From positions 1 to 64,000 of the forward strand of contig JALSSV010000063.1 in the NCBI GenBank assembly GCA_026984045.1: a stretch of 64,000 bases of DNA. Direction: 5' to 3'. The first letter of the stretch is position 1. Every line of letters starts with the position of its first letter. Positions 1 through 64,000 of the stretch are shown here, piece by piece. Under the pieces are notes generated by a model that was given only the letters and a program-made list of their open reading frames with translations, did no database searches and had not been told where the DNA came from. The stretch comes from Chromatiales bacterium (lineage in GTDB: Bacteria > Pseudomonadota > Gammaproteobacteria > UBA6429 > Thiohalophilaceae). The translations under genes were made by a program, and so were the position numbers.

Positions 1-1
1 C

Positions 2-505
2 CGCAAGACCCACCTGCTCACCGGCTACGTGCACAAGGCTTATCCGCCCATCTACATCTCGCTGGCCCGGGCCGCCGGCTACGACTCGGCCATGATCGTG
101 CGTGGCGTCGAGGGGGGGATCATTCCGTCGCTGCAGCAACCGGCCCTGTTGCATCACTACCACGGCGACCAGGAAGCCGAAGTCACGGAACTGGCACCCC
201 AGGCCCTGGGCATCGAACAGACCACCCGGGCGGTTCCCCTGCCCAAGGATCTGCCGCCGGCCCCGGCGGCCGACGACATCGCCACGCCGTTCGACGTGGA
301 TGCCGCCGCCCGGGCCGCGGCGAAAGCCGGCCTGGCGGCCCTGCACGGCGAGAAGGGGCCGGCCTACGATGCGCTGGTCTATGCGGCCAGCATCGTGCTG
401 CATCATCTCGGCCAGGCCGCAAGCCTGGCCGACGCCGGAGAACAGGTCCGGCACATGCTCAACGACGGCCAGGCGGCGGCGCGCTTCGACGCCCTCGTGG
501 CCTGA
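2..505 (+). CDS. C-terminal part of an anthranilate phosphoribosyltransferase-like protein (TrpD2/YbiB type), truncated by the window edge
   Basis: The reading frame is open from base 2 and ends at a TGA at 503-505, giving 167 visible residues; the N-terminus lies outside the window. The visible part reads through KTHLLTGYVHKAYPPIYISL and then GVEGGIIPSL, followed by an alpha-helical tail. This matches the C-terminal half of family-3 glycosyltransferases related to TrpD, in which the acidic GxEG segment lies near the active site. TrpD itself transfers phosphoribose to anthranilate in tryptophan synthesis. The YbiB/TrpD2 branch is not a tryptophan enzyme and has been linked to nucleic-acid binding, so a biosynthetic role should not be assumed. 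It is followed 62 bp later by a small gene on the same strand. The family call is from remembered motifs and only half the protein is visible. Confidence 0.65.
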   Translation, partial: RKTHLLTGYVHKAYPPIYISLARAAGYDSAMIVRGVEGGIIPSLQQPALLHHYHGDQEAEVTELAPQALGIEQTTRAVPLPKDLPPAPAADDIATPFDVDAAARAAAKAGLAALHGEKGPAYDALVYAASIVLHHLGQAASLADAGEQVRHMLNDGQAAARFDALVA

Positions 506-567
506 CCGGAAATTTGAACCTTGGTCCTTTAACTGAGATAATTCACCGATTCACAGAGGAGACTTCG

Positions 568-765
568 ATGAACAAAGAATATTACGACGCCGTCACCAAG
601 ATGGAAGAAATGGGTGTGGATCCCGAATACATCCAGGGCTGGGAGGGCGGTTACGTCCACAATCCCAAGCGTGAAGAGCAGCGCCTGACCGAAGCCTACG
701 AAGCCGGCTACGAAGACGGTCGCGCCCGCACCACTGAAAACTTCGACAAGTGGGTGAAGAAGTAA
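568..765 (+). CDS. Small 65-residue acidic/aromatic protein of unknown function
   Basis: An ATG at 568 preceded by CAGAGGAGAC, a strong ribosome-binding site 6-7 bases upstream, opens a 65-codon frame ending TAA at 763-765. The longer frame from 514 has no comparable start signal. The product is soluble, with no signal peptide or membrane segment. It is rich in Y, E, K and G, with a central W-E-G-G-Y segment (residues ~28-32) and a tail resembling an amphipathic helix (EAYEAGYEDGRARTTENFDK). It lies 62 bp after the TrpD-like gene and is followed directly by a strong terminator, so it is probably the last gene of that unit. Good start, codon use and terminator make it a convincing gene. I do not recognise a named family. 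Confidence 0.75.
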   Translation: MNKEYYDAVTKMEEMGVDPEYIQGWEGGYVHNPKREEQRLTEAYEAGYEDGRARTTENFDKWVKK

Positions 766-786
766 GCAGCCCGCTTGCCGAAACGT

Positions 787-814
787 AAAAAGGGCTCCCT
801 CGGGAGCCCTTTTT
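787..814. terminator. Strong intrinsic terminator, usable from both strands
   Basis: A near-perfect palindrome AAAAAGGGCTCC / GGAGCCCTTTTT with a tetraloop, ending in a T run on either strand. It sits 22 bp after the stop of the small gene at 568-765 and 27 bp before the stop of the minus-strand gene at 841-1389. One hairpin can therefore terminate both convergent genes. Confidence 0.9.
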
Positions 815-840
815 GTGTGTGCCGGGGAAAACCGGCGATG

Positions 841-1389
841 TCACATGAACAGATTCGGCACGGACCGCTTCAGGTGTGTCATGATTTCCGGCACCTCAAT
901 GTCGATGATCTGCTGGCTCACCCACTTCTCGTCCTCTTCGCCGAAGGCCCTCTTCAGCTTGTCACCGAACAGGCGCTTCATGCCGAAACTCGGCCCCTCG
1001 TCGTCGCTATAGCCGAATTCGGCATATTCTCCCATGCGCTCGTTGAGCAGCGCGATGAACTCCTGGCCCCAGTCGCCGTCGCCGGCGAAGTCGCTCTTGT
1101 TGTCGGCGTAATGCCCCGCGGTCTTGCGGGCCAGCTCGGTCATGAAGCGCAAGCGCTCCTCCTCGCTGAAGCGGGCGATGGTCATGCGGTCGGCGATGTG
1201 GATGGCAAAGGCCAGAAACTCGGCGATGATGTTCAGCCGCTGCAGATTGGTCTCGGTCTGAAAGCCGGCATTTTCCATGCTCAGCACCCCGTTGCCGCCC
1301 AGGCGCCAGATGATGAAGGCCAGGGCACCGGCGATTTCCTCGACGGTATGGGTCTTGTCCTTGCGGTTCCAACGACTCTTGACGCGCAC
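841..1389 (-). CDS. Conserved-looking helical cytoplasmic protein of unknown function
   Basis: A 182-residue frame starting at a GTG (1389) with GAGG nine bases upstream. The protein has no signal peptide or clear membrane segment. The first 60 residues look globular (HTVEEIAGALAFIIWRLGG), followed by a charged helical middle and an acidic, aromatic C-terminal third (GEYAEFGYSDDEGPSFGMKR). It converges on the small gene at 568-765 and shares its terminator. The 185-bp space to the divergent gene at 1575 contains an AT-rich ATTATA (1421-1426) that could be a -10 element for this gene, but I see no convincing -35. I cannot assign a family. Codon use and GC skew match the neighbours, so it is very likely a real gene. 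Confidence 0.7.
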   Translation of the reverse strand: MRVKSRWNRKDKTHTVEEIAGALAFIIWRLGGNGVLSMENAGFQTETNLQRLNIIAEFLAFAIHIADRMTIARFSEEERLRFMTELARKTAGHYADNKSDFAGDGDWGQEFIALLNERMGEYAEFGYSDDEGPSFGMKRLFGDKLKRAFGEEDEKWVSQQIIDIEVPEIMTHLKRSVPNLFM

Positions 1390-1574
1390 GATAACCTCAC
1401 TCAGGGTTCAGGGGCCGGGTATTATACGGCAGTGGCGTGACGACGACCGCGAGCCCGGCTATTGCACCATGGGCGCCGGGTGATTGCGGGCTTTGCAGCC
1501 GCGCTAGCCATGGGCGCCACAATTCTGTACCATTTTACTCAGTTATTGATCGCGCTGACAAGCCGGAGCCCCGC

Positions 1575-2633
1575 ATGACCGCCAATGCCCCCGCCTGTGC
1601 CCTGCCCGAACTCCAGGCCTCGGTTCAGCAGAACTGCCACATCGCCGATGCCCTGCATGCCGGCAACTACACCCTCTGCGTCTACCTGCTGAAGATGCGC
1701 GAATTCTATCGCTGGGAACGTGGCCTGCCCTTCCAGCATCCACTGGCCAACGACAGCGTGGGCGAATGGCTGCGGGAACGGGAAAGCCTCTGGGCTTCGC
1801 TGGAGTCGGCCGACTTCGGCCCGGTACGGATCGGAGAGACAGAGTTCGACCCCTTCGACAGCGTCGGCATCAATGCGGCTCTGGACGCCCATGGCCTCAC
1901 CTACAGCGGGGGCATCGGTGCCGCCGGCAAGCCCCATTTCTTCCTCGGCCGCCTGCACCGTCAGCACCGGCATCACGACTACACCGTGTACATCGCCGAT
2001 CGGGAATACGCCCGCGATCTCGGCGCTCCGCCGGCCATGGCCCAGGGCCGCACCATCTGGCTGCGGCGCGAATCCCTCAAGCGTTTCCTGTGGGAGAAAC
2101 TCGAGGAATGGCGCTGGACCCGGGCCGACAACGCCATGGCCCGCGCCATTGCCGGCTACGATTTTCCCGCCGACGTGGAAGGTGCGCTGGAGGCCATGAC
2201 CGAAGCCGAGCTGGACAGCGCCCTGCTCCACGAAATCGGCGAAGTGGAAGCCGGCCGCCGTCTCGGTCCCGACTGGGAAGCTCTCCTGGCCGATCTGCCG
2301 CGCTCGCGGCTGGAACTGCTGCTGCGTGCCGTGCGCGATCATCTCGCCGACAGCCTGACCACCCTTCCCGCCCTGCTCGCTCCCGAGCGCAGCGCTTCCC
2401 TGCATTTCTGGTTCGCCAATCTCAACGGTCTGCGCAAGACCCTCTGGCCCGGCATCGAAACGGCCTACCGTGCCTGGCTGGAAAGCGAAAAGACCCACGC
2501 ACTGGCGGCAGCGCTGGAGGCCGGCCAGCGACACTGGCCGGCGCTGGCCGACGAGGCCCTGCGTCTCTACCGCGAACAGGGGCTGGAAGCGCGTGAGGCG
2601 ATCACCCGCTTGCTGGAAGCCAATCCCCTGTAA
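1575..2633 (+). CDS. Sfum_1244-family protein of unknown function
   Basis: A 352-residue protein. The ATG at 1575 was chosen over an upstream extension from 1437 because the family begins with a short leader followed by QxNCHIADAxHAGNYTLC, which here occupies residues ~19-36 from this start. The region YLLKMREFYRWERGLPF follows directly and is the most recognisable part. The remainder is mostly alpha-helical with a long acidic, alanine-rich C-terminus and no membrane segment or signal peptide. Members of this family occur mainly in sulfur-cycle and other autotrophic proteobacteria; their function is not known. The gene begins a same-strand run with the 2OG oxygenase, carbonic anhydrase and GNAT genes (spacings 54, 23 and 2 bp), which are likely cotranscribed. 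Confidence 0.8.
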   Translation: MTANAPACALPELQASVQQNCHIADALHAGNYTLCVYLLKMREFYRWERGLPFQHPLANDSVGEWLRERESLWASLESADFGPVRIGETEFDPFDSVGINAALDAHGLTYSGGIGAAGKPHFFLGRLHRQHRHHDYTVYIADREYARDLGAPPAMAQGRTIWLRRESLKRFLWEKLEEWRWTRADNAMARAIAGYDFPADVEGALEAMTEAELDSALLHEIGEVEAGRRLGPDWEALLADLPRSRLELLLRAVRDHLADSLTTLPALLAPERSASLHFWFANLNGLRKTLWPGIETAYRAWLESEKTHALAAALEAGQRHWPALADEALRLYREQGLEAREAITRLLEANPL

Positions 2634-2687
2634 GACAATACTGTCCATCCATTCTTCGAGGCGCGCCCCGGCGCGAGAACCGTCCGC

Positions 2688-3293
2688 ATGAGCGATATCC
2701 CCCATCCCGTTCCCCTGACCACCCTGCGGGAAGTCAAACCCCTATCCTTCATCTTCGAAAAACCCGACGCCCTGCCGGCAGACGTCTGCCGCGACATGAT
2801 CGCCCGTTTCGAGGCACACGAAGAGGAACAGTATGCCGGGCGCATCGGCCAGACCGTGAGCCAGGACACCTCGGTGAAGAAGACCACCGATCTGGTGGTC
2901 TCCGGCAAGGAACACTGGAAGGACATCGACCAGGCCCTGTTCCGTTCCCTGGCCACGGCCATCAAGGAATTCCGGGAAACCTTTCCCTACTTCAAGGGTC
3001 CATTCAAGGACATGGGCTACGGTATCCAGCGCTACCGGGCGGGCGAGTACTATCACTGGCACATCGACGGCGGCAGCCACGAATTCAGCCAGCGACAGCT
3101 GGTGGCCCTGTGGTATCTCAACGACGTGCCAGGACCGGGTGGCGAGACCGAATTCCTCTACCAGGACGTGAAAGTCACGCCCACCGAAGGCAAGCTGGTG
3201 CTTTTCCCGCCCTTCTGGACCCACGAGCATCGTGCCGCCACCGTCCAGCAGGGCGTCAAGTACATCGCCACCACCTGGGTGGTGTTCGCCTGA
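2688..3293 (+). CDS. 2OG-Fe(II) oxygenase (prolyl 4-hydroxylase-like)
   Basis: A 201-residue protein with the double-stranded beta-helix signature of 2-oxoglutarate/iron(II) dioxygenases. The HxD pair is H125/D127 within YYHWHIDGG. A distal histidine lies in FPPFWTHEHRA (H179 or H181), and a basic residue for 2-oxoglutarate follows at K191. These enzymes couple decarboxylation of 2-oxoglutarate to hydroxylation of a substrate. The P4Hc-like layout with the WYLND segment (~142-146) suggests a protein or amino-acid substrate, but nothing here identifies it. It is cytoplasmic, without a signal peptide. It lies 54 bp after the Sfum_1244 gene and 23 bp before carbonic anhydrase, probably one transcript. 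The metal ligands are complete, so it should be active. Confidence 0.88.
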   Translation: MSDIPHPVPLTTLREVKPLSFIFEKPDALPADVCRDMIARFEAHEEEQYAGRIGQTVSQDTSVKKTTDLVVSGKEHWKDIDQALFRSLATAIKEFRETFPYFKGPFKDMGYGIQRYRAGEYYHWHIDGGSHEFSQRQLVALWYLNDVPGPGGETEFLYQDVKVTPTEGKLVLFPPFWTHEHRAATVQQGVKYIATTWVVFA

Positions 3294-3316
3294 GTCCTGC
3301 CGAATAGGGAGCCGCC

Positions 3317-3964
3317 ATGCTCGACGAACTGCTGGACAACAACCGCGCCTGGGCAGAAGGCATCGAGGCCCGTCATCCCGGCTTCTTCCGCAAGCTTTCC
3401 CGGCAACAGCGCCCCGAACACCTCTGGATCGGTTGCGCCGACTCCCGGGTGCCGGCCAACGAGATCGTCGGCCTGCTGCCGGGCGAGCTGTTCGTGCACC
3501 GCAACGTCGCCAACATCGTTACCCACACCGACTTCAACTGCCTGTCGGTCATCCAGTACGCCGTGGACGTGCTGAAGGTCAGACACATCATCGTCTGCGG
3601 CCACTACGGTTGCGGAGGCGTCGCCGCCGCCCTGACCAACCACAAGCACGGCCTCATCGACAACTGGCTGCGCGAGATCAAGGACATCTATCATCGACAC
3701 GAAACGCGCTTTCGACTCCTGGACGAAAACCGCCGGCTGGATCTGCTGTGCGAACTCAACGTGGCCGAACAGGTAAAGAACGTCTGCCACACCACCATCG
3801 TGCAGGACGCCTGGGATCGTGGCCAGGCACTGGCCGTGCACGGCTGGATCTACCGCATCGAGGACGGCCTGATCCGCGATCTCGGCAAGACCATCACCGG
3901 CAAGGATCAGATCGAAGGCATCTACCGCACCGTCGATCCGCAACCCCTTCCCGACGCCTCCTGA
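3317..3964 (+). CDS. can: Beta-class carbonic anhydrase
   Basis: A 215-residue cytoplasmic enzyme that interconverts CO2 and bicarbonate. All zinc ligands of the beta class are present: C40 and D42 in GCADSRVPANE, and H96 and C99 in CGHYGCGG. The Asp-Arg pair D42/R44 that gates the site is intact. The length and C-terminal helix match the Can type of Escherichia coli. An AGGGAG motif 8-9 bases upstream of the ATG supports this start. It sits in a tight unit between a 2OG oxygenase and a GNAT enzyme (next start 2 bp after the stop). Its role is bicarbonate supply for carboxylation reactions, including the acetyl-CoA carboxylase whose alpha subunit is encoded at the end of this window. Confidence 0.96.
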   Translation: MLDELLDNNRAWAEGIEARHPGFFRKLSRQQRPEHLWIGCADSRVPANEIVGLLPGELFVHRNVANIVTHTDFNCLSVIQYAVDVLKVRHIIVCGHYGCGGVAAALTNHKHGLIDNWLREIKDIYHRHETRFRLLDENRRLDLLCELNVAEQVKNVCHTTIVQDAWDRGQALAVHGWIYRIEDGLIRDLGKTITGKDQIEGIYRTVDPQPLPDAS

Positions 3965-3966
3965 CC

Positions 3967-4419
3967 GTGACCACCCCCTGGCGCATCGTCACGCCACAGA
4001 CCGCCGCCGATTTCACCGCCCTCTACGATCTGCGCTGGCGCCTGCTGCGCGCCCCCTGGGGGCAGCCCCGGGGCAGCGAACGGGACGAACACGACGCCAC
4101 CGCCATCCACGCCCTGGTCCGTCACGCGCAGGGCGAACTCCTCGGCACCGCCCGCCTGCACCGCATCGATGACCGCTGCGGCCAGATCCGCTACATGGCC
4201 GTCCAACCCGAGTGGCGGGGCCAGGGCATCGGCACCGCCCTGCTCTGCTGGCTCGAGGATCGGGCCCGGGAAGCGGGCCTGACGGAGATCGTGCTCAATG
4301 CGCGGGAGCCGAGCGTGGCATTCTACCGCCGGCTGGGCTACGAGGAGATCGGTGAAGGGCCGACGCTTTTCGGCGCGATCCCGCACCGGAAAATGCGCAA
4401 GGCGTTGGCAACCCCCTGA
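3967..4419 (+). CDS. GNAT-family N-acetyltransferase (ElaA-like)
   Basis: A 150-residue protein read from a GTG at 3967, two bases after the carbonic anhydrase stop. The same frame is open back to 3232, but that extension lies antiparallel to no conserved domain and overlaps the carbonic anhydrase gene, so the GTG is preferred. The GNAT core is clear: IRYMAVQPEWRGQGIGTALL holds motif A with the pyrophosphate-binding R/Q-x-x-G-x-G/A loop. ARE..VAFYRRLGYEEIGE is motif B. This group acetylates small amines or protein N-termini using acetyl-CoA; the substrate cannot be read from sequence. Translational coupling to can is likely from the spacing. Confidence 0.85.
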   Translation: MTTPWRIVTPQTAADFTALYDLRWRLLRAPWGQPRGSERDEHDATAIHALVRHAQGELLGTARLHRIDDRCGQIRYMAVQPEWRGQGIGTALLCWLEDRAREAGLTEIVLNAREPSVAFYRRLGYEEIGEGPTLFGAIPHRKMRKALATP

Positions 4420-4509
4420 CAGGCTGTTCAACATTCCCGGACAACCACTGATTCGTCAGCACAAAACCCTGGCGGCCAGCAATTCATCACATCTTTTTCG
4501 CCGCCAGCG

Positions 4510-4893
4510 TCAACCGGCGAACCACAAGGCGTTCTTGGTCAGCGCCACGCCCACTATGTAACCGAACACCAGCAGGGCTGCCGCCCCGCCGAAAAACCGC
4601 GCGCGGGAACTCGGGGCGAAACGCATGACATACAACCCCAAGGCGATGTAGACGAGCAGTGCCAGAAGCTTGGCCGCCAGCCAGCCGGCCCCCCCGGGGC
4701 TCAGCCCCAGACGCCAGGCCAGGGCCAAGCCGAACAGGAACAGCAGGCTGTCGTTGAGATGGGGAACCCAGCGCATCCAGCGCGGGCGGCGGGCCGGGTC
4801 GTGGCGCAGCACATACCGCCAGCGCCAGAGGAACAGGACGAGGGTGATGGCGACGGTGGTGACGTGCAGGGACTTGAGCAGCAGATAGCTCAC
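4510..4893 (-). CDS. SirB family integral membrane protein
   Basis: A 127-residue protein starting at a GTG (4893). It has four hydrophobic segments (about residues 3-22, 46-64, 72-92 and 102-122) and the family opening YLLLKSLHVTTVAITLVLFLWRW. SirB2-like proteins were named after a Salmonella invasion regulator, but most family members have no known function and the name should not be read as virulence. Its start lies 9 bp after the stop of the anchored glutaredoxin gene, so the two are probably cotranscribed. The 90 bp between its stop and the GNAT stop contain no convincing terminator hairpin. Confidence 0.75.
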   Translation of the reverse strand: MSYLLLKSLHVTTVAITLVLFLWRWRYVLRHDPARRPRWMRWVPHLNDSLLFLFGLALAWRLGLSPGGAGWLAAKLLALLVYIALGLYVMRFAPSSRARFFGGAAALLVFGYIVGVALTKNALWFAG

Positions 4894-4902
4894 GCGGCAC
4901 CG

Positions 4903-5274
4903 TCAGTGCAGATCGGCGAAGCGGGACTCGAGGTAGCGGATGATGTCGTCCGATTCGTAGAGCCAGCGCACGGAACCGTCTTCACTGGTGATCTGCAGGC
5001 AGGGCACCTGCAGCTTGCCCCCCTCGGTGAGCAGGCGGGCCTTGCAGGCCGCATCGTTCTTCGCGTCACAGGTGGCGATGTTCAGGCCCAGCCGGCGAAT
5101 GGCCCGGCGCACCTTCACGCAGAAGGGACAGGCCAGATACTGGTAGAGCACCAGCGAACGGGTCTGGGCGTCGGCCTCGGCCTGGGCGTCGGGGGAACGG
5201 ATCATGGGTTTGGGGGCGGTGAGACGATCCACCAGCAGGATGATCCGGCCAAGCAGCCAGCGAATGAACTTCAC
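4903..5274 (-). CDS. Glutaredoxin-like protein with an N-terminal hydrophobic segment
   Basis: A 123-residue protein from a GTG start. Residues ~4-16 are hydrophobic (IRWLLGRIILLVD), flanked by basic residues, so it may be tethered to the inner membrane facing the cytoplasm. A thioredoxin-fold domain follows with the dithiol motif CPFC at residues 49-52. The cis-proline region is LQVPCLQI, with an extra cysteine. The ending ESDDIIRYLESRF is shared with the N-terminal domain of glutathione transferases. This fits a glutathione-dependent disulfide or mixed-disulfide reductase. It is placed 51 bp after peptide deformylase and 9 bp before the SirB-like gene. A specific partner cannot be named. 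Confidence 0.82.
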   Translation of the reverse strand: MKFIRWLLGRIILLVDRLTAPKPMIRSPDAQAEADAQTRSLVLYQYLACPFCVKVRRAIRRLGLNIATCDAKNDAACKARLLTEGGKLQVPCLQITSEDGSVRWLYESDDIIRYLESRFADLH

Positions 5275-5325
5275 GTTGCGATACCTGTTGCGTTGCCGTG
5301 GGAGGGGGCAATTCTACCACGACCG

Positions 5326-5874
5326 CTATTCGCGCGCGGCCGGCTCGTCAGCCTCGCCAGGGGCGGGAAAGAGCACCGATTCGTAGCCGAAATGGTGCAA
5401 ATCGCGAATGCGGAAGGGGTAAAGAATCCCGTCGAGGTGATCCACTTCGTGCTGCACCACGCGGGCATGAAAGCCCTCGGCCTCCCGCTCGACGGGGCGG
5501 CCCTGCGGATCCACGCCCCGATAGCGGATCCGCCGGGGCCGGTAGACCAGGCCCCGCAGGCCCGGCACGCTGAGGCAGCCTTCCCAGGCCCCTTCCTCCG
5601 TCTCGTCGAGCACGGAGATCTCGGGGTTGATCAGGACGGTGGTGGGTACCGGCTCCACCTCGGGATAGCGGGGATTGGCCTCCACGCCGAAGATGACCAC
5701 CCGCAGGGAGACCCCGATCTGCGGCGCCGCCAGGCCGGCGCCATCATACGCGGCCATGGTGTCGAACATGTCCTGCACGAGCGCGTCGAGTTCCGGCGTG
5801 TTAAAATTGACCACCCGCTGTGCCTTTTCGTACAACAGCGGATGACCCATTTTCAGGATTTCCTTGACAGCCAT
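5326..5874 (-). CDS. def: Peptide deformylase
   Basis: A 182-residue enzyme that removes the formyl group from the initiator methionine of nascent proteins. All three deformylase motifs are present: [10 protein letters not shown] (residues ~45-54), EGCLSVPG with metal ligand C100, and QHEVDHLDG with H142, E143 and H146. The ATG at 5874 is used because MAVKEIL is the family start; an upstream in-frame extension to 5892 adds only six residues. This copy stands apart from fmt, with which def is often paired, so a second deformylase elsewhere in the genome is possible. It diverges from csiV, with a 73-bp shared upstream region. Confidence 0.95.
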
Positions 5875-5947
5875 AACAGTCCTCCGACACAAAGCCTAGC
5901 ATACTCCGAACCCACTCCGAATCATCGCCTGCCAACAGGAATCACCC

Positions 5948-6754
5948 GTGAAAACGCCCCTGCTTGTCCTCGCCCTGCTGTTGCCCCTGACCCTGCCTGC
6001 CCAGGAAGAGGTACGTTACTACGACGTGGAAGTGATCCTGTTCGAGAACCTGGATCCGGCGGCGCGCGCCTCGGAACATTGGCCCGAGAGCGTGGAACTG
6101 GAGACGGACGAGCGAACCATCGAGATCGGCCAGCCCTGGCCCGGCCCCATTCCCGCCGAATACGACCCGGCGCGCAGCTTCAAGCCCCTGCCTGCGGCCA
6201 AATACCAGCTGAACGAACAGGCCCGCAAGATCGACGAATCCCCCACCCGGCGCCTGCTCCTGCACACCGCCTGGCGGCAGCCCGGCATGCCCCAGGACAC
6301 GGCCCTGAAGGTGCACTTCCGCCGGGAAATTCCGGCAGTGGCCGAACCCGCCCCGACCCCGGAGGGAGAGCAGACCCTCACTGGCGCTCATCCGGGCGTT
6401 CCCCCCGAGGCGGGCGAACTGGAGGGGCTGATCCAGGTCATCCTCGCCCGCTATCTGCACGTGAAGGCCGACATCGTGTTCCGACCGGAAACGCCGCCCC
6501 CCTCCCTGGACGAATCCCTTCCGGAAGGCTTTCAACCCCTGCCAGCCAACCGCTTCACGGACACCGGGACCGAAACGCCCCCCCCGGCGGAGGACAGTCC
6601 CGAGGACGCGGCGCTGATCGCCCCCGTCACCACGCCCCGCGCCGTGGTCTACCATCTGAACCAGATGCGCCGCCGGATGCGCAGCCGGGAACTGCACTAT
6701 CTGGATCACCCGGTGCTCGGGATGCTGATCCGGATCACGCCCGCCGAAGGCTGA
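5948..6754 (+). CDS. CsiV-family periplasmic protein
   Basis: A 268-residue protein with a cleavable signal peptide (KTPLLVLALLLPLTLPAQ, likely cut after A18 or nearby). The family hallmark follows: RYYDVEVILFENLD at the start of the mature protein. The middle is proline- and glutamate-rich and probably flexible. The C-terminal part, VYHLNQMRRRMRSRELHYLDHPVLGMLI, is typical of the family. CsiV was described in Shewanella as a peptidoglycan-binding partner required for the activity of the lipoprotein-dependent synthase PBP1a/LpoA. Whether that role holds here is inference. Its 3' end is 9 bp from the stop of the convergent glycosyltransferase. Confidence 0.8.
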   Translation: MKTPLLVLALLLPLTLPAQEEVRYYDVEVILFENLDPAARASEHWPESVELETDERTIEIGQPWPGPIPAEYDPARSFKPLPAAKYQLNEQARKIDESPTRRLLLHTAWRQPGMPQDTALKVHFRREIPAVAEPAPTPEGEQTLTGAHPGVPPEAGELEGLIQVILARYLHVKADIVFRPETPPPSLDESLPEGFQPLPANRFTDTGTETPPPAEDSPEDAALIAPVTTPRAVVYHLNQMRRRMRSRELHYLDHPVLGMLIRITPAEG

Positions 6755-6763
6755 GCCTCATCG

Positions 6764-7945
6764 TCACTTGCGCTCTGTCCGTATCCAGCGGGTCTCCCGA
6801 TGGGTCAGGAATCGGCGATAGAGTGGCAGCTTGCGAAGCACATAGGCCGGCAGACGCAGTAGATCACACAGTGACAATATTTCCCGCCCTCCCGAAAGCC
6901 AGGCCAGTAGAATGGCCAGGGCAAAGAGCGAGGTGGCAAGCAGATTCACCCACAGGCCAAAGGCTGTGGCTCCCACGAGGAATGCGACAGCGCTGATCGC
7001 CAGCAATATCACCAGGGACATTGCAAGCAGAGTCAGAGGCAGAACTCCCATACTCAGGACGAGGCCCAGAAGCTTCGGATTTCGCTGCCGAATCGCGATT
7101 GTCATCTGGACCGGCAAGCGACGAAATATCAGATCGAGATGGCCATGCTCCCAGCGGGTTCGCTGGCTGTTCTGTGCCTGGGTATCCACGGGAAAGGTGC
7201 TTTCCACTTGGGCATCGTAAAGCAGTTTGGGGTATTTGCCTTGGGCAGCCAGATCCAGACTCATTTGCATGTCCTCGACGATCTCGCCCGATGCCAGTTC
7301 GAGAGCGGCTGCGTCCTTAAATCGACAGGCCATGCCCGATCCGAGGATCATCGATGGGAGACCAAGGCAGCAATCGCCAAGAAAACGCACTGCCACTCGG
7401 AAAAACCAGGCAAAGGCGGCCAGTTTTTGATAAATGTCCGGGTTCACTGGTGCCTTCATCAAGTACAAGGCCTGCGCAGGAGACCCAGACTGACAAACGT
7501 GCACCTTGAGTCGGGCTATCGCGTCTTCCGACACCCTGCAGTCCGCATCAAGGATGATGAGGATATCCGGTGTATCGTTTCTCTCCAGATACCTTATCCC
7601 GAAATCAAGCGCATACCCCTTGCCACGGTGTTGCGGATCACGTCGTTCGATGACCTCGACACCGACATCTCGGGCGATGGCTGCAGTGCGATCCTGACAG
7701 TTGTCGGCCACGACCAGAATCCGATCCCGTTCGCCAAGGCGGGAGTTCAATGCCGCCAAGGTATCTGCAATGACCACTTCCTCATCGTGGGCTGGAATGA
7801 GAATAACCGCGCTCGCCGCCTCGGCCGAATCCATGGATACGGCCGAATTCTGCCGGCAACGAAAATGAGCCAGTGTTTCCACAAAGACGAACACAGCCTG
7901 GAAGGCGAAAGGCAATGAAAGGACGATCAGAAAGACATCAATCAT
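6764..7945 (-). CDS. GT2-family membrane glycosyltransferase
   Basis: A 393-residue protein read from the ATG at 7945, which overlaps the preceding glycosyltransferase by 8 bp; the longer open frame back to 8194 is just overlap with that gene. An N-terminal hydrophobic segment (residues ~2-22) is followed by the GT-A fold. Visible motifs are AVILIPAHDEEVVIADTL, the DxD-like ILDADC, the GSGM acceptor-side segment, ED in GEIVEDMQ and the QxxRWxxG motif as QRTRWEHG. Two or three C-terminal transmembrane segments (about 300-350) end the protein. The order, with QRTRW, is typical of processive or polyprenyl-linked sugar transferases of inner-membrane exopolysaccharide pathways. The sugar and acceptor are unknown. 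Codon use is somewhat less GC-rich than in the neighbours, suggesting an acquired pair. Confidence 0.85.
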   Translation of the reverse strand: MIDVFLIVLSLPFAFQAVFVFVETLAHFRCRQNSAVSMDSAEAASAVILIPAHDEEVVIADTLAALNSRLGERDRILVVADNCQDRTAAIARDVGVEVIERRDPQHRGKGYALDFGIRYLERNDTPDILIILDADCRVSEDAIARLKVHVCQSGSPAQALYLMKAPVNPDIYQKLAAFAWFFRVAVRFLGDCCLGLPSMILGSGMACRFKDAAALELASGEIVEDMQMSLDLAAQGKYPKLLYDAQVESTFPVDTQAQNSQRTRWEHGHLDLIFRRLPVQMTIAIRQRNPKLLGLVLSMGVLPLTLLAMSLVILLAISAVAFLVGATAFGLWVNLLATSLFALAILLAWLSGGREILSLCDLLRLPAYVLRKLPLYRRFLTHRETRWIRTERK

Positions 7946-9164
7946 GGATCGCCTGTTCGAAATGGTGCCTAAGTTTGCACATCTCTTTATGAATGTGGTG
8001 CTGTACCTGAACAGCGGCATAGCCGGCATCCCCCATGGCTTGGCGTTGTTCGGGGGACAGTGCGAGCAGTGCCTCGATCGCGTCTGCAATTGCCTCGACA
8101 GAACCGGCAGGAAACAGGAAACCGTTGACACCGTCCTCGACCAGCTCCGGGATCCCGGCCACATAGGTCGTAAGTACCGGCTTGCGACAGGCAAAGGCCT
8201 CCATGATGACCACGGGCAGACCCTCGGCGAAACTGGGCAGAATCATCGCGGTACTGGCTTCCAGCCGTTCGCGCACCGTCTGACTGTCGATCCACCCTGT
8301 AATGGTAATCCATTCCGTCAGATCATGCTTCCGTATCAGCGATTCGATCTCGCTGCGCATCTCCCCATCACCAGCGAGTACCAGGCGCAATGGCACCTTT
8401 CTGCGACGTAATTCCGCCATCGCTTCCACCAGAAGCAGCTGCCCCTTTTGGGCACTCAGGCGCCCAACACACAGCAGTTCCGGTATCCCCTTTGAACGCG
8501 ATCGAGCATGGGCATCAGGAGAAGATGCAGCCAGAAATTGCGTATCAAGACCACAGCGCACGACCTGAATGCGCTTCCAGTCGACATGTTCGGCCCAACG
8601 CATCAGTTGACTGCGTCCATAACTGCTGATGGCGACAACAAAGCGGGCATGACGGATCTTTTCGCGCAAACGCAAGCCTCGGGGATTGTCGAATTCGTCC
8701 GGCCCATGTACCGTAAAACTGTACCCGATACCGGAAATTCGCGAGGCATACTGGGCAATGGCTGCGGAATTGGTGCCAAAATGTGCATGAACATGCTGAA
8801 TGCCATCCACCCGGCTCCAGTGAGCCAGAACGCAGGCTTCGAGCAGATACAGAAAATGTTTTCCCATGCCGTTGGCGGAACGATGTCCCTGTTGCAAGGC
8901 CATCCGCAAGGCCGGAAGAAAGGCAGGCAGCCGAAGCATGATCGTTCTCAGGATAATCCATCCAAGCCGCCATTTCGGTTGCGACTTGATGTACCGCGTC
9001 TTGGCATGCTCCGCCTGGTCTTGTCCATCGCACAGGGTATCCGCTTCACAATAGATGGCATAACGTGTGATCCGAATACCCTGGTTTTCAAGTTCCCGTA
9101 TTTCGCGTCGAATGAAGGAATGGCTGACCGCTGGATACTTGTTGACGAAGTAGGCGATGTGCAA
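7938..9164 (-). CDS. GT4-family glycosyltransferase (WcaL/colanic-acid type)
   Basis: A 408-residue GT-B enzyme starting at a TTG (9164), with GAGG about nine bases upstream. The N-terminus reads [21 protein letters not shown], as in colanic-acid and exopolysaccharide transferases of the WcaL type. [14 protein letters not shown] lies near residue ~125. The C-terminal donor domain has [34 protein letters not shown] (the conserved E-x7-E signature) and [18 protein letters not shown]. It should use a nucleotide-activated sugar; which one cannot be read. It overlaps the GT2 gene by 8 bp, so the two act as a coupled pair. No polymerase, flippase or sugar-synthesis genes accompany them here, so the rest of the pathway must lie elsewhere. 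Confidence 0.88.
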
Positions 9165-9345
9165 CGGAAATCCTCATCTGGCGTCGTTGTCCGTGCGACG
9201 GCGAAGTGGTAGTCCGATGCGTAGCAAAACGGGCACAAACGGATAATCTCACTTCTGTGCGATATTTTATCTGCTTCTGCCTTTCTGCACTCTAGCCCAA
9301 ATGTCAGACCCGAAATTCGGTGTTGGCGACGTGAACAACCCGCAC
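9165..9345. other. AT-richer intergenic stretch upstream of the glycosyltransferase pair
   Basis: This 181-bp gap separates the start of the GT4 gene from the stop of the phosphorylase gene. It includes the most AT-rich tract of the neighbourhood (about 9240-9290, with GATATTTTATC). On the minus strand this gives a TAAAAT-like -10 candidate for the glycosyltransferases. I see no good -35 box, no hairpin terminator for the preceding transcript and no repeat of the families found elsewhere in the window. Confidence 0.4.
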
Positions 9346-10086
9346 TCAAATGAGGGACAAGGCATGTTCCAGCAGGCGCCTCACCCTTTTCATTCCCCCG
9401 GCAATGTGCTGTTCGATGTCGGCCATGCGGATCTCGCCGTCGCCGCGGCCGGCGGCCATGTTCACCACCAGGCAGATGCTGGCATAGCACAGCTCCAGTT
9501 CCCGGGCCAGCACGGCTTCGGGCATGCCGGTCATGCCGACGATGTCGCAGCCGTCCCTTTCCAGGCGGTTGATCTCGGCGGCGGTCTCGAGGCGCGGGCC
9601 CTGGGTGGCGGCATAGGTGGCGCCGTCGAACACCTTGAGACCGGCCGGTTCGGCGGCAGCGACCAGTTTTTCACGCAACTCATGGCAGTAAGGCTCGGTG
9701 AAATCCACATGCACCACCGGATCATGATCGTGCTCGAAGAAGGTGTTCTTGCGTGACCAGGTGTAGTCGATGATCTGATCCGGGATCACCAGGCTGCCCG
9801 CCTCCATGTCGGCGCGGATCCCGCCCACGGCATTGACGGCGATCACCTTCTCGGCCCCGGCCTCCTTGAGCACCCAGATGTTGGCCCGGTAGTTCACCGC
9901 ATGGGGCGGGATGGTGTGGCCGCTGCCGTGGCGCGGCAGAAACAGCACTTCGTGACCGGCGAAGCGGCCGTGGATGAGCACCCCGGAGGGCTCCCCGTAA
10001 GGCGACTGGGCCACTTCCCGGCCGGTGATTTCCAGCCCGTGCAGCGAGGTGAGGCCGGTGCCTCCGATGATGGCGATCCTGGACAT
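9346..10086 (-). CDS. S-methyl-5'-thioinosine phosphorylase (MTIP), MTA-phosphorylase family
   Basis: A 246-residue nucleoside phosphorylase. The phosphate site is seen in IIGGTGL at residues ~6-12 and in PRHGSGHTIPPHAVNYRANI at 51-70. Methionine- and base-side residues lie in the MTGMPEA segment. In true MTA phosphorylases the late base-binding loop carries acidic residues for the 6-amino group; here it reads VVNMAAGRGDGE, as in the Pseudomonas aeruginosa enzyme that prefers methylthioinosine. The reaction gives hypoxanthine and methylthioribose 1-phosphate, using by-product from polyamine synthesis after deamination. The next gene upstream in the operon encodes a hypoxanthine-guanine phosphoribosyltransferase, which would consume the hypoxanthine. 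That context supports MTIP over MTAP. Confidence 0.85.
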   Translation of the reverse strand: MSRIAIIGGTGLTSLHGLEITGREVAQSPYGEPSGVLIHGRFAGHEVLFLPRHGSGHTIPPHAVNYRANIWVLKEAGAEKVIAVNAVGGIRADMEAGSLVIPDQIIDYTWSRKNTFFEHDHDPVVHVDFTEPYCHELREKLVAAAEPAGLKVFDGATYAATQGPRLETAAEINRLERDGCDIVGMTGMPEAVLARELELCYASICLVVNMAAGRGDGEIRMADIEQHIAGGMKRVRRLLEHALSLI

Positions 10087-10106
10087 GGTTCGTCTCTGCT
10101 CCCGAA

Positions 10107-10658
10107 TTACAGGCCTTTCACCGCATGGATGCCGGGCACGTTGCGCAGATAGCCCTTGTAGTCCATGCCGTAACCAAACACGTAGCGATCCTCGACCACG
10201 ATGCCGACGTAATCAGCGCGTATCCCCTGCTTGCGATCATGGCGCTTTTCCACCAGCACCGCCGTGTGCACGCTGCGGGCACCACCTGCCCGGCAGTAAT
10301 CGGCGATGGCCGCCAGGGTCACGCCCTCGTCGAGAATGTCGTCGAAGACGATGATGGCGCGATCGGCGAAATCGATCCCGGGTTCGGTCTGCCAGTGCAG
10401 TTCCCCGCCGCTGGTCTGGTCACCGTAGCGGGTGGCGTGGATGTAATCCACCTGAAGGGGAAAGTCGAGGCGCGTGAGCAGGTGCCCGGCCGGAATCAGG
10501 GCGCCGGTCATTACCACCAGAAACACGGGATTGGCGTCAGCGTGGCTGGCCGTGAGTTCGGCGGCCAGGCGATCCAGTTCCCGCTCCACCTCTTCGCGGG
10601 TATACAGGCAATCGGATTCGGCGAGCACCCGCCGGACTTCTTCGGGACTGAGGCTCAT
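10107..10658 (-). CDS. hpt: Hypoxanthine-guanine phosphoribosyltransferase
   Basis: A 183-residue type I PRTase. The PRPP-binding motif is IVFDDILDEGVTL (residues ~103-115), with the two adjacent acidic residues followed by the threonine loop. VVMTGALIPAGHLL supplies the PPi loop near residue 50. The C-terminal hood ends in DYKGYLRNVPGI. The enzyme makes IMP or GMP from free purine bases and PRPP in the cytoplasm. It lies 20 bp upstream of the methylthioinosine phosphorylase gene, and its start overlaps the stop of the MscS-family gene by 4 bp (ATGA). The order mscS-hpt-MTIP suggests a salvage operon recovering hypoxanthine from methylthioadenosine-derived nucleoside. Confidence 0.93.
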   Translation of the reverse strand: MSLSPEEVRRVLAESDCLYTREEVERELDRLAAELTASHADANPVFLVVMTGALIPAGHLLTRLDFPLQVDYIHATRYGDQTSGGELHWQTEPGIDFADRAIIVFDDILDEGVTLAAIADYCRAGGARSVHTAVLVEKRHDRKQGIRADYVGIVVEDRYVFGYGMDYKGYLRNVPGIHAVKGL

Positions 10659-11758
10659 GCGCCCACCCGGACCGGTGCCTCGGCCTCGCCGGCAAGCCGC
10701 AAGGGGTCGGGCAGATGCACGGTGGAAGTGGGAAAGGCGATCTCGGCCCCGTGGGCGGCGATGATGTCGCTGATCCGGAACAGCACGTCCTGCTTGACCT
10801 CGTGATAGCGGATCCAGTTGGTGGTCTTGGTAAAGGTGTAGACGAAGAAGTCCAGCGACGAAGGCGCAAAGCGGTTGAAGTTGACGATCATGGTTTGGGT
10901 CTGGTCGATGTCGGGATGTTCCTGGAGCATCTTCTTCACCTCGGCGACGATGGCCGGGAGCCTGGCGATGTCGTCGTAACGCACGCCGAGGGTTTCGAAG
11001 ATCCGCCGGTGGGTCATGCGCGAGGGGTTCTCGAGGGCGATGCTGGCGAAGACCGAATTGGGCACGTACAGGGCCCGCTTGTCGAAGGTGCGGATCTGGG
11101 TGGTGCGCCAGCCGATGCGCTCCACCGTACCCTCGATTTCCTTGTCGGGAGAGCGGATCCAGTCACCGATGGCGAAGGGCCGATCCAGGTAGACCATCAG
11201 GCCGCCGAAGAAGTTGGCCAGCAGATCCTTGGCGGCAAAGCCCACGGCGATGCCGCCGATGCCACCGAAGGCGAGGATGGCCGAGATGTTCACCCCCAGG
11301 GTCTGGAGAATGACCAGGGTCGCGGTGATCAGCACCGACACCCGCAGCAACTGGCTGATGGCGCTGGCCGTGGTCCGATCCACCGGCGCACCGGCCAGCT
11401 CCTGCTCGTGCAGGATGTTGCGCTCCATGTAACTGATGAAGCGGATCAGGAACCAGGTGATGGCGAGCATGATGCCCACCTCGCGCACCACCTCGGTCGC
11501 CTTGACGTTCATCACCTGCAGGGCGAAGGCCAGACCCAGAACCCAGATCAGCAGCGACAGGGGCCGCCGCAGGGCGTGCAGCAGTGCATCGTCCCAGCGG
11601 TTGCGGGTCTTGTCGAGCTGTTTTTGCAGCCGCTTCAGGAGCCGTTTCTGAATGAAGTCGACCAGCAGGGCGATGAAGACGATGGCGAAGATCTTGACGA
11701 TCCAGAGCTGCTCACGATCGAACTGCGTGATCCATTGACGGATTTCTTCAAGATTCAT
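10655..11758 (-). CDS. MscS-family mechanosensitive channel
   Basis: A 367-residue inner-membrane protein. The ATG at 11758 was chosen (MNLEEIRQW); the frame extends to 11866 but that part runs into the repeat element. About five hydrophobic segments lie between residues 18 and 190. The last is the pore helix GGIGGIAVGFAAKDLLANFFGG, with the small-residue A/G packing typical of MscS TM3. The cytoplasmic beta domain (FAIGDWI.., VERIGWRTTQIRTFDKRALYVPNSVFA) and an alpha/beta cage follow. Such channels release solutes on hypo-osmotic shock. The length and topology resemble the YnaI/YbdG-sized members more than minimal MscS. The 4-bp overlap with hpt implies cotranscription. The structured repeat at 11813-12029 lies just upstream of the start. 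Confidence 0.88.
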   Translation of the reverse strand: MNLEEIRQWITQFDREQLWIVKIFAIVFIALLVDFIQKRLLKRLQKQLDKTRNRWDDALLHALRRPLSLLIWVLGLAFALQVMNVKATEVVREVGIMLAITWFLIRFISYMERNILHEQELAGAPVDRTTASAISQLLRVSVLITATLVILQTLGVNISAILAFGGIGGIAVGFAAKDLLANFFGGLMVYLDRPFAIGDWIRSPDKEIEGTVERIGWRTTQIRTFDKRALYVPNSVFASIALENPSRMTHRRIFETLGVRYDDIARLPAIVAEVKKMLQEHPDIDQTQTMIVNFNRFAPSSLDFFVYTFTKTTNWIRYHEVKQDVLFRISDIIAAHGAEIAFPTSTVHLPDPLRLAGEAEAPVRVGA

Positions 11759-11812
11759 TGTGATGTATCCGGTTGACGAGACGTACCGCACCGAGGCGTT
11801 GCAGTCCGCTGA

Positions 11813-12029
11813 CCAAATCGCTGTTCCGAATGCCACGATACCATGGGAGGTGCACGCAGCCCTCACGGCAGGGATGGCGATTCGTGACCTTCGGCCTCAT
11901 GGATGCGGCCGTAGAGCCTACAGGGAGGTATTCACGGCGCGTCACGAAACGCCATCCCTGCCGTGAGGGCGGGCCTGATGATTCAGACAGCATCGCAATA
12001 ATGGCCGGGAATTCGAAACAGTGATTTGG
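11813..12029. repeat. Copy A of a nested palindromic repeat: 112-bp core unit in an outer inverted-repeat shell (inverted orientation)
   Basis: Outer ends 11813-11831 and 12011-12029 are inverted repeats matching at 17 of 19 bases. Inside lies a unit of exactly 112 bp (11859-11970) with 30-nt arms (11859-11888 and 11941-11970). The outer 21 bp of the arms pair perfectly, then one mismatch and eight more pairs follow. The 52-bp centre (11889-11940), read on the minus strand, matches copies B and C at about 46 of 52 positions. It can form two small hairpins. The element fills the gap between mscS and nagZ. It contains no ORF and no transposase. Confidence 0.85.
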
Positions 12030-12057
12030 CCATACCCATGCGTTTTCCGTCTCCGCA

Positions 12058-13107
12058 TCAGAAATCGAACGCCAGGCTGGGATCATCCTGATATTTCTCC
12101 AGGGTGGCAACCGCTTCCTGCCACTTGCCCATGCTGTGGAGCTGCCGGCGGGTGATGTCGTGCCGGCCGTGCATGCGGGCCAGGCGCAGGTAGCTCACCG
12201 GGTCATGGGGATCGCCGATGTGTTCCACCACTTCGATGGCCCCGGCCCGGTTGTTGCACACCAGCAGCATGTCGCAGCCGGCCTGGCGCGCCAGGGTGGC
12301 CCGATCGGCGAAGGTCTCCCCGCCGGCGGCCGCGCCGGCCATGTTCAGATCGTCGCTGAAGATGACCCCCTGGAAACCGAGCCGCTTGCGCAGCACGTCC
12401 TGCAGCCAGAAGGCGGAGAAGCCGGCCGGCCGGGCATCCACCTCGGCATAAACCACGTGGGCCGGCATCACCGCCGCCAGGCCGTGATGGACCAGGCGCT
12501 TGAAAGGCACGATGTCGTGGGCATAGATGTCCTTGTAGTCGCGCCGATCCACCGGCAAGTCGGTATGGGAGTCGGCCGCCACGGCACCGTGGCCGGGAAA
12601 GTGCTTGCCGGTGGCGGCCATGCCCGCCTCGTGCATGCCCTTGATCCAGTGCCGGCCCAGATCGGTGACCACGTCCGGATTGGCGTGAAAGGCCCGGTCA
12701 CCGATGACCTCGCTGGCGCCGTGATCGATGTCCAGTACCGGCGCGAAGCTGAAGTCGATGCCCACGGCGCGCAGCTCCACGGCCATCACCCAGCCGGCGG
12801 TTTCGGCCAGGCGCCGCCCGCGGTGGGGATCCTGATCGAAAACCTGGCCCAGATGGCCGGCCGCCGGAATCAGGGTGAAACCGTCCCGGAAACGCTGCAC
12901 CCGGCCGCCTTCGTGATCCACGGCCACCAGCAGGCGCGGGCGGCGCAGGGCGTGGATCTCGCTCACCAGGGCCTCGAGCTGATCCACCGAGGCGAAGTTG
13001 CGCGAGAACAGGATCACGCCGCCGACGCCCGGATGGACCAGCAGTTCCCGCTCTTCGGGCGTGAGTTCCACGCCCTCCAGATCCAGCATGATGGGGCCGA
13101 GCGACAT
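12058..13107 (-). CDS. nagZ: Beta-N-acetylhexosaminidase of peptidoglycan recycling
   Basis: A 349-residue cytoplasmic family-3 glycoside hydrolase that removes N-acetylglucosamine from anhydro-muropeptides. The ATG at 13107 gives the family N-terminus [12 protein letters not shown]; an upstream in-frame extension has no matching sequence. Motifs include [13 protein letters not shown] (~60-72) and the substrate-binding loop [18 protein letters not shown] (168-185), which carries the catalytic histidine of NagZ. The nucleophile region is IFSDDLNM. The next two genes downstream in transcription order are not adjacent: it lies 19 bp after the L,D-transpeptidase stop on the same strand. A cell-wall grouping (NagZ plus L,D-transpeptidase) is therefore likely. 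Confidence 0.94.
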
Positions 13108-13126
13108 GGGGGTCGTGTCCTGTGCC

Positions 13127-13603
13127 TTATTCGTGAATCCAGACGCGGGTGCCCGCGGGCACGGCGTCAAAGACCCGAATTACATCATGATTTCGCATCC
13201 GGATACAGCCGTGGGAGCCCGGAATGCCAAGCGGTTCCGGGTCCGGGCAACCGTGGATGTAGATGAAACGGCGCATGGTATCCACCTCGCCGAGGCGGTT
13301 GCGACCCGGCTCCAGGCCGCTGAGCCAGAGGATGCGGGTGAGGATCCAGTCCCGGCCTGGATGGCGGGCGGCGAGCGCCGGCGACCAGATCTCCCCCGTC
13401 GGCCGGCGGCCCACGAAGACCGCGCCCGGCGGCTGCCCGGCGCCGATGCGGGCCCGCACCACATGCCAGCCCCGTGGCGTCTGCTCGCTGCCGGCGCGCT
13501 CCCCGGGCCCGTTGCGGGCGGTAGAGACGGGAAAGCCCTCCTGCGACCCATCGTCATGGTGGATCACCAGGATCTGCCTGCCGATGTCCACCTCGATGTG
13601 CAT
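13127..13603 (-). CDS. L,D-transpeptidase (YkuD domain), short cytoplasmic-looking form
   Basis: A 158-residue protein read from the ATG at 13603 ([10 protein letters not shown]). The YkuD catalytic motif is complete: [10 protein letters not shown] (residues ~115-124), then SHGCIRM at 130-136 with nucleophile C133. The fold starts with the usual [12 protein letters not shown] strand and the PVSTARNG motif at ~25-32. YkuD enzymes form 3-3 cross-links or attach proteins to peptidoglycan in the periplasm. No signal peptide or anchor is visible from this start, which is common in this short subgroup but leaves its export route unclear. The gene lies 4 bp after the CYTH gene stop and 19 bp before nagZ, so the three are probably cotranscribed. 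Confidence 0.88.
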
Positions 13604-13607
13604 GGTC

Positions 13608-14078
13608 TCAGCCCCAGTCCCGGTAGGGATGCTTGCGCAGCTCGGTGTTGTAGTAGCGGGGATCGTCCGACACCTCCCTGCCCACCCAAGGTGGACGCAC
13701 GAAGGCTTCGTGCTCGTCGGCCAGCTCGATTTCGGCCACCACCAGTCCCGCATTGGCGCCTTCGAACACGTCCACCTCCCATTCGTGGCCCTCGAACCAG
13801 ACCGGATAGCGGGTCTTCTCCACCAGCGGTTTGGCGCACAGCGTGTCGAGCAGGATGCGGGCATCGTTCACCGGTATAGGATACTCGAACTCCTGCCGGC
13901 GCACGCCGAGGGTACGCCCCTTGATGTTGATGTTCGCCTGGTGACCCGCCAGCCGCACCCGCACCGAAGCCAGCCCCTCTCCCACCAGATACCCCTGCCG
14001 GATGGGAACGCCCTCCCCCGCCGAGGCGCGCCAGGCCTCATCCACGACCAGGAACTTGCGCTCGATTTCGATGGGCAT
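13608..14078 (-). CDS. CYTH domain protein (inorganic triphosphatase-like)
   Basis: A 156-residue single-domain protein with the signature ExExK at the extreme N-terminus (E4, E6, K8 in MPIEIERKFLV). Alternating charged beta-strands follow, as in triphosphate tunnel enzymes: SVRVRLAG, ANINIKG, FEYPIP and AEIELADE. Proteins of this size that stand alone in bacteria usually hydrolyse inorganic tripolyphosphate with a divalent metal, rather than acting as class IV adenylate cyclases. The exact activity is inference. It is cytoplasmic. It lies 62 bp downstream of rlmD and 4 bp upstream of the L,D-transpeptidase gene on the same strand. Confidence 0.88.
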   Translation of the reverse strand: MPIEIERKFLVVDEAWRASAGEGVPIRQGYLVGEGLASVRVRLAGHQANINIKGRTLGVRRQEFEYPIPVNDARILLDTLCAKPLVEKTRYPVWFEGHEWEVDVFEGANAGLVVAEIELADEHEAFVRPPWVGREVSDDPRYYNTELRKHPYRDWG

Positions 14079-14140
14079 GGTTAATCACCGGGGTTTTGAC
14101 AGGTCATCTGCGTTCCTTCCACCGGGCTCCGTCCGGAGCC

Positions 14141-15481
14141 TCACGCATCCCGCATGAACAGCGCAATCGATTCGACGTGGGCGGTGTGGGGGAACATGTC
14201 CATCACGCCGGCCTTCTCCAGGGTGTAACCGTGTTCGTGGACCAGGATGCCGGCGTCCCGGGCCAGGGTGGCGGGATTGCAGGAAACGTAGACGATCCGT
14301 TTCGCGCCGATGTTGGCAACGAAGGGGAGGATCTCCACGGCCCCGCTGCGGGGCGGATCGAACAGGATCTTGTCGTAGTGCCGGCCGCGCAGCCAGGGGG
14401 CATCGGGATCCGGTTCCATGAGATTGGCCACGTGGAATTCGACGTTGTCGAGGGCGTTGCTCGCGGCATTGTCACGGGCGCGCTGGACCAGGCCCGCTTC
14501 GCCCTCCACGGCAGTGACTTCGGCACCGCTGCGGGCCAGGGGCAGGGAGAAATTGCCGAGTCCGCAGAACAGCTCCAGGATCCGTTCGCCGGCTGCCGGG
14601 GCCAGCAGATCCAGGGCTTGGCGCACCATGCGGCGGTTGATGGCGCTGTTCACCTGGGTGAAGTCGGTGGGCAGAAAGCGCAGGCGCACGTCGAAGTCGG
14701 GCAGGGCATACTCGAGCGGCGGCCAGTCGCCGCGCAGGGGGCGGGCCGTGTCGGGGCCGCCGGGCTGCAGCCAGATCTGGAAGCCGGTCTGCTCGCCGAA
14801 GGCGGCCAGCTTCGCCGTGTCCGCCTCGCCCAGGGGATCGAGATTGCGGAACACCAGCGCGGCTTGCTCGTCGCCGATGGCCACCTCGATCTGGGCGATG
14901 CGGCTGGCCGCCTCCAGTGAACCGATGAGGTCCGACAGCGCCTCCAGCCGGTGGCCCACCCGCGGGTCGAGCACCTCACATGACCGCATGTCGGCCAGGT
15001 ACTGGCTGAACTTCTCGCGAAAGCCCACCAGCACCCGGCCCTTCTTGGGCACGTTGCGCACCCCCAGGCGGGCCTTCTGGCGGTAGCCCCACACCGGGCC
15101 GGTGAGCGGCTCGAGCCATTCCTGCGGGGTCACCTTGCCGATGTGTTCGAAGGATTCGGCCAGGGTCTGCTGCTTGAAGCGGATCTGCGCATCAGGGGCC
15201 ATGTGCTGCAGGCTGCAGCCGCCGCACAGGCCGTAGAAGGCGCAGGCCGGCGCCACCCGCATGGGTGAGGGGTTTTCGAGCACTTCCTCGGCGATCCCCG
15301 CATCGAAGCGCTTGCCCACCGAGCGGTAGCGCAGGCGCACCGTCTCGCCGGGCAGGGCGTTGTCCACGAACACGGTCTTGCCCTCGAGGCGGGCGATGCC
15401 CCGGCCTTCGTGGCTCAGGGATTCGATGGTGGCGACGACGGGTTCTTCCGGCAGGCGGGGCCGGCGGCGGCGACGGGCCAT
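14141..15481 (-). CDS. rlmD: 23S rRNA (uracil-1939-C5)-methyltransferase RlmD
   Basis: A 446-residue SAM-dependent RNA methyltransferase. The ATG at 15481 (MARRRRRPRL) was chosen because the protein then opens with a basic leader and a TRAM domain (residues ~12-68: VVATIESLSHEGRGIARLEG). The iron-sulfur ligands C80, C86 and C89 lie in CAFYGLCGGCSLQH, a feature of RlmD. The C-terminal Rossmann domain has LELFCGLGNFSLPLA, DPPRSGA and the catalytic cysteine in VSCNPATLARD. It methylates U1939 of 23S rRNA at C5. It lies 2 bp after the stop of the exonuclease gene, so the two are probably coupled. Confidence 0.94.
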   Translation of the reverse strand: MARRRRRPRLPEEPVVATIESLSHEGRGIARLEGKTVFVDNALPGETVRLRYRSVGKRFDAGIAEEVLENPSPMRVAPACAFYGLCGGCSLQHMAPDAQIRFKQQTLAESFEHIGKVTPQEWLEPLTGPVWGYRQKARLGVRNVPKKGRVLVGFREKFSQYLADMRSCEVLDPRVGHRLEALSDLIGSLEAASRIAQIEVAIGDEQAALVFRNLDPLGEADTAKLAAFGEQTGFQIWLQPGGPDTARPLRGDWPPLEYALPDFDVRLRFLPTDFTQVNSAINRRMVRQALDLLAPAAGERILELFCGLGNFSLPLARSGAEVTAVEGEAGLVQRARDNAASNALDNVEFHVANLMEPDPDAPWLRGRHYDKILFDPPRSGAVEILPFVANIGAKRIVYVSCNPATLARDAGILVHEHGYTLEKAGVMDMFPHTAHVESIALFMRDA

Positions 15482-15483
15482 GC

Positions 15484-16260
15484 TCAGGGGCTCTCCGGCC
15501 AGTGGGCGAGAAACTGCTCGAAATGGGGCTTGTTCTCTGTCTTGAGGGTCTCGCGCACCCGTTGCAGCTCGTCGCGGTATTCGCCGGGGGTGAGATTGCC
15601 GTTGACCATCTCGAAGCGCAGGTATACGAGATAGGTGTTGAGCACGTCGGTTTCGCAGTAGTTGCGGATCCCGGCGATGTCGCCGGCCAGGTAACTGTCC
15701 CACACGGCAGCGCCGCTCATGCCCATCTTGCCCGGAAAACCCAGCAGGGTGGCCACCTCGTCGAGCGGCGCCACGGCGCGCATCTCGTAGCCGGCGATCA
15801 CGTCCATCAGATCCGTGTGCCGGCGGTGATAGCGGCTCAGGTAGTTGTTCCAGCGGAAACTCTGATCGTTGTCCCCCGTCTCCCAGTAGCGCGGCGCCGG
15901 GATGCCGTGCAGCAGGGAGCGGTAGTGCAGCACCGGCAGATCGAAGCCCTTGCCATTCCAGGAGACGATGGTGGGCACGTATTTCTCGATGCCGTGGAAG
16001 AAGCGCTCGATGATCTCCTTCTCGTCGGCGGACTCGTCGCCCAGCGACCAGACCGCCAGCCGGTCGCGGCTGCGCAGCACCACCGAGATGGCCACCACCT
16101 TGTGCAGGTGCAGGCGCAGGAACTCGCTGCCGGTCTCCTGGCGGCGCTTGTGAAACATGACATTGGCCACCTCCTTGTCGGAGAGGCCTTCCAGACCGTA
16201 GAGGCGACGACCGCCCTCCACGTCCGGCACGGTTTCGATGTCGAAGACGAAGACGTTCAT
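15484..16260 (-). CDS. Predicted 3'-5' exonuclease (DNA polymerase B exonuclease-like)
   Basis: A 258-residue protein with a DEDD-type exonuclease fold. Exo I is FVFDIETVPD (residues ~4-13). Exo II is SWNGKGFDLPVLHYR near residue 100. Exo III is YCETDVLNTYLVYLR near residue 200, with the tyrosine-type spacing YxxxD. It corresponds to the group annotated as predicted 3'-5' exonuclease related to the proofreading domain of B-family polymerases (Pfam DNA_pol_B_exo2). All four acidic metal ligands appear intact. The substrate (DNA or RNA) is unknown. It sits between cysM and rlmD on the same strand, 28 bp and 2 bp away. Confidence 0.85.
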   Translation of the reverse strand: MNVFVFDIETVPDVEGGRRLYGLEGLSDKEVANVMFHKRRQETGSEFLRLHLHKVVAISVVLRSRDRLAVWSLGDESADEKEIIERFFHGIEKYVPTIVSWNGKGFDLPVLHYRSLLHGIPAPRYWETGDNDQSFRWNNYLSRYHRRHTDLMDVIAGYEMRAVAPLDEVATLLGFPGKMGMSGAAVWDSYLAGDIAGIRNYCETDVLNTYLVYLRFEMVNGNLTPGEYRDELQRVRETLKTENKPHFEQFLAHWPESP

Positions 16261-16288
16261 GGATTTCGGTTCCGAGAGCGCGCCCGGC

Positions 16289-17188
16289 TCAGGCCGGGAA
16301 CACGCCGGTGGACAGGTAGCGATCGCCCCGATCGCAGATGATGGACACGATCACCGCATTCTCCAGTTCACGGCTCAGGGCCAGGGCGGCGGCTACCGCC
16401 CCGCCCGAGGAGATGCCGCAGAAGATCCCTTCCCGGGCAGCCAGGGCCCGCGTGGTCTCCTCGGCCTCTTCCTGGGTCACGTCCAGAGTGCGATCCACCC
16501 GCGAGGCGTCGAAGATGCTGGGCAGGTATTCCGGCGGCCAGCGGCGGATGCCCGGAATCTTCGCTCCCTCGGCCGGCTGCACGCCGACGATCTGCACCTC
16601 GGCGTTCTGCTCCTTGAGGTATTGCGCGGTGCCCATGATGGTGCCGGTGGTGCCCATGGCGGAGACGAAGTGGGTGATCCGGCCGTGGGTGTCGCGCCAG
16701 ATCTCGGGGCCAGTGGTCTCGTAGTGGGCCCGCGGATTGTCGGGATTGGAGAACTGATCGAGCACCTTGCCCTTGCCCTCGGCTTCCATCTGCTTGGCCA
16801 GATCCCGCGCGCCCTCCATGCTCGCCTCGCGGCTGACCAGGATGATCTCGGCGCCGTAGGCCTTCATCACCTGGACCCGCTCCACGCTCATGTTCTCGGG
16901 CATGATCAGCACCATGCGGTAGCCGCGGATGGCCGCGGCCATGGCCAGGGCGATGCCGGTGTTGCCGGAGGTGGCCTCGATGAGGGTGTCCCCGGGGCGG
17001 ATCTCGCCCCGCGCCTCGGCATGGCGGATCATGGACAGGGCCGGGCGATCCTTCACCGAGCCGGCGGGATTGTTGCCTTCCAGCTTCACCAGCAGGGTGT
17101 TGCTGGTCTCCCCCGACAGGCGCTGCAGGCGCACCAGGGGCGTGTTGCCGACGAAGGCTTCGATGGTGGGGAAGGTGATATCGTTCAT
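16289..17188 (-). CDS. cysM: Cysteine synthase B (O-acetylserine sulfhydrylase B)
   Basis: A 299-residue PLP enzyme making L-cysteine from O-acetylserine and sulfide or thiosulfate. The PLP lysine is K46 in PAGSVKDRPALSM. The substrate loop EATSGNTGIALAMAAA, the phosphate-binding segment SAMGTTGTI and the C-terminal GISSGGAVAAAL are all present. CysM is distinguished from CysK by length (about 300) and by the NPAGSVKDRPA segment. The ATG at 17188 gives the standard start. It uses thiosulfate more readily than CysK, which makes S-sulfocysteine. The gene is followed by an exonuclease and rlmD. Its upstream region is occupied by the heptad-repeat element at 17253-17576. Confidence 0.94.
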   Translation of the reverse strand: MNDITFPTIEAFVGNTPLVRLQRLSGETSNTLLVKLEGNNPAGSVKDRPALSMIRHAEARGEIRPGDTLIEATSGNTGIALAMAAAIRGYRMVLIMPENMSVERVQVMKAYGAEIILVSREASMEGARDLAKQMEAEGKGKVLDQFSNPDNPRAHYETTGPEIWRDTHGRITHFVSAMGTTGTIMGTAQYLKEQNAEVQIVGVQPAEGAKIPGIRRWPPEYLPSIFDASRVDRTLDVTQEEAEETTRALAAREGIFCGISSGGAVAAALALSRELENAVIVSIICDRGDRYLSTGVFPA

Positions 17189-17252
17189 CGGGCTAGTGTA
17201 GCCGATCCGCCGGTGGCGAAAAACCGTGCCGCTCGTACGTACCCCCTGCAAA

Positions 17253-17576
17253 CAACGCAGAGGGCGCAGAGACGCAGAGGACGCGGAGTGTTAGCCCGAC
17301 AGTTGCATAAACACAGAACAGAATCCCGTTTTTTCCGGCAATAGCCTTATGGAAGGAACATTCCGGGCACGCTCCTGGAACGCGCCATAAGCCGACATGT
17401 CGGGCTAATACCCAAGGGGTCACGCCGAGCCCGACCCACCGCGCGGATTTATTGCAACGATCAGGTTAACAAAACAACAAGGGTTTATGCCGGTGTCCCG
17501 CTGACCACGGGCTGGATTCGTCCCGAGACAATCAACAAACCCTCTGCGCTCTCTACGTCTCTGCGCCCTCTGCGTT
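17253..17576. repeat. Heptad-ended inverted-repeat element, long copy with a nested 118-bp inverted unit
   Basis: The left end (17253-17288) and right end (17541-17576) are about 36 bp each and roughly complementary. They are built from imperfect repeats of a CGCAGAG-like heptad, a G-rich version of the CGCAAAG ends seen at 39064, 54898 and 57313. Inside lies a second inverted pair, TTAGCCCGACA (17291-17301) and TGTCGGGCTAA (17398-17408), bounding 118 bp with a near-palindrome GCCGACATGTCGGGC. The element occupies most of the 413-bp gap between cysM and the HPt gene. There is no ORF of note. Confidence 0.75.
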
Positions 17577-17601
17577 CCTTCCACCCAGACCCGTTCGCGT
17601 G

Positions 17602-17955
17602 TCAGTCCCAGCCCGCCTCCTCGATTAGACGCGGACCCTCAGCCAGCAGACGATCGATGGCCCGCTCCAGGGCCGCGAAGGGTTCGACCAGATCGACGCC
17701 GTCACCGCCCTTGATGGCCTTTTCCATGGCATGGGCCGCCTCGCGCAGCTCCGGCACACCGCAATAGGCGGTGGAACCATGGATCTTGTGCACGTGATCC
17801 CACAAGGCCTGGCGATCGCCGCTGGCCAGCGCGGCCTTCGCCTGATCCCGCAAACCGGGCAGATCCGCCAGCAACATGCCGAACAGATCCCGGGCCAGCT
17901 CGGCACTGCCGCCAGCCTGTTCGAGGGCCTGTCGGGGATCGAAGATGTCGCTCAT
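17602..17955 (-). CDS. Stand-alone HPt (histidine phosphotransfer) domain protein
   Basis: A 117-residue, all-helical protein read from the ATG at 17955; the frame extends further but without a family match. The phosphoacceptor is H56 in VHKIHGSTAYCGVPEL, matching the HPt core of BarA-type hybrid kinases, in which H-x-L-H/K-G is followed by S-x-x-Y-C/S-G-V. HPt proteins shuttle phosphoryl groups from a hybrid kinase receiver to a final response regulator. No kinase or regulator gene is adjacent, so its partners are elsewhere. It could serve a BarA-like kinase that lacks its own HPt domain, which is inference. It is isolated between the long repeat (17253-17576) and acpS. Confidence 0.85.
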   Translation of the reverse strand: MSDIFDPRQALEQAGGSAELARDLFGMLLADLPGLRDQAKAALASGDRQALWDHVHKIHGSTAYCGVPELREAAHAMEKAIKGGDGVDLVEPFAALERAIDRLLAEGPRLIEEAGWD

Positions 17956-18084
17956 GGTAACTGAAACGGTACGCCAGAGCGGGGGGCGCGTCAATCCGGA
18001 TGCGGCGTGGAAAAACACGGAGATTCGGGTTGTCGATTCACGTGCCGAAATGAGCCAAACCGCAGAGCGTGCAGGTCAGGCAGC

Positions 18085-18114
18085 GCCGGCGCCGCTGCGT
18101 TTGAGCCGGCCTGC
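18085..18114 (-). repeat. Degenerate GTAGG-type hairpin repeat
   Basis: On the minus strand this reads as a decayed copy of the hairpin pair at 54939-54968 and 54992-55020 (shared segment GGCCGGCTCAAxCGCAGCGG). It has the two stem halves separated by the same AAxCGCAGCG loop but a GCAGG head instead of GTAGG. It lies in the 175-bp gap between the HPt start and the acpS stop; nothing else is recognisable there. Confidence 0.55.
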
Positions 18115-18130
18115 GTCCACTTTCCCGCCA

Positions 18131-18514
18131 TTACGTTTCCCGGACCAGGATCACGTAGGCGATGGCGTATTCGGCTTCGTCGGAGAGGCTGAGGTGGGTT
18201 TCGGTGATGGCGTGCTGGCGGAGGAAGTCGGCAGCCTTGCCGGTGCAGGCGAGGACGGGGCGACCGCCGGGTTCGTGGCTGACGGTGATGTGGTGGAAGG
18301 CGAGGCCGCCGGTGAAGCCGGTGCCCATGGCCTTGGCGGTGGCTTCCTTGGCGGCGAAGCGCTTGGCGAGGAAGTGGGCGGGCCGGGCGTTGCGGCGGAA
18401 GGCCTCGAGTTCGTCCGGCCCGAGGAGGCGTTCGGCGAAGCGTTCGCCGTAGCGCTCGAGGTTCTTTTGCATGCGCGCCACGCGCACGATGTCGGTGCCG
18501 ATGCCGAAGATCAT
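18131..18514 (-). CDS. acpS: Holo-[acyl-carrier-protein] synthase
   Basis: A 127-residue enzyme that transfers 4'-phosphopantetheine from CoA to apo-ACP. The family N-terminus [14 protein letters not shown] carries the metal-binding aspartate D8 in GTDIV. The second signature is [19 protein letters not shown] with the catalytic glutamate. The C-terminal strand [16 protein letters not shown] completes the fold. The start overlaps the stop of pdxJ by 4 bp (18511-18514), so it is translationally coupled to it. This pdxJ-acpS pair ends the lepA-lepB-rnc-era-recO block. Confidence 0.95.
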
Positions 18515-19254
18515 CCGCGGCGGGCTTCCGTCATCAGGCGTTTCATCTCGCGCACCGCTTCCTCGAGACCGGTGAAGAGGGCGCGGGCGATGATGGCATG
18601 GCCGATGTTGAGTTCACGCACGCCGGGGATGGCGGCGATGTCGGCCACGTTGTGATAGTGCAGGCCGTGACCGGCATTGACCTGCAGCCCCCCTTCCCGG
18701 CCCTGCGCCACGGCACGCACGATGCGCTGCAGCTCGGCCTGGCGGCTCGCTTCGTCGGGGGCGTCGGCATAGTGCCCGGTATGCAGCTCGATGACCGGCG
18801 CACCGACCTCGGCGGCGGCATCCACCTGTGCCGGCTCGGCGTCGATGAACAGGGAGACCCGCACGCCGGCCTCGGCCAGGCGCGCGCAGGCATCACGGAT
18901 CCGCTCGCGCTGGCCGGCCACGTCCAGCCCGCCTTCGGTGGTCAGCTCCTCGCGCCGTTCGGGCACCAGACAGCAGTCGGCCGGCCGGATGCGGCAGGCG
19001 ATGTCGAGCATCTCGGGCGTGACGGCCATTTCCAGGTTCATGCGCGTCTGCAGCATGCCGATCAGCATCTCCACGTCCCGCTCCTGGATATGCCGCCGAT
19101 CCTCCCGCAGATGCAGGGTGATGCCGTCGGCCCCCGCCTGCTCGGCCAGCAGGGCGGCCTGCAGCGGCTCCGGGTAGCGGGTGCCGCGCGACTCGCGCAG
19201 GGTGGCCACGTGGTCGATGTTGACGCCAAGAAGAATGGGATCGGATTGGCTCAT
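18511..19254 (-). CDS. pdxJ: Pyridoxine 5'-phosphate synthase
   Basis: A 247-residue TIM-barrel enzyme that condenses 1-deoxyxylulose 5-phosphate with aminoacetone phosphate to pyridoxine phosphate, the last ring-forming step of the DXP-dependent B6 pathway. Family motifs are [22 protein letters not shown] (within residues ~8-30), [21 protein letters not shown], and late GHGLHYHN and ELNIGHAII. The length and all catalytic segments are normal. It starts 15 bp after the recO stop and overlaps acpS by 4 bp. The window contains other enzymes needing its product's cofactor (CysM, ThrC and AlaC), though this is not specific linkage. Confidence 0.96.
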
Positions 19255-19269
19255 GGGTCGGATTCCGGT

Positions 19270-20004
19270 TCAGAGCAGCCGCTGCCGGCGGTAGAGTTCG
19301 CGGGATTGTAACGGCCGGTCTCCCAGATGAACAGCCAGGGCGGCGCGCATCAGGCGTTTGGCCTCGCGGCGGCCTTCGGCGTCGAGTTCCCCGTCGCGGG
19401 CCAGGGCCAGCAGGGTCTGGCCGTGCACGCGCACGCCCCGGGATTCCCCTTCCCCCGCCGGCACCGGGCCCTGCTCCGGCAGGTAGTCGTAGAGGCGCCC
19501 GGGGGCCACGGGGGCGCCGCTGCCGGCTTCCCGTTCGAGCTGCAGGCCATAGCCGATTTCCTGCAGCAGCAGGCGTTCGAAACGGCGCAGCACGGCCTCT
19601 TCGTCGGTGCCCTGCCCCAGGAGCGCCAGGGTCTGGCGATAGACGTCGAACAGATGCGGATGGGGGTCGCCCCGGTGCAGGAGGCGGATCAGCAATTCGT
19701 TGAGATAGAAGCCGCTGAACAGCCCCCCCGTGGTCGGCAGCAGGGCGGGGCCGGCGGGCTCGGCCCCCGTGAGGGTGAGCAGTTCTCCCTGGCCGCGCCA
19801 GCTCAGCAGCAGCGGCGCGAAGGGCTGCAGTTGTTCGGCCAGGCGCTTGCGGCCCCGGCGGGCGCCCCGGGCCACCAGGCCGAGGCGGCCCTGGTCGCGG
19901 CTGAACACTTCCAGCAGCAGGCTGGTGTCCCGGTAGGGCCGGCTGTGCAGCACGAAGGCCTCCTCCAGGCTGGCGGCATGGATGCTGCTGCGCGCGGCGG
20001 ACAT
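19270..20004 (-). CDS. recO: DNA repair protein RecO
   Basis: A 244-residue protein of the RecFOR pathway, which helps load RecA on SSB-covered single-stranded DNA. The ATG at 20004 gives MSAARSSIHAASLEEAFVL. The N-terminal OB-fold follows with VLHSRPYRDTSLLLEVFSRDQGRLGLVARGARR (within residues ~17-50), the most conserved part of RecO. The helical C-terminal domain has FYLNELLIRLLHRGDPHPHLFDVY. The C-terminal zinc-binding cysteines of many Gram-positive RecO proteins are absent, as is usual in gammaproteobacteria. It sits 11 bp downstream of era and 15 bp upstream of pdxJ in the conserved rnc-era-recO-pdxJ order. Confidence 0.94.
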   Translation of the reverse strand: MSAARSSIHAASLEEAFVLHSRPYRDTSLLLEVFSRDQGRLGLVARGARRGRKRLAEQLQPFAPLLLSWRGQGELLTLTGAEPAGPALLPTTGGLFSGFYLNELLIRLLHRGDPHPHLFDVYRQTLALLGQGTDEEAVLRRFERLLLQEIGYGLQLEREAGSGAPVAPGRLYDYLPEQGPVPAGEGESRGVRVHGQTLLALARDGELDAEGRREAKRLMRAALAVHLGDRPLQSRELYRRQRLL

Positions 20005-20015
20005 AGGGAAAATGA

Positions 20016-20933
20016 CTATTCGAACTCGTTGCGGTAACCGAGGCTCTGCAGGGCCCGTTCGTCGTCGGACCAGCCCTCCTTGACCTTGACCCACAGCTCG
20101 AGAAACACCTTCCGGCCGAGCATGGCCTCGATGTCCTTGCGGGCCTGGGTGCCGATCTGCTTGAGCCGCTCGCCGTTGCGGCCGATGACGATGGCTTTCT
20201 GGCCGGGTCGGTCCACCCAGATCAGGGCGCCGATCCGCACCAGCCTGCCCTCCTCCTCGAAGCGTTCGATTTCCACGGTGAGATCATAGGGCAGTTCCTG
20301 GCCGAGGCTGCGCATCAGTTTCTCGCGCACGATCTCGGCGGCCAGGAAACGCACGCTGCGATCGGTGATCTGATCTTCCGGGAACATGGGCTCGGCGACG
20401 GGCAGCAGGCGATACAGCTCGTCTTCGAGATCGGCGAGATTGTCGTGCCGGAGGGCAGAGACCGGCACCACGGCGGCGAAATCGTGCTTGCCGCCCACCT
20501 CGGCCAGGAAAGGCAGCAGGGCCGGCTTGTCTTCCAGGCGATCCACCTTGTTGACCACGAGAATGGTGGGCAGGCCGGCCCGTTTCACCTGCTCCAGCAC
20601 CAGATCGTCTTCCTCGGTCCAGCGCAGGGCCTCCACCACGAACAGCACCACGTCCACGCTGGGCAGCACGCTGCTGGCGGCCCGGTTGAGATAGCGGTTG
20701 AGGGCCCGCTTGCCCTGCCTGTGCAGGCCCGGCGTGTCCACGAACACGAACTGGGCGCGCGCCGTGGTCTTGATGCCGAGGATCTGGTGGCGGGTGGTCT
20801 GGGGCTTGCGCGAGGTGATGCTGAGTTTCTGCCCCAGCAGGTGATTGAGCAGGGTCGACTTGCCCACGTTGGGGCGGCCGACGATGGCCACCAGGCCACA
20901 GCGATAGGATTCGGAGGGGGTTTGCGCGTTCAT
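20016..20933 (-). CDS. era: GTPase Era, 16S rRNA maturation factor
   Basis: A 305-residue GTPase with a KH domain that binds the 3' end of 16S rRNA and assists 30S assembly. GTP motifs: G1 GRPNVGKS (residues 19-26), G2 with switch [11 protein letters not shown]3 VDTPG, and G4 NKVD in [11 protein letters not shown]. The C-terminal KH domain contains [27 protein letters not shown]. The length matches the family. The start overlaps rnc by 4 bp (ATGA), coupling RNase III and Era as in many proteobacteria. Confidence 0.97.
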
Positions 20934-21607
20934 GCCTGTTCCAGTCGGGCCAGGGCCGCGGCCGCGGCGGCCTGCTCGGCCTTGCGGCGGTTGCTGCCAG
21001 TGCCCCGGGTCGGTTCGTCGAGGCCCTCGACGTGGCAGGCCACTTCGAACACCTGATCATGGGTCTTGCCGCGGATGGCCGTGACCCGGTAACGGGGCAA
21101 CGGCTGTCCCCGGGCCTGCAGGTATTCCTGCAGACGGGTCTTGGGATCCTTGAGGATCCCGGCGGGATCGAGTTCCCCGATGCGCTCGCCCAGGTGGCGC
21201 AGCACGAACTCGCGAGCCGCTTCCAGTCCGCTGTCCTGGTAGATGGCACCGATCAGGGCCTCGACCGCGTCGGCCAGGGTCGATTCGCGACGGTAGCCGC
21301 CGCTCTTGAGTTCGCCGGACCCCAGAATCAGGTACTCGCCAAGATCCAGATCGCGGGCGATGTCGGCCAGGGTTTCACCCTTGACCAGGCTGGCGCGCAT
21401 GCGGCTGAGTTGCCCCTCCGAGGCCTCGGGAAAGCGTTGGTAGAGGGCTTCGCTGATCACGAAACCGAGGATGGCGTCGCCCAGGAATTCCAGGCGCTCG
21501 TTGTTGCGCCGCCCGGCGCTGCGGTGGGTCAGCGCCGTCTCGAGCAGGGCCGGATGGCGGAACCGGTAACCGAGCGCCGCCTCCAGCCGATCCGGGGCGG
21601 CACTCAA
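20930..21607 (-). CDS. rnc: Ribonuclease III
   Basis: A 225-residue double-strand-specific endoribonuclease for rRNA precursor and mRNA processing. The catalytic signature [12 protein letters not shown] (residues ~36-47) holds the magnesium-binding Glu and Asp. A second acidic site lies in [16 protein letters not shown]-terminal dsRNA-binding domain runs from about residue 155 ([14 protein letters not shown]) to the end with [11 protein letters not shown]. Both domains are complete. It overlaps the DUF4845 gene by 4 bp upstream and era by 4 bp downstream. Confidence 0.97.
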
Positions 21608-21978
21608 CGCACGGGCACCTCGATGGACTTGTCGAAACTCACCACCACGTCGAGGTTGCCGATCAGATTGCGCCGCACCTCGTAATCGAAGCCGATGGTC
21701 ATGGTGTCGCCGTTGCGTTCCACGTAGATGTCGTCATTGGTTACGCCCTCGACCATGTTGATGTCGAGGCGCTTGCGCAGGGTGCGTACGACCTCGCCGG
21801 GCGACATGGCGCCCGTGTCGGGGTCCGATTCGAGATCCTTGAGAATGCTCACCGCCGTGAAACTGTCCAGATAGATGGGCACGATCTTCAGGGTGATGAA
21901 GGTGAAAAAGGCAATCAGCAGAAAGACCAGAATCCAGCCGATGGTGGTCATGCCCTGCTGGCGATGCAAAGACTTCAT
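21604..21978 (-). CDS. DUF4845 small single-span membrane protein
   Basis: A 124-residue protein. The ATG at 21978 was preferred because GAGGTG lies seven bases upstream and the product then starts [15 protein letters not shown]. That gives a short type-IV-pilin-like basic leader, a G, and a hydrophobic segment (residues ~9-34, [24 protein letters not shown]). The remaining ~90 residues form a periplasmic domain. Between lepB and rnc this is the usual place for DUF4845 proteins in gammaproteobacteria; their function is unknown. The pilin-like N-terminus is a family trait and suggests, without proving, processing or helical packing in the membrane. It overlaps rnc by 4 bp. Confidence 0.88.
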
Positions 21979-21998
21979 GCGGCACCTCGCGTGTCGGT

Positions 21999-22775
21999 TC
22001 ATTCGATGACCGTGCCGATCCGTCCCGGCTTCGGCCAGTGGCCCCATTGCCAGTTCATCCAGATGAGCATGGCCCTGCCCACCAGATTCTCGTCCGGCAC
22101 GAAACCCCAGTACCGGCTGTCCCGGCTGTTGTCGCGGTTGTCGCCCATCACGAAATAGCGGTTCGGTGGCACCTTGATGATGAAGTCACGGGCCGGCACC
22201 ATCTCGTTGACCAGGATGTCGTGCTGCACGCCCGTGAGGTTTTCCCGCCGACGCTGAATGTTGGGGAAGGCCGGTTCGTAGGGCCCCAGGGGCGTCTGTT
22301 CGGCCGGTTTTCCATTGATATACAGAACCTTATTATAGTAGCCGATCTCGTCTCCCGGTACCCCGACCACCCGCTTGATGTAGTCCACCGACGGATTTTC
22401 GGGGTAACGAAAGACGATGACGTCCCCCCGCTGCGGCGTGCCCAGGTCGACAACGCGGGTATGGGCCACCGGCAGGCGGATGCCGTAGGCGAACTTGTTG
22501 ACCAGGATGAAGTCGCCCACCTCCAGGGTCGGCAGCATGGAGCCGGACGGGATGCGGAAGGGCTCGGCCACGAAGCTGCGCAGCACCAGCACCACCAGCA
22601 CCACCGGGAACAGGAAGCGGGCATATTCCACCAGCAGGGGTTCCTTGCGCTCTGCCTCGCCTTCTGCCGCACCAGACACCTGGCGATGGCGGGCGAAAAA
22701 AAGGGCATCGATACCCCACACGATTCCGGTGGCGAAAGTGAGCACCACCAGCAGCAGTTCAAAGTCGAAATCCAT
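21999..22775 (-). CDS. lepB: Signal peptidase I
   Basis: A 258-residue inner-membrane protease that cleaves signal peptides of exported proteins. Two N-terminal membrane segments (about residues 5-27 and 53-72) flank a basic cytoplasmic loop. The catalytic serine S79 lies in IPSGSMLPTLEVGDFI, and the general base K134 in YIKRVVGVPGDEI. The late family box GDNRDNSRDSRYWGFVP is intact. Its start is 3 bp after the lepA stop, the classic lepA-lepB arrangement. Confidence 0.96.
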   Translation of the reverse strand: MDFDFELLLVVLTFATGIVWGIDALFFARHRQVSGAAEGEAERKEPLLVEYARFLFPVVLVVLVLRSFVAEPFRIPSGSMLPTLEVGDFILVNKFAYGIRLPVAHTRVVDLGTPQRGDVIVFRYPENPSVDYIKRVVGVPGDEIGYYNKVLYINGKPAEQTPLGPYEPAFPNIQRRRENLTGVQHDILVNEMVPARDFIIKVPPNRYFVMGDNRDNSRDSRYWGFVPDENLVGRAMLIWMNWQWGHWPKPGRIGTVIE

Positions 22776-22778
22776 GGT

Positions 22779-24584
22779 TTATTTTTCCTTTCCGACGGAG
22801 AGCACGGCAAGAAACGCCTCCTGGGGAATCTCCACCTTGCCCACCTGTTTCATCCGGCGTTTGCCGGCTTTCTGTTTTTCCAGCAGCTTGCGCTTGCGGG
22901 TTACGTCGCCCCCGTAACACTTGGCGGTGACGTTCTTGCGCAGGGCCTTGACCGTGGTCCGAGCCAGGATCTTGGAACCCACCGCAGCCTGGATGGCCAC
23001 GTCGAACATCTGCCGGGGGATGATTTCCTTCATGCGTTCGGCCAGTTCCCGGCCCCGTGACTGGGCCGCGTCCCGATGCACGATGACCGAGAGGGCATCG
23101 ACCTTCTCACCGTTGATCAGGATGTCCAGCTTGACCAGACTGGCCGCCTGGAAGCGGGCGAACTCGTAGTCCAGCGAGGCATAGCCCCGGCTGACCGACT
23201 TGAGGCGGTCGAAGAAATCCAGCACCACCTCGTTCATGGGCAGCTCGTAGGTCAGCGCCACCTGGTTGCCCAGATACTGCATGGACTTCTGCACCCCGCG
23301 CTTTTCGATGCACAGGTTGATCACGTTGCCCACGTAGTCGGGCGGGACCAGAATGTGCGCCGTGATGATGGGCTCGCGGATCTCGTCGATGTGGTTGGGC
23401 TCGGGGAGATCGGCAGGGTTGTCGATGCGGATCGTCTCGCCGGCGGTGGTGAGCACCTCGAAGACCACCGTGGGGGCGGTGGTGATGAGATCCAGGTCGT
23501 ATTCCCGCTCCAGCCGCTCCTGGATGATTTCCATGTGCAGCATGCCGAGAAAACCGCAGCGGAAGCCGAAACCGAGCGCCTGCGAGGTTTCGGGCTCGTA
23601 GAACAGGGCGGCGTCGTTGAGGCGCAGCTTGGAGAGCGCCTCGCGCAGATCCTCGTAATCGTCGCCTTCCACCGGAAACAGGCCGGCGAAGACCTGGGGC
23701 TGAACCGGCTTGAAACCGGGCAAGGGCTCGGCCGCCGGCCGATCCACGTGGGTGATGGTATCCCCCACCGGCGCACCGTCGATTTCCTTGATCCCGGCAA
23801 TCACGTAGCCCACCTCGCCGGCCCGGAGCATGTCCGTATCCTGACGCTTGGGCGTGAAGATCCCCACCTTGTCCACCTGGTGGTTGCGGCCGGCGGCCAT
23901 CACCCGGATCTTGTCCTTCTTCTTCAGGGTGCCCTGCACCACCCGCACCAGGGAGATGACGCCGAGGTAGTTGTCGAACCAGGAATCGATGATCAGGGCC
24001 TGCAGGGGCGCCGCCCGATCGCCCTCGGGCGGCGGCACGGCGGCGACGATGCGCTCCAGGAGTTCCGGCACCCCTTCGCCGGTCTTGGCCGAGACCCGCA
24101 CGGCGTCCTGCGCCTCGATGCCGATGATTTCCTCGATCTCGTTGATGACCCGTTGCGGATCGGCCGCCGGCAGATCGATCTTGTTGAGGACCGGAATCAC
24201 TTCCAGCCCCTGATCGATGGCCGTGTAACAGTTGGCCACGCTCTGGGCCTCGACCCCCTGGGAGGCGTCCACCACCAGGAGGGCGCCCTCGCAGGCGGCC
24301 AGGGAGCGGGACACCTCGTAGGAGAAGTCCACGTGACCAGGGGTGTCGATGAAATTGAGCTGGTAGGTCTGGCCGTCGGCGGCGGTGTATTCGAGGGTGA
24401 CGCTCTGGGCCTTGATGGTGATGCCGCGCTCGCGCTCCAGATCCATGGAATCGAGCACCTGCTCGGCCATCTCCCGCTCCGTCAGCCCGCCGCATATCTG
24501 GATCAGCCGGTCGGCCAGGGTGGACTTGCCGTGATCGATGTGGGCGATGATGGAAAAGTTGCGGATATGGGTCAGATCGGTCAC
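22779..24584 (-). CDS. lepA: Elongation factor 4 (LepA)
   Basis: A 601-residue ribosome-associated GTPase. A GTG at 24584 is taken as the start: it gives [22 protein letters not shown], matching the normal LepA N-terminus and total length of about 600. The frame stays open to 24812, but that part includes the terminator hairpin and has no family similarity. The Shine-Dalgarno before the GTG is weak, a mild oddity. GTP motifs are [22 protein letters not shown] and NKIDLP. The LepA-specific C-terminal domain is present ([20 protein letters not shown]). LepA can promote back-translocation and 30S maturation. Confidence 0.95.
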
Positions 24585-24627
24585 GGCGTTCTGCGATGCA
24601 TGGAGTCCGGTGTCAGTGCCCGATACG

Positions 24628-24654
24628 GAAAAAGGCGCCTGCAGCGCCTTTTTC
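24628..24654. terminator. Bidirectional intrinsic terminator between the glutaredoxin gene and lepA
   Basis: A perfect 11-bp stem GAAAAAGGCGC / GCGCCTTTTTC with a 5-base loop. It lies 34 bp past the stop of the small glutaredoxin gene and 44 bp before the lepA start. It should end the rpoE-rse-mucD transcript and give lepA-lepB-rnc its own promoter further down. Confidence 0.88.
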
Positions 24655-24687
24655 ACCCGGGTTCGGGAGTGGAGATTGTAGCCGATT

Positions 24688-24930
24688 TCAGGCTTCGCCG
24701 AAATAGCGCCGCAGGGCCATCTCGTCAAGAAAGTAATAGCAGATCTCGCCCCGCTCCCCGGCCAGGACGGGGATTCGGCTCCCGTATTCAGCCTCCAGGG
24801 CCTCGTGGCCAAGAATGTCCACCACCTCCAGCCGGAAATCCCGCTCCGTGCGCAGCCGCTGCAGCTCCTGGAGCATCTGCTCGCACAGATGACAGCCGCT
24901 GCGCACGAAGACGGTGAGGCATTCGGCCAC
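24688..24930 (-). CDS. Small glutaredoxin-family protein (DUF836 type)
   Basis: An 80-residue thioredoxin-fold protein with an N-terminal dithiol, C13-H-L-C16, in [14 protein letters not shown]. The cis-proline is in SRIPVLAG, and the short C-terminal helix ends in ALRRYFGEA. It is cytoplasmic. Proteins of this type often follow mucD and precede lepA in gammaproteobacteria, as here: it starts 5 bp after the mucD stop. The placement within a sigma-E operon suggests a link to thiol stress of the envelope, but no substrate is known. Confidence 0.88.
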
Positions 24931-24935
24931 GGTTC

Positions 24936-26396
24936 CTACTTCGGGATCTTCAGAGGCAGGAACACCGGGGCATCGCCGCGCTGGATAAGCACCGGCACCG
25001 AGCGGCCACCCGGCAACGACTTGACCAGCTTGTGGAACTGGGCCGGATCGGTCACATCCTTGTTGTTGATCATCAGAATCACGTCGCCCGGCCGAATCCC
25101 GGCTTCCCGCGCCGGGCCCTTGCCCACCTTGCGCACCAGCACACCACGCTTGCCGGTCCCCAGTTCCTTGCGCCGGGCGGCACTGAGCTTCTCCACCACC
25201 AGTCCCAGACGATCGGTCTTGACCTTGTTCGGATGGGATTTGCCGGCTTGCTCGGCCAGTTCCTCCTCGGCCGGCAGCTCGGCGATGGTAACCTTCAGGG
25301 TCTTGCGCTTGCCTTCGCGAATCACTGTCACCGGCACCGTGCTGCCCACGGGGGTGCGCCCCACTTCCAGCGGCAGATCCGACGACTGGTGGATCCGCTT
25401 GCCGTTGTACTCGACGACCACGTCACCCACCTGCAGGCCGGCCTTCGCCGCCGGACTGTCGGGCATGACCTTGAGCACCACGGCACCTTCCGGGCGATCC
25501 ATGCCGAAGGATTCGGCCAGTTCCCGGTTGACGTCCTGGATCAGAATCCCCAGCCAGCCGCGGACCACCTTGCCATGCGCCTTGAGCTGTTTCACCACAT
25601 CCATGGCCACGTCGATGGGAATGGCGAAAGACAGTCCCATGAATCCGCCGGTCCGGCTGTAGATCTGGGAATTGATGCCCACAACCTCCCCCGCGGCGTT
25701 GAACAACGGACCGCCCGAGTTGCCGGGATTGATGGCCACGTCGGTCTGGATGTAGGGCACGTAGTTCTCGGAGGGCAGGTTGCGACCGATGGCGCTCACC
25801 ACGCCCACCGAGACCGAGTGATCGAAACCGAAGGGGGTCCCGATGGCCATCACCCACTCGCCCACCTTGAGCTTCGACGAGTGGCCGATCTTCACGGTCG
25901 GAAGATTATCGGCATCCACCTTGAGCAGAGCCATGTCGGAACGGGAATCGGTGCCCACCAGCTTGGCCTTGAACTCGCGCCGATCCGACAGGCGCACGAT
26001 GATCTCCTCGGCATCCTTGACCACATGATTGTTGGTCACGATATAGCCATGGGAGTCGATGATGAAACCGGAGCCGAGTGATTGGCTCTCCATCTCCGGC
26101 GCCTCGTCATCGCCCTGCTCCCCAAAGAAACGACGCAGCAGATCGCCAAAGGGCGAATCCTCGGGAATGTCGGGCATCTCCATGCCCGGTGGCAAACGGT
26201 GGGGGTGTTTGATTTTCTGGGTGGTGCTGATATTCACCACCGCGGCACTGTTCTGTTCCACCAGTTTGGTGAAATCGGGCATGCAGGCGCACTTCGCCTG
26301 GTCATCCTTGCCGAAGCTGAACGCGTTGGCCTGCGCGGCAAACAGGAACAGCAAGAACAACCAGAAGGATCGGTAACGGATTGCCTTGGGATTCAT
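24936..26396 (-). CDS. mucD: Periplasmic serine protease MucD/DegP
   Basis: A 486-residue HtrA-family protease and chaperone. A signal peptide occupies residues ~1-25 (FWLFLLFLFAAQANA). The catalytic triad is H124 (TNNHVV), D154 (DMALLKVD) and S227 (NPGNSGGP). Two PDZ domains follow, at about 285-370 and 395-480. The ATG at 26396 is preceded by TGAGGAATCC, a good ribosome-binding site. It degrades or refolds misfolded periplasmic proteins under sigma-E stress. It is the fifth gene of the rpoE-rseA-rseB-rseC-mucD operon, as in Pseudomonas algU-mucABCD. A C-C pair near the mature N-terminus (C36, C38) is shared with close relatives. Confidence 0.93.
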   Translation of the reverse strand: MNPKAIRYRSFWLFLLFLFAAQANAFSFGKDDQAKCACMPDFTKLVEQNSAAVVNISTTQKIKHPHRLPPGMEMPDIPEDSPFGDLLRRFFGEQGDDEAPEMESQSLGSGFIIDSHGYIVTNNHVVKDAEEIIVRLSDRREFKAKLVGTDSRSDMALLKVDADNLPTVKIGHSSKLKVGEWVMAIGTPFGFDHSVSVGVVSAIGRNLPSENYVPYIQTDVAINPGNSGGPLFNAAGEVVGINSQIYSRTGGFMGLSFAIPIDVAMDVVKQLKAHGKVVRGWLGILIQDVNRELAESFGMDRPEGAVVLKVMPDSPAAKAGLQVGDVVVEYNGKRIHQSSDLPLEVGRTPVGSTVPVTVIREGKRKTLKVTIAELPAEEELAEQAGKSHPNKVKTDRLGLVVEKLSAARRKELGTGKRGVLVRKVGKGPAREAGIRPGDVILMINNKDVTDPAQFHKLVKSLPGGRSVPVLIQRGDAPVFLPLKIPK

Positions 26397-26448
26397 GGAT
26401 TCCTCAATCATGTTGGCTGGTGATGACGCGAGACGAATTCGATGACCT

Positions 26449-26907
26449 TCAACCAGGGAAGGACTGTACCGCAAAGCCGCCCGGTTGCAAACGCCGCAGG
26501 ATCACGGGCTGAAAGCGGGGATCACGCCGGATCCGGCGGTTGAACCGGCGTAACCAGAACAGGCCAGCCAGAAAACCGAGCACGCCACCAGCGACGGCGG
26601 TACCGTCACCCTGGCCGGCGAGCAGTCCGGCACCGGCGATCAGGGCCAGCAGGGGAACCAGATAGACGGCCACCGCCCCCCGCAACATGGCGTTCTCATC
26701 CAGCCCGATGATCACCCGCTCCCCCGGTTGGGCCTGGACCGGATTCAGGGCGCACAGGTTCACCGAACGCTTGCCCAGGACATTGGCCAGCACGGCCGTG
26801 CCGCAGCCCTTGCGCAGGGAACACTGCCCGCAACTGCTCTCCCGTTCGGCGGTGATCCAGGCCCGATCGCCCTCGAGACGGACGACGGTGGCGACCTGCT
26901 CAATCAT
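26449..26907 (-). CDS. rseC: RseC/MucC membrane protein, sigma-E operon member
   Basis: A 152-residue inner-membrane protein. The cytoplasmic N-terminal part carries the four-cysteine cluster CGQCSLRKGCG (residues ~26-36), typical of RseC/MucC. Two adjacent membrane segments follow at about 76-97 and 103-119. Family members modulate RseA-controlled sigma-E signalling in some species and assist the SoxR-reducing Rsx complex in others; which applies here is unknown. Its start overlaps the end of rseB by 8 bp (26900-26907). It is 52 bp upstream of mucD. Confidence 0.9.
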   Translation of the reverse strand: MIEQVATVVRLEGDRAWITAERESSCGQCSLRKGCGTAVLANVLGKRSVNLCALNPVQAQPGERVIIGLDENAMLRGAVAVYLVPLLALIAGAGLLAGQGDGTAVAGGVLGFLAGLFWLRRFNRRIRRDPRFQPVILRRLQPGGFAVQSFPG

Positions 26908-27886
26908 TGCCGGGCTTCAACCGCACCGCGGTGCTGATCTTTTGCACGGTGAGGTGGGGCACCTCCCCCACCACCGTCACGTGATAATCCCCAAGGGAAC
27001 GGCCATGGGCATTGACGGCACCCATGCGGGTTCCGCCAACCAGATTGGCCGCGTCCCGTTCCACTTCCTCCTCGAGGAAGACGGAGACCGAGGCCAGACC
27101 ATCCGAATAGACCAGGTGTTCCACCGGATGCGCGCTGGCGGGCAGCCGCTGCATGCGCTGCATGTCTTCATGGAAACCGGGCGGCATCCAGCCGATGATC
27201 ACATCGGGTGGGCTGTCCGCCTCCTCCGGCATCTCCTCCTGGCGTGCTTCATAGCGGGTGAAACGGCTGACGTCCACGCCCGGTTGCAGCCACGCATCGG
27301 GGATCCGATCCAGAAAACGGATGCGGGTGAACATGAACTGTTCCACCGGCTCGCCCTGCTCGTCGACGAGGTGGGTCTTGAGCAACAGGCCCGAATCACG
27401 GTCGATCCAGAGGCGGTGGCCGTAACGGTAGGCATCGCGGGGCTGGATGTCGATACGCTGGGTAAGGCGACCGGCCACCTGCTGCTCACCGGCCAGGCGA
27501 AAACGGTAGACAGCGGCAAGGTTGTCGATGTGGATGGGAAAGCGGGGTGGAAACTGCTTGCTGGGCCGTGTGGATTCCACGACCACCGACTGGGTATCCG
27601 GCATGATGCAGGTCACCTGGTCGTCGTTGCGAACCACTTCGCGACTGCTGCCATCGAGGGCGATCAGGCGTTCCTGTTCGCCCTGTGCGTCGGCGCGATG
27701 GATGATCCGCATGGAGGTAAGGTTGTTGTTGTGACCGTAGACGAAGGTCCCTTCGTAATTGAGGGTGTGGGCGGCCCGCTGCATCTTCTGCAACCAGGCT
27801 TCCACCTCTTTCAGCGGCTCGGCCGCCAGCACCAGAATCGGAAACAACAGGCCCAGGGCCAGGAGGGACGACCGGGACGACGGCAT
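26900..27886 (-). CDS. rseB: Sigma-E regulatory protein RseB/MucB
   Basis: A 328-residue periplasmic protein that binds RseA and shields it from protease cleavage until it senses lipid or lipoprotein signals. The ATG at 27886 gives a signal peptide MPSSRSSLLALGLLFPILVLAA; another in-frame ATG 12 bp upstream would overlap rseA. The N-terminal half has the LolA/B-like fold with LNYEGTFVYGHNNNLTSMRIIH. The second domain resembles other MucB proteins, ending in VTVVGEVPHLTVQKIS. No clear Shine-Dalgarno is visible, so translation is probably coupled to rseA, whose stop is 2 bp upstream. Confidence 0.92.
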   Translation of the reverse strand: MPSSRSSLLALGLLFPILVLAAEPLKEVEAWLQKMQRAAHTLNYEGTFVYGHNNNLTSMRIIHRADAQGEQERLIALDGSSREVVRNDDQVTCIMPDTQSVVVESTRPSKQFPPRFPIHIDNLAAVYRFRLAGEQQVAGRLTQRIDIQPRDAYRYGHRLWIDRDSGLLLKTHLVDEQGEPVEQFMFTRIRFLDRIPDAWLQPGVDVSRFTRYEARQEEMPEEADSPPDVIIGWMPPGFHEDMQRMQRLPASAHPVEHLVYSDGLASVSVFLEEEVERDAANLVGGTRMGAVNAHGRSLGDYHVTVVGEVPHLTVQKISTAVRLKPGND

Positions 27887-27887
27887 G

Positions 27888-28514
27888 CTATTGACCATTG
27901 ACGACGGCATTCTCGATGCGTGGTGTGGAACGGGAGGGCGGCGCGGTTTCGGGCAGGTTGCCACTGACGATACGCATGTAGGGCAGGACGCCCTGCATGT
28001 TGGACGTCACCGAATATTCGTTGTGGTTGACCAGGTATTTGCTGAGCTTGGAACGCACGGCTGGGTTCAGCTGATCATTCTCGGGCACGAACTGCACCAC
28101 CCGGGCAGGCGGCGTGCGCACGGCCAGCCGGGCGTTGCCGGCGACCTGGGCCACGGCCGGCGCAGGTTCCTGCGCGCCACGCTGCTGCTGGACGGTGATC
28201 ACCGTGACCGCGGACACGGTGGCTGCGATGGCCAGGCCCGCCACCTGCCTGGCCACGCGACGGGCGCGGGGTGGCAGGTGCCAGCGGCGCGGCGCGAGCA
28301 CCGTGGGCTCGTTCTCCAGGGCGGCGCTGACCCGGGCGGCGATGTCGAATTCGGCATAGGTCAGGTGCTCGGTCATGGCATCGCGGATCAGGTGATAGCG
28401 GCTCCAGCGGGCCTGCAGATCCGGGTCGCCGGACAGGCGTTCGGCCAGGCGACGGGGATCGGGCACCTCGTCGTCCATGAAGGCGGAGAGTTCTTCGTGG
28501 AGCTTGTCGTTCAT
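27888..28514 (-). CDS. rseA: Anti-sigma-E factor RseA
   Basis: A 208-residue single-pass membrane protein. The cytoplasmic domain (residues 1-90) contains the anti-sigma motif: ELSAFMDDEVPDP, then RWSRYHLIRDAM. The membrane segment is about residues 91-108 (VAGLAIAATVSAVTVITV), followed by a periplasmic tail. The ATG at 28514, with CAGGTGA eight bases upstream, is preferred over an in-frame GTG 9 bp earlier. RseA holds sigma-E at the membrane until cut by DegS and RseP. It lies 52 bp after rpoE and 1 bp before the rseB ATG. Confidence 0.93.
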   Translation of the reverse strand: MNDKLHEELSAFMDDEVPDPRRLAERLSGDPDLQARWSRYHLIRDAMTEHLTYAEFDIAARVSAALENEPTVLAPRRWHLPPRARRVARQVAGLAIAATVSAVTVITVQQQRGAQEPAPAVAQVAGNARLAVRTPPARVVQFVPENDQLNPAVRSKLSKYLVNHNEYSVTSNMQGVLPYMRIVSGNLPETAPPSRSTPRIENAVVNGQ

Positions 28515-28566
28515 GATGGTCACCTGCTGACGCTTCGCAACGGGATTTCGGATCTTGCGCTACCGG

Positions 28567-29142
28567 CTATTCCAGCAGGGGGCGCAACTTCTTGTCGATG
28601 GCCTCGCGGGCCCGGAAGATCCGCGAGCGCACCGTGCCGATGGGGCATTCCATGGCATCGGCAATCTCCTCGTAGCTCATCCCTTCCAGTTCCCTGAGGG
28701 TGATGGCCGTTTTCAGATCCTCGGGCAGTTCGTCGATGGCCCGGAAAACCGTCTCCTTGATCTCGTCCCGCAGGACTTCCCGTTCCGGCGAGGCATATTC
28801 CTTGAGTGCCGATTCGCCTTCGTAGGTCTCGGCCTCGGTGGCATCGATATCCGACTGGGGCGGTCGGCGCCCCTGGGACACGATATAGTTCTTGGCCGTG
28901 TTGATGGCGATGCGGTACAGCCAGGTGTAGAAGGCGCTGTCACCGCGAAACCTCGGCAGGGCCTTGTAGGCCTTGATGAAGGTTTCCTGGGCGAGATCCT
29001 GGACCTCCATGGGATCGCGCACGTAGCGGGACAGGACTTTCATGATCCGCTGCTGATACTTGCGCACCAGCATGTCGAAAGCCCGCTTGTCACCCCGCTG
29101 GGCGCGCTCGACCAGAGCCTGATCCGATTCGAATTCGCCCAT
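28567..29142 (-). CDS. rpoE: RNA polymerase sigma factor RpoE (sigma-E/AlgU)
   Basis: A 191-residue ECF sigma factor of the sigma-E type. Region 2 is DKRAFDMLVRKYQQRIMKVLSRYV, with LAQETFIKAYKALPRFRGDSAFYTWLYRIAINTAKN. Region 4 is ELEGMSYEEIADAMECPIGTVRSRIFRAREAI. The length and spacing match Escherichia coli RpoE and Pseudomonas AlgU. It directs envelope-stress genes, normally including its own operon. The gene is the first of rpoE-rseABC-mucD and diverges from nadB, as in E. coli. A candidate sigma-E promoter lies 55 bp upstream. Confidence 0.96.
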   Translation of the reverse strand: MGEFESDQALVERAQRGDKRAFDMLVRKYQQRIMKVLSRYVRDPMEVQDLAQETFIKAYKALPRFRGDSAFYTWLYRIAINTAKNYIVSQGRRPPQSDIDATEAETYEGESALKEYASPEREVLRDEIKETVFRAIDELPEDLKTAITLRELEGMSYEEIADAMECPIGTVRSRIFRAREAIDKKLRPLLE

Positions 29143-29196
29143 CCGGGCCGTGTCCTTCTCTAGCTGTGACAGAAAGGCCGCCCGGAACCTACCCAG

Positions 29197-29223
29197 ATTG
29201 ACCGTATAATTCGGGTGGAGTTC
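29197..29223 (-). promoter_or_regulatory. Candidate sigma-E autoregulatory promoter of rpoE
   Basis: On the minus strand GAACTC (29223-29218) is separated by 16 bases from TCAAT (29201-29197). This resembles the sigma-E consensus GAACTT-16-TCTGA/TCAAA. It is 55-80 bp upstream of the rpoE ATG and points at it, where an autoregulated promoter is known in other gammaproteobacteria. The match was found by eye; the -10 half is partial. Confidence 0.5.
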
Positions 29224-29340
29224 GCACGGCGGAAGAATTTTTCGTTATAGTGCGACGAAACGACGGCTCATTCTAAACCCAACCCGGTGGGAAACAGAAA
29301 TGGCTTCCACCGGCTGCGGGAACCGCCTGCGGGGAACGGC

Positions 29341-30966
<1,626 letters not shown>

Positions 30967-31485
30967 CGCAGGCGCACCCGCAGGCGCCGGAAGGTATCGG
31001 CGTCCAGATTGTCGGGCAGAATCACCACGTTCAGCGGCCGCCCGCCCTGCGCGCGGGCGAAGCGCAGCACCGCCATCCCGCTCCCCAGCCAGGAATCCCC
31101 GCGCAGCCGCAAGGGCTCCCGCTCGCCGTCCGACCCAAGGCGGAACCAGCGGTCCTCCGCATCCAGCAGCAGGTGATGCACCCGGGAGAGGGTCTCGTTG
31201 CGCGACAGGGAAAACAGGCTGATCCCCAGCAGCACGAACAGCCCCACCCGCAGCCACAGGGGCACGCCCAGCGGATAGGCCAGCACCATCAGGGCCAGAC
31301 CATGCACCAGGAACTGGGCCCGCAGCAGCAGGCGGGAGGGCTGGACTTCCAGCCGCAGGATACGGCCTTCCACGAAACGACGCGCCATGAATGACCTCCA
31401 TGTCCGATGAACCTGTAACCAATTGAAGCGCAGAGCGGCGCCCTCCGCTGTCGGACAAGTCCGACAGATGTGTCGGAAAACGCGA

Positions 31486-31740
31486 TCAATCCATGGCTTC
31501 GCGGATCTGCCGGGCCAGGGCGGCGAGTTCGGGATCGGCCGGGATCACGCGGCCCAGCAGGTATTCGATCAGGAGGGGATCGGGGGTCTTCAGCAGGCGT
31601 TCGAAGGCCCGTTTTCCGGTGTCGTCCAGATCGGCATGGCGGCGTTCGACGAAGTTGCTCAGCAGGGCGTCCAGTTCGGCCATGCCGCGGCGGCACTGCC
31701 ACAGCAGACGCGCCCGTTCCCGATCCGGTCCGGGCGGCAT
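31486..31740 (-). CDS. sdhE: FAD assembly factor SdhE
   Basis: An 84-residue helical protein that promotes covalent attachment of FAD to the SdhA subunit. The invariant RGxxE motif appears as RRGMAELD (residues 17-24). The second family patch is TPDPLLIEYLLGR near residue 51. It starts 1 bp after the sdhB stop, so it is the fifth gene of a sdhCDAB-sdhE transcript. The target histidine in SdhA (H46) is present three genes upstream. Confidence 0.94.
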   Translation of the reverse strand: MPPGPDRERARLLWQCRRGMAELDALLSNFVERRHADLDDTGKRAFERLLKTPDPLLIEYLLGRVIPADPELAALARQIREAMD

Positions 31741-31741
31741 T

Positions 31742-32446
31742 TCAGATCATGTCCTTGACCATCAGCCGCTTGATGGTGTTGATGGCGGCGGTGGGATTGA
31801 GGCCCTTGGGGCACACGTTCACGCAGTTCATGATGGTATGGCAGCGGAACAGCCTGTAGGGCCCCTCCAGATCCTCGAGCCGCTCGGCGGTGGCCTGATC
31901 GCGGCTGTCCACCAGGAAACGGCAGGCCTGCAGCAGGGCGGCCGGCCCCCGGAACTTCTCCGGGTTCCACCAGAAGGAAGGACAGAAGGTGGTGCAACAG
32001 CCGCAGAGGATGCACTCGTACAGGCCGTCGAGCTTCTCCCGTTCCTGCGGGCTCTGGCGGAACTCCACTTCCGGCTCGGGATCGTGAACGATGAGATAGG
32101 GCTTCACCGAGCGGTAGTGATGATAGAACTGGCTCATGTCCACCACCAGGTCGCGGATCACCGGCAGTTGCGGCACCGGGCGGATCTCCACCGGCTCGCG
32201 CAGGCCGGCCAGCGGGGTGATGCAGGCCAGGCCATTGGTGCCATTGATATTCATGGCGTCGGAGCCGCACACGCCCTCGCCGCAGGAGTGGCGGAAGGTG
32301 AGGGTCTCGTCCTGTTCCTTGAGCCGCAGCAGCGCATCGCGCAGCATCATGCCCGGCTGCACGTCGTCGAGGACGAAATCCTGCATGTACGGCTTGGTGT
32401 CCGTCTCCGGGTTGTAGCGGTAGATCTGGAAGCGCATGCGGGCCAT
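31742..32446 (-). CDS. sdhB: Succinate dehydrogenase iron-sulfur subunit
   Basis: A 234-residue subunit carrying three Fe-S clusters. The plant-type ferredoxin domain has C55, C60 and C75 with D63 in SCGEGVCGSDAMN...GLAC, the same numbering as Escherichia coli. The C-terminal domain has CILCGCCTTFCPSFWW and CHTIMNCVNVCPKGLNP for the 4Fe-4S and 3Fe-4S clusters. The ATG at 32446 is chosen; a TTG two codons upstream overlaps the sdhA stop. It transfers electrons from FAD to the quinone site. Confidence 0.97.
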   Translation of the reverse strand: MARMRFQIYRYNPETDTKPYMQDFVLDDVQPGMMLRDALLRLKEQDETLTFRHSCGEGVCGSDAMNINGTNGLACITPLAGLREPVEIRPVPQLPVIRDLVVDMSQFYHHYRSVKPYLIVHDPEPEVEFRQSPQEREKLDGLYECILCGCCTTFCPSFWWNPEKFRGPAALLQACRFLVDSRDQATAERLEDLEGPYRLFRCHTIMNCVNVCPKGLNPTAAINTIKRLMVKDMI

Positions 32447-32448
32447 GG

Positions 32449-34212
32449 TCAATAGACACGCTCCTTGGGCGGGAAGGATTCGACCGACAGGGGCTTGAGG
32501 GTCACCGGCTTGTATTCCAGCCGCCGTCCCTCACGGAAGAACAGCGTATGCTTGAGCCAGTGCACGTCGTCGCGCTCGGGGTAGTCGATGCGCGAATGGG
32601 CGCCGCGGCTCTCCTTGCGGGCCTGGGCGCTGACCACGGTGGCCACGGCGATGGCCATCAGGTTCTCCAGTTCCAGGGCCTCGATGCGGGCGGTGTTGAA
32701 CACCTTGCTGTGATCCTGCAGGCGCACGTCGTCCATCCGCCGCTCCAGTTCCAGCACCTTGGCCACGCCTGCGTCAAGCACCTCTTGGGTACGGAACACG
32801 CCGCAATATTCCTCCATGGTGGCCTGCAGCTCGGCGCGCAGGCCCGCCACCGTCTCGCCATCGCCCTTCGCGTCCCAGCGCGCCAGCCGCGCCAGGGCCC
32901 GGTCCACCGTTTCCGGCGGCAGGGGCCGGTGATAGCGGTTCTCCCTGAGGTAGTCGATGATGTGGTTGCCGGCGGCGCGGCCGAAGACCACGATGTCGAG
33001 CAGGGAGTTGCCGCCCAGGCGGTTGGCGCCGTGGACCGAGACGCAGGCGCATTCGCCGGCCGCGTACAGGCCGGGAATGACCTCCTCGCCCTGCTCCACC
33101 GGGGCCACCACCTGGCCGTGGCGGTTGGTGGGGATCCCGCCCATGGTGTAGTGGGCGGTGGGGAACACGGGCACCGGCTCCTTCGCCGGATCGATGTGCA
33201 GGAAGGTGTGGATCAGATCCAGGATGCCGGGCAGGCGCTTCTTGAGCACCTCTTCGCCCAGGTGATCGAGCTTCAGGAGCACATGGTCGCCGTTGGGCCC
33301 GCAGCCGCGCCCTTCGCGCACCTCGGTGGCAATGGCCCGGCTGACCACGTCGCGGCTGGCCAGATCCTTCGCATGGGGGGCGTAGCGCTCCATGAACCGC
33401 TCGCCATCCCTGTTGATCAGGTAGCCGCCCTCGCCCCGCGCGCCTTCGGTGATCAGCATGCCCTTGCCGGCGATGCCCGTGGGATGGAACTGGAAGAATT
33501 CCATGTCCTGCAGCGGCAGGCCGGCCCGCAGGGCCATGCCCAGGCCATCACCGGTATTGATCCGCGCGTTGGTGTTGGTGCGGAACAGCTGCCCCGCCCC
33601 GCCGGTGGCGATGAGGGTGGTCTTGGCCTCGATCACCAGCGGTTCGCCGCGCTCGATGTCGAGCACCAGGGCGCCGAGGATGAAGCCTTCCTCGTCGCGC
33701 AGCAGATCGATGGCGAAGTATTCGTCGAAGAAATGGGTCTTGGCGCGGATGTTCTGCTGATAGAGGGTGTGCAGCATGGCGTGGCCGGTGCGGTCGGCCG
33801 CCGCGCAGGTGCGCGCCGCCTGTTCGCCGCCGAAGTTCATGCTCTGGCCGCCGAAGGGCCGCTGATAGATCTTGCCGTTGTCCAGCCGGCTGAAGGGCAC
33901 CCCGGCATGTTCCAGCTCGTAGACCAGGTGCGCCGCGGCCCGGCACATGTACTCGATGGCATCCTGATCGCCGAGGTAGTCGCTGCCCTTGATGGTGTCG
34001 TACATGTGCCAGTGCCAGTTGTCGGGCAGCACGTTGCCAAGCGCGGCGTTGATGCCGCCCTGGGCGGCCACGGTGTGGGAACGGGTGGGAAACACCTTCG
34101 ACACCACGGCCACGTTGGCCTCGGCCCGGGCCAGTTGCAGCGCCGCCCGCAGGCCGCCGCCACCGGCGCCGATAACCAGGGTGTCGAAACGGCGGTATTC
34201 GGGTTTCGTCAT
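32449..34212 (-). CDS. sdhA: Succinate dehydrogenase flavoprotein subunit
   Basis: A 587-residue flavoprotein oxidising succinate to fumarate in the TCA cycle. The FAD fold begins [13 protein letters not shown]. The histidine that takes covalent FAD is H46 in [18 protein letters not shown]. Active-site segments include [29 protein letters not shown], and the [13 protein letters not shown] box. The ATG at 34212 overlaps the sdhD stop by 4 bp. The C-terminus ends with the normal RxxxE region. Its maturation factor is encoded downstream (sdhE). Confidence 0.97.
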
Positions 34213-34550
34213 GACAGATAGACCGAGATGAGAATGAGGGCGCTCCACACCGCCAGGCCCATCAGCAGCAGCGCCACGGCCACGAGCAGCAGCAGGCGCA
34301 GCTTGAGATTGGGCACGTAGTCCATCAGCACGTCGCGGATCCCCACCCAGGCATGGAAGAACAGTGACAGGAAGAACAGGGCGAAGGCCACGCTGACCAC
34401 CGGCCGGCCCAGCAGCGCGCGCCAGCCCGAATAATCCGCGCTGCCGCCCGTGGCCAGCCAGAGCACGGCCGCGAGCACGAACAGGGCCAGGTAGGCGGCG
34501 CTGAAACGCTGCAGCAGCCAGGCCCGCATGCCCTGGGCACGGAAGGTCAT
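34209..34550 (-). CDS. sdhD: Succinate dehydrogenase membrane anchor subunit D
   Basis: A 113-residue inner-membrane subunit with three hydrophobic segments (about 17-35, 52-71 and 86-110). The heme-b ligand is H66 in [16 protein letters not shown], the same motif as in Escherichia coli SdhD; the following D and Y line the quinone site. It overlaps sdhC by 4 bp upstream and sdhA by 4 bp downstream. Confidence 0.93.
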
Positions 34551-34927
34551 GCCAGCCTCCACGCCAGCAGGAGGAAGAACACGGCCACGATGGCGAACAC
34601 GCTCCAGGCCGTGGCCCGGGCCGTCTGCAGCCGCAGGCCGAGATCCAGATCCAGCAGCAGGAAGCGCAGGCCGGCGAAGAAGTGGTGCAGGATGGCCCAG
34701 CCCAACAACAGGCCGAGGAGTTTCATGCCGGGCAGGGCGAGCCAGTGCAGGACGCGCTGATAATCCCCTGCGCTGCGCAGGGAAAGATGCAGCAACCCGA
34801 CGGCGAAAGGCAGGGAAAGAAACAGCAAGACCCCGCTGATCCGGTGGATAATGGAGACCAGTGCCGTGATCGGCTGGCGGATCTGGAACAGGTTGAGAAA
34901 TCTTGGCCGTGCGCTTCGGCTTGGCAT
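34547..34927 (-). CDS. sdhC: Succinate dehydrogenase cytochrome b subunit C
   Basis: A 126-residue subunit with three membrane segments (about 27-49, 66-90 and 103-124). The family start [26 protein letters not shown] carries the quinone-site Ser and Arg. The second heme ligand is in [18 protein letters not shown]. It leads the sdhCDAB-sdhE operon. No Shine-Dalgarno precedes the ATG at 34927; instead ATTATAAT (34926-34933) overlaps the start. Either the true start is slightly different or the mRNA leader is unusual. Confidence 0.92.
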
Positions 34928-35037
34928 TATAATTGTCGCTCGCGTTCGGTTCCGCTGAACATCCGATTCCCTTTCTTCAACCTTACGACCGTTGTCGCGG
35001 CTCTGCAAGTATAGCCGACATCGTATCAGGAGTTTCC

Positions 35038-36075
35038 ATGCACCGAGACTGGCAGCAATTCCTCGAAACCCAGGGCGCCCGGATCGCATCCGGCCGGGTG
35101 ACGGACTTCGGCGATCCCGCCGCCGAACGGCAGGCCGCCGCACAGGGCGAGGTGATCGCCGATCTCTCCCACTATGGCCTGATCCGCGTCAGCGGCGAGG
35201 ACGCCCGGGAATTCCTGCAGAACCAGTTCGGCAACGACGTCAATGCCGTGAGTGACAGCCAGGCGCAGCTCTCGAGTTACAGCAATGCCAAGGGCCGGAT
35301 GCTGGCCATCTTCCATCTCTTCCTGCGCGATGGCGACTACTTCCTGGCGCTGCCGGCCGACATCCTTGACGCCACGCTCAAGCGCCTGCGCATGTTCGTG
35401 CTGCGCAGCCAGGTGAGCCTGGAGAAGGCCAGCGACGCGCTGGCCCGATTCGGCCTCGCCGGCGCGCGGGCATCGACGCTGCTGGCCGACATCGTCGGCA
35501 GCGTGCCCGAGCGGGACTGGCAGGTGCGGCATCAGGACGGCCTGAGCGTGCTGCGTCTGCCCGGCCCCCTGCCCCGCTTCGAAATCCACGGTCCGGCCGA
35601 GGCGGTGGTGGCCCTCTGGCAGCGCCTGGCCCGCCAGGCCACCCCGGTGGGCGCGGCGGTCTGGACCTGGCTCAACATTCGCGCCGGGCTGCCGGATCTG
35701 CATGCCGAAACCGTGGAAGCCTTCGTGCCTCAGATGGCCAACCTCGAAGCCCTGGACGCCATCAGCTTCAAGAAGGGCTGCTATCCGGGCCAGGAAGTGG
35801 TCGCCCGCATGCACTATCTGGGCAAGCTCAAGCGGCGCATGTACCTGGCTCATGCGGACACCGCCGCGCTGCCCGCTCCCGGCAGCGCCGTCTTCGCCGA
35901 AGGCGAGGAACAGGCCGCGGGCAAGGTGGTAGAGGCGGCCCCGGCCCCCGCGGGCGGCGTGGATCTGCTGATGGTGGTGCAGATCGCCAGCGCAAGGAAC
36001 CCTCTGCACCTGGGCGCCCCGGCGGGGCCGGCCCTGACCCTCGAGGCGCTGCCCTATACCGTGCTCGCCGACTGA
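35038..36075 (+). CDS. ygfZ: tRNA-modifying/folate-binding protein YgfZ (CAF17 family)
   Basis: A 345-residue folate-binding protein involved in Fe-S enzyme maintenance. The ATG at 35038 has CAGGAG eight bases upstream. The GcvT-like N-terminus reads VSGEDAREFLQNQFGNDV. The invariant K-G-C-Y-P-G-Q-E box is at residues 246-253 with C248, essential in Escherichia coli YgfZ. Succinate dehydrogenase is one of the Fe-S enzymes that depend on this protein, and the gene here diverges from sdhCDAB, a meaningful neighbourhood. Confidence 0.93.
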   Translation: MHRDWQQFLETQGARIASGRVTDFGDPAAERQAAAQGEVIADLSHYGLIRVSGEDAREFLQNQFGNDVNAVSDSQAQLSSYSNAKGRMLAIFHLFLRDGDYFLALPADILDATLKRLRMFVLRSQVSLEKASDALARFGLAGARASTLLADIVGSVPERDWQVRHQDGLSVLRLPGPLPRFEIHGPAEAVVALWQRLARQATPVGAAVWTWLNIRAGLPDLHAETVEAFVPQMANLEALDAISFKKGCYPGQEVVARMHYLGKLKRRMYLAHADTAALPAPGSAVFAEGEEQAAGKVVEAAPAPAGGVDLLMVVQIASARNPLHLGAPAGPALTLEALPYTVLAD

Positions 36076-36219
36076 GAAAATTCCGCCTTCACGCCCTCAA
36101 GACCTGCGCCCGGCAGCCGATATCGACACTGACGCAGGCGGTTGAAAAACCCGGTCTTCAACGCGCGGCTGACGGGAAGTCCGGGTGGTTTCGCCCTTCC
36201 CCGCCTGCGTCCACCCCTG

Positions 36220-36239
36220 CGGCCCGCCCCGGCGGGCCG
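36220..36239. other. GC-rich hairpin in the 188-bp gap between ygfZ and the HDOD gene
   Basis: CGGCCCGCC / GGCGGGCCG with a two-base spacer (effective loop larger) forms a stable hairpin 24 bp before the HDOD ATG, ending just before the region with its ribosome-binding site. There is no T run, so it is not a typical intrinsic terminator; it might instead dampen read-through or translation. The rest of the gap shows one weaker inverted pair (GTTGAA/TTCAAC near 36140-36160). Confidence 0.4.
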
Positions 36240-36263
36240 GGCGAAACCCGACAAGGAGCCCCC

Positions 36264-37103
36264 ATGTCACTGGAAGCGAACTTTCTCAACGAACTGCTGG
36301 CGGATCTGGAGAACGACAAACTGGTGCTGCCCACGCTGCCGGAGGTGGCGCTCAAGGTGCGCGACACCCTCGAGGACGAGGACGCCTCCATGATGGACGT
36401 GGCCAAGGTGATCACCTCTGACGCCGCCCTCTCCGCCCGCCTCATCCAGATCGCCAACAGCCCCTTGCTGCGGGCCAGCCGCCAGATCGAGAGCGTGGAG
36501 GCCGCGGTGACCCGCATGGGCAGCGACATGGTACGCAACCTGGTAACCAGCATCGCCATGGAGCAGATGTTCCAGGCCACCACCGACGCCACCGACAAGC
36601 GCCTGCGCCAGACCTGGGAACACAGCACCGAAGTGGCGGCCATCAGCCAGGCCCTGGCCAGCCAGTTCTCGGATCTCAAGCCCGACCAGGCTCTGCTCGC
36701 GGGGCTGGTGCACGACATCGGTGTCCTGCCGATCCTCACCCGCGCCGAGGACTATCCCGAACTGCTGGCCGACGAGGCGATGCTGGATCGGATCATCCGC
36801 AAGGCCCACACCCGCCTGGGCGCGGCCATCCTCACCAAGTGGCTGTTCCCCCCGGAACTGGTGGCCGTGGCCGCCGAGCACGAGGATCTGGAACGGGATC
36901 CGGGCGGCGCGGCGGATTACGTGGACGTGGTGATCGCCGCCAACCTGCAGAGCGTGTTCGGCAGCGATCACCCCCTGGCCGCGGTGGACTGGTCCAGCGT
37001 GCCGGCCTTCCAGCGCCTGGGGATCGCCACCGACGTGAGCGTGGTGGAAATGGACGAGACCAGCGCGCAGATCGAGGACGTGCGGGCAGCGCTTTCGGGG
37101 TGA
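36264..37103 (+). CDS. HDOD domain protein
   Basis: A 279-residue cytoplasmic protein consisting of a single HDOD domain. The N-terminal part reads LPTLPEVALKVRDTLEDEDASMMDVAKVITSDAALSARLIQIANSPL. The degenerate HD core follows: WEHSTEVAAISQALAS and ALLAGLVHDIGVLPI. The C-terminal third is less conserved. HDOD proteins without a catalytic partner domain usually act as signalling adaptors. A standalone form like this is commonly linked to motility or stress control, but no partner gene is nearby. AAGGAG 7 bases upstream supports the ATG at 36264. Confidence 0.9.
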   Translation: MSLEANFLNELLADLENDKLVLPTLPEVALKVRDTLEDEDASMMDVAKVITSDAALSARLIQIANSPLLRASRQIESVEAAVTRMGSDMVRNLVTSIAMEQMFQATTDATDKRLRQTWEHSTEVAAISQALASQFSDLKPDQALLAGLVHDIGVLPILTRAEDYPELLADEAMLDRIIRKAHTRLGAAILTKWLFPPELVAVAAEHEDLERDPGGAADYVDVVIAANLQSVFGSDHPLAAVDWSSVPAFQRLGIATDVSVVEMDETSAQIEDVRAALSG

Positions 37104-37126
37104 GGCGGGCTACCAGCTACCAGCTA

Positions 37127-37337
37127 AATGGAAGTTCCAAATACCCGACCACTGAGGCAAGCGTGCCCGATTTCAACACCGCCCTCTGGGACAGAGACTC
37201 GTTTCGTGCCACGCCGTGAATACATCCCTGTAGGCTCGACGGCCGCATCCCTGCGGCCGACGGTCACGAAACGAGTCTCTGTCCCAGAGGGCTCAGTGTA
37301 CACAATGAACCATGGTCTGGTATTTGGAACTTTCATT
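37127..37337. repeat. Copy B of the nested palindromic repeat
   Basis: Outer inverted ends of 25 bp (37127-37151 and 37313-37337) match at 23 positions. The 112-bp unit is 37181-37292. Its arms (37181-37208 and 37265-37292) are perfectly complementary over 28 bp, then one mismatch and one more pair. The 52-bp centre (37211-37262) differs from copy C at one base only. It contains TACATCCCTGTA and GGCCGCATCCCTGCGGCC, two hairpins with the same TCCC loop. The element lies between the convergent HDOD and lysS genes. Confidence 0.9.
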
Positions 37338-37354
37338 CAGCAGCCACCGCATAA

Positions 37355-37378
37355 TCGCGGCGGGGGCGCCGCTCCTAC
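37355..37378 (-). repeat. GTAG-type REP hairpin
   Basis: On the minus strand this reads GTAGGAGCGGCGCCCCCGCC followed by GCGA, a GTAG head plus a GC-rich stem-loop, the shape of REP sequences mobilised by RAYT (TnpA-REP) transposases in Pseudomonas and relatives. No RAYT gene is in the window. Confidence 0.75.
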
Positions 37379-37394
37379 GGGGAATGGTCATTCA

Positions 37395-37416
37395 TCGCGG
37401 CTTGCGCCGCTCCTAC
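37395..37416 (-). repeat. GTAG-type REP hairpin, second copy
   Basis: A second REP, 16 bp from the previous one and in the same orientation, with the loop sequence GCAA instead of CCCC. Head GTAGGAGCGGC and tail GCCGCGA are kept. Its neighbour at 37428-37464 is a half copy of the heptad-ended element. Confidence 0.75.
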
Positions 37417-37427
37417 ACAAAAAATCC

Positions 37428-37464
37428 CTTTGCGTTCTCTGCGTCTTTGCGCCTTTGCGTTGAA
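37428..37464. repeat. Half copy (right end) of the heptad-ended element
   Basis: A 37-bp run of imperfect heptads, CTTTGCGTTCTCTGCGTCTT and onward, almost identical to the right end of the complete element at 39064-39200. No matching left end is found between here and the HDOD gene. It lies 36 bp from the lysS stop. Confidence 0.7.
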
Positions 37465-37499
37465 AACCCGGCCACACCGCGGCACTTCGGTAACGGCCT

Positions 37500-39038
37500 T
37501 CAGCCTTCCTCGTCCCTCGGCCCTTGTCCCTCGCCACTGCGCCCGGCGGTCTCCGCCGGGCGCATGTGCGGAAACAGCAGCACGTCGCGGATGGAGGGGG
37601 AGTCGGTGAACAGCATCACCAGGCGGTCGATGCCGATCCCCTCGCCGGCGGTGGGCGGCATGCCGTGTTCGAGGGCGGTGATGTAGTCCTCGTCGAAGAA
37701 CATGGCCTCCTCGTCGCCGGCGGCCTTCTCTTCCACCTGCTTGCGGAAACGCTCGGCCTGATCCTCGGCGTCGTTGAGCTCGGAGAAGCCGTTGGCGATC
37801 TCGCGTCCGCCAACGAAGAACTCGAAGCGGTCGGTGACGAAGGGATCGGCGTCGTTGCGCCGGGCCAGGGGCGAGACCTCGGTGGGATAGGCGGTGATGA
37901 AGGTGGGATCCATCAGCCGGTGCTCCACCGTCTTTTCGAAGATCTCGATCCAGACCTTGCCCAGCCCCCAGTTGTCCTTCAGCGGAATGTCGAGCCGTTC
38001 GGCCACGGCGCGGGCCCGGTCCAGGTCTTCCAGATCGGCGTCGGTGACGTCCGGGTTGAAGTGCAGGATCGACTCCTTCACCGTCATGCGGGCGAAGGGC
38101 TTGCCGAAGTCGTAGAGCTCGCCCTGATAGCTGATTAGGGTCTTGCCCAGCACCTTTTCGGCGGTATCGCGCAGCATGGCTTCGGTGAGATCCATCAGAT
38201 CCCGGTAGTCGGCATAGGCCTCGTAGAACTCGAGCATGGTGAATTCGGGATTATGGCGGGTGGAGAGGCCCTCGTTGCGGAAGTTGCGGTTGATCTCGAA
38301 GACCTTCTCGAAACCGCCCACCACCAGACGCTTGAGATATAGCTCGGGCGCGATGCGCAGGTAGAGCTCCATGTCCAGGGCATTGTGATAGGTGATGAAG
38401 GGCCGGGCCGTGGCGCCGCCGGGGATCACCTGCATCATCGGCGTCTCCACCTCGAGAAAACCCCGGTCGATGAGGAAGCGGCGCAGGTGATCGATGATCC
38501 GGGTGCGGATGCGGAAGGTCTCGCGGGAGACCTCGTTCATGATGAGATCGAGATAGCGCTGGCGGTAGCGCGCCTCGGTGTCGGTGAGGCCCTTGAACTT
38601 CTCTGGCAGGGGACGCAGCGACTTGGTGAGCAGGCGCAGGTTGTCCACCCGCACCGACAGCTCGCCCTTCTTGGTCTTGGTGAGCACACCTTCGGCGCCG
38701 AGGATGTCGCCGATGTCCCAACTCTTGAAGGCCTGGTATTGTCCCTCGGGCAGCGTGTCGCGCTCGATCCAGAGCTGGATGCGGCCCGACATGTCCTGCA
38801 GGGTGGCGAAGCTGAGCTTGCCCATCACCCGCTTGAGCATCATGCGGCCGGCCACGGCCACCCGCCGGGGTTCGGCTTCCAGCTCTTCCAGGCTCTTGTC
38901 GCCATATTCGGCATGCAGCTCGCCGGCCATCACGTCGCGGCGGAAGTCGTTGGGAAAGGCGACGCCCTGCTCCCGCAGGGCCTGGAGCTTGGCCCGGCGC
39001 TGGGCGATGAGCGCGTTTTCGTCCTGCTTGTCGGTCAT
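37500..39038 (-). CDS. lysS: Lysyl-tRNA synthetase (class II)
   Basis: A 512-residue synthetase. An N-terminal OB-fold (residues ~60-150) binds the anticodon: [27 protein letters not shown]. The class II core follows, with motif 1 [21 protein letters not shown], motif 2 [18 protein letters not shown] and motif 3 [18 protein letters not shown]. The ATG at 39038 gives the family start [18 protein letters not shown]. Upstream in-frame sequence is the heptad repeat and is not coding. In many gammaproteobacteria lysS follows prfB directly; here a 137-bp repeat element splits the pair. Confidence 0.97.
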
Positions 39039-39063
39039 TTCGATTCTCTTGATGGTGTCGTTT

Positions 39064-39200
39064 TTCAACGCAAAGACGCGAAGGCGCAGAGGACGCAAAG
39101 ATTTATTGTTTATGAGCCATTGTGGTTGTCGTGATGTACGAACTGTATCTGGCAATACACAAACTTTGCGTTCTTTGCGTCTTTGCGCCTTTGCGTTGGA
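39064..39200. repeat. Heptad-ended inverted-repeat element between prfB and lysS
   Basis: The left end (39064-39100) and right end (39164-39200) are 37 bp each. They are imperfectly complementary and built of CGCAAAGGCGCAAAGACGC-like heptads. The inner 63 bp have no clear structure. The element almost fills the gap between the lysS start and prfB stop and is the cleanest complete copy in the window. Confidence 0.85.
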
Positions 39201-39212
39201 TGTTCCAAATGC

Positions 39213-40311
39213 TCACAACCCCTGCTTCAGGGCCGCTTCGATGAAGGCGTCGATGTCGCCGTCGAGGACCGCCTGGGTGTTGCTGGTCTCGACGCCGGTG
39301 CGCAGATCCTTGACCCGGGACTGGTCCAGCACGTAGGAGCGTATCTGGTTGCCCCAGCCGATGTCGGCCTTGGCGTCTTCCTGGGCCTGTTTCTCCGCCA
39401 GCTGCTTCTGCAGCTCCATTTCATAGAGCTTGGCGCGAAGCTGCTTCATGGCGTGGTCCTTGTTCTGGTGCTGGGAGCGTTCGCTCTGGCACTGGACCAC
39501 GATCCCGGTGGGAAGGTGGGTGATGCGCACCGCCGAATCGGTGCGGTTCACGTGCTGGCCGCCGGCACCGGAGGCGCGGTAGGTGTCGATGCGCAGATCC
39601 GCCGGGTTGATTTCCACTTCGATGCTCTCGTCCACCTCGGGATAGACGAATACCGAGGCGAAGGAGGTGTGGCGGCGGTTGCCCGAGTCGAAGGGCGACT
39701 TGCGCACCAGGCGGTGCACGCCGGTCTCGGTGCGCAGCCAGCCGTAGGCATAGGGGCCGGTGAACTTCACCGTGGCGCTCTTGATGCCGGCCACCTCGCC
39801 TTCCGACAGCTCGACGATTTCGGTCTTGAAGCCGTGCTTCTCGCCCCAGCGCAGGTACATGCGCAGCAGCATGTTGGCCCAGTCCTGGGCCTCGGTGCCG
39901 CCGGAGCCGGCCTGGATGTCCATGAAGGCGTTGTGGGCGTCCATCTCGCCCGAGAACATGCGCTGGAACTCGAGCTGGGAAAGCTGCTTTTCCAGCGCGT
40001 TCAGATCCGATTCGATCTCGCCAATGGTGTCCTCGTCCTGCTCCTCGACCGCCATCTCGAGCAGCTCGGCGGCCTCGCTCAGCCGCGTGCCCAGCTCGTC
40101 CAGGCCGTGGACGATTTCCTCCAGCTTGGCCCGCTCCCGGCCCAGTTCCTGGGCCCGTTCGGGGTCGTTCCAGACGTCCGGATCCTCGAGTTCGCGGACG
40201 ACCTCGTCCAGACGTTCACGCTTGGCATCGTAGTCAAAGATACCCCCTCAGGGCATCCACGCGCCCTTGCATGTCCTGGATTTTCGCACGGATGGGATTG
40301 ACTTCGAGCAT
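39213..40311 (-). CDS. prfB: Peptide chain release factor 2, with programmed +1 frameshift
   Basis: Translation starts at the ATG at 40311 with GAGGAA eight bases upstream. The first 25 codons (starting [20 protein letters not shown]) end in CTT TGA; a +1 shift at this point continues into the main frame with GACTACGAT and runs to the stop at 39213. Total length is 365 residues, the same as Escherichia coli RF2. The codon-recognition tripeptide is SPF ([12 protein letters not shown]), which reads UGA and UAA. The peptidyl-hydrolysis motif is [15 protein letters not shown]. Reading only the second frame would give a false 280-residue protein starting at 40055. The lysS gene follows after a repeat element. 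Confidence 0.97.
40233..40251 (-). promoter_or_regulatory. Programmed frameshift site of prfB
   Basis: On the minus strand: CTGAGGGGGTATCTTTGAC. An AGGGGG Shine-Dalgarno-like element lies three bases before the slippery CUU, followed by the UGA stop and a C. When RF2 is scarce, termination at UGA is slow and the ribosome slips +1, so the protein regulates its own synthesis. Sequence and spacing match the classical site. Confidence 0.95.
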
Positions 40312-40443
40312 GGATTCCTCACCACGGTAAAAGTCCGCAATTCTACACCAAAAGCCGGGGACGGTTGTGTTCAGCCATGCTGATGCATTGCTTCACGAAC
40401 GCACTTCGAGGTCTGGGCGGTGGCGGCCCCCTGCCAATGAGCC

Positions 40444-40536
40444 GTTCCGAATTCCGGGAAATCTGCTTGTAGCGTGCACAAAGCCCGTGAGTCCGATGCA
40501 GTGACAATATCGAAAAATGTTCCGGGAATTCGGAAC
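40444..40536. repeat. Copy D: shell of the nested repeat without its 112-bp unit
   Basis: Inverted ends 40444-40460 and 40520-40536 match at 16 of 17 bases (GTTCCGAATTCCGGGAA). The sequence following the left end, TCTGCTTGTAGCGTGCACAA followed by AGCCC, aligns with the right flank of copy C read on the minus strand. The right half aligns with the right flank of copy A. The two flanks meet directly, without the 112-bp palindrome. It occupies the centre of the 250-bp gap between recJ and prfB. Confidence 0.7.
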
Positions 40537-40561
40537 ACCATTTGCCCTCTGCCCACAACTA

Positions 40562-42295
40562 TCAAAGCGGTTGAATGTGCTGGATGATGAGTTGCAGCGA
40601 GCGCTGGCCGCGAAATTCGTTCACGTCCAGCCGGTAGGCGGCCTCGATGTACTGGGTCTCCGGGGGCCAGTCGCGGTCGTGGGTGTGGAAGGCGATGGCG
40701 TCCACCAGCCGTCCGGTGACCAGGGTGCGCAGGGTCAGCTTGAGATGCCGGTCGCCCACCACCCGGCGGTTGACCAGCTCGAACTTGCCGTCGAACAGCG
40801 GCTCCTCGAAGCCCTGCCCCCAGGGGCCGGCGTTGCGGATCGATTCGGCCGTGGCCAGCTCGAACTCGTCCTCCGGCAGACCGCCGTCGGTCAGCAGCAC
40901 GCCGTGGAGGTCGGACTCCGCCAGATGGCGGCGCACCTCGGCATCGAAGGCGGCGGCGAAATCGGCGTAATGATCGGCCGGCAGGCTCAGCCCGGCGGCC
41001 ATGGCGTGGCCGCCGAAGCGGGTGATGAGCCCCGGATGCCGGGCCGCCACCGCATCCAGGGCGTCGCGGATGTGCAGGCCCCGCACCGAGCGGGCCGAAC
41101 CCTTGATCTCGCCATTGTCGCCGGTGCGGGCGAAGGCGATCACCGGCCGGTGCAGGCGATCCTTGAGCCGAGAGGCGACGATCCCCACCACACCTTCGTG
41201 CCAGTTCTCGTCGAACAGGCACAGCCCCACGGGCAGACCCTCGTCGTCGAGCTGCATGTCGCGCACCAGGGCCATGGCTTCGCGGCGCATGTCGTCCTCG
41301 ATGTCGCGCCGCTCGCGGTTGAGGCGATCCAGGCGGTTGGCCAGTTCCCGGGCCGTGGCGGGATCGGGGCTGAGCAGGCATTCGATGCCCAGCGACATGT
41401 CGTCGAGCCGGCCGGCGGCATTGAGCCGCGGCGCCACGCAGAAGCCCAGATCGCTGCTCACCAGGCGCGCCGGATCCCGCCCGCCGGCCTCCAGCAGGGC
41501 GGTAATGCCGGGCCGTCCGTGGCCGGCGCGGATCCGGGCGAGGCCCTGGGCCACCAGGATCCGGTTGTTGTAGTCGAAGGGGACCACGTCGGCCACCGTG
41601 CCCAGCGCCACCAGATCCAGCAGCACCGCCAGGTTGGGCTCTTCGCGGTTCGCGGCATCGAACCAGCCCTGCTCGCGCAGCGTGGCCCGCAACGCCAGCA
41701 TCACGTAGAAGATCACCCCCACCCCGGGCAGGGCCTTGCTGGGAAATTCGTCGCCGGGCTGGTTGGGATTGACGATGGCCGCCGCCGGGGGCAACGTGTC
41801 GCCGGCCAGGTGGTGATCGGTGATCAGCACGTCGAAGCCGGCCGCGTTGGCCGCTTCCACCCCCTGAAGGCTGGAGATGCCGTTGTCCACGGTGATGATC
41901 AGATCGGGCCGGCGTTCGGCGGCCACCTCGACGATGGCCGGCGTGAGGCCGTAGCCGTACCGGAAGCGGTTGGGCACCAGGTAGTCCACCTGTTCGAGCC
42001 CCAGCATGCGCAGGGCCTGGATGGCCAGCGCCGTGCTGGTGGCGCCGTCCACGTCGAAATCGCCCACCACCAGCACCCGCTGCTGCTTTTCGAGTGCCTG
42101 CACCAGCAGGGCCACGGCGGCGTCGATGCCCTTGAGCGACTGCCAGGGCAGCAGGTTGGCCAGGCCGTACTCCAGCTCCGCGGGCGAGGTCACGCGCCGC
42201 GCGGCATACAGCCGCCGCAAGACGGGATGCAGATCCCCCAGATCCGGCAGGGGGTCGGGAACCGTCCGGCGAACGAGGCGTGGCGAACCGGTCAT
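40562..42295 (-). CDS. recJ: Single-stranded-DNA-specific exonuclease RecJ
   Basis: A 577-residue DHH-family 5'-3' exonuclease for recombination and mismatch repair. Phosphoesterase motifs: VVGDFDVDGATSTALA (residues ~77-92), TVDNGISS, the DHH in LITDHHLAG, and ALGTVADVVP. The DHHA1 region contains FGGHAMAAGLSLP. The C-terminal OB-fold ends with RSLQLIIQHIQPL. The ATG at 42295 overlaps the stop of the RpfE-like gene by 4 bp. A frame open to 43045 is shadow. Confidence 0.95.
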   Translation of the reverse strand: MTGSPRLVRRTVPDPLPDLGDLHPVLRRLYAARRVTSPAELEYGLANLLPWQSLKGIDAAVALLVQALEKQQRVLVVGDFDVDGATSTALAIQALRMLGLEQVDYLVPNRFRYGYGLTPAIVEVAAERRPDLIITVDNGISSLQGVEAANAAGFDVLITDHHLAGDTLPPAAAIVNPNQPGDEFPSKALPGVGVIFYVMLALRATLREQGWFDAANREEPNLAVLLDLVALGTVADVVPFDYNNRILVAQGLARIRAGHGRPGITALLEAGGRDPARLVSSDLGFCVAPRLNAAGRLDDMSLGIECLLSPDPATARELANRLDRLNRERRDIEDDMRREAMALVRDMQLDDEGLPVGLCLFDENWHEGVVGIVASRLKDRLHRPVIAFARTGDNGEIKGSARSVRGLHIRDALDAVAARHPGLITRFGGHAMAAGLSLPADHYADFAAAFDAEVRRHLAESDLHGVLLTDGGLPEDEFELATAESIRNAGPWGQGFEEPLFDGKFELVNRRVVGDRHLKLTLRTLVTGRLVDAIAFHTHDRDWPPETQYIEAAYRLDVNEFRGQRSLQLIIQHIQPL

Positions 42296-43302
42296 GGGCG
42301 GCCCAGGGTCTCGATGGGGCGCGCGCGGCGCCACAAGCGCCAGCGCTGCCGGGGGCTCAGATGGAACCGGCGGCCATGTTCGTCGTGCAGCCGCATGGCA
42401 AACTTCTCTTCGTTCATTCTTCTTGTCAGAACACGCAGAATCTCGTCGTTGAAACGGGCCACTCCCGCCAGCCAGGCCAGCGGATCGCGGCGCACATCGG
42501 CCGGCCACAGCCGGGTGTCCAGCACCAGGACCTTGCCGGGCGCGGCGCTCGTCCCGAGCGCCTCGAGGGGATGGTGGGCCATGCCGAAGCCGGCCGCCAC
42601 GGCGGCAAGCAACGGATCGTCCGTGAAGATCCGCTGCCAGCGGGGGGCCGGCGGCGGCACCCAGCGTCCCGCGCCCCAGAACCACACGCTGTTGATCGGC
42701 AGCAGGCCCCGGGCCTCCCGTTCGCGGTTGACGGGGTGATCGTGCAGGCACATCTGGATGCCGTTGAGCCGCTGGCGCCACGGCCCGGCCGCGGGCAGAT
42801 GGGCGGCGATGTCCTCGCCGGCCACTTCGGGCAGCGGCGAGCCCGCCGCCGGGATCTCGCCCTCGCCATGCAGATACCAGCGCCCGGGATGGGGCGCGGC
42901 GATGTGCCAGCCCTCCGCGGCCAGGTAATCCCGGATCGCCGCCACCAGCGCCGCGGCCTCGTCGGCCGATAGCCGGGGGCGGGCATCGACCAGGCGCAGG
43001 CAGTCCCGATCCGGCAGCAGGCACACCGGATCGGCCCGCAGCCACACGCCGCTCTCCCCGCCCAGGCCATCCTGGCGGGCGGACAGCGTCGCCAGCGGCA
43101 GCGGCCCTTCGGGCCAGCCGAACAGGCGGGCCAGCATGCCGCCGACACTGTCCGGCGCGGCGCGGAACACGTCGGCGCGGGCCAGGGCCGTCTCCAGATC
43201 GCCGAGATCGGGCCGCTCGGCCGCCGGCAGGGCGCGCAGCGCCGGTTGCGGCGTGAACAGGCCGGGGACGAAGATCTCGAAGCGGGCGGCGGCCTCAGGC
43301 AC
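42292..43302 (-). CDS. RpfE/ApgM-like protein (alkaline-phosphatase-fold, cofactor-independent phosphoglycerate mutase-related)
   Basis: A 336-residue cytoplasmic protein. The recognisable late segment is LLPINSVWFWGAGRWV (~200-215), preceded by WYLHGEG and NGIQMCLHDHPVNREREARG. These mark proteins annotated as RpfE-type regulatory proteins or as relatives of archaeal-type phosphoglycerate mutase. It lacks the long N-terminal metal-binding set of true ApgM, so mutase activity is unproven. Location upstream of recJ with a 4-bp overlap is common in gammaproteobacteria. I call the family, not the function. Confidence 0.72.
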   Translation of the reverse strand: MPEAAARFEIFVPGLFTPQPALRALPAAERPDLGDLETALARADVFRAAPDSVGGMLARLFGWPEGPLPLATLSARQDGLGGESGVWLRADPVCLLPDRDCLRLVDARPRLSADEAAALVAAIRDYLAAEGWHIAAPHPGRWYLHGEGEIPAAGSPLPEVAGEDIAAHLPAAGPWRQRLNGIQMCLHDHPVNREREARGLLPINSVWFWGAGRWVPPPAPRWQRIFTDDPLLAAVAAGFGMAHHPLEALGTSAAPGKVLVLDTRLWPADVRRDPLAWLAGVARFNDEILRVLTRRMNEEKFAMRLHDEHGRRFHLSPRQRWRLWRRARPIETLGRP

Positions 43303-43332
43303 GATGCAGCCGAATCGCGACCGGCGGGAACA

Positions 43333-44415
43333 TCAGGCCATGTTGTCGAGAATGGCCTTCTTCACCTGGTCGAGCGTGGCGTCGATGGTCAGCATGGGGC
43401 CGTCGCTGCTCTGGCGGATCGCGGTGTCCGGATCCTTGAGACCGTGGCCGGTCAGGGTGCAGACGATGCGGCTCCCCTCGGGGATCCGGCCTGCCTTGAT
43501 GTCCTTGATGGCGCCGGCCAGCGAGGTGGCCGAGGCCGGCTCGCAGAACACGCCTTCCTTCTCAGCCAGCAGTTTCTGCGCGGCGAGGATTTCCTCGTCG
43601 GTGCACTCGTCGAACCAACCGTCCGATTCTTCCTTCACCTTCCAGGCCTTGTCCCAGCTCTGGGGGTGGCCGATGCGGATGGCGGTGGCCACGGTCTCGG
43701 GGTTGTCCACCATCCGGCCGCGCATGAAGGGCGCGGAACCGGCGGCCTGGTAACCGACCATGCGCGGCTTGCTGTTGACGATGCCGTGGTCGTGGTATTC
43801 GGTATAGCCCATCCAGTGGGCGGTGATGTTGCCGGCATTGCCCACGGGAATGCAGTGGAAATCGGGCGCCGTGCCCAGCTCCTCGAGGATCTCGAAAGCG
43901 GCGGTCTTCTGGCCCTGCAGGCGATAGGGGTTGATGGAGTTGACGATGGTCACCGGCGCTTCCTCGCCCACCTCCTTGACCAGCTGCATGCCGGCATCGA
44001 AGTTGTCGCGGATCTGGATCACCACCGCGCCGTGCATCATGGCCTGGGCCAGCTTGCCGAGGGCGATCTTGCCGTCGGGGATCAGCACGAAGGCGCGGAT
44101 CCCGGCGCGCGCCGCATAGGCCGCGGCGGCGGCCGAGGTATTGCCGGTGGAGGCGCAGATGATGGCCCGGCTGCCCTCTTCCACCGCCTTGGTCACGGCC
44201 ATGGTCATGCCCCGATCCTTGAAGGAGCCGGTGGGATTGAGGCCCTCGTACTTGACGTAGATGTCCACCTCCGCGCCGATCTCGCGGGGAATGTTGTTGA
44301 GCCGGATCAGGGGCGTGTTGCCCTCGCCCAGGCTGATGATCCGGGTATCGTCGTGCACCGGCAGGCGATCGCGGTACTTGTCGATGAGGCCGGTGTAGCG
44401 GTTGCGAAATGGCAT
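43333..44415 (-). CDS. thrC: Threonine synthase
   Basis: A 360-residue PLP enzyme converting O-phosphohomoserine to threonine. The PLP lysine is in NPTGSFKDRGMTMAV. CASTGNTSAAAAAYAARAG is the phosphate-binding loop, and later segments VGNAGNITAHWMG and AIRIGHPQSW are typical of the shorter threonine synthases. It is the last gene of the alaC-hom-thrC group, separated from hom by 192 bp that hold a heptad-ended repeat with a REP inside. Confidence 0.96.
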   Translation of the reverse strand: MPFRNRYTGLIDKYRDRLPVHDDTRIISLGEGNTPLIRLNNIPREIGAEVDIYVKYEGLNPTGSFKDRGMTMAVTKAVEEGSRAIICASTGNTSAAAAAYAARAGIRAFVLIPDGKIALGKLAQAMMHGAVVIQIRDNFDAGMQLVKEVGEEAPVTIVNSINPYRLQGQKTAAFEILEELGTAPDFHCIPVGNAGNITAHWMGYTEYHDHGIVNSKPRMVGYQAAGSAPFMRGRMVDNPETVATAIRIGHPQSWDKAWKVKEESDGWFDECTDEEILAAQKLLAEKEGVFCEPASATSLAGAIKDIKAGRIPEGSRIVCTLTGHGLKDPDTAIRQSSDGPMLTIDATLDQVKKAILDNMA

Positions 44416-44444
44416 GTCGTTGGCTCCCGAAATGATGAAGTTCT

Positions 44445-44598
44445 TTCAACGCAAAGGCGCGAAGGGTGCAAAGGTGTTGGTGTTCATGGGCCGGATGCGA
44501 ATCCGGTTCCTGGTGATTTGAAGTCGATACTGAATGTACAGAATCTGTCGCGGCGAGGGCGCCGCTCCTACGGGTTTGTCCTGTGCCTTTGCGTTGAA
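44445..44598. repeat. Heptad-ended element between hom and thrC, with a nested REP
   Basis: The left end (44445-44473, TTCAACGCAAAGGCGCGAAG and onward) and the short right end (44585-44598, GCCTTTGCGTTGAA) are inverted repeats. Inside, 14 bp from the right end, lies a GTAG-type REP at 44547-44571. Its presence splits an operon pair that is usually adjacent. Confidence 0.75.
44547..44571 (-). repeat. GTAG-type REP inside the heptad-ended element
   Basis: On the minus strand GTAGGAGCGGCGCCCTCGCC followed by GCGAC; the stem GCGGCG/CGCCGC and loop CCCT are identical to the REP at 59128-59152. The REP lies within another repeat family, so one of the two probably invaded the other. Confidence 0.8.
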
Positions 44599-44607
44599 AC
44601 CGTTTGT

Positions 44608-45924
44608 TCAGTCCCGTCCCAGGCTTTCCACGCGGATGCGCACCACCTTGTCGTGGATGGTGGGCAAGCCTTCGATGGCGTCGATGGCGGCGTTCATGCT
44701 GGCTTCGCGCACCCGGTGGGTGAGGAGGATGATGTCCACCTTGTCGGTGCCGGGGCGCGGTTCCTTCTGGATGATGGCTTCGATGCTGATCCCGGCATCG
44801 CCGAGGATGCGGGTCACTTCGGCCAGCACGCCGGGGCGATCCTCGGCCAGCATGCGCAGGTAGTAGGCGGTCTCCACCCGGGCCATGGGCAGGATGGGCA
44901 GATCCGAGAGGGCGTTGGCCTGGAAGGCCAGATGCGGCACGCGGTTCTCCGGATCGGAGGTCAGCACCCGCACCACGTCCACCAGATCGGCCACCACCGC
45001 CGAGGCGGTGGGCTCGGCGCCGGCGCCGGCGCCGTAATAGAGGGTGGGCCCCACGGCGTCGCCCATCACCAGCACGGCGTTCATCACCCCGTCCACGTTA
45101 GCGATCAGTCGCCGTTCGGGGATCAGGGTGGGATGCACCCGCAGTTCCACCCCTTCGTCCGTGCGCCGGGTCAGCCCCAGATGCTTGATGCGGTAGCCCA
45201 GCTCCTCGGCGTAGGCCACGTCTTCGCGGGTGATGGTGCTGATCCCCTCGGTGTAGGTGGCCTCGAACTGCAGGGGAATGCCGAAGGCGATGGAGGCGAG
45301 GATGGTGAGCTTGTGGGCCGCGTCGATGCCTTCCACGTCGAAGGTGGGATCGGCCTCGGCGTAGCCCAGTTCCTGGGCCTCCTTGAGCACGTCGGCGAAG
45401 TCACGCCCCTTGTCGCGCATTTCGGTGAGAATGAAGTTGCCGGTACCGTTGATGATCCCGGCCAGCCATTCGATGCGGTTGCCGGCCAGGCCCTCGCGGA
45501 TGGCCTTGATGATGGGAATGCCGCCGGCCACCGCCGCCTCGAAGGCGACCATCACCCCCTTTTCCTGGGCGGCGGCGAAGATTTCGTTGCCGTGCTTGGC
45601 GATCAGCGCCTTGTTGGCGGTGACCACGTGCTTGCCCTGCGCGATGGCCTGCATGACCAGCTCCCGGGCCAGGCCGTCGCCGCCGATCAGTTCCACCACG
45701 ATGTCGATGTCGGGGTGGTTGACCACCGCGAAGGGATCGGTGGTCAGATCGATGCCGGTGGTCTCGCAGATCCGGGGCTTGTCCAGATCGCGCGCGGCGG
45801 CCTGCACGATGCGGATGCCGCGTCCGGCGCGGCGGGTGATCTCCTCCGCATTGCGCGCCAGCACGGTGACCGTGCCGCAGCCCACCGTGCCCAGTCCCAG
45901 CAAACCGACCTTTACCGCTTCCAC
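44608..45924 (-). CDS. hom: Homoserine dehydrogenase
   Basis: A 438-residue monofunctional enzyme reducing aspartate semialdehyde to homoserine. The NAD(P)-binding start is VGLLGLGTVGCGTV. The catalytic region includes NKALIAKHG, FEAAVAGGIPIIKAIREGLAGN and the family signature ILASIAFGIPLQ. An ACT domain (residues ~350-430, ETAYYLRMLAEDRPGVLAEVTRIL) would bind threonine for feedback inhibition. It lies 18 bp downstream of alaC. Confidence 0.96.
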   Translation of the reverse strand: MEAVKVGLLGLGTVGCGTVTVLARNAEEITRRAGRGIRIVQAAARDLDKPRICETTGIDLTTDPFAVVNHPDIDIVVELIGGDGLARELVMQAIAQGKHVVTANKALIAKHGNEIFAAAQEKGVMVAFEAAVAGGIPIIKAIREGLAGNRIEWLAGIINGTGNFILTEMRDKGRDFADVLKEAQELGYAEADPTFDVEGIDAAHKLTILASIAFGIPLQFEATYTEGISTITREDVAYAEELGYRIKHLGLTRRTDEGVELRVHPTLIPERRLIANVDGVMNAVLVMGDAVGPTLYYGAGAGAEPTASAVVADLVDVVRVLTSDPENRVPHLAFQANALSDLPILPMARVETAYYLRMLAEDRPGVLAEVTRILGDAGISIEAIIQKEPRPGTDKVDIILLTHRVREASMNAAIDAIEGLPTIHDKVVRIRVESLGRD

Positions 45925-45942
45925 GTGTTCTTCCTCTTTGCC

Positions 45943-47145
45943 TTATTGCGCGTTTGAATGGGGTTGCCCGGTGCGGCGGAACATGTCGCGGATGCCGCGG
46001 ATCGCCTGCCGGGTGCGATGTTCGTTCTCGATGAGGCCGAAGCGCACGTGATCGTCGCCGTATTCGCCGAAGCCGATACCGGGCGAGACGGCCACCTTGG
46101 CCTCCCTGAGCAGCAGCTTGGAGAACTCCAGCGAACCCATGTCGCGGTAGGCTTCGGGGATCCTGGCCCAGACGAACATGGTGGCCTTCGGCTTCTCCAC
46201 CTGCCAGCCCACCGACTCGAGGCCGTCGCAGAGCACGTCGCGCCGCTTGCGGTACATCTCGGCGATCTCCCGCACGCAGTCCTGCGGGCCTTCCAGGGCG
46301 GTGATGGCCGCCACCTGGATGGGCGTGAACATGCCGTAGTCGAGATAGGACTTCATGCGCGCCAGGGCCGCAACCAGCTTGGCGTTGCCCGACATGAAGC
46401 CGACCCGCCAGCCGGGCATATTGTAGCTCTTGGACAGGGAGTAGAACTCCACCGCCAGATCCTTGGCGTCCGGCACCTGGAGGATGGAGGGGGCCTGGTA
46501 GCCGTCGAAGACGATGTCGGCATAGGCCAGGTCGTGCACCACCCAGATCCGGTGCTCGCGGGCGATGGCCACCACCCGCTCGAAGAAGGCCAGATCCACA
46601 CACTGGGTGGTGGGATTGCCGGGGAAGTTGAGCACCAGCATCTTGGGCCGCGGCCAGGAATCCTTGATGGCCTTTTCCAGTTCCTCGAAGAAGTCCATGC
46701 CCGGCACCAGGGGCACGTGGCGGATGTCGGCGCCGGCAATGATGAAGCCGTAGGGGTGGATCGGATAGGCCGGATTGGGCACCAGCACGGCATCGCCGGG
46801 GCCCACGGTGGCCAGGGCCAGGTGGGCGAGGCCTTCCTTGGAGCCGATGGTGACGATGGTCTCGGTTTCGGGGTCGAGCTGCACGTCGTAGCGGCTCTGG
46901 TACCAGTTGGCGATGGCCCGGCGCAGGCGCGGGATGCCCCGGGACAGGGAGTAGCGATGGGTATCGGGCCGCTGGGCCACTTCCACCAGCTTGTCGACGA
47001 TGTGCCGCGGGGTGGGCTGGTCGGGGTTGCCCATGCCGAAGTCGATGATGTCTTCGCCACGGGCACGGGCGGCCGCCTTCAGCTCGTTGACGATATTGAA
47101 GACGTACGGCGGCAGACGCTTGATTCTGGGAAAATCGTCGTTCAA
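45943..47145 (-). CDS. alaC: Alanine transaminase AlaC-type aminotransferase
   Basis: A 400-residue fold-type I PLP aminotransferase. The PLP lysine is in [20 protein letters not shown]. Other family segments are [12 protein letters not shown] near residue 36, [25 protein letters not shown] and [14 protein letters not shown]. The C-terminal arginine that holds the substrate carboxylate is in [16 protein letters not shown]. AlaC forms alanine from pyruvate and glutamate. Placement upstream of hom and thrC is a frequent gammaproteobacterial order and sometimes leads to annotation as an aspartate aminotransferase, which cannot be excluded. Confidence 0.92.
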
Positions 47146-47278
47146 GAGGAACCCGGCTGAAAATCAATGACTTGAGCGCATGACGGCCCGGATCGGACAG
47201 ATGGCGGGCCGCCTCCACAAAAGCTGGTAACATTACCGGCTGACGGGCGGCAGGTCAATTGTTGCCAAAGTCGCCAAT

Positions 47279-47471
47279 CCGAATTTCCAAAAGACTTCTG
47301 GCTACGGGTTCAGCATCTGGTTCGCCCTTGGAGTCGGGGAGACGTTTCGTGACACGCCGTGAATACATCCCTGTAGGCTCGACGGCCGCGTCCCTGCGGC
47401 CGACGGTCACGAAACGTCTCCCCGACTCCAAGGGCTCTGTGCGTGTAGCAAGCAGAAAACAAGGAATTCGG
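47279..47471. repeat. Copy C of the nested palindromic repeat
   Basis: The 112-bp unit is 47324-47435. Its arms (47324-47353 and 47406-47435) are perfectly complementary over all 30 bp. The centre (47354-47405) differs from copy B at one of 52 bases. The shell ends are CCGAATTTCC (47279-47288) and GGAATTCGG (47463-47471), more diverged than in copies A and B. It lies between the divergent alaC and Mth938-like genes, within their shared 361-bp upstream region. Confidence 0.88.
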
Positions 47472-47506
47472 GACGGCCATTTTTACCTGACGGTTGGGAG
47501 TCCCCG

Positions 47507-47929
47507 ATGAAATTCGTCCTCGACAATTCAGCGGAAATCCGCGTCCAGGGTTACGAGGCGGGCGCCATCCGCCTGGCCCTGCCCCGTCAGTTGGCCGGCG
47601 ATCTGCCCTACGATGCCGAAACGGGCCTGGCGACCGCCGCCACCAGTTGCCTGCTGGGGCGCCATTTCGTGGATCCGCACTGGCCGCCGGGCGAGTTTGC
47701 CGCTCTCGAGGCCGAACACCTCGCTGCCCTGCTGGCCCACGAACCGGAGGTGGTGCTGGTCGGCACCGGCACCCGCCTGCGCTTTCCGGCGCCCGAGGTG
47801 CTGCGCCCCCTGCAGGCCGCCGGCATCGGCTTCGAGGTGATGGACACCCCCGCGGCCTGCCGCACCTTCAACATCCTGGCCGGCGAGGACCGCCTGGTGA
47901 TCGCCGCCCTGTTGCCGCCGGACGGCTGA
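47507..47929 (+). CDS. Mth938-like (DUF498/NDUFAF3 family) protein
   Basis: A 140-residue protein with the compact Mth938 fold: LVGTGTRLRFPAPEVLRPLQAAGIGFEVMDTPAACRTFNILAGEDRLVIAALL is the conserved half, starting at about residue 85. Mitochondrial members (NDUFAF3) aid complex I assembly; the role in bacteria is unknown. The start is preceded by GGTTGGGAG. The last 62 bases overlap the end of the convergent histidine kinase gene. Confidence 0.87.
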   Translation: MKFVLDNSAEIRVQGYEAGAIRLALPRQLAGDLPYDAETGLATAATSCLLGRHFVDPHWPPGEFAALEAEHLAALLAHEPEVVLVGTGTRLRFPAPEVLRPLQAAGIGFEVMDTPAACRTFNILAGEDRLVIAALLPPDG

Positions 47930-49115
47930 TCGCCGGCGAATCGGATGCCGGGAGGGTGAACCGGAACACGGCCCCCTCCCCCGGCGCCGATTCGGCCCAG
48001 ATCCGGCCGCCGTGGCGCTCGATGACGCGCTGCACCGTGGCCAGGCCGATCCCCGTGCCGGGAAACTCGTGCTCGCCGTGGAGGCGCTGGAAGGGCATGA
48101 ACAGTTTCTCCGCATAGCGCATGTCGAAACCCACGCCGTTGTCCTGCACGAAGAATACCTGCGCCTCGCCCAGCGTCTCGCCGCCGAAGACGATCGTCGC
48201 GGCCGGCTCGCGGCACGTGTACTTCCAGGCATTCTCGAGCAGATTGCGCAGGGCCACGCCGATGAGGTCGGGATCGGCCTCGGCCACGAGCCCGGGCTGA
48301 ATGCGGATCTCGACCTGGCGTTCCGGGGCCTGGCGGGCCAGTTCCGCCAGGATCACCTCGGCCCGTTGCGACAGATCCACCGGCTTGCGCGCCAGCGTGG
48401 CGCGGGTGGAGCGGGACAGCTTGAGCAGATCGTCGATGATCGTCTCCATCTGGCCGGCGCCCCGGCGGATCCGTTGCAGGAAGTCCTGGTGTTCCGGCGC
48501 GAGCTGTGCCAGGGCTTCCTCGATGACGATGTCACTGTAGTGAAACATGGCGCGCAGGGGGGCGCGCAGATCGTGGGAGACCGAGTAGATGAAAGCCTCC
48601 ATCTCGCGGTTGGCCCGTTCCAGTTTCTGCATGTGCACCTCGTTCTCGCGGCACAGCTCCCGCACCCGGCCGAAATTGCGCAACACCGGCGTGAACATGG
48701 TCGTCAGCGGGGCCTCGCTGGTCACCGGACGGGTGGCCAGCAGGAGGAAGGCGCTGCGTGGGTCGATCGGCAGCTTGAGGGCCATCCGCCAGCCGCCCGC
48801 CGCACCGAAACCGGCAGCCAGCAGCGCCGAATCGCTGTACAGCTCGGCGGCGCCCTGCACCAGGGCTTGCGGCAGTTCCAGGAACCGCCCGCGCTGGTCC
48901 GCCAGCCGCGGATCGCCGATCACCGTGTCCAGGCGGGCCCGGACCCGGTCGCTGTCCCCGAGCACGTCGATGTCGCGCAGGTAGAGGCCGCAGGGAAACC
49001 CGGTGTGGAACAAAAGCCGTTGGAGGAAGCGTTCGGTGAGGGGACGGGCACGCACCTCGCCGCTGAGGATCATGGCCAGTTCGTAGAGGATGCCCAGAAT
49101 CAGTTCCTGGTTCAT
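47868..49115 (-). CDS. Sensor histidine kinase (phytochrome-like HisKA/HATPase), no membrane segments
   Basis: A 415-residue soluble kinase starting at the ATG 49115, which overlaps the FIST gene stop by 4 bp. The first ~150 residues form a sensor region without an identified fold, then a coiled coil (CRENEVHMQKLERANREMEAF). The HisKA box is IYSVSHDLRAPLRAM with phosphoacceptor H181. The N box is ALRNLLENAWKY, then VQDNGVGFDMRYAEKLFMPFQRLHG and GTGIGLATVQRVIERHGG for ATP binding. No response regulator is adjacent. The C-terminus overlaps the Mth938-like gene by 62 bp. Confidence 0.9.
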   Translation of the reverse strand: MNQELILGILYELAMILSGEVRARPLTERFLQRLLFHTGFPCGLYLRDIDVLGDSDRVRARLDTVIGDPRLADQRGRFLELPQALVQGAAELYSDSALLAAGFGAAGGWRMALKLPIDPRSAFLLLATRPVTSEAPLTTMFTPVLRNFGRVRELCRENEVHMQKLERANREMEAFIYSVSHDLRAPLRAMFHYSDIVIEEALAQLAPEHQDFLQRIRRGAGQMETIIDDLLKLSRSTRATLARKPVDLSQRAEVILAELARQAPERQVEIRIQPGLVAEADPDLIGVALRNLLENAWKYTCREPAATIVFGGETLGEAQVFFVQDNGVGFDMRYAEKLFMPFQRLHGEHEFPGTGIGLATVQRVIERHGGRIWAESAPGEGAVFRFTLPASDSPAISRPAATGRRSPGGPRRPGC

Positions 49116-50248
49116 GGCCCCTTCCAGTCGGCGCAGACCAGGGTGGCATTGTGGAACAGCGGATAGCCGTCCCGCGTGGAACTGCCGATCTCGCCCAGCG
49201 ACAGGGCACCGGCCAGGGGCACCGCGCTTTGCGCGGCCAGGTGCGCAAGTTCCTGCCGCGCCCTGGCGGGATCGTGCAGGCGCCGGCCGGCGCAATAGAA
49301 GGTGAGGCGGAAATCCCGGCCTGCGCCCCCGAGTTCGCCGATCAGGTGGTTCACGGTCGCCTCGGAAGAGACGGCCTCGGCCGACAGCAGGGTGAGAATG
49401 GCGTTTTCGGGCACCTCGCCGATGCACACCAGTGCCCCTGCCTCGTCGATGGCCACCGGAATGCGTACCAGCACCTCGCCGCTGGCCCGGATGATGCCGA
49501 AGGGGAAATGCACGCCGTATTCGTAGAAGTTTTCCGGGGTGATGGTGACGCCATAACGCTTGCGGGCCAGGCCGCGGTAGACCTCGAGGGCCGGATGCCA
49601 GTCGATGGTGATGATCCGGTTGCCCTCGGTGGCGGTGGCCGTGATGAGCTGCCGCGGAGGCTGATAGCCATGCTGCAGCACGCCGCCCGGCAGGGTCGGC
49701 AGGGCCAAGACCAGGACGGCATCGGTCACCACCCGCTCGGCATCGAACAGGCAGGGCATGGGCTGAAAGGTTTCACTGCCGGCATTGGCGCCCAGGTAGT
49801 GCACGCCGCGTCCGAGACGGCGGTAGAGGGCGGCCAGCCAGCTTTCGATGTTGGGCACCAGGGCGTCGAACAGGAGCATCAGGGTGCCGCGGGGCGTGGG
49901 CCCGGAGACCGCGTCGGCCACCTTCAGCATGGCCTCGAGGGCCGGGGAGTCGGCGGGCGGGCTGGCGGTGAGACCTTCCACCAGCGCCCAGGCCGGCAGC
50001 GCCTCCAGGTGGATCAGGAGCAGCCCCTGGCGGTGCAGGCGGTCGCCGAACACCAGTTCGGGAAACAGGGCACCCACCAGGGGCAGGCCGGTTTCCCGGC
50101 AGAGCGCTTGCAGGCCGGGGATCGCGTCGCGCGCCGCCTCGGCCACGAAGGCCAGCACGGCGCCGTCGGGTTTTGCCCGGGCCCAGTCCTTCAGGATCTG
50201 ACCAATCTCGGCCGACGCAAACGTATCGAAGTGGCAAATGGCTGGCAT
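49112..50248 (-). CDS. FIST-domain sensor protein
   Basis: A 378-residue protein with no membrane segments. The N-terminal FIST region (residues ~15-200) has the strands GLPLVGALFPELVF and GTLMLLFDALVPNIESWLAALY. The FIST_C domain includes RSxx-like GLARKRYGVTITPENFYEYGVHFPFGI and the late FYCAGRRLHDPARARQELAHL...PLAGALSLGEIGS. FIST domains are predicted small-molecule sensors, possibly of amino acids. The ATG at 50248 was chosen because PAICHFDTFAS is the typical start; an in-frame TTG lies 72 bp upstream. The gene leads directly into the histidine kinase, so ligand binding may be relayed to it. Confidence 0.85.
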   Translation of the reverse strand: MPAICHFDTFASAEIGQILKDWARAKPDGAVLAFVAEAARDAIPGLQALCRETGLPLVGALFPELVFGDRLHRQGLLLIHLEALPAWALVEGLTASPPADSPALEAMLKVADAVSGPTPRGTLMLLFDALVPNIESWLAALYRRLGRGVHYLGANAGSETFQPMPCLFDAERVVTDAVLVLALPTLPGGVLQHGYQPPRQLITATATEGNRIITIDWHPALEVYRGLARKRYGVTITPENFYEYGVHFPFGIIRASGEVLVRIPVAIDEAGALVCIGEVPENAILTLLSAEAVSSEATVNHLIGELGGAGRDFRLTFYCAGRRLHDPARARQELAHLAAQSAVPLAGALSLGEIGSSTRDGYPLFHNATLVCADWKGP

Positions 50249-50377
50249 GGGCCTGTCCGGGCAATGTCGCGCGTGGCCACCGGAGCCGGCTCCCCCGCCC
50301 GCGCGATCGGGTATCTGCAATAGCAGCTTTGTCGGCCAAAAACCCGGCGGCTGAAGTGTTGCGCAGCGAAATCCGAA

Positions 50378-51397
50378 CTACTTGAACAGGGCCTCGACCG
50401 AGAAGCCTTCCTTCTCCAGGATGTCGCGCAGCTTCTTCAGCGCCTCGATCTGGATCTGGCGCACCCGTTCGCGGGTCACGCCGATGGTGTTGCCCACTTC
50501 CTCGAGGGTGGAGACGTCGTAGCCGTGCAGGCCGAAGCGGCGTTCGACCACCTCGCGCTGCTTGTCGCTGAGCTGGTTGAGCCACTTGTCGAGGTTGGCG
50601 CGCACGTCGTCGTCCTGCAGGAGGATCACCGGATCCACGTTGTTCTCGTCGGGGATGGCGTCGAGCAGGGGGTTGTCGGCATCATGGCCCATGGGCGTGT
50701 CGACCGAGGCGATGCGCTCGTTGAGGCCGAGCATGCGCTTGACCTCGTCGATGGGCTTGTCGAGCATCTCGGCGATCTCCTCCGCCGAGGGTTCGTGATC
50801 GAGGGTCTGGGCCAGGTGACGGGCGGCCCGCAGGTAGATGTTGATCTCCTTGACCACGTGGATGGGCAGGCGGATGGTGCGGGTCTGGTTCATGATGGCC
50901 CGCTCGATGGTCTGGCGAATCCACCAGGTGGCATAGGTGGAGAAACGGAAGCCCCGTTCCGGATCGAACTTCTCCACCGCCCGGATCAGACCCAGGTTGC
51001 CCTCCTCGATGAGGTCCAGCAGTGCCAGGCCGCGATTGAGATAGCGCCGGGCGATCTTCACCACCAGCCGCAGGTTGCATTCGATCATCTTCTGGCGGGC
51101 GGCCATGTCGCCCTTCAGGGCCAGACGGGAGTAGTATTTCTCTTCCTCGGCGGTGAGCAGGGGGGAATAGCCGATTTCGTTGAGATACAGGCGGGTGGCA
51201 TCGAGCTGGCCATCGGGGATAGCCCCCGGGGCATAGCGGACCGGGTCTTCCTCGACCCCCTCTTCCTCGGCGACGGGCGGCACGACCTCATCGCTCTCGT
51301 CGGCGAGCACGGGGTCGGGGGCCCCTTCCGGCAGGACATCCACCTCCGTGTCCTGGCCGTCGGCAGGCTTGCCCGAGTCTCCTGTTTCCATGACCAT
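50378..51397 (-). CDS. rpoS: RNA polymerase sigma factor RpoS
   Basis: A 339-residue sigma-70 family factor of the stationary-phase type. Region 1.2: [21 protein letters not shown]. Region 2: [70 protein letters not shown]. Region 3: [13 protein letters not shown]. Region 4: [49 protein letters not shown]. The size and acidic N-terminus are RpoS-like rather than RpoD. AGGAGAG precedes the ATG at 51397. It follows nlpD, in which rpoS promoters lie in other species. Confidence 0.95.
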
Positions 51398-51409
51398 CGA
51401 CTCTCCTCT

Positions 51410-52201
51410 TTACCCTTCTGGTGGCAGGTAGCGAAGCGGGTCCACCGGCTTGCCGTTGCGGCGAATTTCAAAGTGCAGTTCGACCCGATTGGTTCCCGTG
51501 GATCCCATATCGGCAATCGTCTGTCCGGCCTTGACCTCGTCGTTCTCCCGGACCCGGATACGCCGGTTGTGCGCGTAGGCACTGAACCAGATGTCGTTGT
51601 GCTTGATGATGACAAGGTTACCGTAACCGCGCAATCCATTGCCACTGTAGACCACCTTGCCGGCGGCCGCGGCGCGCACCGGCGTGCCGGCGCGAGCGGC
51701 GATGTCGATTCCCTGGCGACGGGGATCGCCCGCCTCGAAACGGCGAATGACCTTGCCGCGTACCGGCCATTGCCAATGCAGGCGCACCGGCGCCGTGCGG
51801 GCGGGCGCTTGACGCGCGGTTGTCTTGCCGGTGCCGGCACGGCTTCCTTTCGCCGCCGGGGGTTTTGTGACGCTTTTCGCACTTTTCGATGCCTGACGGA
51901 TGGCCTTCACCTTCAGGCGCTGACCCGGATAGATGGTGTAGGGCGGACGGATGCCGTTGCGCGCGGCCATGGTGCGGTAATCGAGGCCGTATTGCCAGGC
52001 GATGGAATAGAGCGTTTCGCCCTTGCGCACGACATGATAATCGGGCTGGGGAACCCGGCCTTTCGCTGGCAGGGTGCGCCGTGCTGCCGGAGACGAACGG
52101 CCATGCTGGTGCGAATAACCCTCGCCATAGTCGACGAAGCGCGTGCTGCAGGCCGCCAGGGACAGGAGAACCGAAAGCAGCAGAAAGCGCCAGCGTGCCA
52201 T
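51410..52201 (-). CDS. nlpD: NlpD-type lipoprotein, LysM and M23 domains
   Basis: A 263-residue lipoprotein with lipobox LSLAAC (lipidated C18). A LysM domain lies at ~53-98 (YHVVRKGETLYSIAWQYGLDYRTMAARNGI). A linker rich in K, T and A follows, then an M23 domain (~155-258: GIDIAARAGTPVRAAAAGKVVYSGNGLRGYGNLVIIKH). The active-site His/Asp set of M23 enzymes appears incomplete: the HxH is replaced by VELHFEIR with only one histidine and GxxxH is altered. That fits NlpD, which activates amidase AmiC rather than cutting the wall itself. The start overlaps the yqaA stop by one base. Confidence 0.92.
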   Translation of the reverse strand: MARWRFLLLSVLLSLAACSTRFVDYGEGYSHQHGRSSPAARRTLPAKGRVPQPDYHVVRKGETLYSIAWQYGLDYRTMAARNGIRPPYTIYPGQRLKVKAIRQASKSAKSVTKPPAAKGSRAGTGKTTARQAPARTAPVRLHWQWPVRGKVIRRFEAGDPRRQGIDIAARAGTPVRAAAAGKVVYSGNGLRGYGNLVIIKHNDIWFSAYAHNRRIRVRENDEVKAGQTIADMGSTGTNRVELHFEIRRNGKPVDPLRYLPPEG

Positions 52202-52779
52202 CAAATCCCGTAGACGAGGAAGACCACCACGCCGGCCGCCACCAGGATCCAGCCCACGCGATCGATGTAACGGTGGATGACGGCCTCCATGCGTGCCCCG
52301 CCCAGCTTCATCAGCCAGGCGACCAGATAGAATCGGGCACCGCGCCCGATCAGGGAGGCCAGTACGAAAGGCAGGAAGCTCATGGTCACCACCCCCGCGG
52401 TGATGGTGAACAGCTTGTAGGGGATGGGTGAGAAACCGGCCAGGAACACCACCCAGATCCCCCAGGTGGCGAACCACTCGCGCACCGCCAGGTATTTGGG
52501 CCAGTAACCGGCCTGATGCAGGAGCGGGGCCACCTGCTCGAAGGCGAACAGGCCAATGGCGTAACCGGCCATTCCGCCCAGGACCGAAGCCAACGTGGCG
52601 ACGGTGGCGAAGAACCAGGCGCAGCGCGGCCGGCGCAGGGCCATGGGGATCAGCATCACGTCGGGCGGGACGGGAAAGAAGGACGACTCGGCGAAGCTCA
52701 GCCCCCCCAGATACCAGGTGGCATGGGGATGCTCGGACCAGTGCAGCACCTTTTCCATCAGCCGGGAGAACGGTTTCAT
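52201..52779 (-). CDS. YqaA-family membrane protein (DedA/VTT-related)
   Basis: A 192-residue inner-membrane protein with about five hydrophobic segments. The SNARE-associated/VTT signature includes [22 protein letters not shown] and the reentrant-type stretch [43 protein letters not shown]. YqaA proteins are often encoded between pcm and nlpD. Relatives in the DedA superfamily act in lipid-carrier transport; that role has not been shown for YqaA. It overlaps pcm by 4 bp and nlpD by 1 bp. Confidence 0.88.
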
Positions 52780-53444
52780 TCGGTGGCTCCCGCCCGCAGG
52801 GGCACGAAGGTCACCCAGCCCAGGAAACGCTCCTCGTAGTCGTCGCCGTGGCGGGTGAACAGGCGCAGGCGCTGCCGGCCCGGCGGCCCGCTGGGGATCA
52901 CCAGGCGGCCGCCGTCGGCGAGCTGCTCGAGCAGCTCCCGGGGCACCTCCTCCGGGGCCGCGGCGACCAGGATGCCATCATAGGGCGCGTGTTCCTTCCA
53001 GCCCCAGGTGCCGTCGGCATGCTTGTAATGGACGTTGCGCAGGCCGAGCCGGCGCAAACGCTCCCGGGCCTGATCCTGAAGCCCGGCGATGCGCTCCACC
53101 GTGTACACCTGGGGCACCAGTTGCGCCAGGATCGCCGTCTGGTAGCCCGAGCCGGTACCCACTTCCAGCACCTTTTGCGGCACGCCGTCCTCGAGCAGGG
53201 CCTCGGTCATGCGGGCCACGATGTAGGGTTGGGAGATGGTCTGGCCGAAGCCGATGGGCAGGGCGGTATCCTCGTAGGCGCGGCTGGCCAGGGCCTCGTC
53301 GACGAAAATGTGGCGCGGGGTGGTGGCGATGACCTCCAGCACCCGCTCGTCACGGATCCCGGCCTCGCGCAGGCGCCGGACCAGCCGGTCGCGGGTGCGC
53401 TGGGAGGTCATGCCGATCCCCTGCAGATCCTGCGAGGAATTCAT
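52776..53444 (-). CDS. pcm: Protein-L-isoaspartate O-methyltransferase
   Basis: A 222-residue SAM-dependent enzyme that repairs isoaspartyl residues. The ATG at 53444 overlaps the surE stop by 4 bp; another ATG (53411) is eleven codons later. Motifs: [19 protein letters not shown] before motif [19 protein letters not shown] (motif I), and [15 protein letters not shown]. The substrate-side segment is [13 protein letters not shown]. The surE-pcm-yqaA-nlpD-rpoS order is the classical stationary-phase survival cluster. Confidence 0.95.
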
Positions 53445-54190
53445 GCCAGGCCCTCCAGCCAGTCGCCCAGGGGCGGAATGCTCTCGTGGCGGGTGAGGTC
53501 GACCTGCAGGGGGGTGACCGAGACGTAGCCGTGACGCAGGGCGTGGAAGTCGGTGCCGGGCCCGGCATCCTGCTCGGCGCCGGCCGGCCCGACCCAGTAG
53601 ATGGGCCGGCCGCGGGGATCGGTCTCCCGGATCACCGGCTCCGACTTGTGGCGATGGCCGAGTCGGGTGGCCTGGATGCCCTGGATGCGATCCAGCGGCA
53701 GATCGGGCACGTTGACGTTGAGGATGGTGTCCTGCGGCAGGGGATGACGGCGCAGATTCTCCACCAGGCGCAGGACGATCTCCGTGGCCGTGTCGTAATG
53801 AGTGGCTTCGGAGCCAACCAGCGAGACGGCGATGGCCGGCAGGCCGAGGAAACGCCCTTCCATGGCCGCGGCCACGGTGCCCGAATAGAGCACGTCGTCG
53901 CCCATGTTGGCGCCGGCGTTGATGCCGGAGATCACCATGTCGGGTTCCTGGGCCAGCAGTCCGGTGATGGCCAGGTGCACGCAGTCGGTGGGCGTGCCGT
54001 CCACCCGGATCACCCCGTCGGGCATCTCCCGGGCGCGAATGGGCCAGTCGAGGGTCAGGGAATTGCTGGCGCCGCTGCGATCCCGATCCGGGGCCACCAC
54101 CGTGACCTCCGCCACTTCCCGGAGCCGGGCGGCCAAGGCGCGGATGCCCGGCGCCTCGTAGCCGTCGTCGTTGCTCAAGAGTATCCGCAT
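53441..54190 (-). CDS. surE: 5'/3'-nucleotidase SurE
   Basis: A 249-residue metal-dependent phosphatase of nucleoside monophosphates. The family start is [16 protein letters not shown], with the D-D metal ligands at residues 8-9. [25 protein letters not shown] is the second signature. The C-terminal swapped hairpin is [16 protein letters not shown]. It begins the surE-pcm-yqaA-nlpD-rpoS run and diverges from the Smr gene, with 140 bp between starts. Confidence 0.96.
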
Positions 54191-54330
54191 GCTGGGTGAA
54201 TCGTTCCTGCCGGGCGTTCGTCGCCAGCAACTATACCGGAAAACCTGCCGCCGCTCATCGCCGCCGGGGCTTTGATCCCGAACGCCGGATGGGGCAACAT
54301 GGGCGGCCCTCCGGCCACCGCAGCTTCCCC

Positions 54331-54873
54331 ATGTCCGACGACAAGATCAGCGACGAGGATCGCGCCCTGTTCCGCCAGGCGGTGGCCGGCACCCGGCGCC
54401 TGGAGGCCGCGCCGCGGATCACGGCCCGCAAGCGCCGCCCCCCGCCCCGCCCGCTGCAGCGCGAGCGGGACGAGGCGCAGGTGATCGACGATCTGCTCTC
54501 CGAACCGGTGGATCCGACCGATCTCGAAACCGGCGAAGAGCTGCTGTTCGCCCGCAGCGGCCTCCAGCACAAGCTCCTGCGGCGCCTGCGCCGCGGGGAG
54601 CTGGCCATCGAGGCGGAGCTGGATCTGCACGGCCTCACCCGCCTCGAGGCCCGCCAGGCCCTGTCGGAATTCCTGCACGCCTGCCGCGCCCGGCGCTGCC
54701 GCTGCGTGCGCATCATCCACGGCAAGGGCCGCGGCTCCCACCAGAAAAGGCCCATTCTCAAACAGTACGTGGATCACTGGCTCCGCCAGGTGGACGCGGT
54801 GCTGGCCTACTGCTCCGCCATTCCGGCGCATGGCGGGACGGGGGCGATCTACGTGTTGCTCAGGCGGGGATAA
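54331..54873 (+). CDS. Smr-domain protein
   Basis: A 180-residue protein. The charged, low-complexity N-terminus (residues 1-85) leads into an Smr domain: [42 protein letters not shown] and later [11 protein letters not shown]. The DLHG and HGKG motifs are those of Smr nucleases such as SmrB, which cuts mRNA between collided ribosomes; the KPI... segment is [14 protein letters not shown]. An ATG at 54331 is chosen where the sequence becomes alignable. The stand-alone form fits SmrB/YdaL size. The assignment to rescue of collided ribosomes is inference. Confidence 0.88.
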
Positions 54874-54938
54874 CCGAGGCCAATCCAAGGGTGTATTTTC
54901 AACGCAAAGGCGCAAAGACGCAGAGAACGCAAAGCACC

Positions 54939-54968
54939 GTAGGGCGGCTCAAGCGCAGCGGAGCCGCC
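54939..54968 (+). repeat. GTAGG-headed hairpin, first of an inverted pair
   Basis: GTAG head followed by GGCGGCTC, loop AAGCGCAGCG and GAGCCGCC, a perfect 8-bp stem. It differs in sequence from the GTAGGAGCGGC REPs but has the same plan. Its partner is at 54992-55020, a BIME-like arrangement. Confidence 0.7.
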
Positions 54969-54991
54969 ATGGCGGGTTGACATCATTTTTG

Positions 54992-55020
54992 CCGGGTCCG
55001 CTGCGCTTGAGCCGGCCTAC
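54992..55020 (-). repeat. GTAGG-headed hairpin, second of an inverted pair
   Basis: On the minus strand GTAGG followed by CCGGCTC, the same loop AAGCGCAGCG and a partly matching GACCCGG. It is 23 bp from the first hairpin and opposite in orientation. Confidence 0.7.
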
Positions 55021-55086
55021 CCCCTACAGGTACCTACCCGGCAGCTGCCGAGACAAAAAGCTTTGCGCCTTTGCGTTGGATCTGCC

Positions 55087-56124
55087 TCACCGAACCTCGA
55101 TGATTTCACGCAGCACGGTGGTGGCGTAGGCACCGGCGGGAAGGCTGAAGGTGAGGGTGAGCGTACCGGCGTCGGGATCATGGGACCATTGCAGATCGGG
55201 GACCGGCAGGCGCAGGGGGCGGCGTTCCTGTTCGAGGCCGGCCTGTTCGAGGCCGGTGCAGAAAATGGGATGGCGCTCCGGCAGGCCGGCCTCCAGGGCA
55301 CGCGCCTCGCTGCGGGTGGGCAGTTCGCCGCGGCCCCAGAGCGGACCGCTGGGATGGATATCGAAGGCGTCGAGGCGTTGGCGGATCGCGGCATCGGTTT
55401 CCTCGACGAGGAAGTGGCTGCGGCTGCCGGCGAGCATCATCACCTCGCCGGCCAGCGGCCGGTTCCAGTTCCCGGCGGTGATCCGAATGGCAAGAATTTC
55501 ATTGAACAGCCAGGCGCGGGCAGCGGAGAGATACAGCCCACGCTGGTGCCGGTCGCGGACACGCCGACCGCGGAACATGGCCTCGGCCGCCTGCAGGTTG
55601 CCGCCGTCGCGGCCGAAGCGCTGTGCGCCGAAGTAGTTGGGCACGCCGCGGTGGCGCACCGCCTCCAGCCGGGCCCCAAGGATGTCGGGGTCGGCCGCCA
55701 CTTCCCGCACCACGATCCGGAACCGGTTGCCCGCCAGCGCCCCGCGGCGCAGCTTGCGCCGGTGGCGCTCGGCGCGCAGCACTGTCACGCCCTCAATCGC
55801 CAGCGCCGACCAGTCGGGCGCGTCGCGCCCGGCCAGATCCACGCTGAACCACTGGCGGGTGAGCGCCCGGCGGTCCTTGAGCCCCGCATAGCCCACGTCG
55901 CGGCGCTTCACGCCGGCGAAACGGGCCAGTTGCCCCGCCAGCCAGTCGGTATTGGCGTTGCGCTTTTGTACCCACAGCAGCACGTGCTGACCCTCGCCGT
56001 CGGGCGCGAAGCCGGCCACTTCCTCCACCTCGAAATCCTCCGGCGCGGCGCGCAGGAGGCCGGTGCCGGCGGGACCGCCGTGGGCATGCGGGAGGCTGTC
56101 GAGACGGGAGATGTCGTCAGGCAT
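55087..56124 (-). CDS. truD: tRNA pseudouridine(13) synthase TruD
   Basis: A 345-residue pseudouridine synthase for position 13 of tRNA-Glu. The catalytic aspartate is D84 in [17 protein letters not shown]. Other family motifs are [14 protein letters not shown] and the N-terminal [35 protein letters not shown]. An ATG at 56124 overlaps the ispF stop by 8 bp. ispD-ispF-truD-surE is the usual order; here a repeat and the divergent Smr gene stand between truD and surE. Confidence 0.96.
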
Positions 56125-56593
56125 CATCGAGCAGAACCACGGCCAGCACGGCGATCCCTTCCTTGCGGCCGGTGAAGCCCATGTGCTCGGTGGTGGTGGC
56201 CTTGAGGCCCACGCGGTCGGGTGTGGTCTGCAGATCCGCGGCGAGGATGGCCTGCATCTGCGGCAGATGGGCGGCCAGTTTGGGCGCCTGGGCGATGATG
56301 GTGATGTCGGCGTTGACCAGGCGGAAGCCCCGCTCGCCCACCAGGGAAACCACGTGGCGCAGCAGGATGCGGCTGTCGATGCCGGCATACTCCTCGCTGC
56401 TGTCAGGGAAGTGCTGGCCGATGTCGCCCAGGGCCAGGGCCCCGAGCAGGGCGTCGCACAGGGCATGGATCACCACGTCGCCGTCCGAATGGGCTTCCAT
56501 GCCGTGGGTATGGGGAACGGTGACGCCGCCGAGCACCAGGCGTCCGCCCTCGCGGAAGCGGTGCGCATCGAAGCCCTGGCCGATCCGGATCAT
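56117..56593 (-). CDS. ispF: 2-C-methyl-D-erythritol 2,4-cyclodiphosphate synthase
   Basis: A 158-residue trimeric zinc enzyme of the MEP isoprenoid pathway. The N-terminus [11 protein letters not shown] has the metal-binding D9 and H11. Then [31 protein letters not shown] with the third ligand histidine, and the CDP-binding [19 protein letters not shown] at the C-terminus. The ATG overlaps the ispD stop by 4 bp; the next gene truD overlaps by 8 bp. Confidence 0.97.
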
Positions 56594-57288
56594 GCGCCGG
56601 CCTGCCGCTGCAGAAAGAACTCGGCCAGGGCCAGATCCTCGGGCCGGGTGATCTTGATGTTGTCGCCGTGGCCTTCCACCAGGCGGGGCCGGTAGCCGGC
56701 CCGCTCCATCGCCGCCGACTCGTCGGTGACCAGGTCCTCGGCCTCGATGGCCTCCTCCAGCGCATGGCGCAACAGGCCGAGGCGGAACATCTGCGGCGTG
56801 AGGGCATGCCACAGGCCTTCCCGTGGCTCGGTGGTCACCACCCGGCCGTCGGCCTCGGCCCGTTTCATGGTGTCGCGTACCGGCATGGCCAGCAGCCCGC
56901 CCACCGCGTCGGCCTCGAGGGTGGCGAGGAGCTTCTCCAGATCGTCATGGCGCACGCAGGGGCGCGCGGCGTCGTGGACCAGCACCCAGTCCTCGTCGGC
57001 CGCGTGCAGGCCCAGATCGGTCAGGGCATTGAGCACCGAATGGCAGCGCTCGACGCCGCCGGCGCAGGTCCACAGGGGCACGTGCAGGGACAGATCGAGC
57101 GCAGGCCAGTATTCGTCGGTCTCGGAAATGGCCACCATCACGCCCTTCACGCCCGGCAAGGCCGCCAGGCGTTCGATGGCATGCACGAGAATGGGCTTGC
57201 CCTGCAACGCCAGATACTGCTTGGGCACGTCGGCCCCCATGCGCCTGCCGACGCCGGCGGCGGGGATGACGATCCACAGGTCGGTCAT
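56590..57288 (-). CDS. ispD: 2-C-methyl-D-erythritol 4-phosphate cytidylyltransferase
   Basis: A 232-residue enzyme joining MEP and CTP in the isoprenoid pathway. The nucleotide-binding start is [28 protein letters not shown]. The conserved CDP-site segments are [11 protein letters not shown] and the dimer arm region [25 protein letters not shown] and the C-terminal [20 protein letters not shown] follow. It precedes ispF with a 4-bp overlap. Its usual partner ftsB lies 199 bp upstream, separated by a heptad-ended repeat. Confidence 0.96.
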
Positions 57289-57312
57289 GGATACGGATTC
57301 CGGACAGGGGTT

Positions 57313-57483
57313 TTCAACGCAAAGGCGCGAAGGCGCAGAGAACGCAAAGGCTTTTCTTTGATGAATGTGACTGGGATACCGCGAAGAAGGCCGGACGCGA
57401 ACCCGCGGACCCAGGGTCCAAAGAACATCTGTTGGTGGCGGTTAACCCAAATGCCCTTTGCGCCTTTGCGTCTTTGCGTTGAA
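57313..57483. repeat. Heptad-ended element between ftsB and ispD
   Basis: The left end (57313-57349) and right end (57456-57483) are imperfect inverted repeats of CGCAAAGGCGCGAAGGCGC type. The inner ~106 bp show no clear internal palindrome. It ends 5 bp before the ftsB stop, so the ftsB-ispD-ispF transcript must run through it or be restarted after it. Confidence 0.82.
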
Positions 57484-57487
57484 ATCA

Positions 57488-57778
57488 TCATTCCGACGTT
57501 GTGTCCTCGCCCTCAATCACCTGGATGTAGGTCTCGCCCTCCTTCACCATGCCCAGTTCGCTGCGGGCGCGTTCCTCGATGGCTTCGGTGCCGGTCTTGA
57601 GATCCCGCACTTCGGCCTCGAGGGCGCGGTTGCGGGCCTCGAGGGTAGCGTTCTCCGCCTGCTGGGCCTCGATGGCCTTTTGCAGGCGCCAGACGGTCGC
57701 CAGGCTGCCCTCCCCCACCCACAGATCGTACTGCAGGAGCACCAGCAGGATCAGCAGGGTGGCGACCAGCCAGCGCAT
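57488..57778 (-). CDS. ftsB: Cell division protein FtsB
   Basis: A 96-residue bitopic membrane protein of the divisome FtsQLB complex. The membrane segment is residues ~2-18 (RWLVATLLILLVLLQYDLW), then a coiled coil (WRLQKAIEAQQAENATLEARNRALEAEVRDLK) and the conserved ERARSELGMVKEGETYIQV. The size and order (eno-ftsB-ispD) are those of Escherichia coli. It starts 1 bp after the eno stop. Confidence 0.95.
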   Translation of the reverse strand: MRWLVATLLILLVLLQYDLWVGEGSLATVWRLQKAIEAQQAENATLEARNRALEAEVRDLKTGTEAIEERARSELGMVKEGETYIQVIEGEDTTSE

Positions 57779-57779
57779 C

Positions 57780-59225
<1,446 letters not shown>

Positions 59226-59243
59226 CTACCCGCTACCCATTTG

Positions 59244-59267
59244 GTCGCGGCGGGGCGCCGCTCCTAC
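59244..59267 (-). repeat. GTAG-type REP, second of an inverted pair
   Basis: On the minus strand GTAGGAGCGGCGCCCCGCC followed by GCGAC. Opposite in orientation to 59128-59152, giving a BIME-like structure across the eno upstream region. Confidence 0.82.
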
Positions 59268-59283
59268 ACGATGTTCCGGTTCG

Positions 59284-63205
<3,922 letters not shown>

Positions 63206-63206
63206 C

Positions 63207-64000
<794 letters not shown>

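Follow-up and report, generated by a model that had tools for sequence, protein, structure and literature searches.

Results

The window, that is the whole 64,000-nt stretch of a Chromatiales bacterium contig analysed here, contains three units of exactly 112 bp with 30-nt arms, at the positions and with the dimensions given in the original prediction. In copy A, where 21 continuous matched base pairs had been described, 29 of the 30 arm pairs are Watson–Crick, arranged as an unbroken run of 21, one mismatch and a run of 8. The centre of copy A is in the opposite orientation to those of copies B and C, a point absent from the prediction. Also missed were the enclosing MITE-like elements with TIRs. 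The features are as follows; for each element, the strand given is the one with GGA in the loops, the putative RNA strand.

11814..12028, + strand: MITE-like element A, about 215 bp; TIR pair located, family homology over 11811-12027
11814..11834, + strand: left TIR of element A (CAAATCGCTGTTCCGAATGCC), by TIR location and also by genome pattern search
12008..12028, - strand: right TIR of element A (CAAATCACTGTTTCGAATTCC on the - strand), by TIR location
11859..11888, + strand: outer arm 1 of copy A, by arm alignment
11941..11970, + strand: outer arm 2 of copy A, 29/30 paired to arm 1, by arm alignment
11893..11910, + strand: inner hairpin 2 of copy A, with loop AUGGAU and its GGA at 11901-11903; the stem has one mismatch here
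11916..11938, + strand: inner hairpin 1 of copy A (GCCUAC-AGGGAG-GUA-UUCAC-GGC), GGA at 11924-11926
37125..37339, - strand: MITE-like element B with TIRs, by TIR location
37181..37292, - strand: 112-bp structured unit, copy B, by coordinates, centre orientation and covariance model
47267..47483, - strand: MITE-like element C; left TIR weak, with 8 mismatches
47324..47435, - strand: 112-bp structured unit, copy C, by coordinates, centre orientation and covariance model

A second dispersed repeat adjoins copy B at 37341-37468 of the window, and has dozens of matches in the same-genus genome G001.

We searched the genome with a covariance model of the unit and found 57 copies, far beyond chance; DNA similarity search alone found at least 40. 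Across 51 of these copies, 97% of arm cells are Watson–Crick and 26 copies have perfect 30-bp arms, while the outer 20 nt are only 51% alike between copies, compared with 92% for the 58-nt centre. Over 38 of the genome's own copies the Watson–Crick fraction was about 98%, and about 14 of the 30 arm pairs were found as three or four Watson–Crick pair types. The same holds beyond this genome: in a set of 144 elements drawn from many genera, palindrome scores had a median of 22, which fell to 6 when arms of different elements were paired. The centre is kept across gammaproteobacterial genera, whereas the arms are unrelated between genera yet self-complementary. Compensated arms around a fixed centre, in the own copies and in many genera, thus bear out the original proposal that the pairing matters, for which such a search of the genome and its relatives had been suggested, and argue against the alternative that the units are fragments of one repeat with a fixed stem. 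We also considered whether the core had inserted into pre-existing palindromes, and reject this for the present genome, where arms and flanks follow one family consensus.

The centre consists of two successive hairpins, also overlooked originally. The sequence of hairpin 1 hardly varies, whereas in hairpin 2 only the loop is fixed, the stem being free in sequence but co-varying. Changes on both sides of the inner stems numbered 124, compared with 33 in shuffled and 15-41 in slid controls. Both loops read CANGGANG on one strand (the reverse of the TCC strand), the two N positions being the only ones that vary; on the TCC strand, TCC is flanked by a fixed T and a closing C-G. This loop pattern was seen in 39 of 39 own copies, in 189 elements and in a later set of 44; since the pattern used to retrieve loci already included the loop of hairpin 1, it is the hairpin 2 loop that provides a fair test of conservation. 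The distance from GGA to GGA is 20 nt in 116 of 124 elements, and the predicted fold is very stable (about -80 to -95 kcal/mol).

Extended copies occur in two genera, with at least five in this genome and two in the relative G012. An inner loop of each (that of hairpin 2 in own copies, that of hairpin 1 or both in G012) contains a homologous module some 54 nt long, which contributes two further GGA hairpins. Most of these read CAGGAYG; the CsrB motif is CAGGA(U/A/C)G (PMC5027483). Two own copies (L289, L293) have lost hairpin 2. Elements have (C)ANGGA(NG) in hairpin loops and in pairs, as expected of a CsrA/RsmA-binding RNA. The published high-affinity CsrA/RsmA consensus, located in hairpin loops, is RUACARGGAUGU (PMC7937890), against which hairpin 1 reads UACAGGGAUGUA. 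In sequence, the CANGGANG loops match the CsrA/RsmA site.

If one strand is selected as a folded molecule, that strand should tolerate G·U better than A·C. Among residual arm mispairs read on the GGA strand in 92 de-duplicated elements, G·U and A·C occurred 112 and 27 times, respectively (p=2e-13), and 27 and 7 times in a stricter set. The excess was seen again (44:10, p=3e-6) in 34 arms taken from 40 stretches retrieved later, a few of which seem to repeat already sampled genomes, so that the two sets are not fully independent. When arms of different elements were paired as a control, the G·U/A·C ratio was near even (1.18); hairpin 2, with 4 G·U and 3 A·C, had too few mismatches for comparison. 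A fourfold excess of G·U on one strand favours a folded single strand bearing the GGA loops, most simply RNA. G·T also beats A·C in single-stranded DNA, so the strand test alone is no proof of RNA, and a transcription-linked C-to-T bias would push mispairs the same way. The original prediction did not decide between selection for pairing and copying of the arms from each other; the G·U excess points to a folded single strand, and copying from arm to arm may contribute as well, since perfect arms are common and so are pair swaps of the transversion type. By eye, no promoter or terminator of their own was recognised in the elements.

Most copies lie inside an MITE-like element about 215 bp long whose TIRs are close to TAAATAGCTGTTCCGAATACC, though not all copies show both ends; where both TIRs were found, the length is 208-215 bp in most copies. 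The elements are multi-copy, of fixed length, without a gene and bounded by TIRs, as MITEs are, and their ends often read cTA...TAg, that is TA-like. In the few loci read, no partner transposase was recognised between matching TIRs; the genome has one Y1_Tnp gene. A same-genus genome has shorter matching spacers in which copies A and C are absent: spacer A is 72 bp there versus 306 bp, too diverged for a readable junction, and spacer C is 43 versus 246 bp, compared by length only. For copy B only one flank was found in the same-genus genome, and these comparisons yielded no clean empty site. Relative G012 has more than 100 such TIR ends; its elements with the same TIRs (L297, L298, L299, L300) span about 86 to 308 bp, and some are without the structured core. 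In other genera the core is flanked by other inverted repeats, or by none. In one locus (L342, G467:C1:94000-95800), five element copies stand in tandem with a spacing of about 227 bp.

According to gene calls made with a simple codon model, the own copies are intergenic with no orientation bias to flanking genes (++ 16, -- 14), and are depleted between divergent genes (6 of 49 classified intergenic own copies; 11 of 107 in a wider set).

The pattern AATACNTCCNTGTAGGCTCG matches at least 119 loci. Among the 80 matches listed, nearly all are titled Gammaproteobacteria, one contig being titled only Proteobacteria, and the genera include Rheinheimera, Stenotrophomonas, Marinobacter, Methylomonas and Halopseudomonas; Yersinia similis is also present. 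The core model finds the element in 51 of 276 genomes of the class, patchily and often in 20 or more copies each. All positives of a phylum-level search belonged to the same class, but other-class genomes among its negatives were uncounted and it therefore provides no control. One weak match, in Shewanella, came from a plasmid search, and no element was found in the phages and E. coli genomes searched.

Two CsrA-family genes are present in this genome, one of them near-canonical in sequence. Across the class, csrA was found in 50 of 51 element-bearing genomes and in 192 of 225 others (p=0.009), a difference confounded by shared ancestry that lends the CsrA reading weak support. Genome G212, a 270-contig assembly, has 9 copies (for example locus L321) and no csrA was found in it.

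Discussion

The structure, its covariation, the conserved loops, the strand asymmetry, the dispersal and the presence of csrA genes are shown above, whereas transcription of the elements, CsrA binding and a regulatory effect are inferred. The reading we favour, with a probability of roughly 0.6, is that of a mobile, structured RNA element with two CsrA-type sites, predicted to bind CsrA. Against it speak the failure to recognise a promoter or terminator by eye, the indifference of the own copies to the orientation of flanking genes, and the modelling of Ysr224 on the opposite strand. The original interpretation stands as regards pairing, and lacked the enclosing element, the two GGA hairpins and the kinship with YPAL/RU-2 described below.

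In this reading a small mobile element, itself non-autonomous, would carry the 112-bp unit as its structured core. A transcript of the GGA strand would form a long outer stem, capped by a junction from which two hairpins project. As each hairpin would present CANGGANG, a single RNA could accommodate one CsrA dimer, and extended copies would offer further CsrA-type sites. The outer stem and the stem of hairpin 2 would need only pairing, and their sequence would therefore drift with compensation, possibly helped by arm-to-arm copying. Transcribed dispersed copies may bind and titrate CsrA, or may bring CsrA to the transcripts that carry them. More tentatively, the elements may make up a class-wide mobile family that multiplies CsrA/RsmA-binding RNA sites, forming a distributed, evolvable sponge of tens of copies per genome, in which loop-inserted hairpin modules raise the number of sites and transposition rewires the Csr/Rsm network. 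If true, this would join the small mobile repeats of bacteria with global CsrA/RsmA regulation, and would give a reason why one core is kept across genera while the arms vary freely. The CsrA reading makes a direct prediction for existing RIP/CLIP data.

The folded strand might instead be single-stranded DNA, with a transposase or another protein recognising the two-hairpin structure (as in REP/RAYT or attC) and the GGA loops serving as recognition sites. Tolerance of G·T over A·C in DNA hairpins, the dispersal in many copies, the lack of window copies A and C from the matching same-genus spacers and the indifference to gene orientation would all fit. We nevertheless regard this as unlikely, as an element between TIRs with TA-like ends has the form of a double-strand DDE-type MITE, the genome has only the one Y1_Tnp gene, and the loop variation fits the CsrA consensus exactly, with the extra modules repeating the CsrB motif. 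A passive palindrome, in which hairpin template switching copies arm into arm with no selected function and the centre is kept only by recent amplification, predicts no strand asymmetry and is strained by the two mispair counts; neither a centre conserved between distant genera with unrelated arms, nor the co-varying stem of hairpin 2 with its fixed loops, is what it would lead one to expect. Quasi-palindrome correction is known in bacteria, half of the 51 own copies have perfect arms, and many swaps are transversion pairs with no route through G·U, all of which speak for such copying; as the whole explanation it seems to us very unlikely.

It is also possible, though quite unlikely, that the hairpin acts mainly in cis at transcript ends, on either strand and without CsrA, as an mRNA stabiliser or as a transcription or RNase III processing site, roles proposed for BIME, ERIC and YPAL. 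The intergenic position of the copies, their depletion between divergent genes, the very stable fold and the reported influence of YPAL on the stability of upstream transcripts (PMC2229807) agree with this, but the invariant loops, their regular spacing and the added GGA hairpins would be left unexplained. A cis effect at transcript ends is compatible with the CsrA reading, beside which it could exist as a side effect.

Whether the family had been described was left open originally. It is not wholly undescribed, since Yersinia YPAL/RU-2 (Rfam RF02770, Ysr224) is, by model alignment and loop sequences, a distant member; the arms are free, and this is not a fixed-stem repeat. The published 168-nt RU-2 (PMC2759123) contains the same two hairpins, with loops AAGGAT and ATGGAT. 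The Ysr224 model aligns to copies here over its full length, with E down to 1.9e-6; the own copies score 21-39 bits (best 38.5), below the Rfam gathering cut-off of 70, while the Yersinia similis loci found with the same pattern score 127-130 bits. The arms of YPAL/RU-2 are unrelated to those here, and the elements differ in being about 215 bp long with TIRs, RU-2 being described as about 168 bp with internal inverted repeats; a CsrA role goes unmentioned in the passages covered. Ysr224, a relative with a reported RNA, is modelled on the TCC strand, at odds with the GGA strand inferred here. At curated cut-offs Rfam gave no match in the 64-kb window, and long matches to eukaryotic miRNA and lncRNA at permissive E-values were set aside as chance matches to a hairpin.

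REP, BIME and ERIC sequences are, like the elements here, dispersed, intergenic and palindromic, and complementary changes in the stem are seen in some GTAG repeats too (PMC3733652). REPs, however, are tagged hairpins of 20-40 bp with RAYTs; the unit here has 112 bp, a three-way junction and free arms, lies within TIRs, and so falls outside the REP/BIME definition. In the part of the literature covered, we found no text joining CsrA with such repeats. The prediction for RIP/CLIP data bears on Pseudomonas putida: each of its three Rsm proteins co-purified with intergenic stretches beside ISPpu8 and with a 'long palindromic region' (PMC7937890), possibly but not necessarily a member of this family; in strain KT2440 these sites are downstream of PP_3547 and next to ISPpu8 (PMC7937890).

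TwoAYGGAY RNA (RF01731), proposed to bind CsrA from its two motif matches (PMC4333381), has a similar plan with two terminal AYGGAY-type loops; its model gave no match to six copies at E up to 5. Nor did the elements have an Rfam match to CsrB/CsrC or RsmX/Y/Z. These RNAs resemble the elements in carrying GGA in the loops of several hairpins, and the extended copies share the CAGGAYG motif of CsrB. CsrB/CsrC and RsmX/Y/Z, however, are single dedicated sRNA genes under GacA/UvrY, in contrast to the dispersed mobile repeat with a long outer stem described here.
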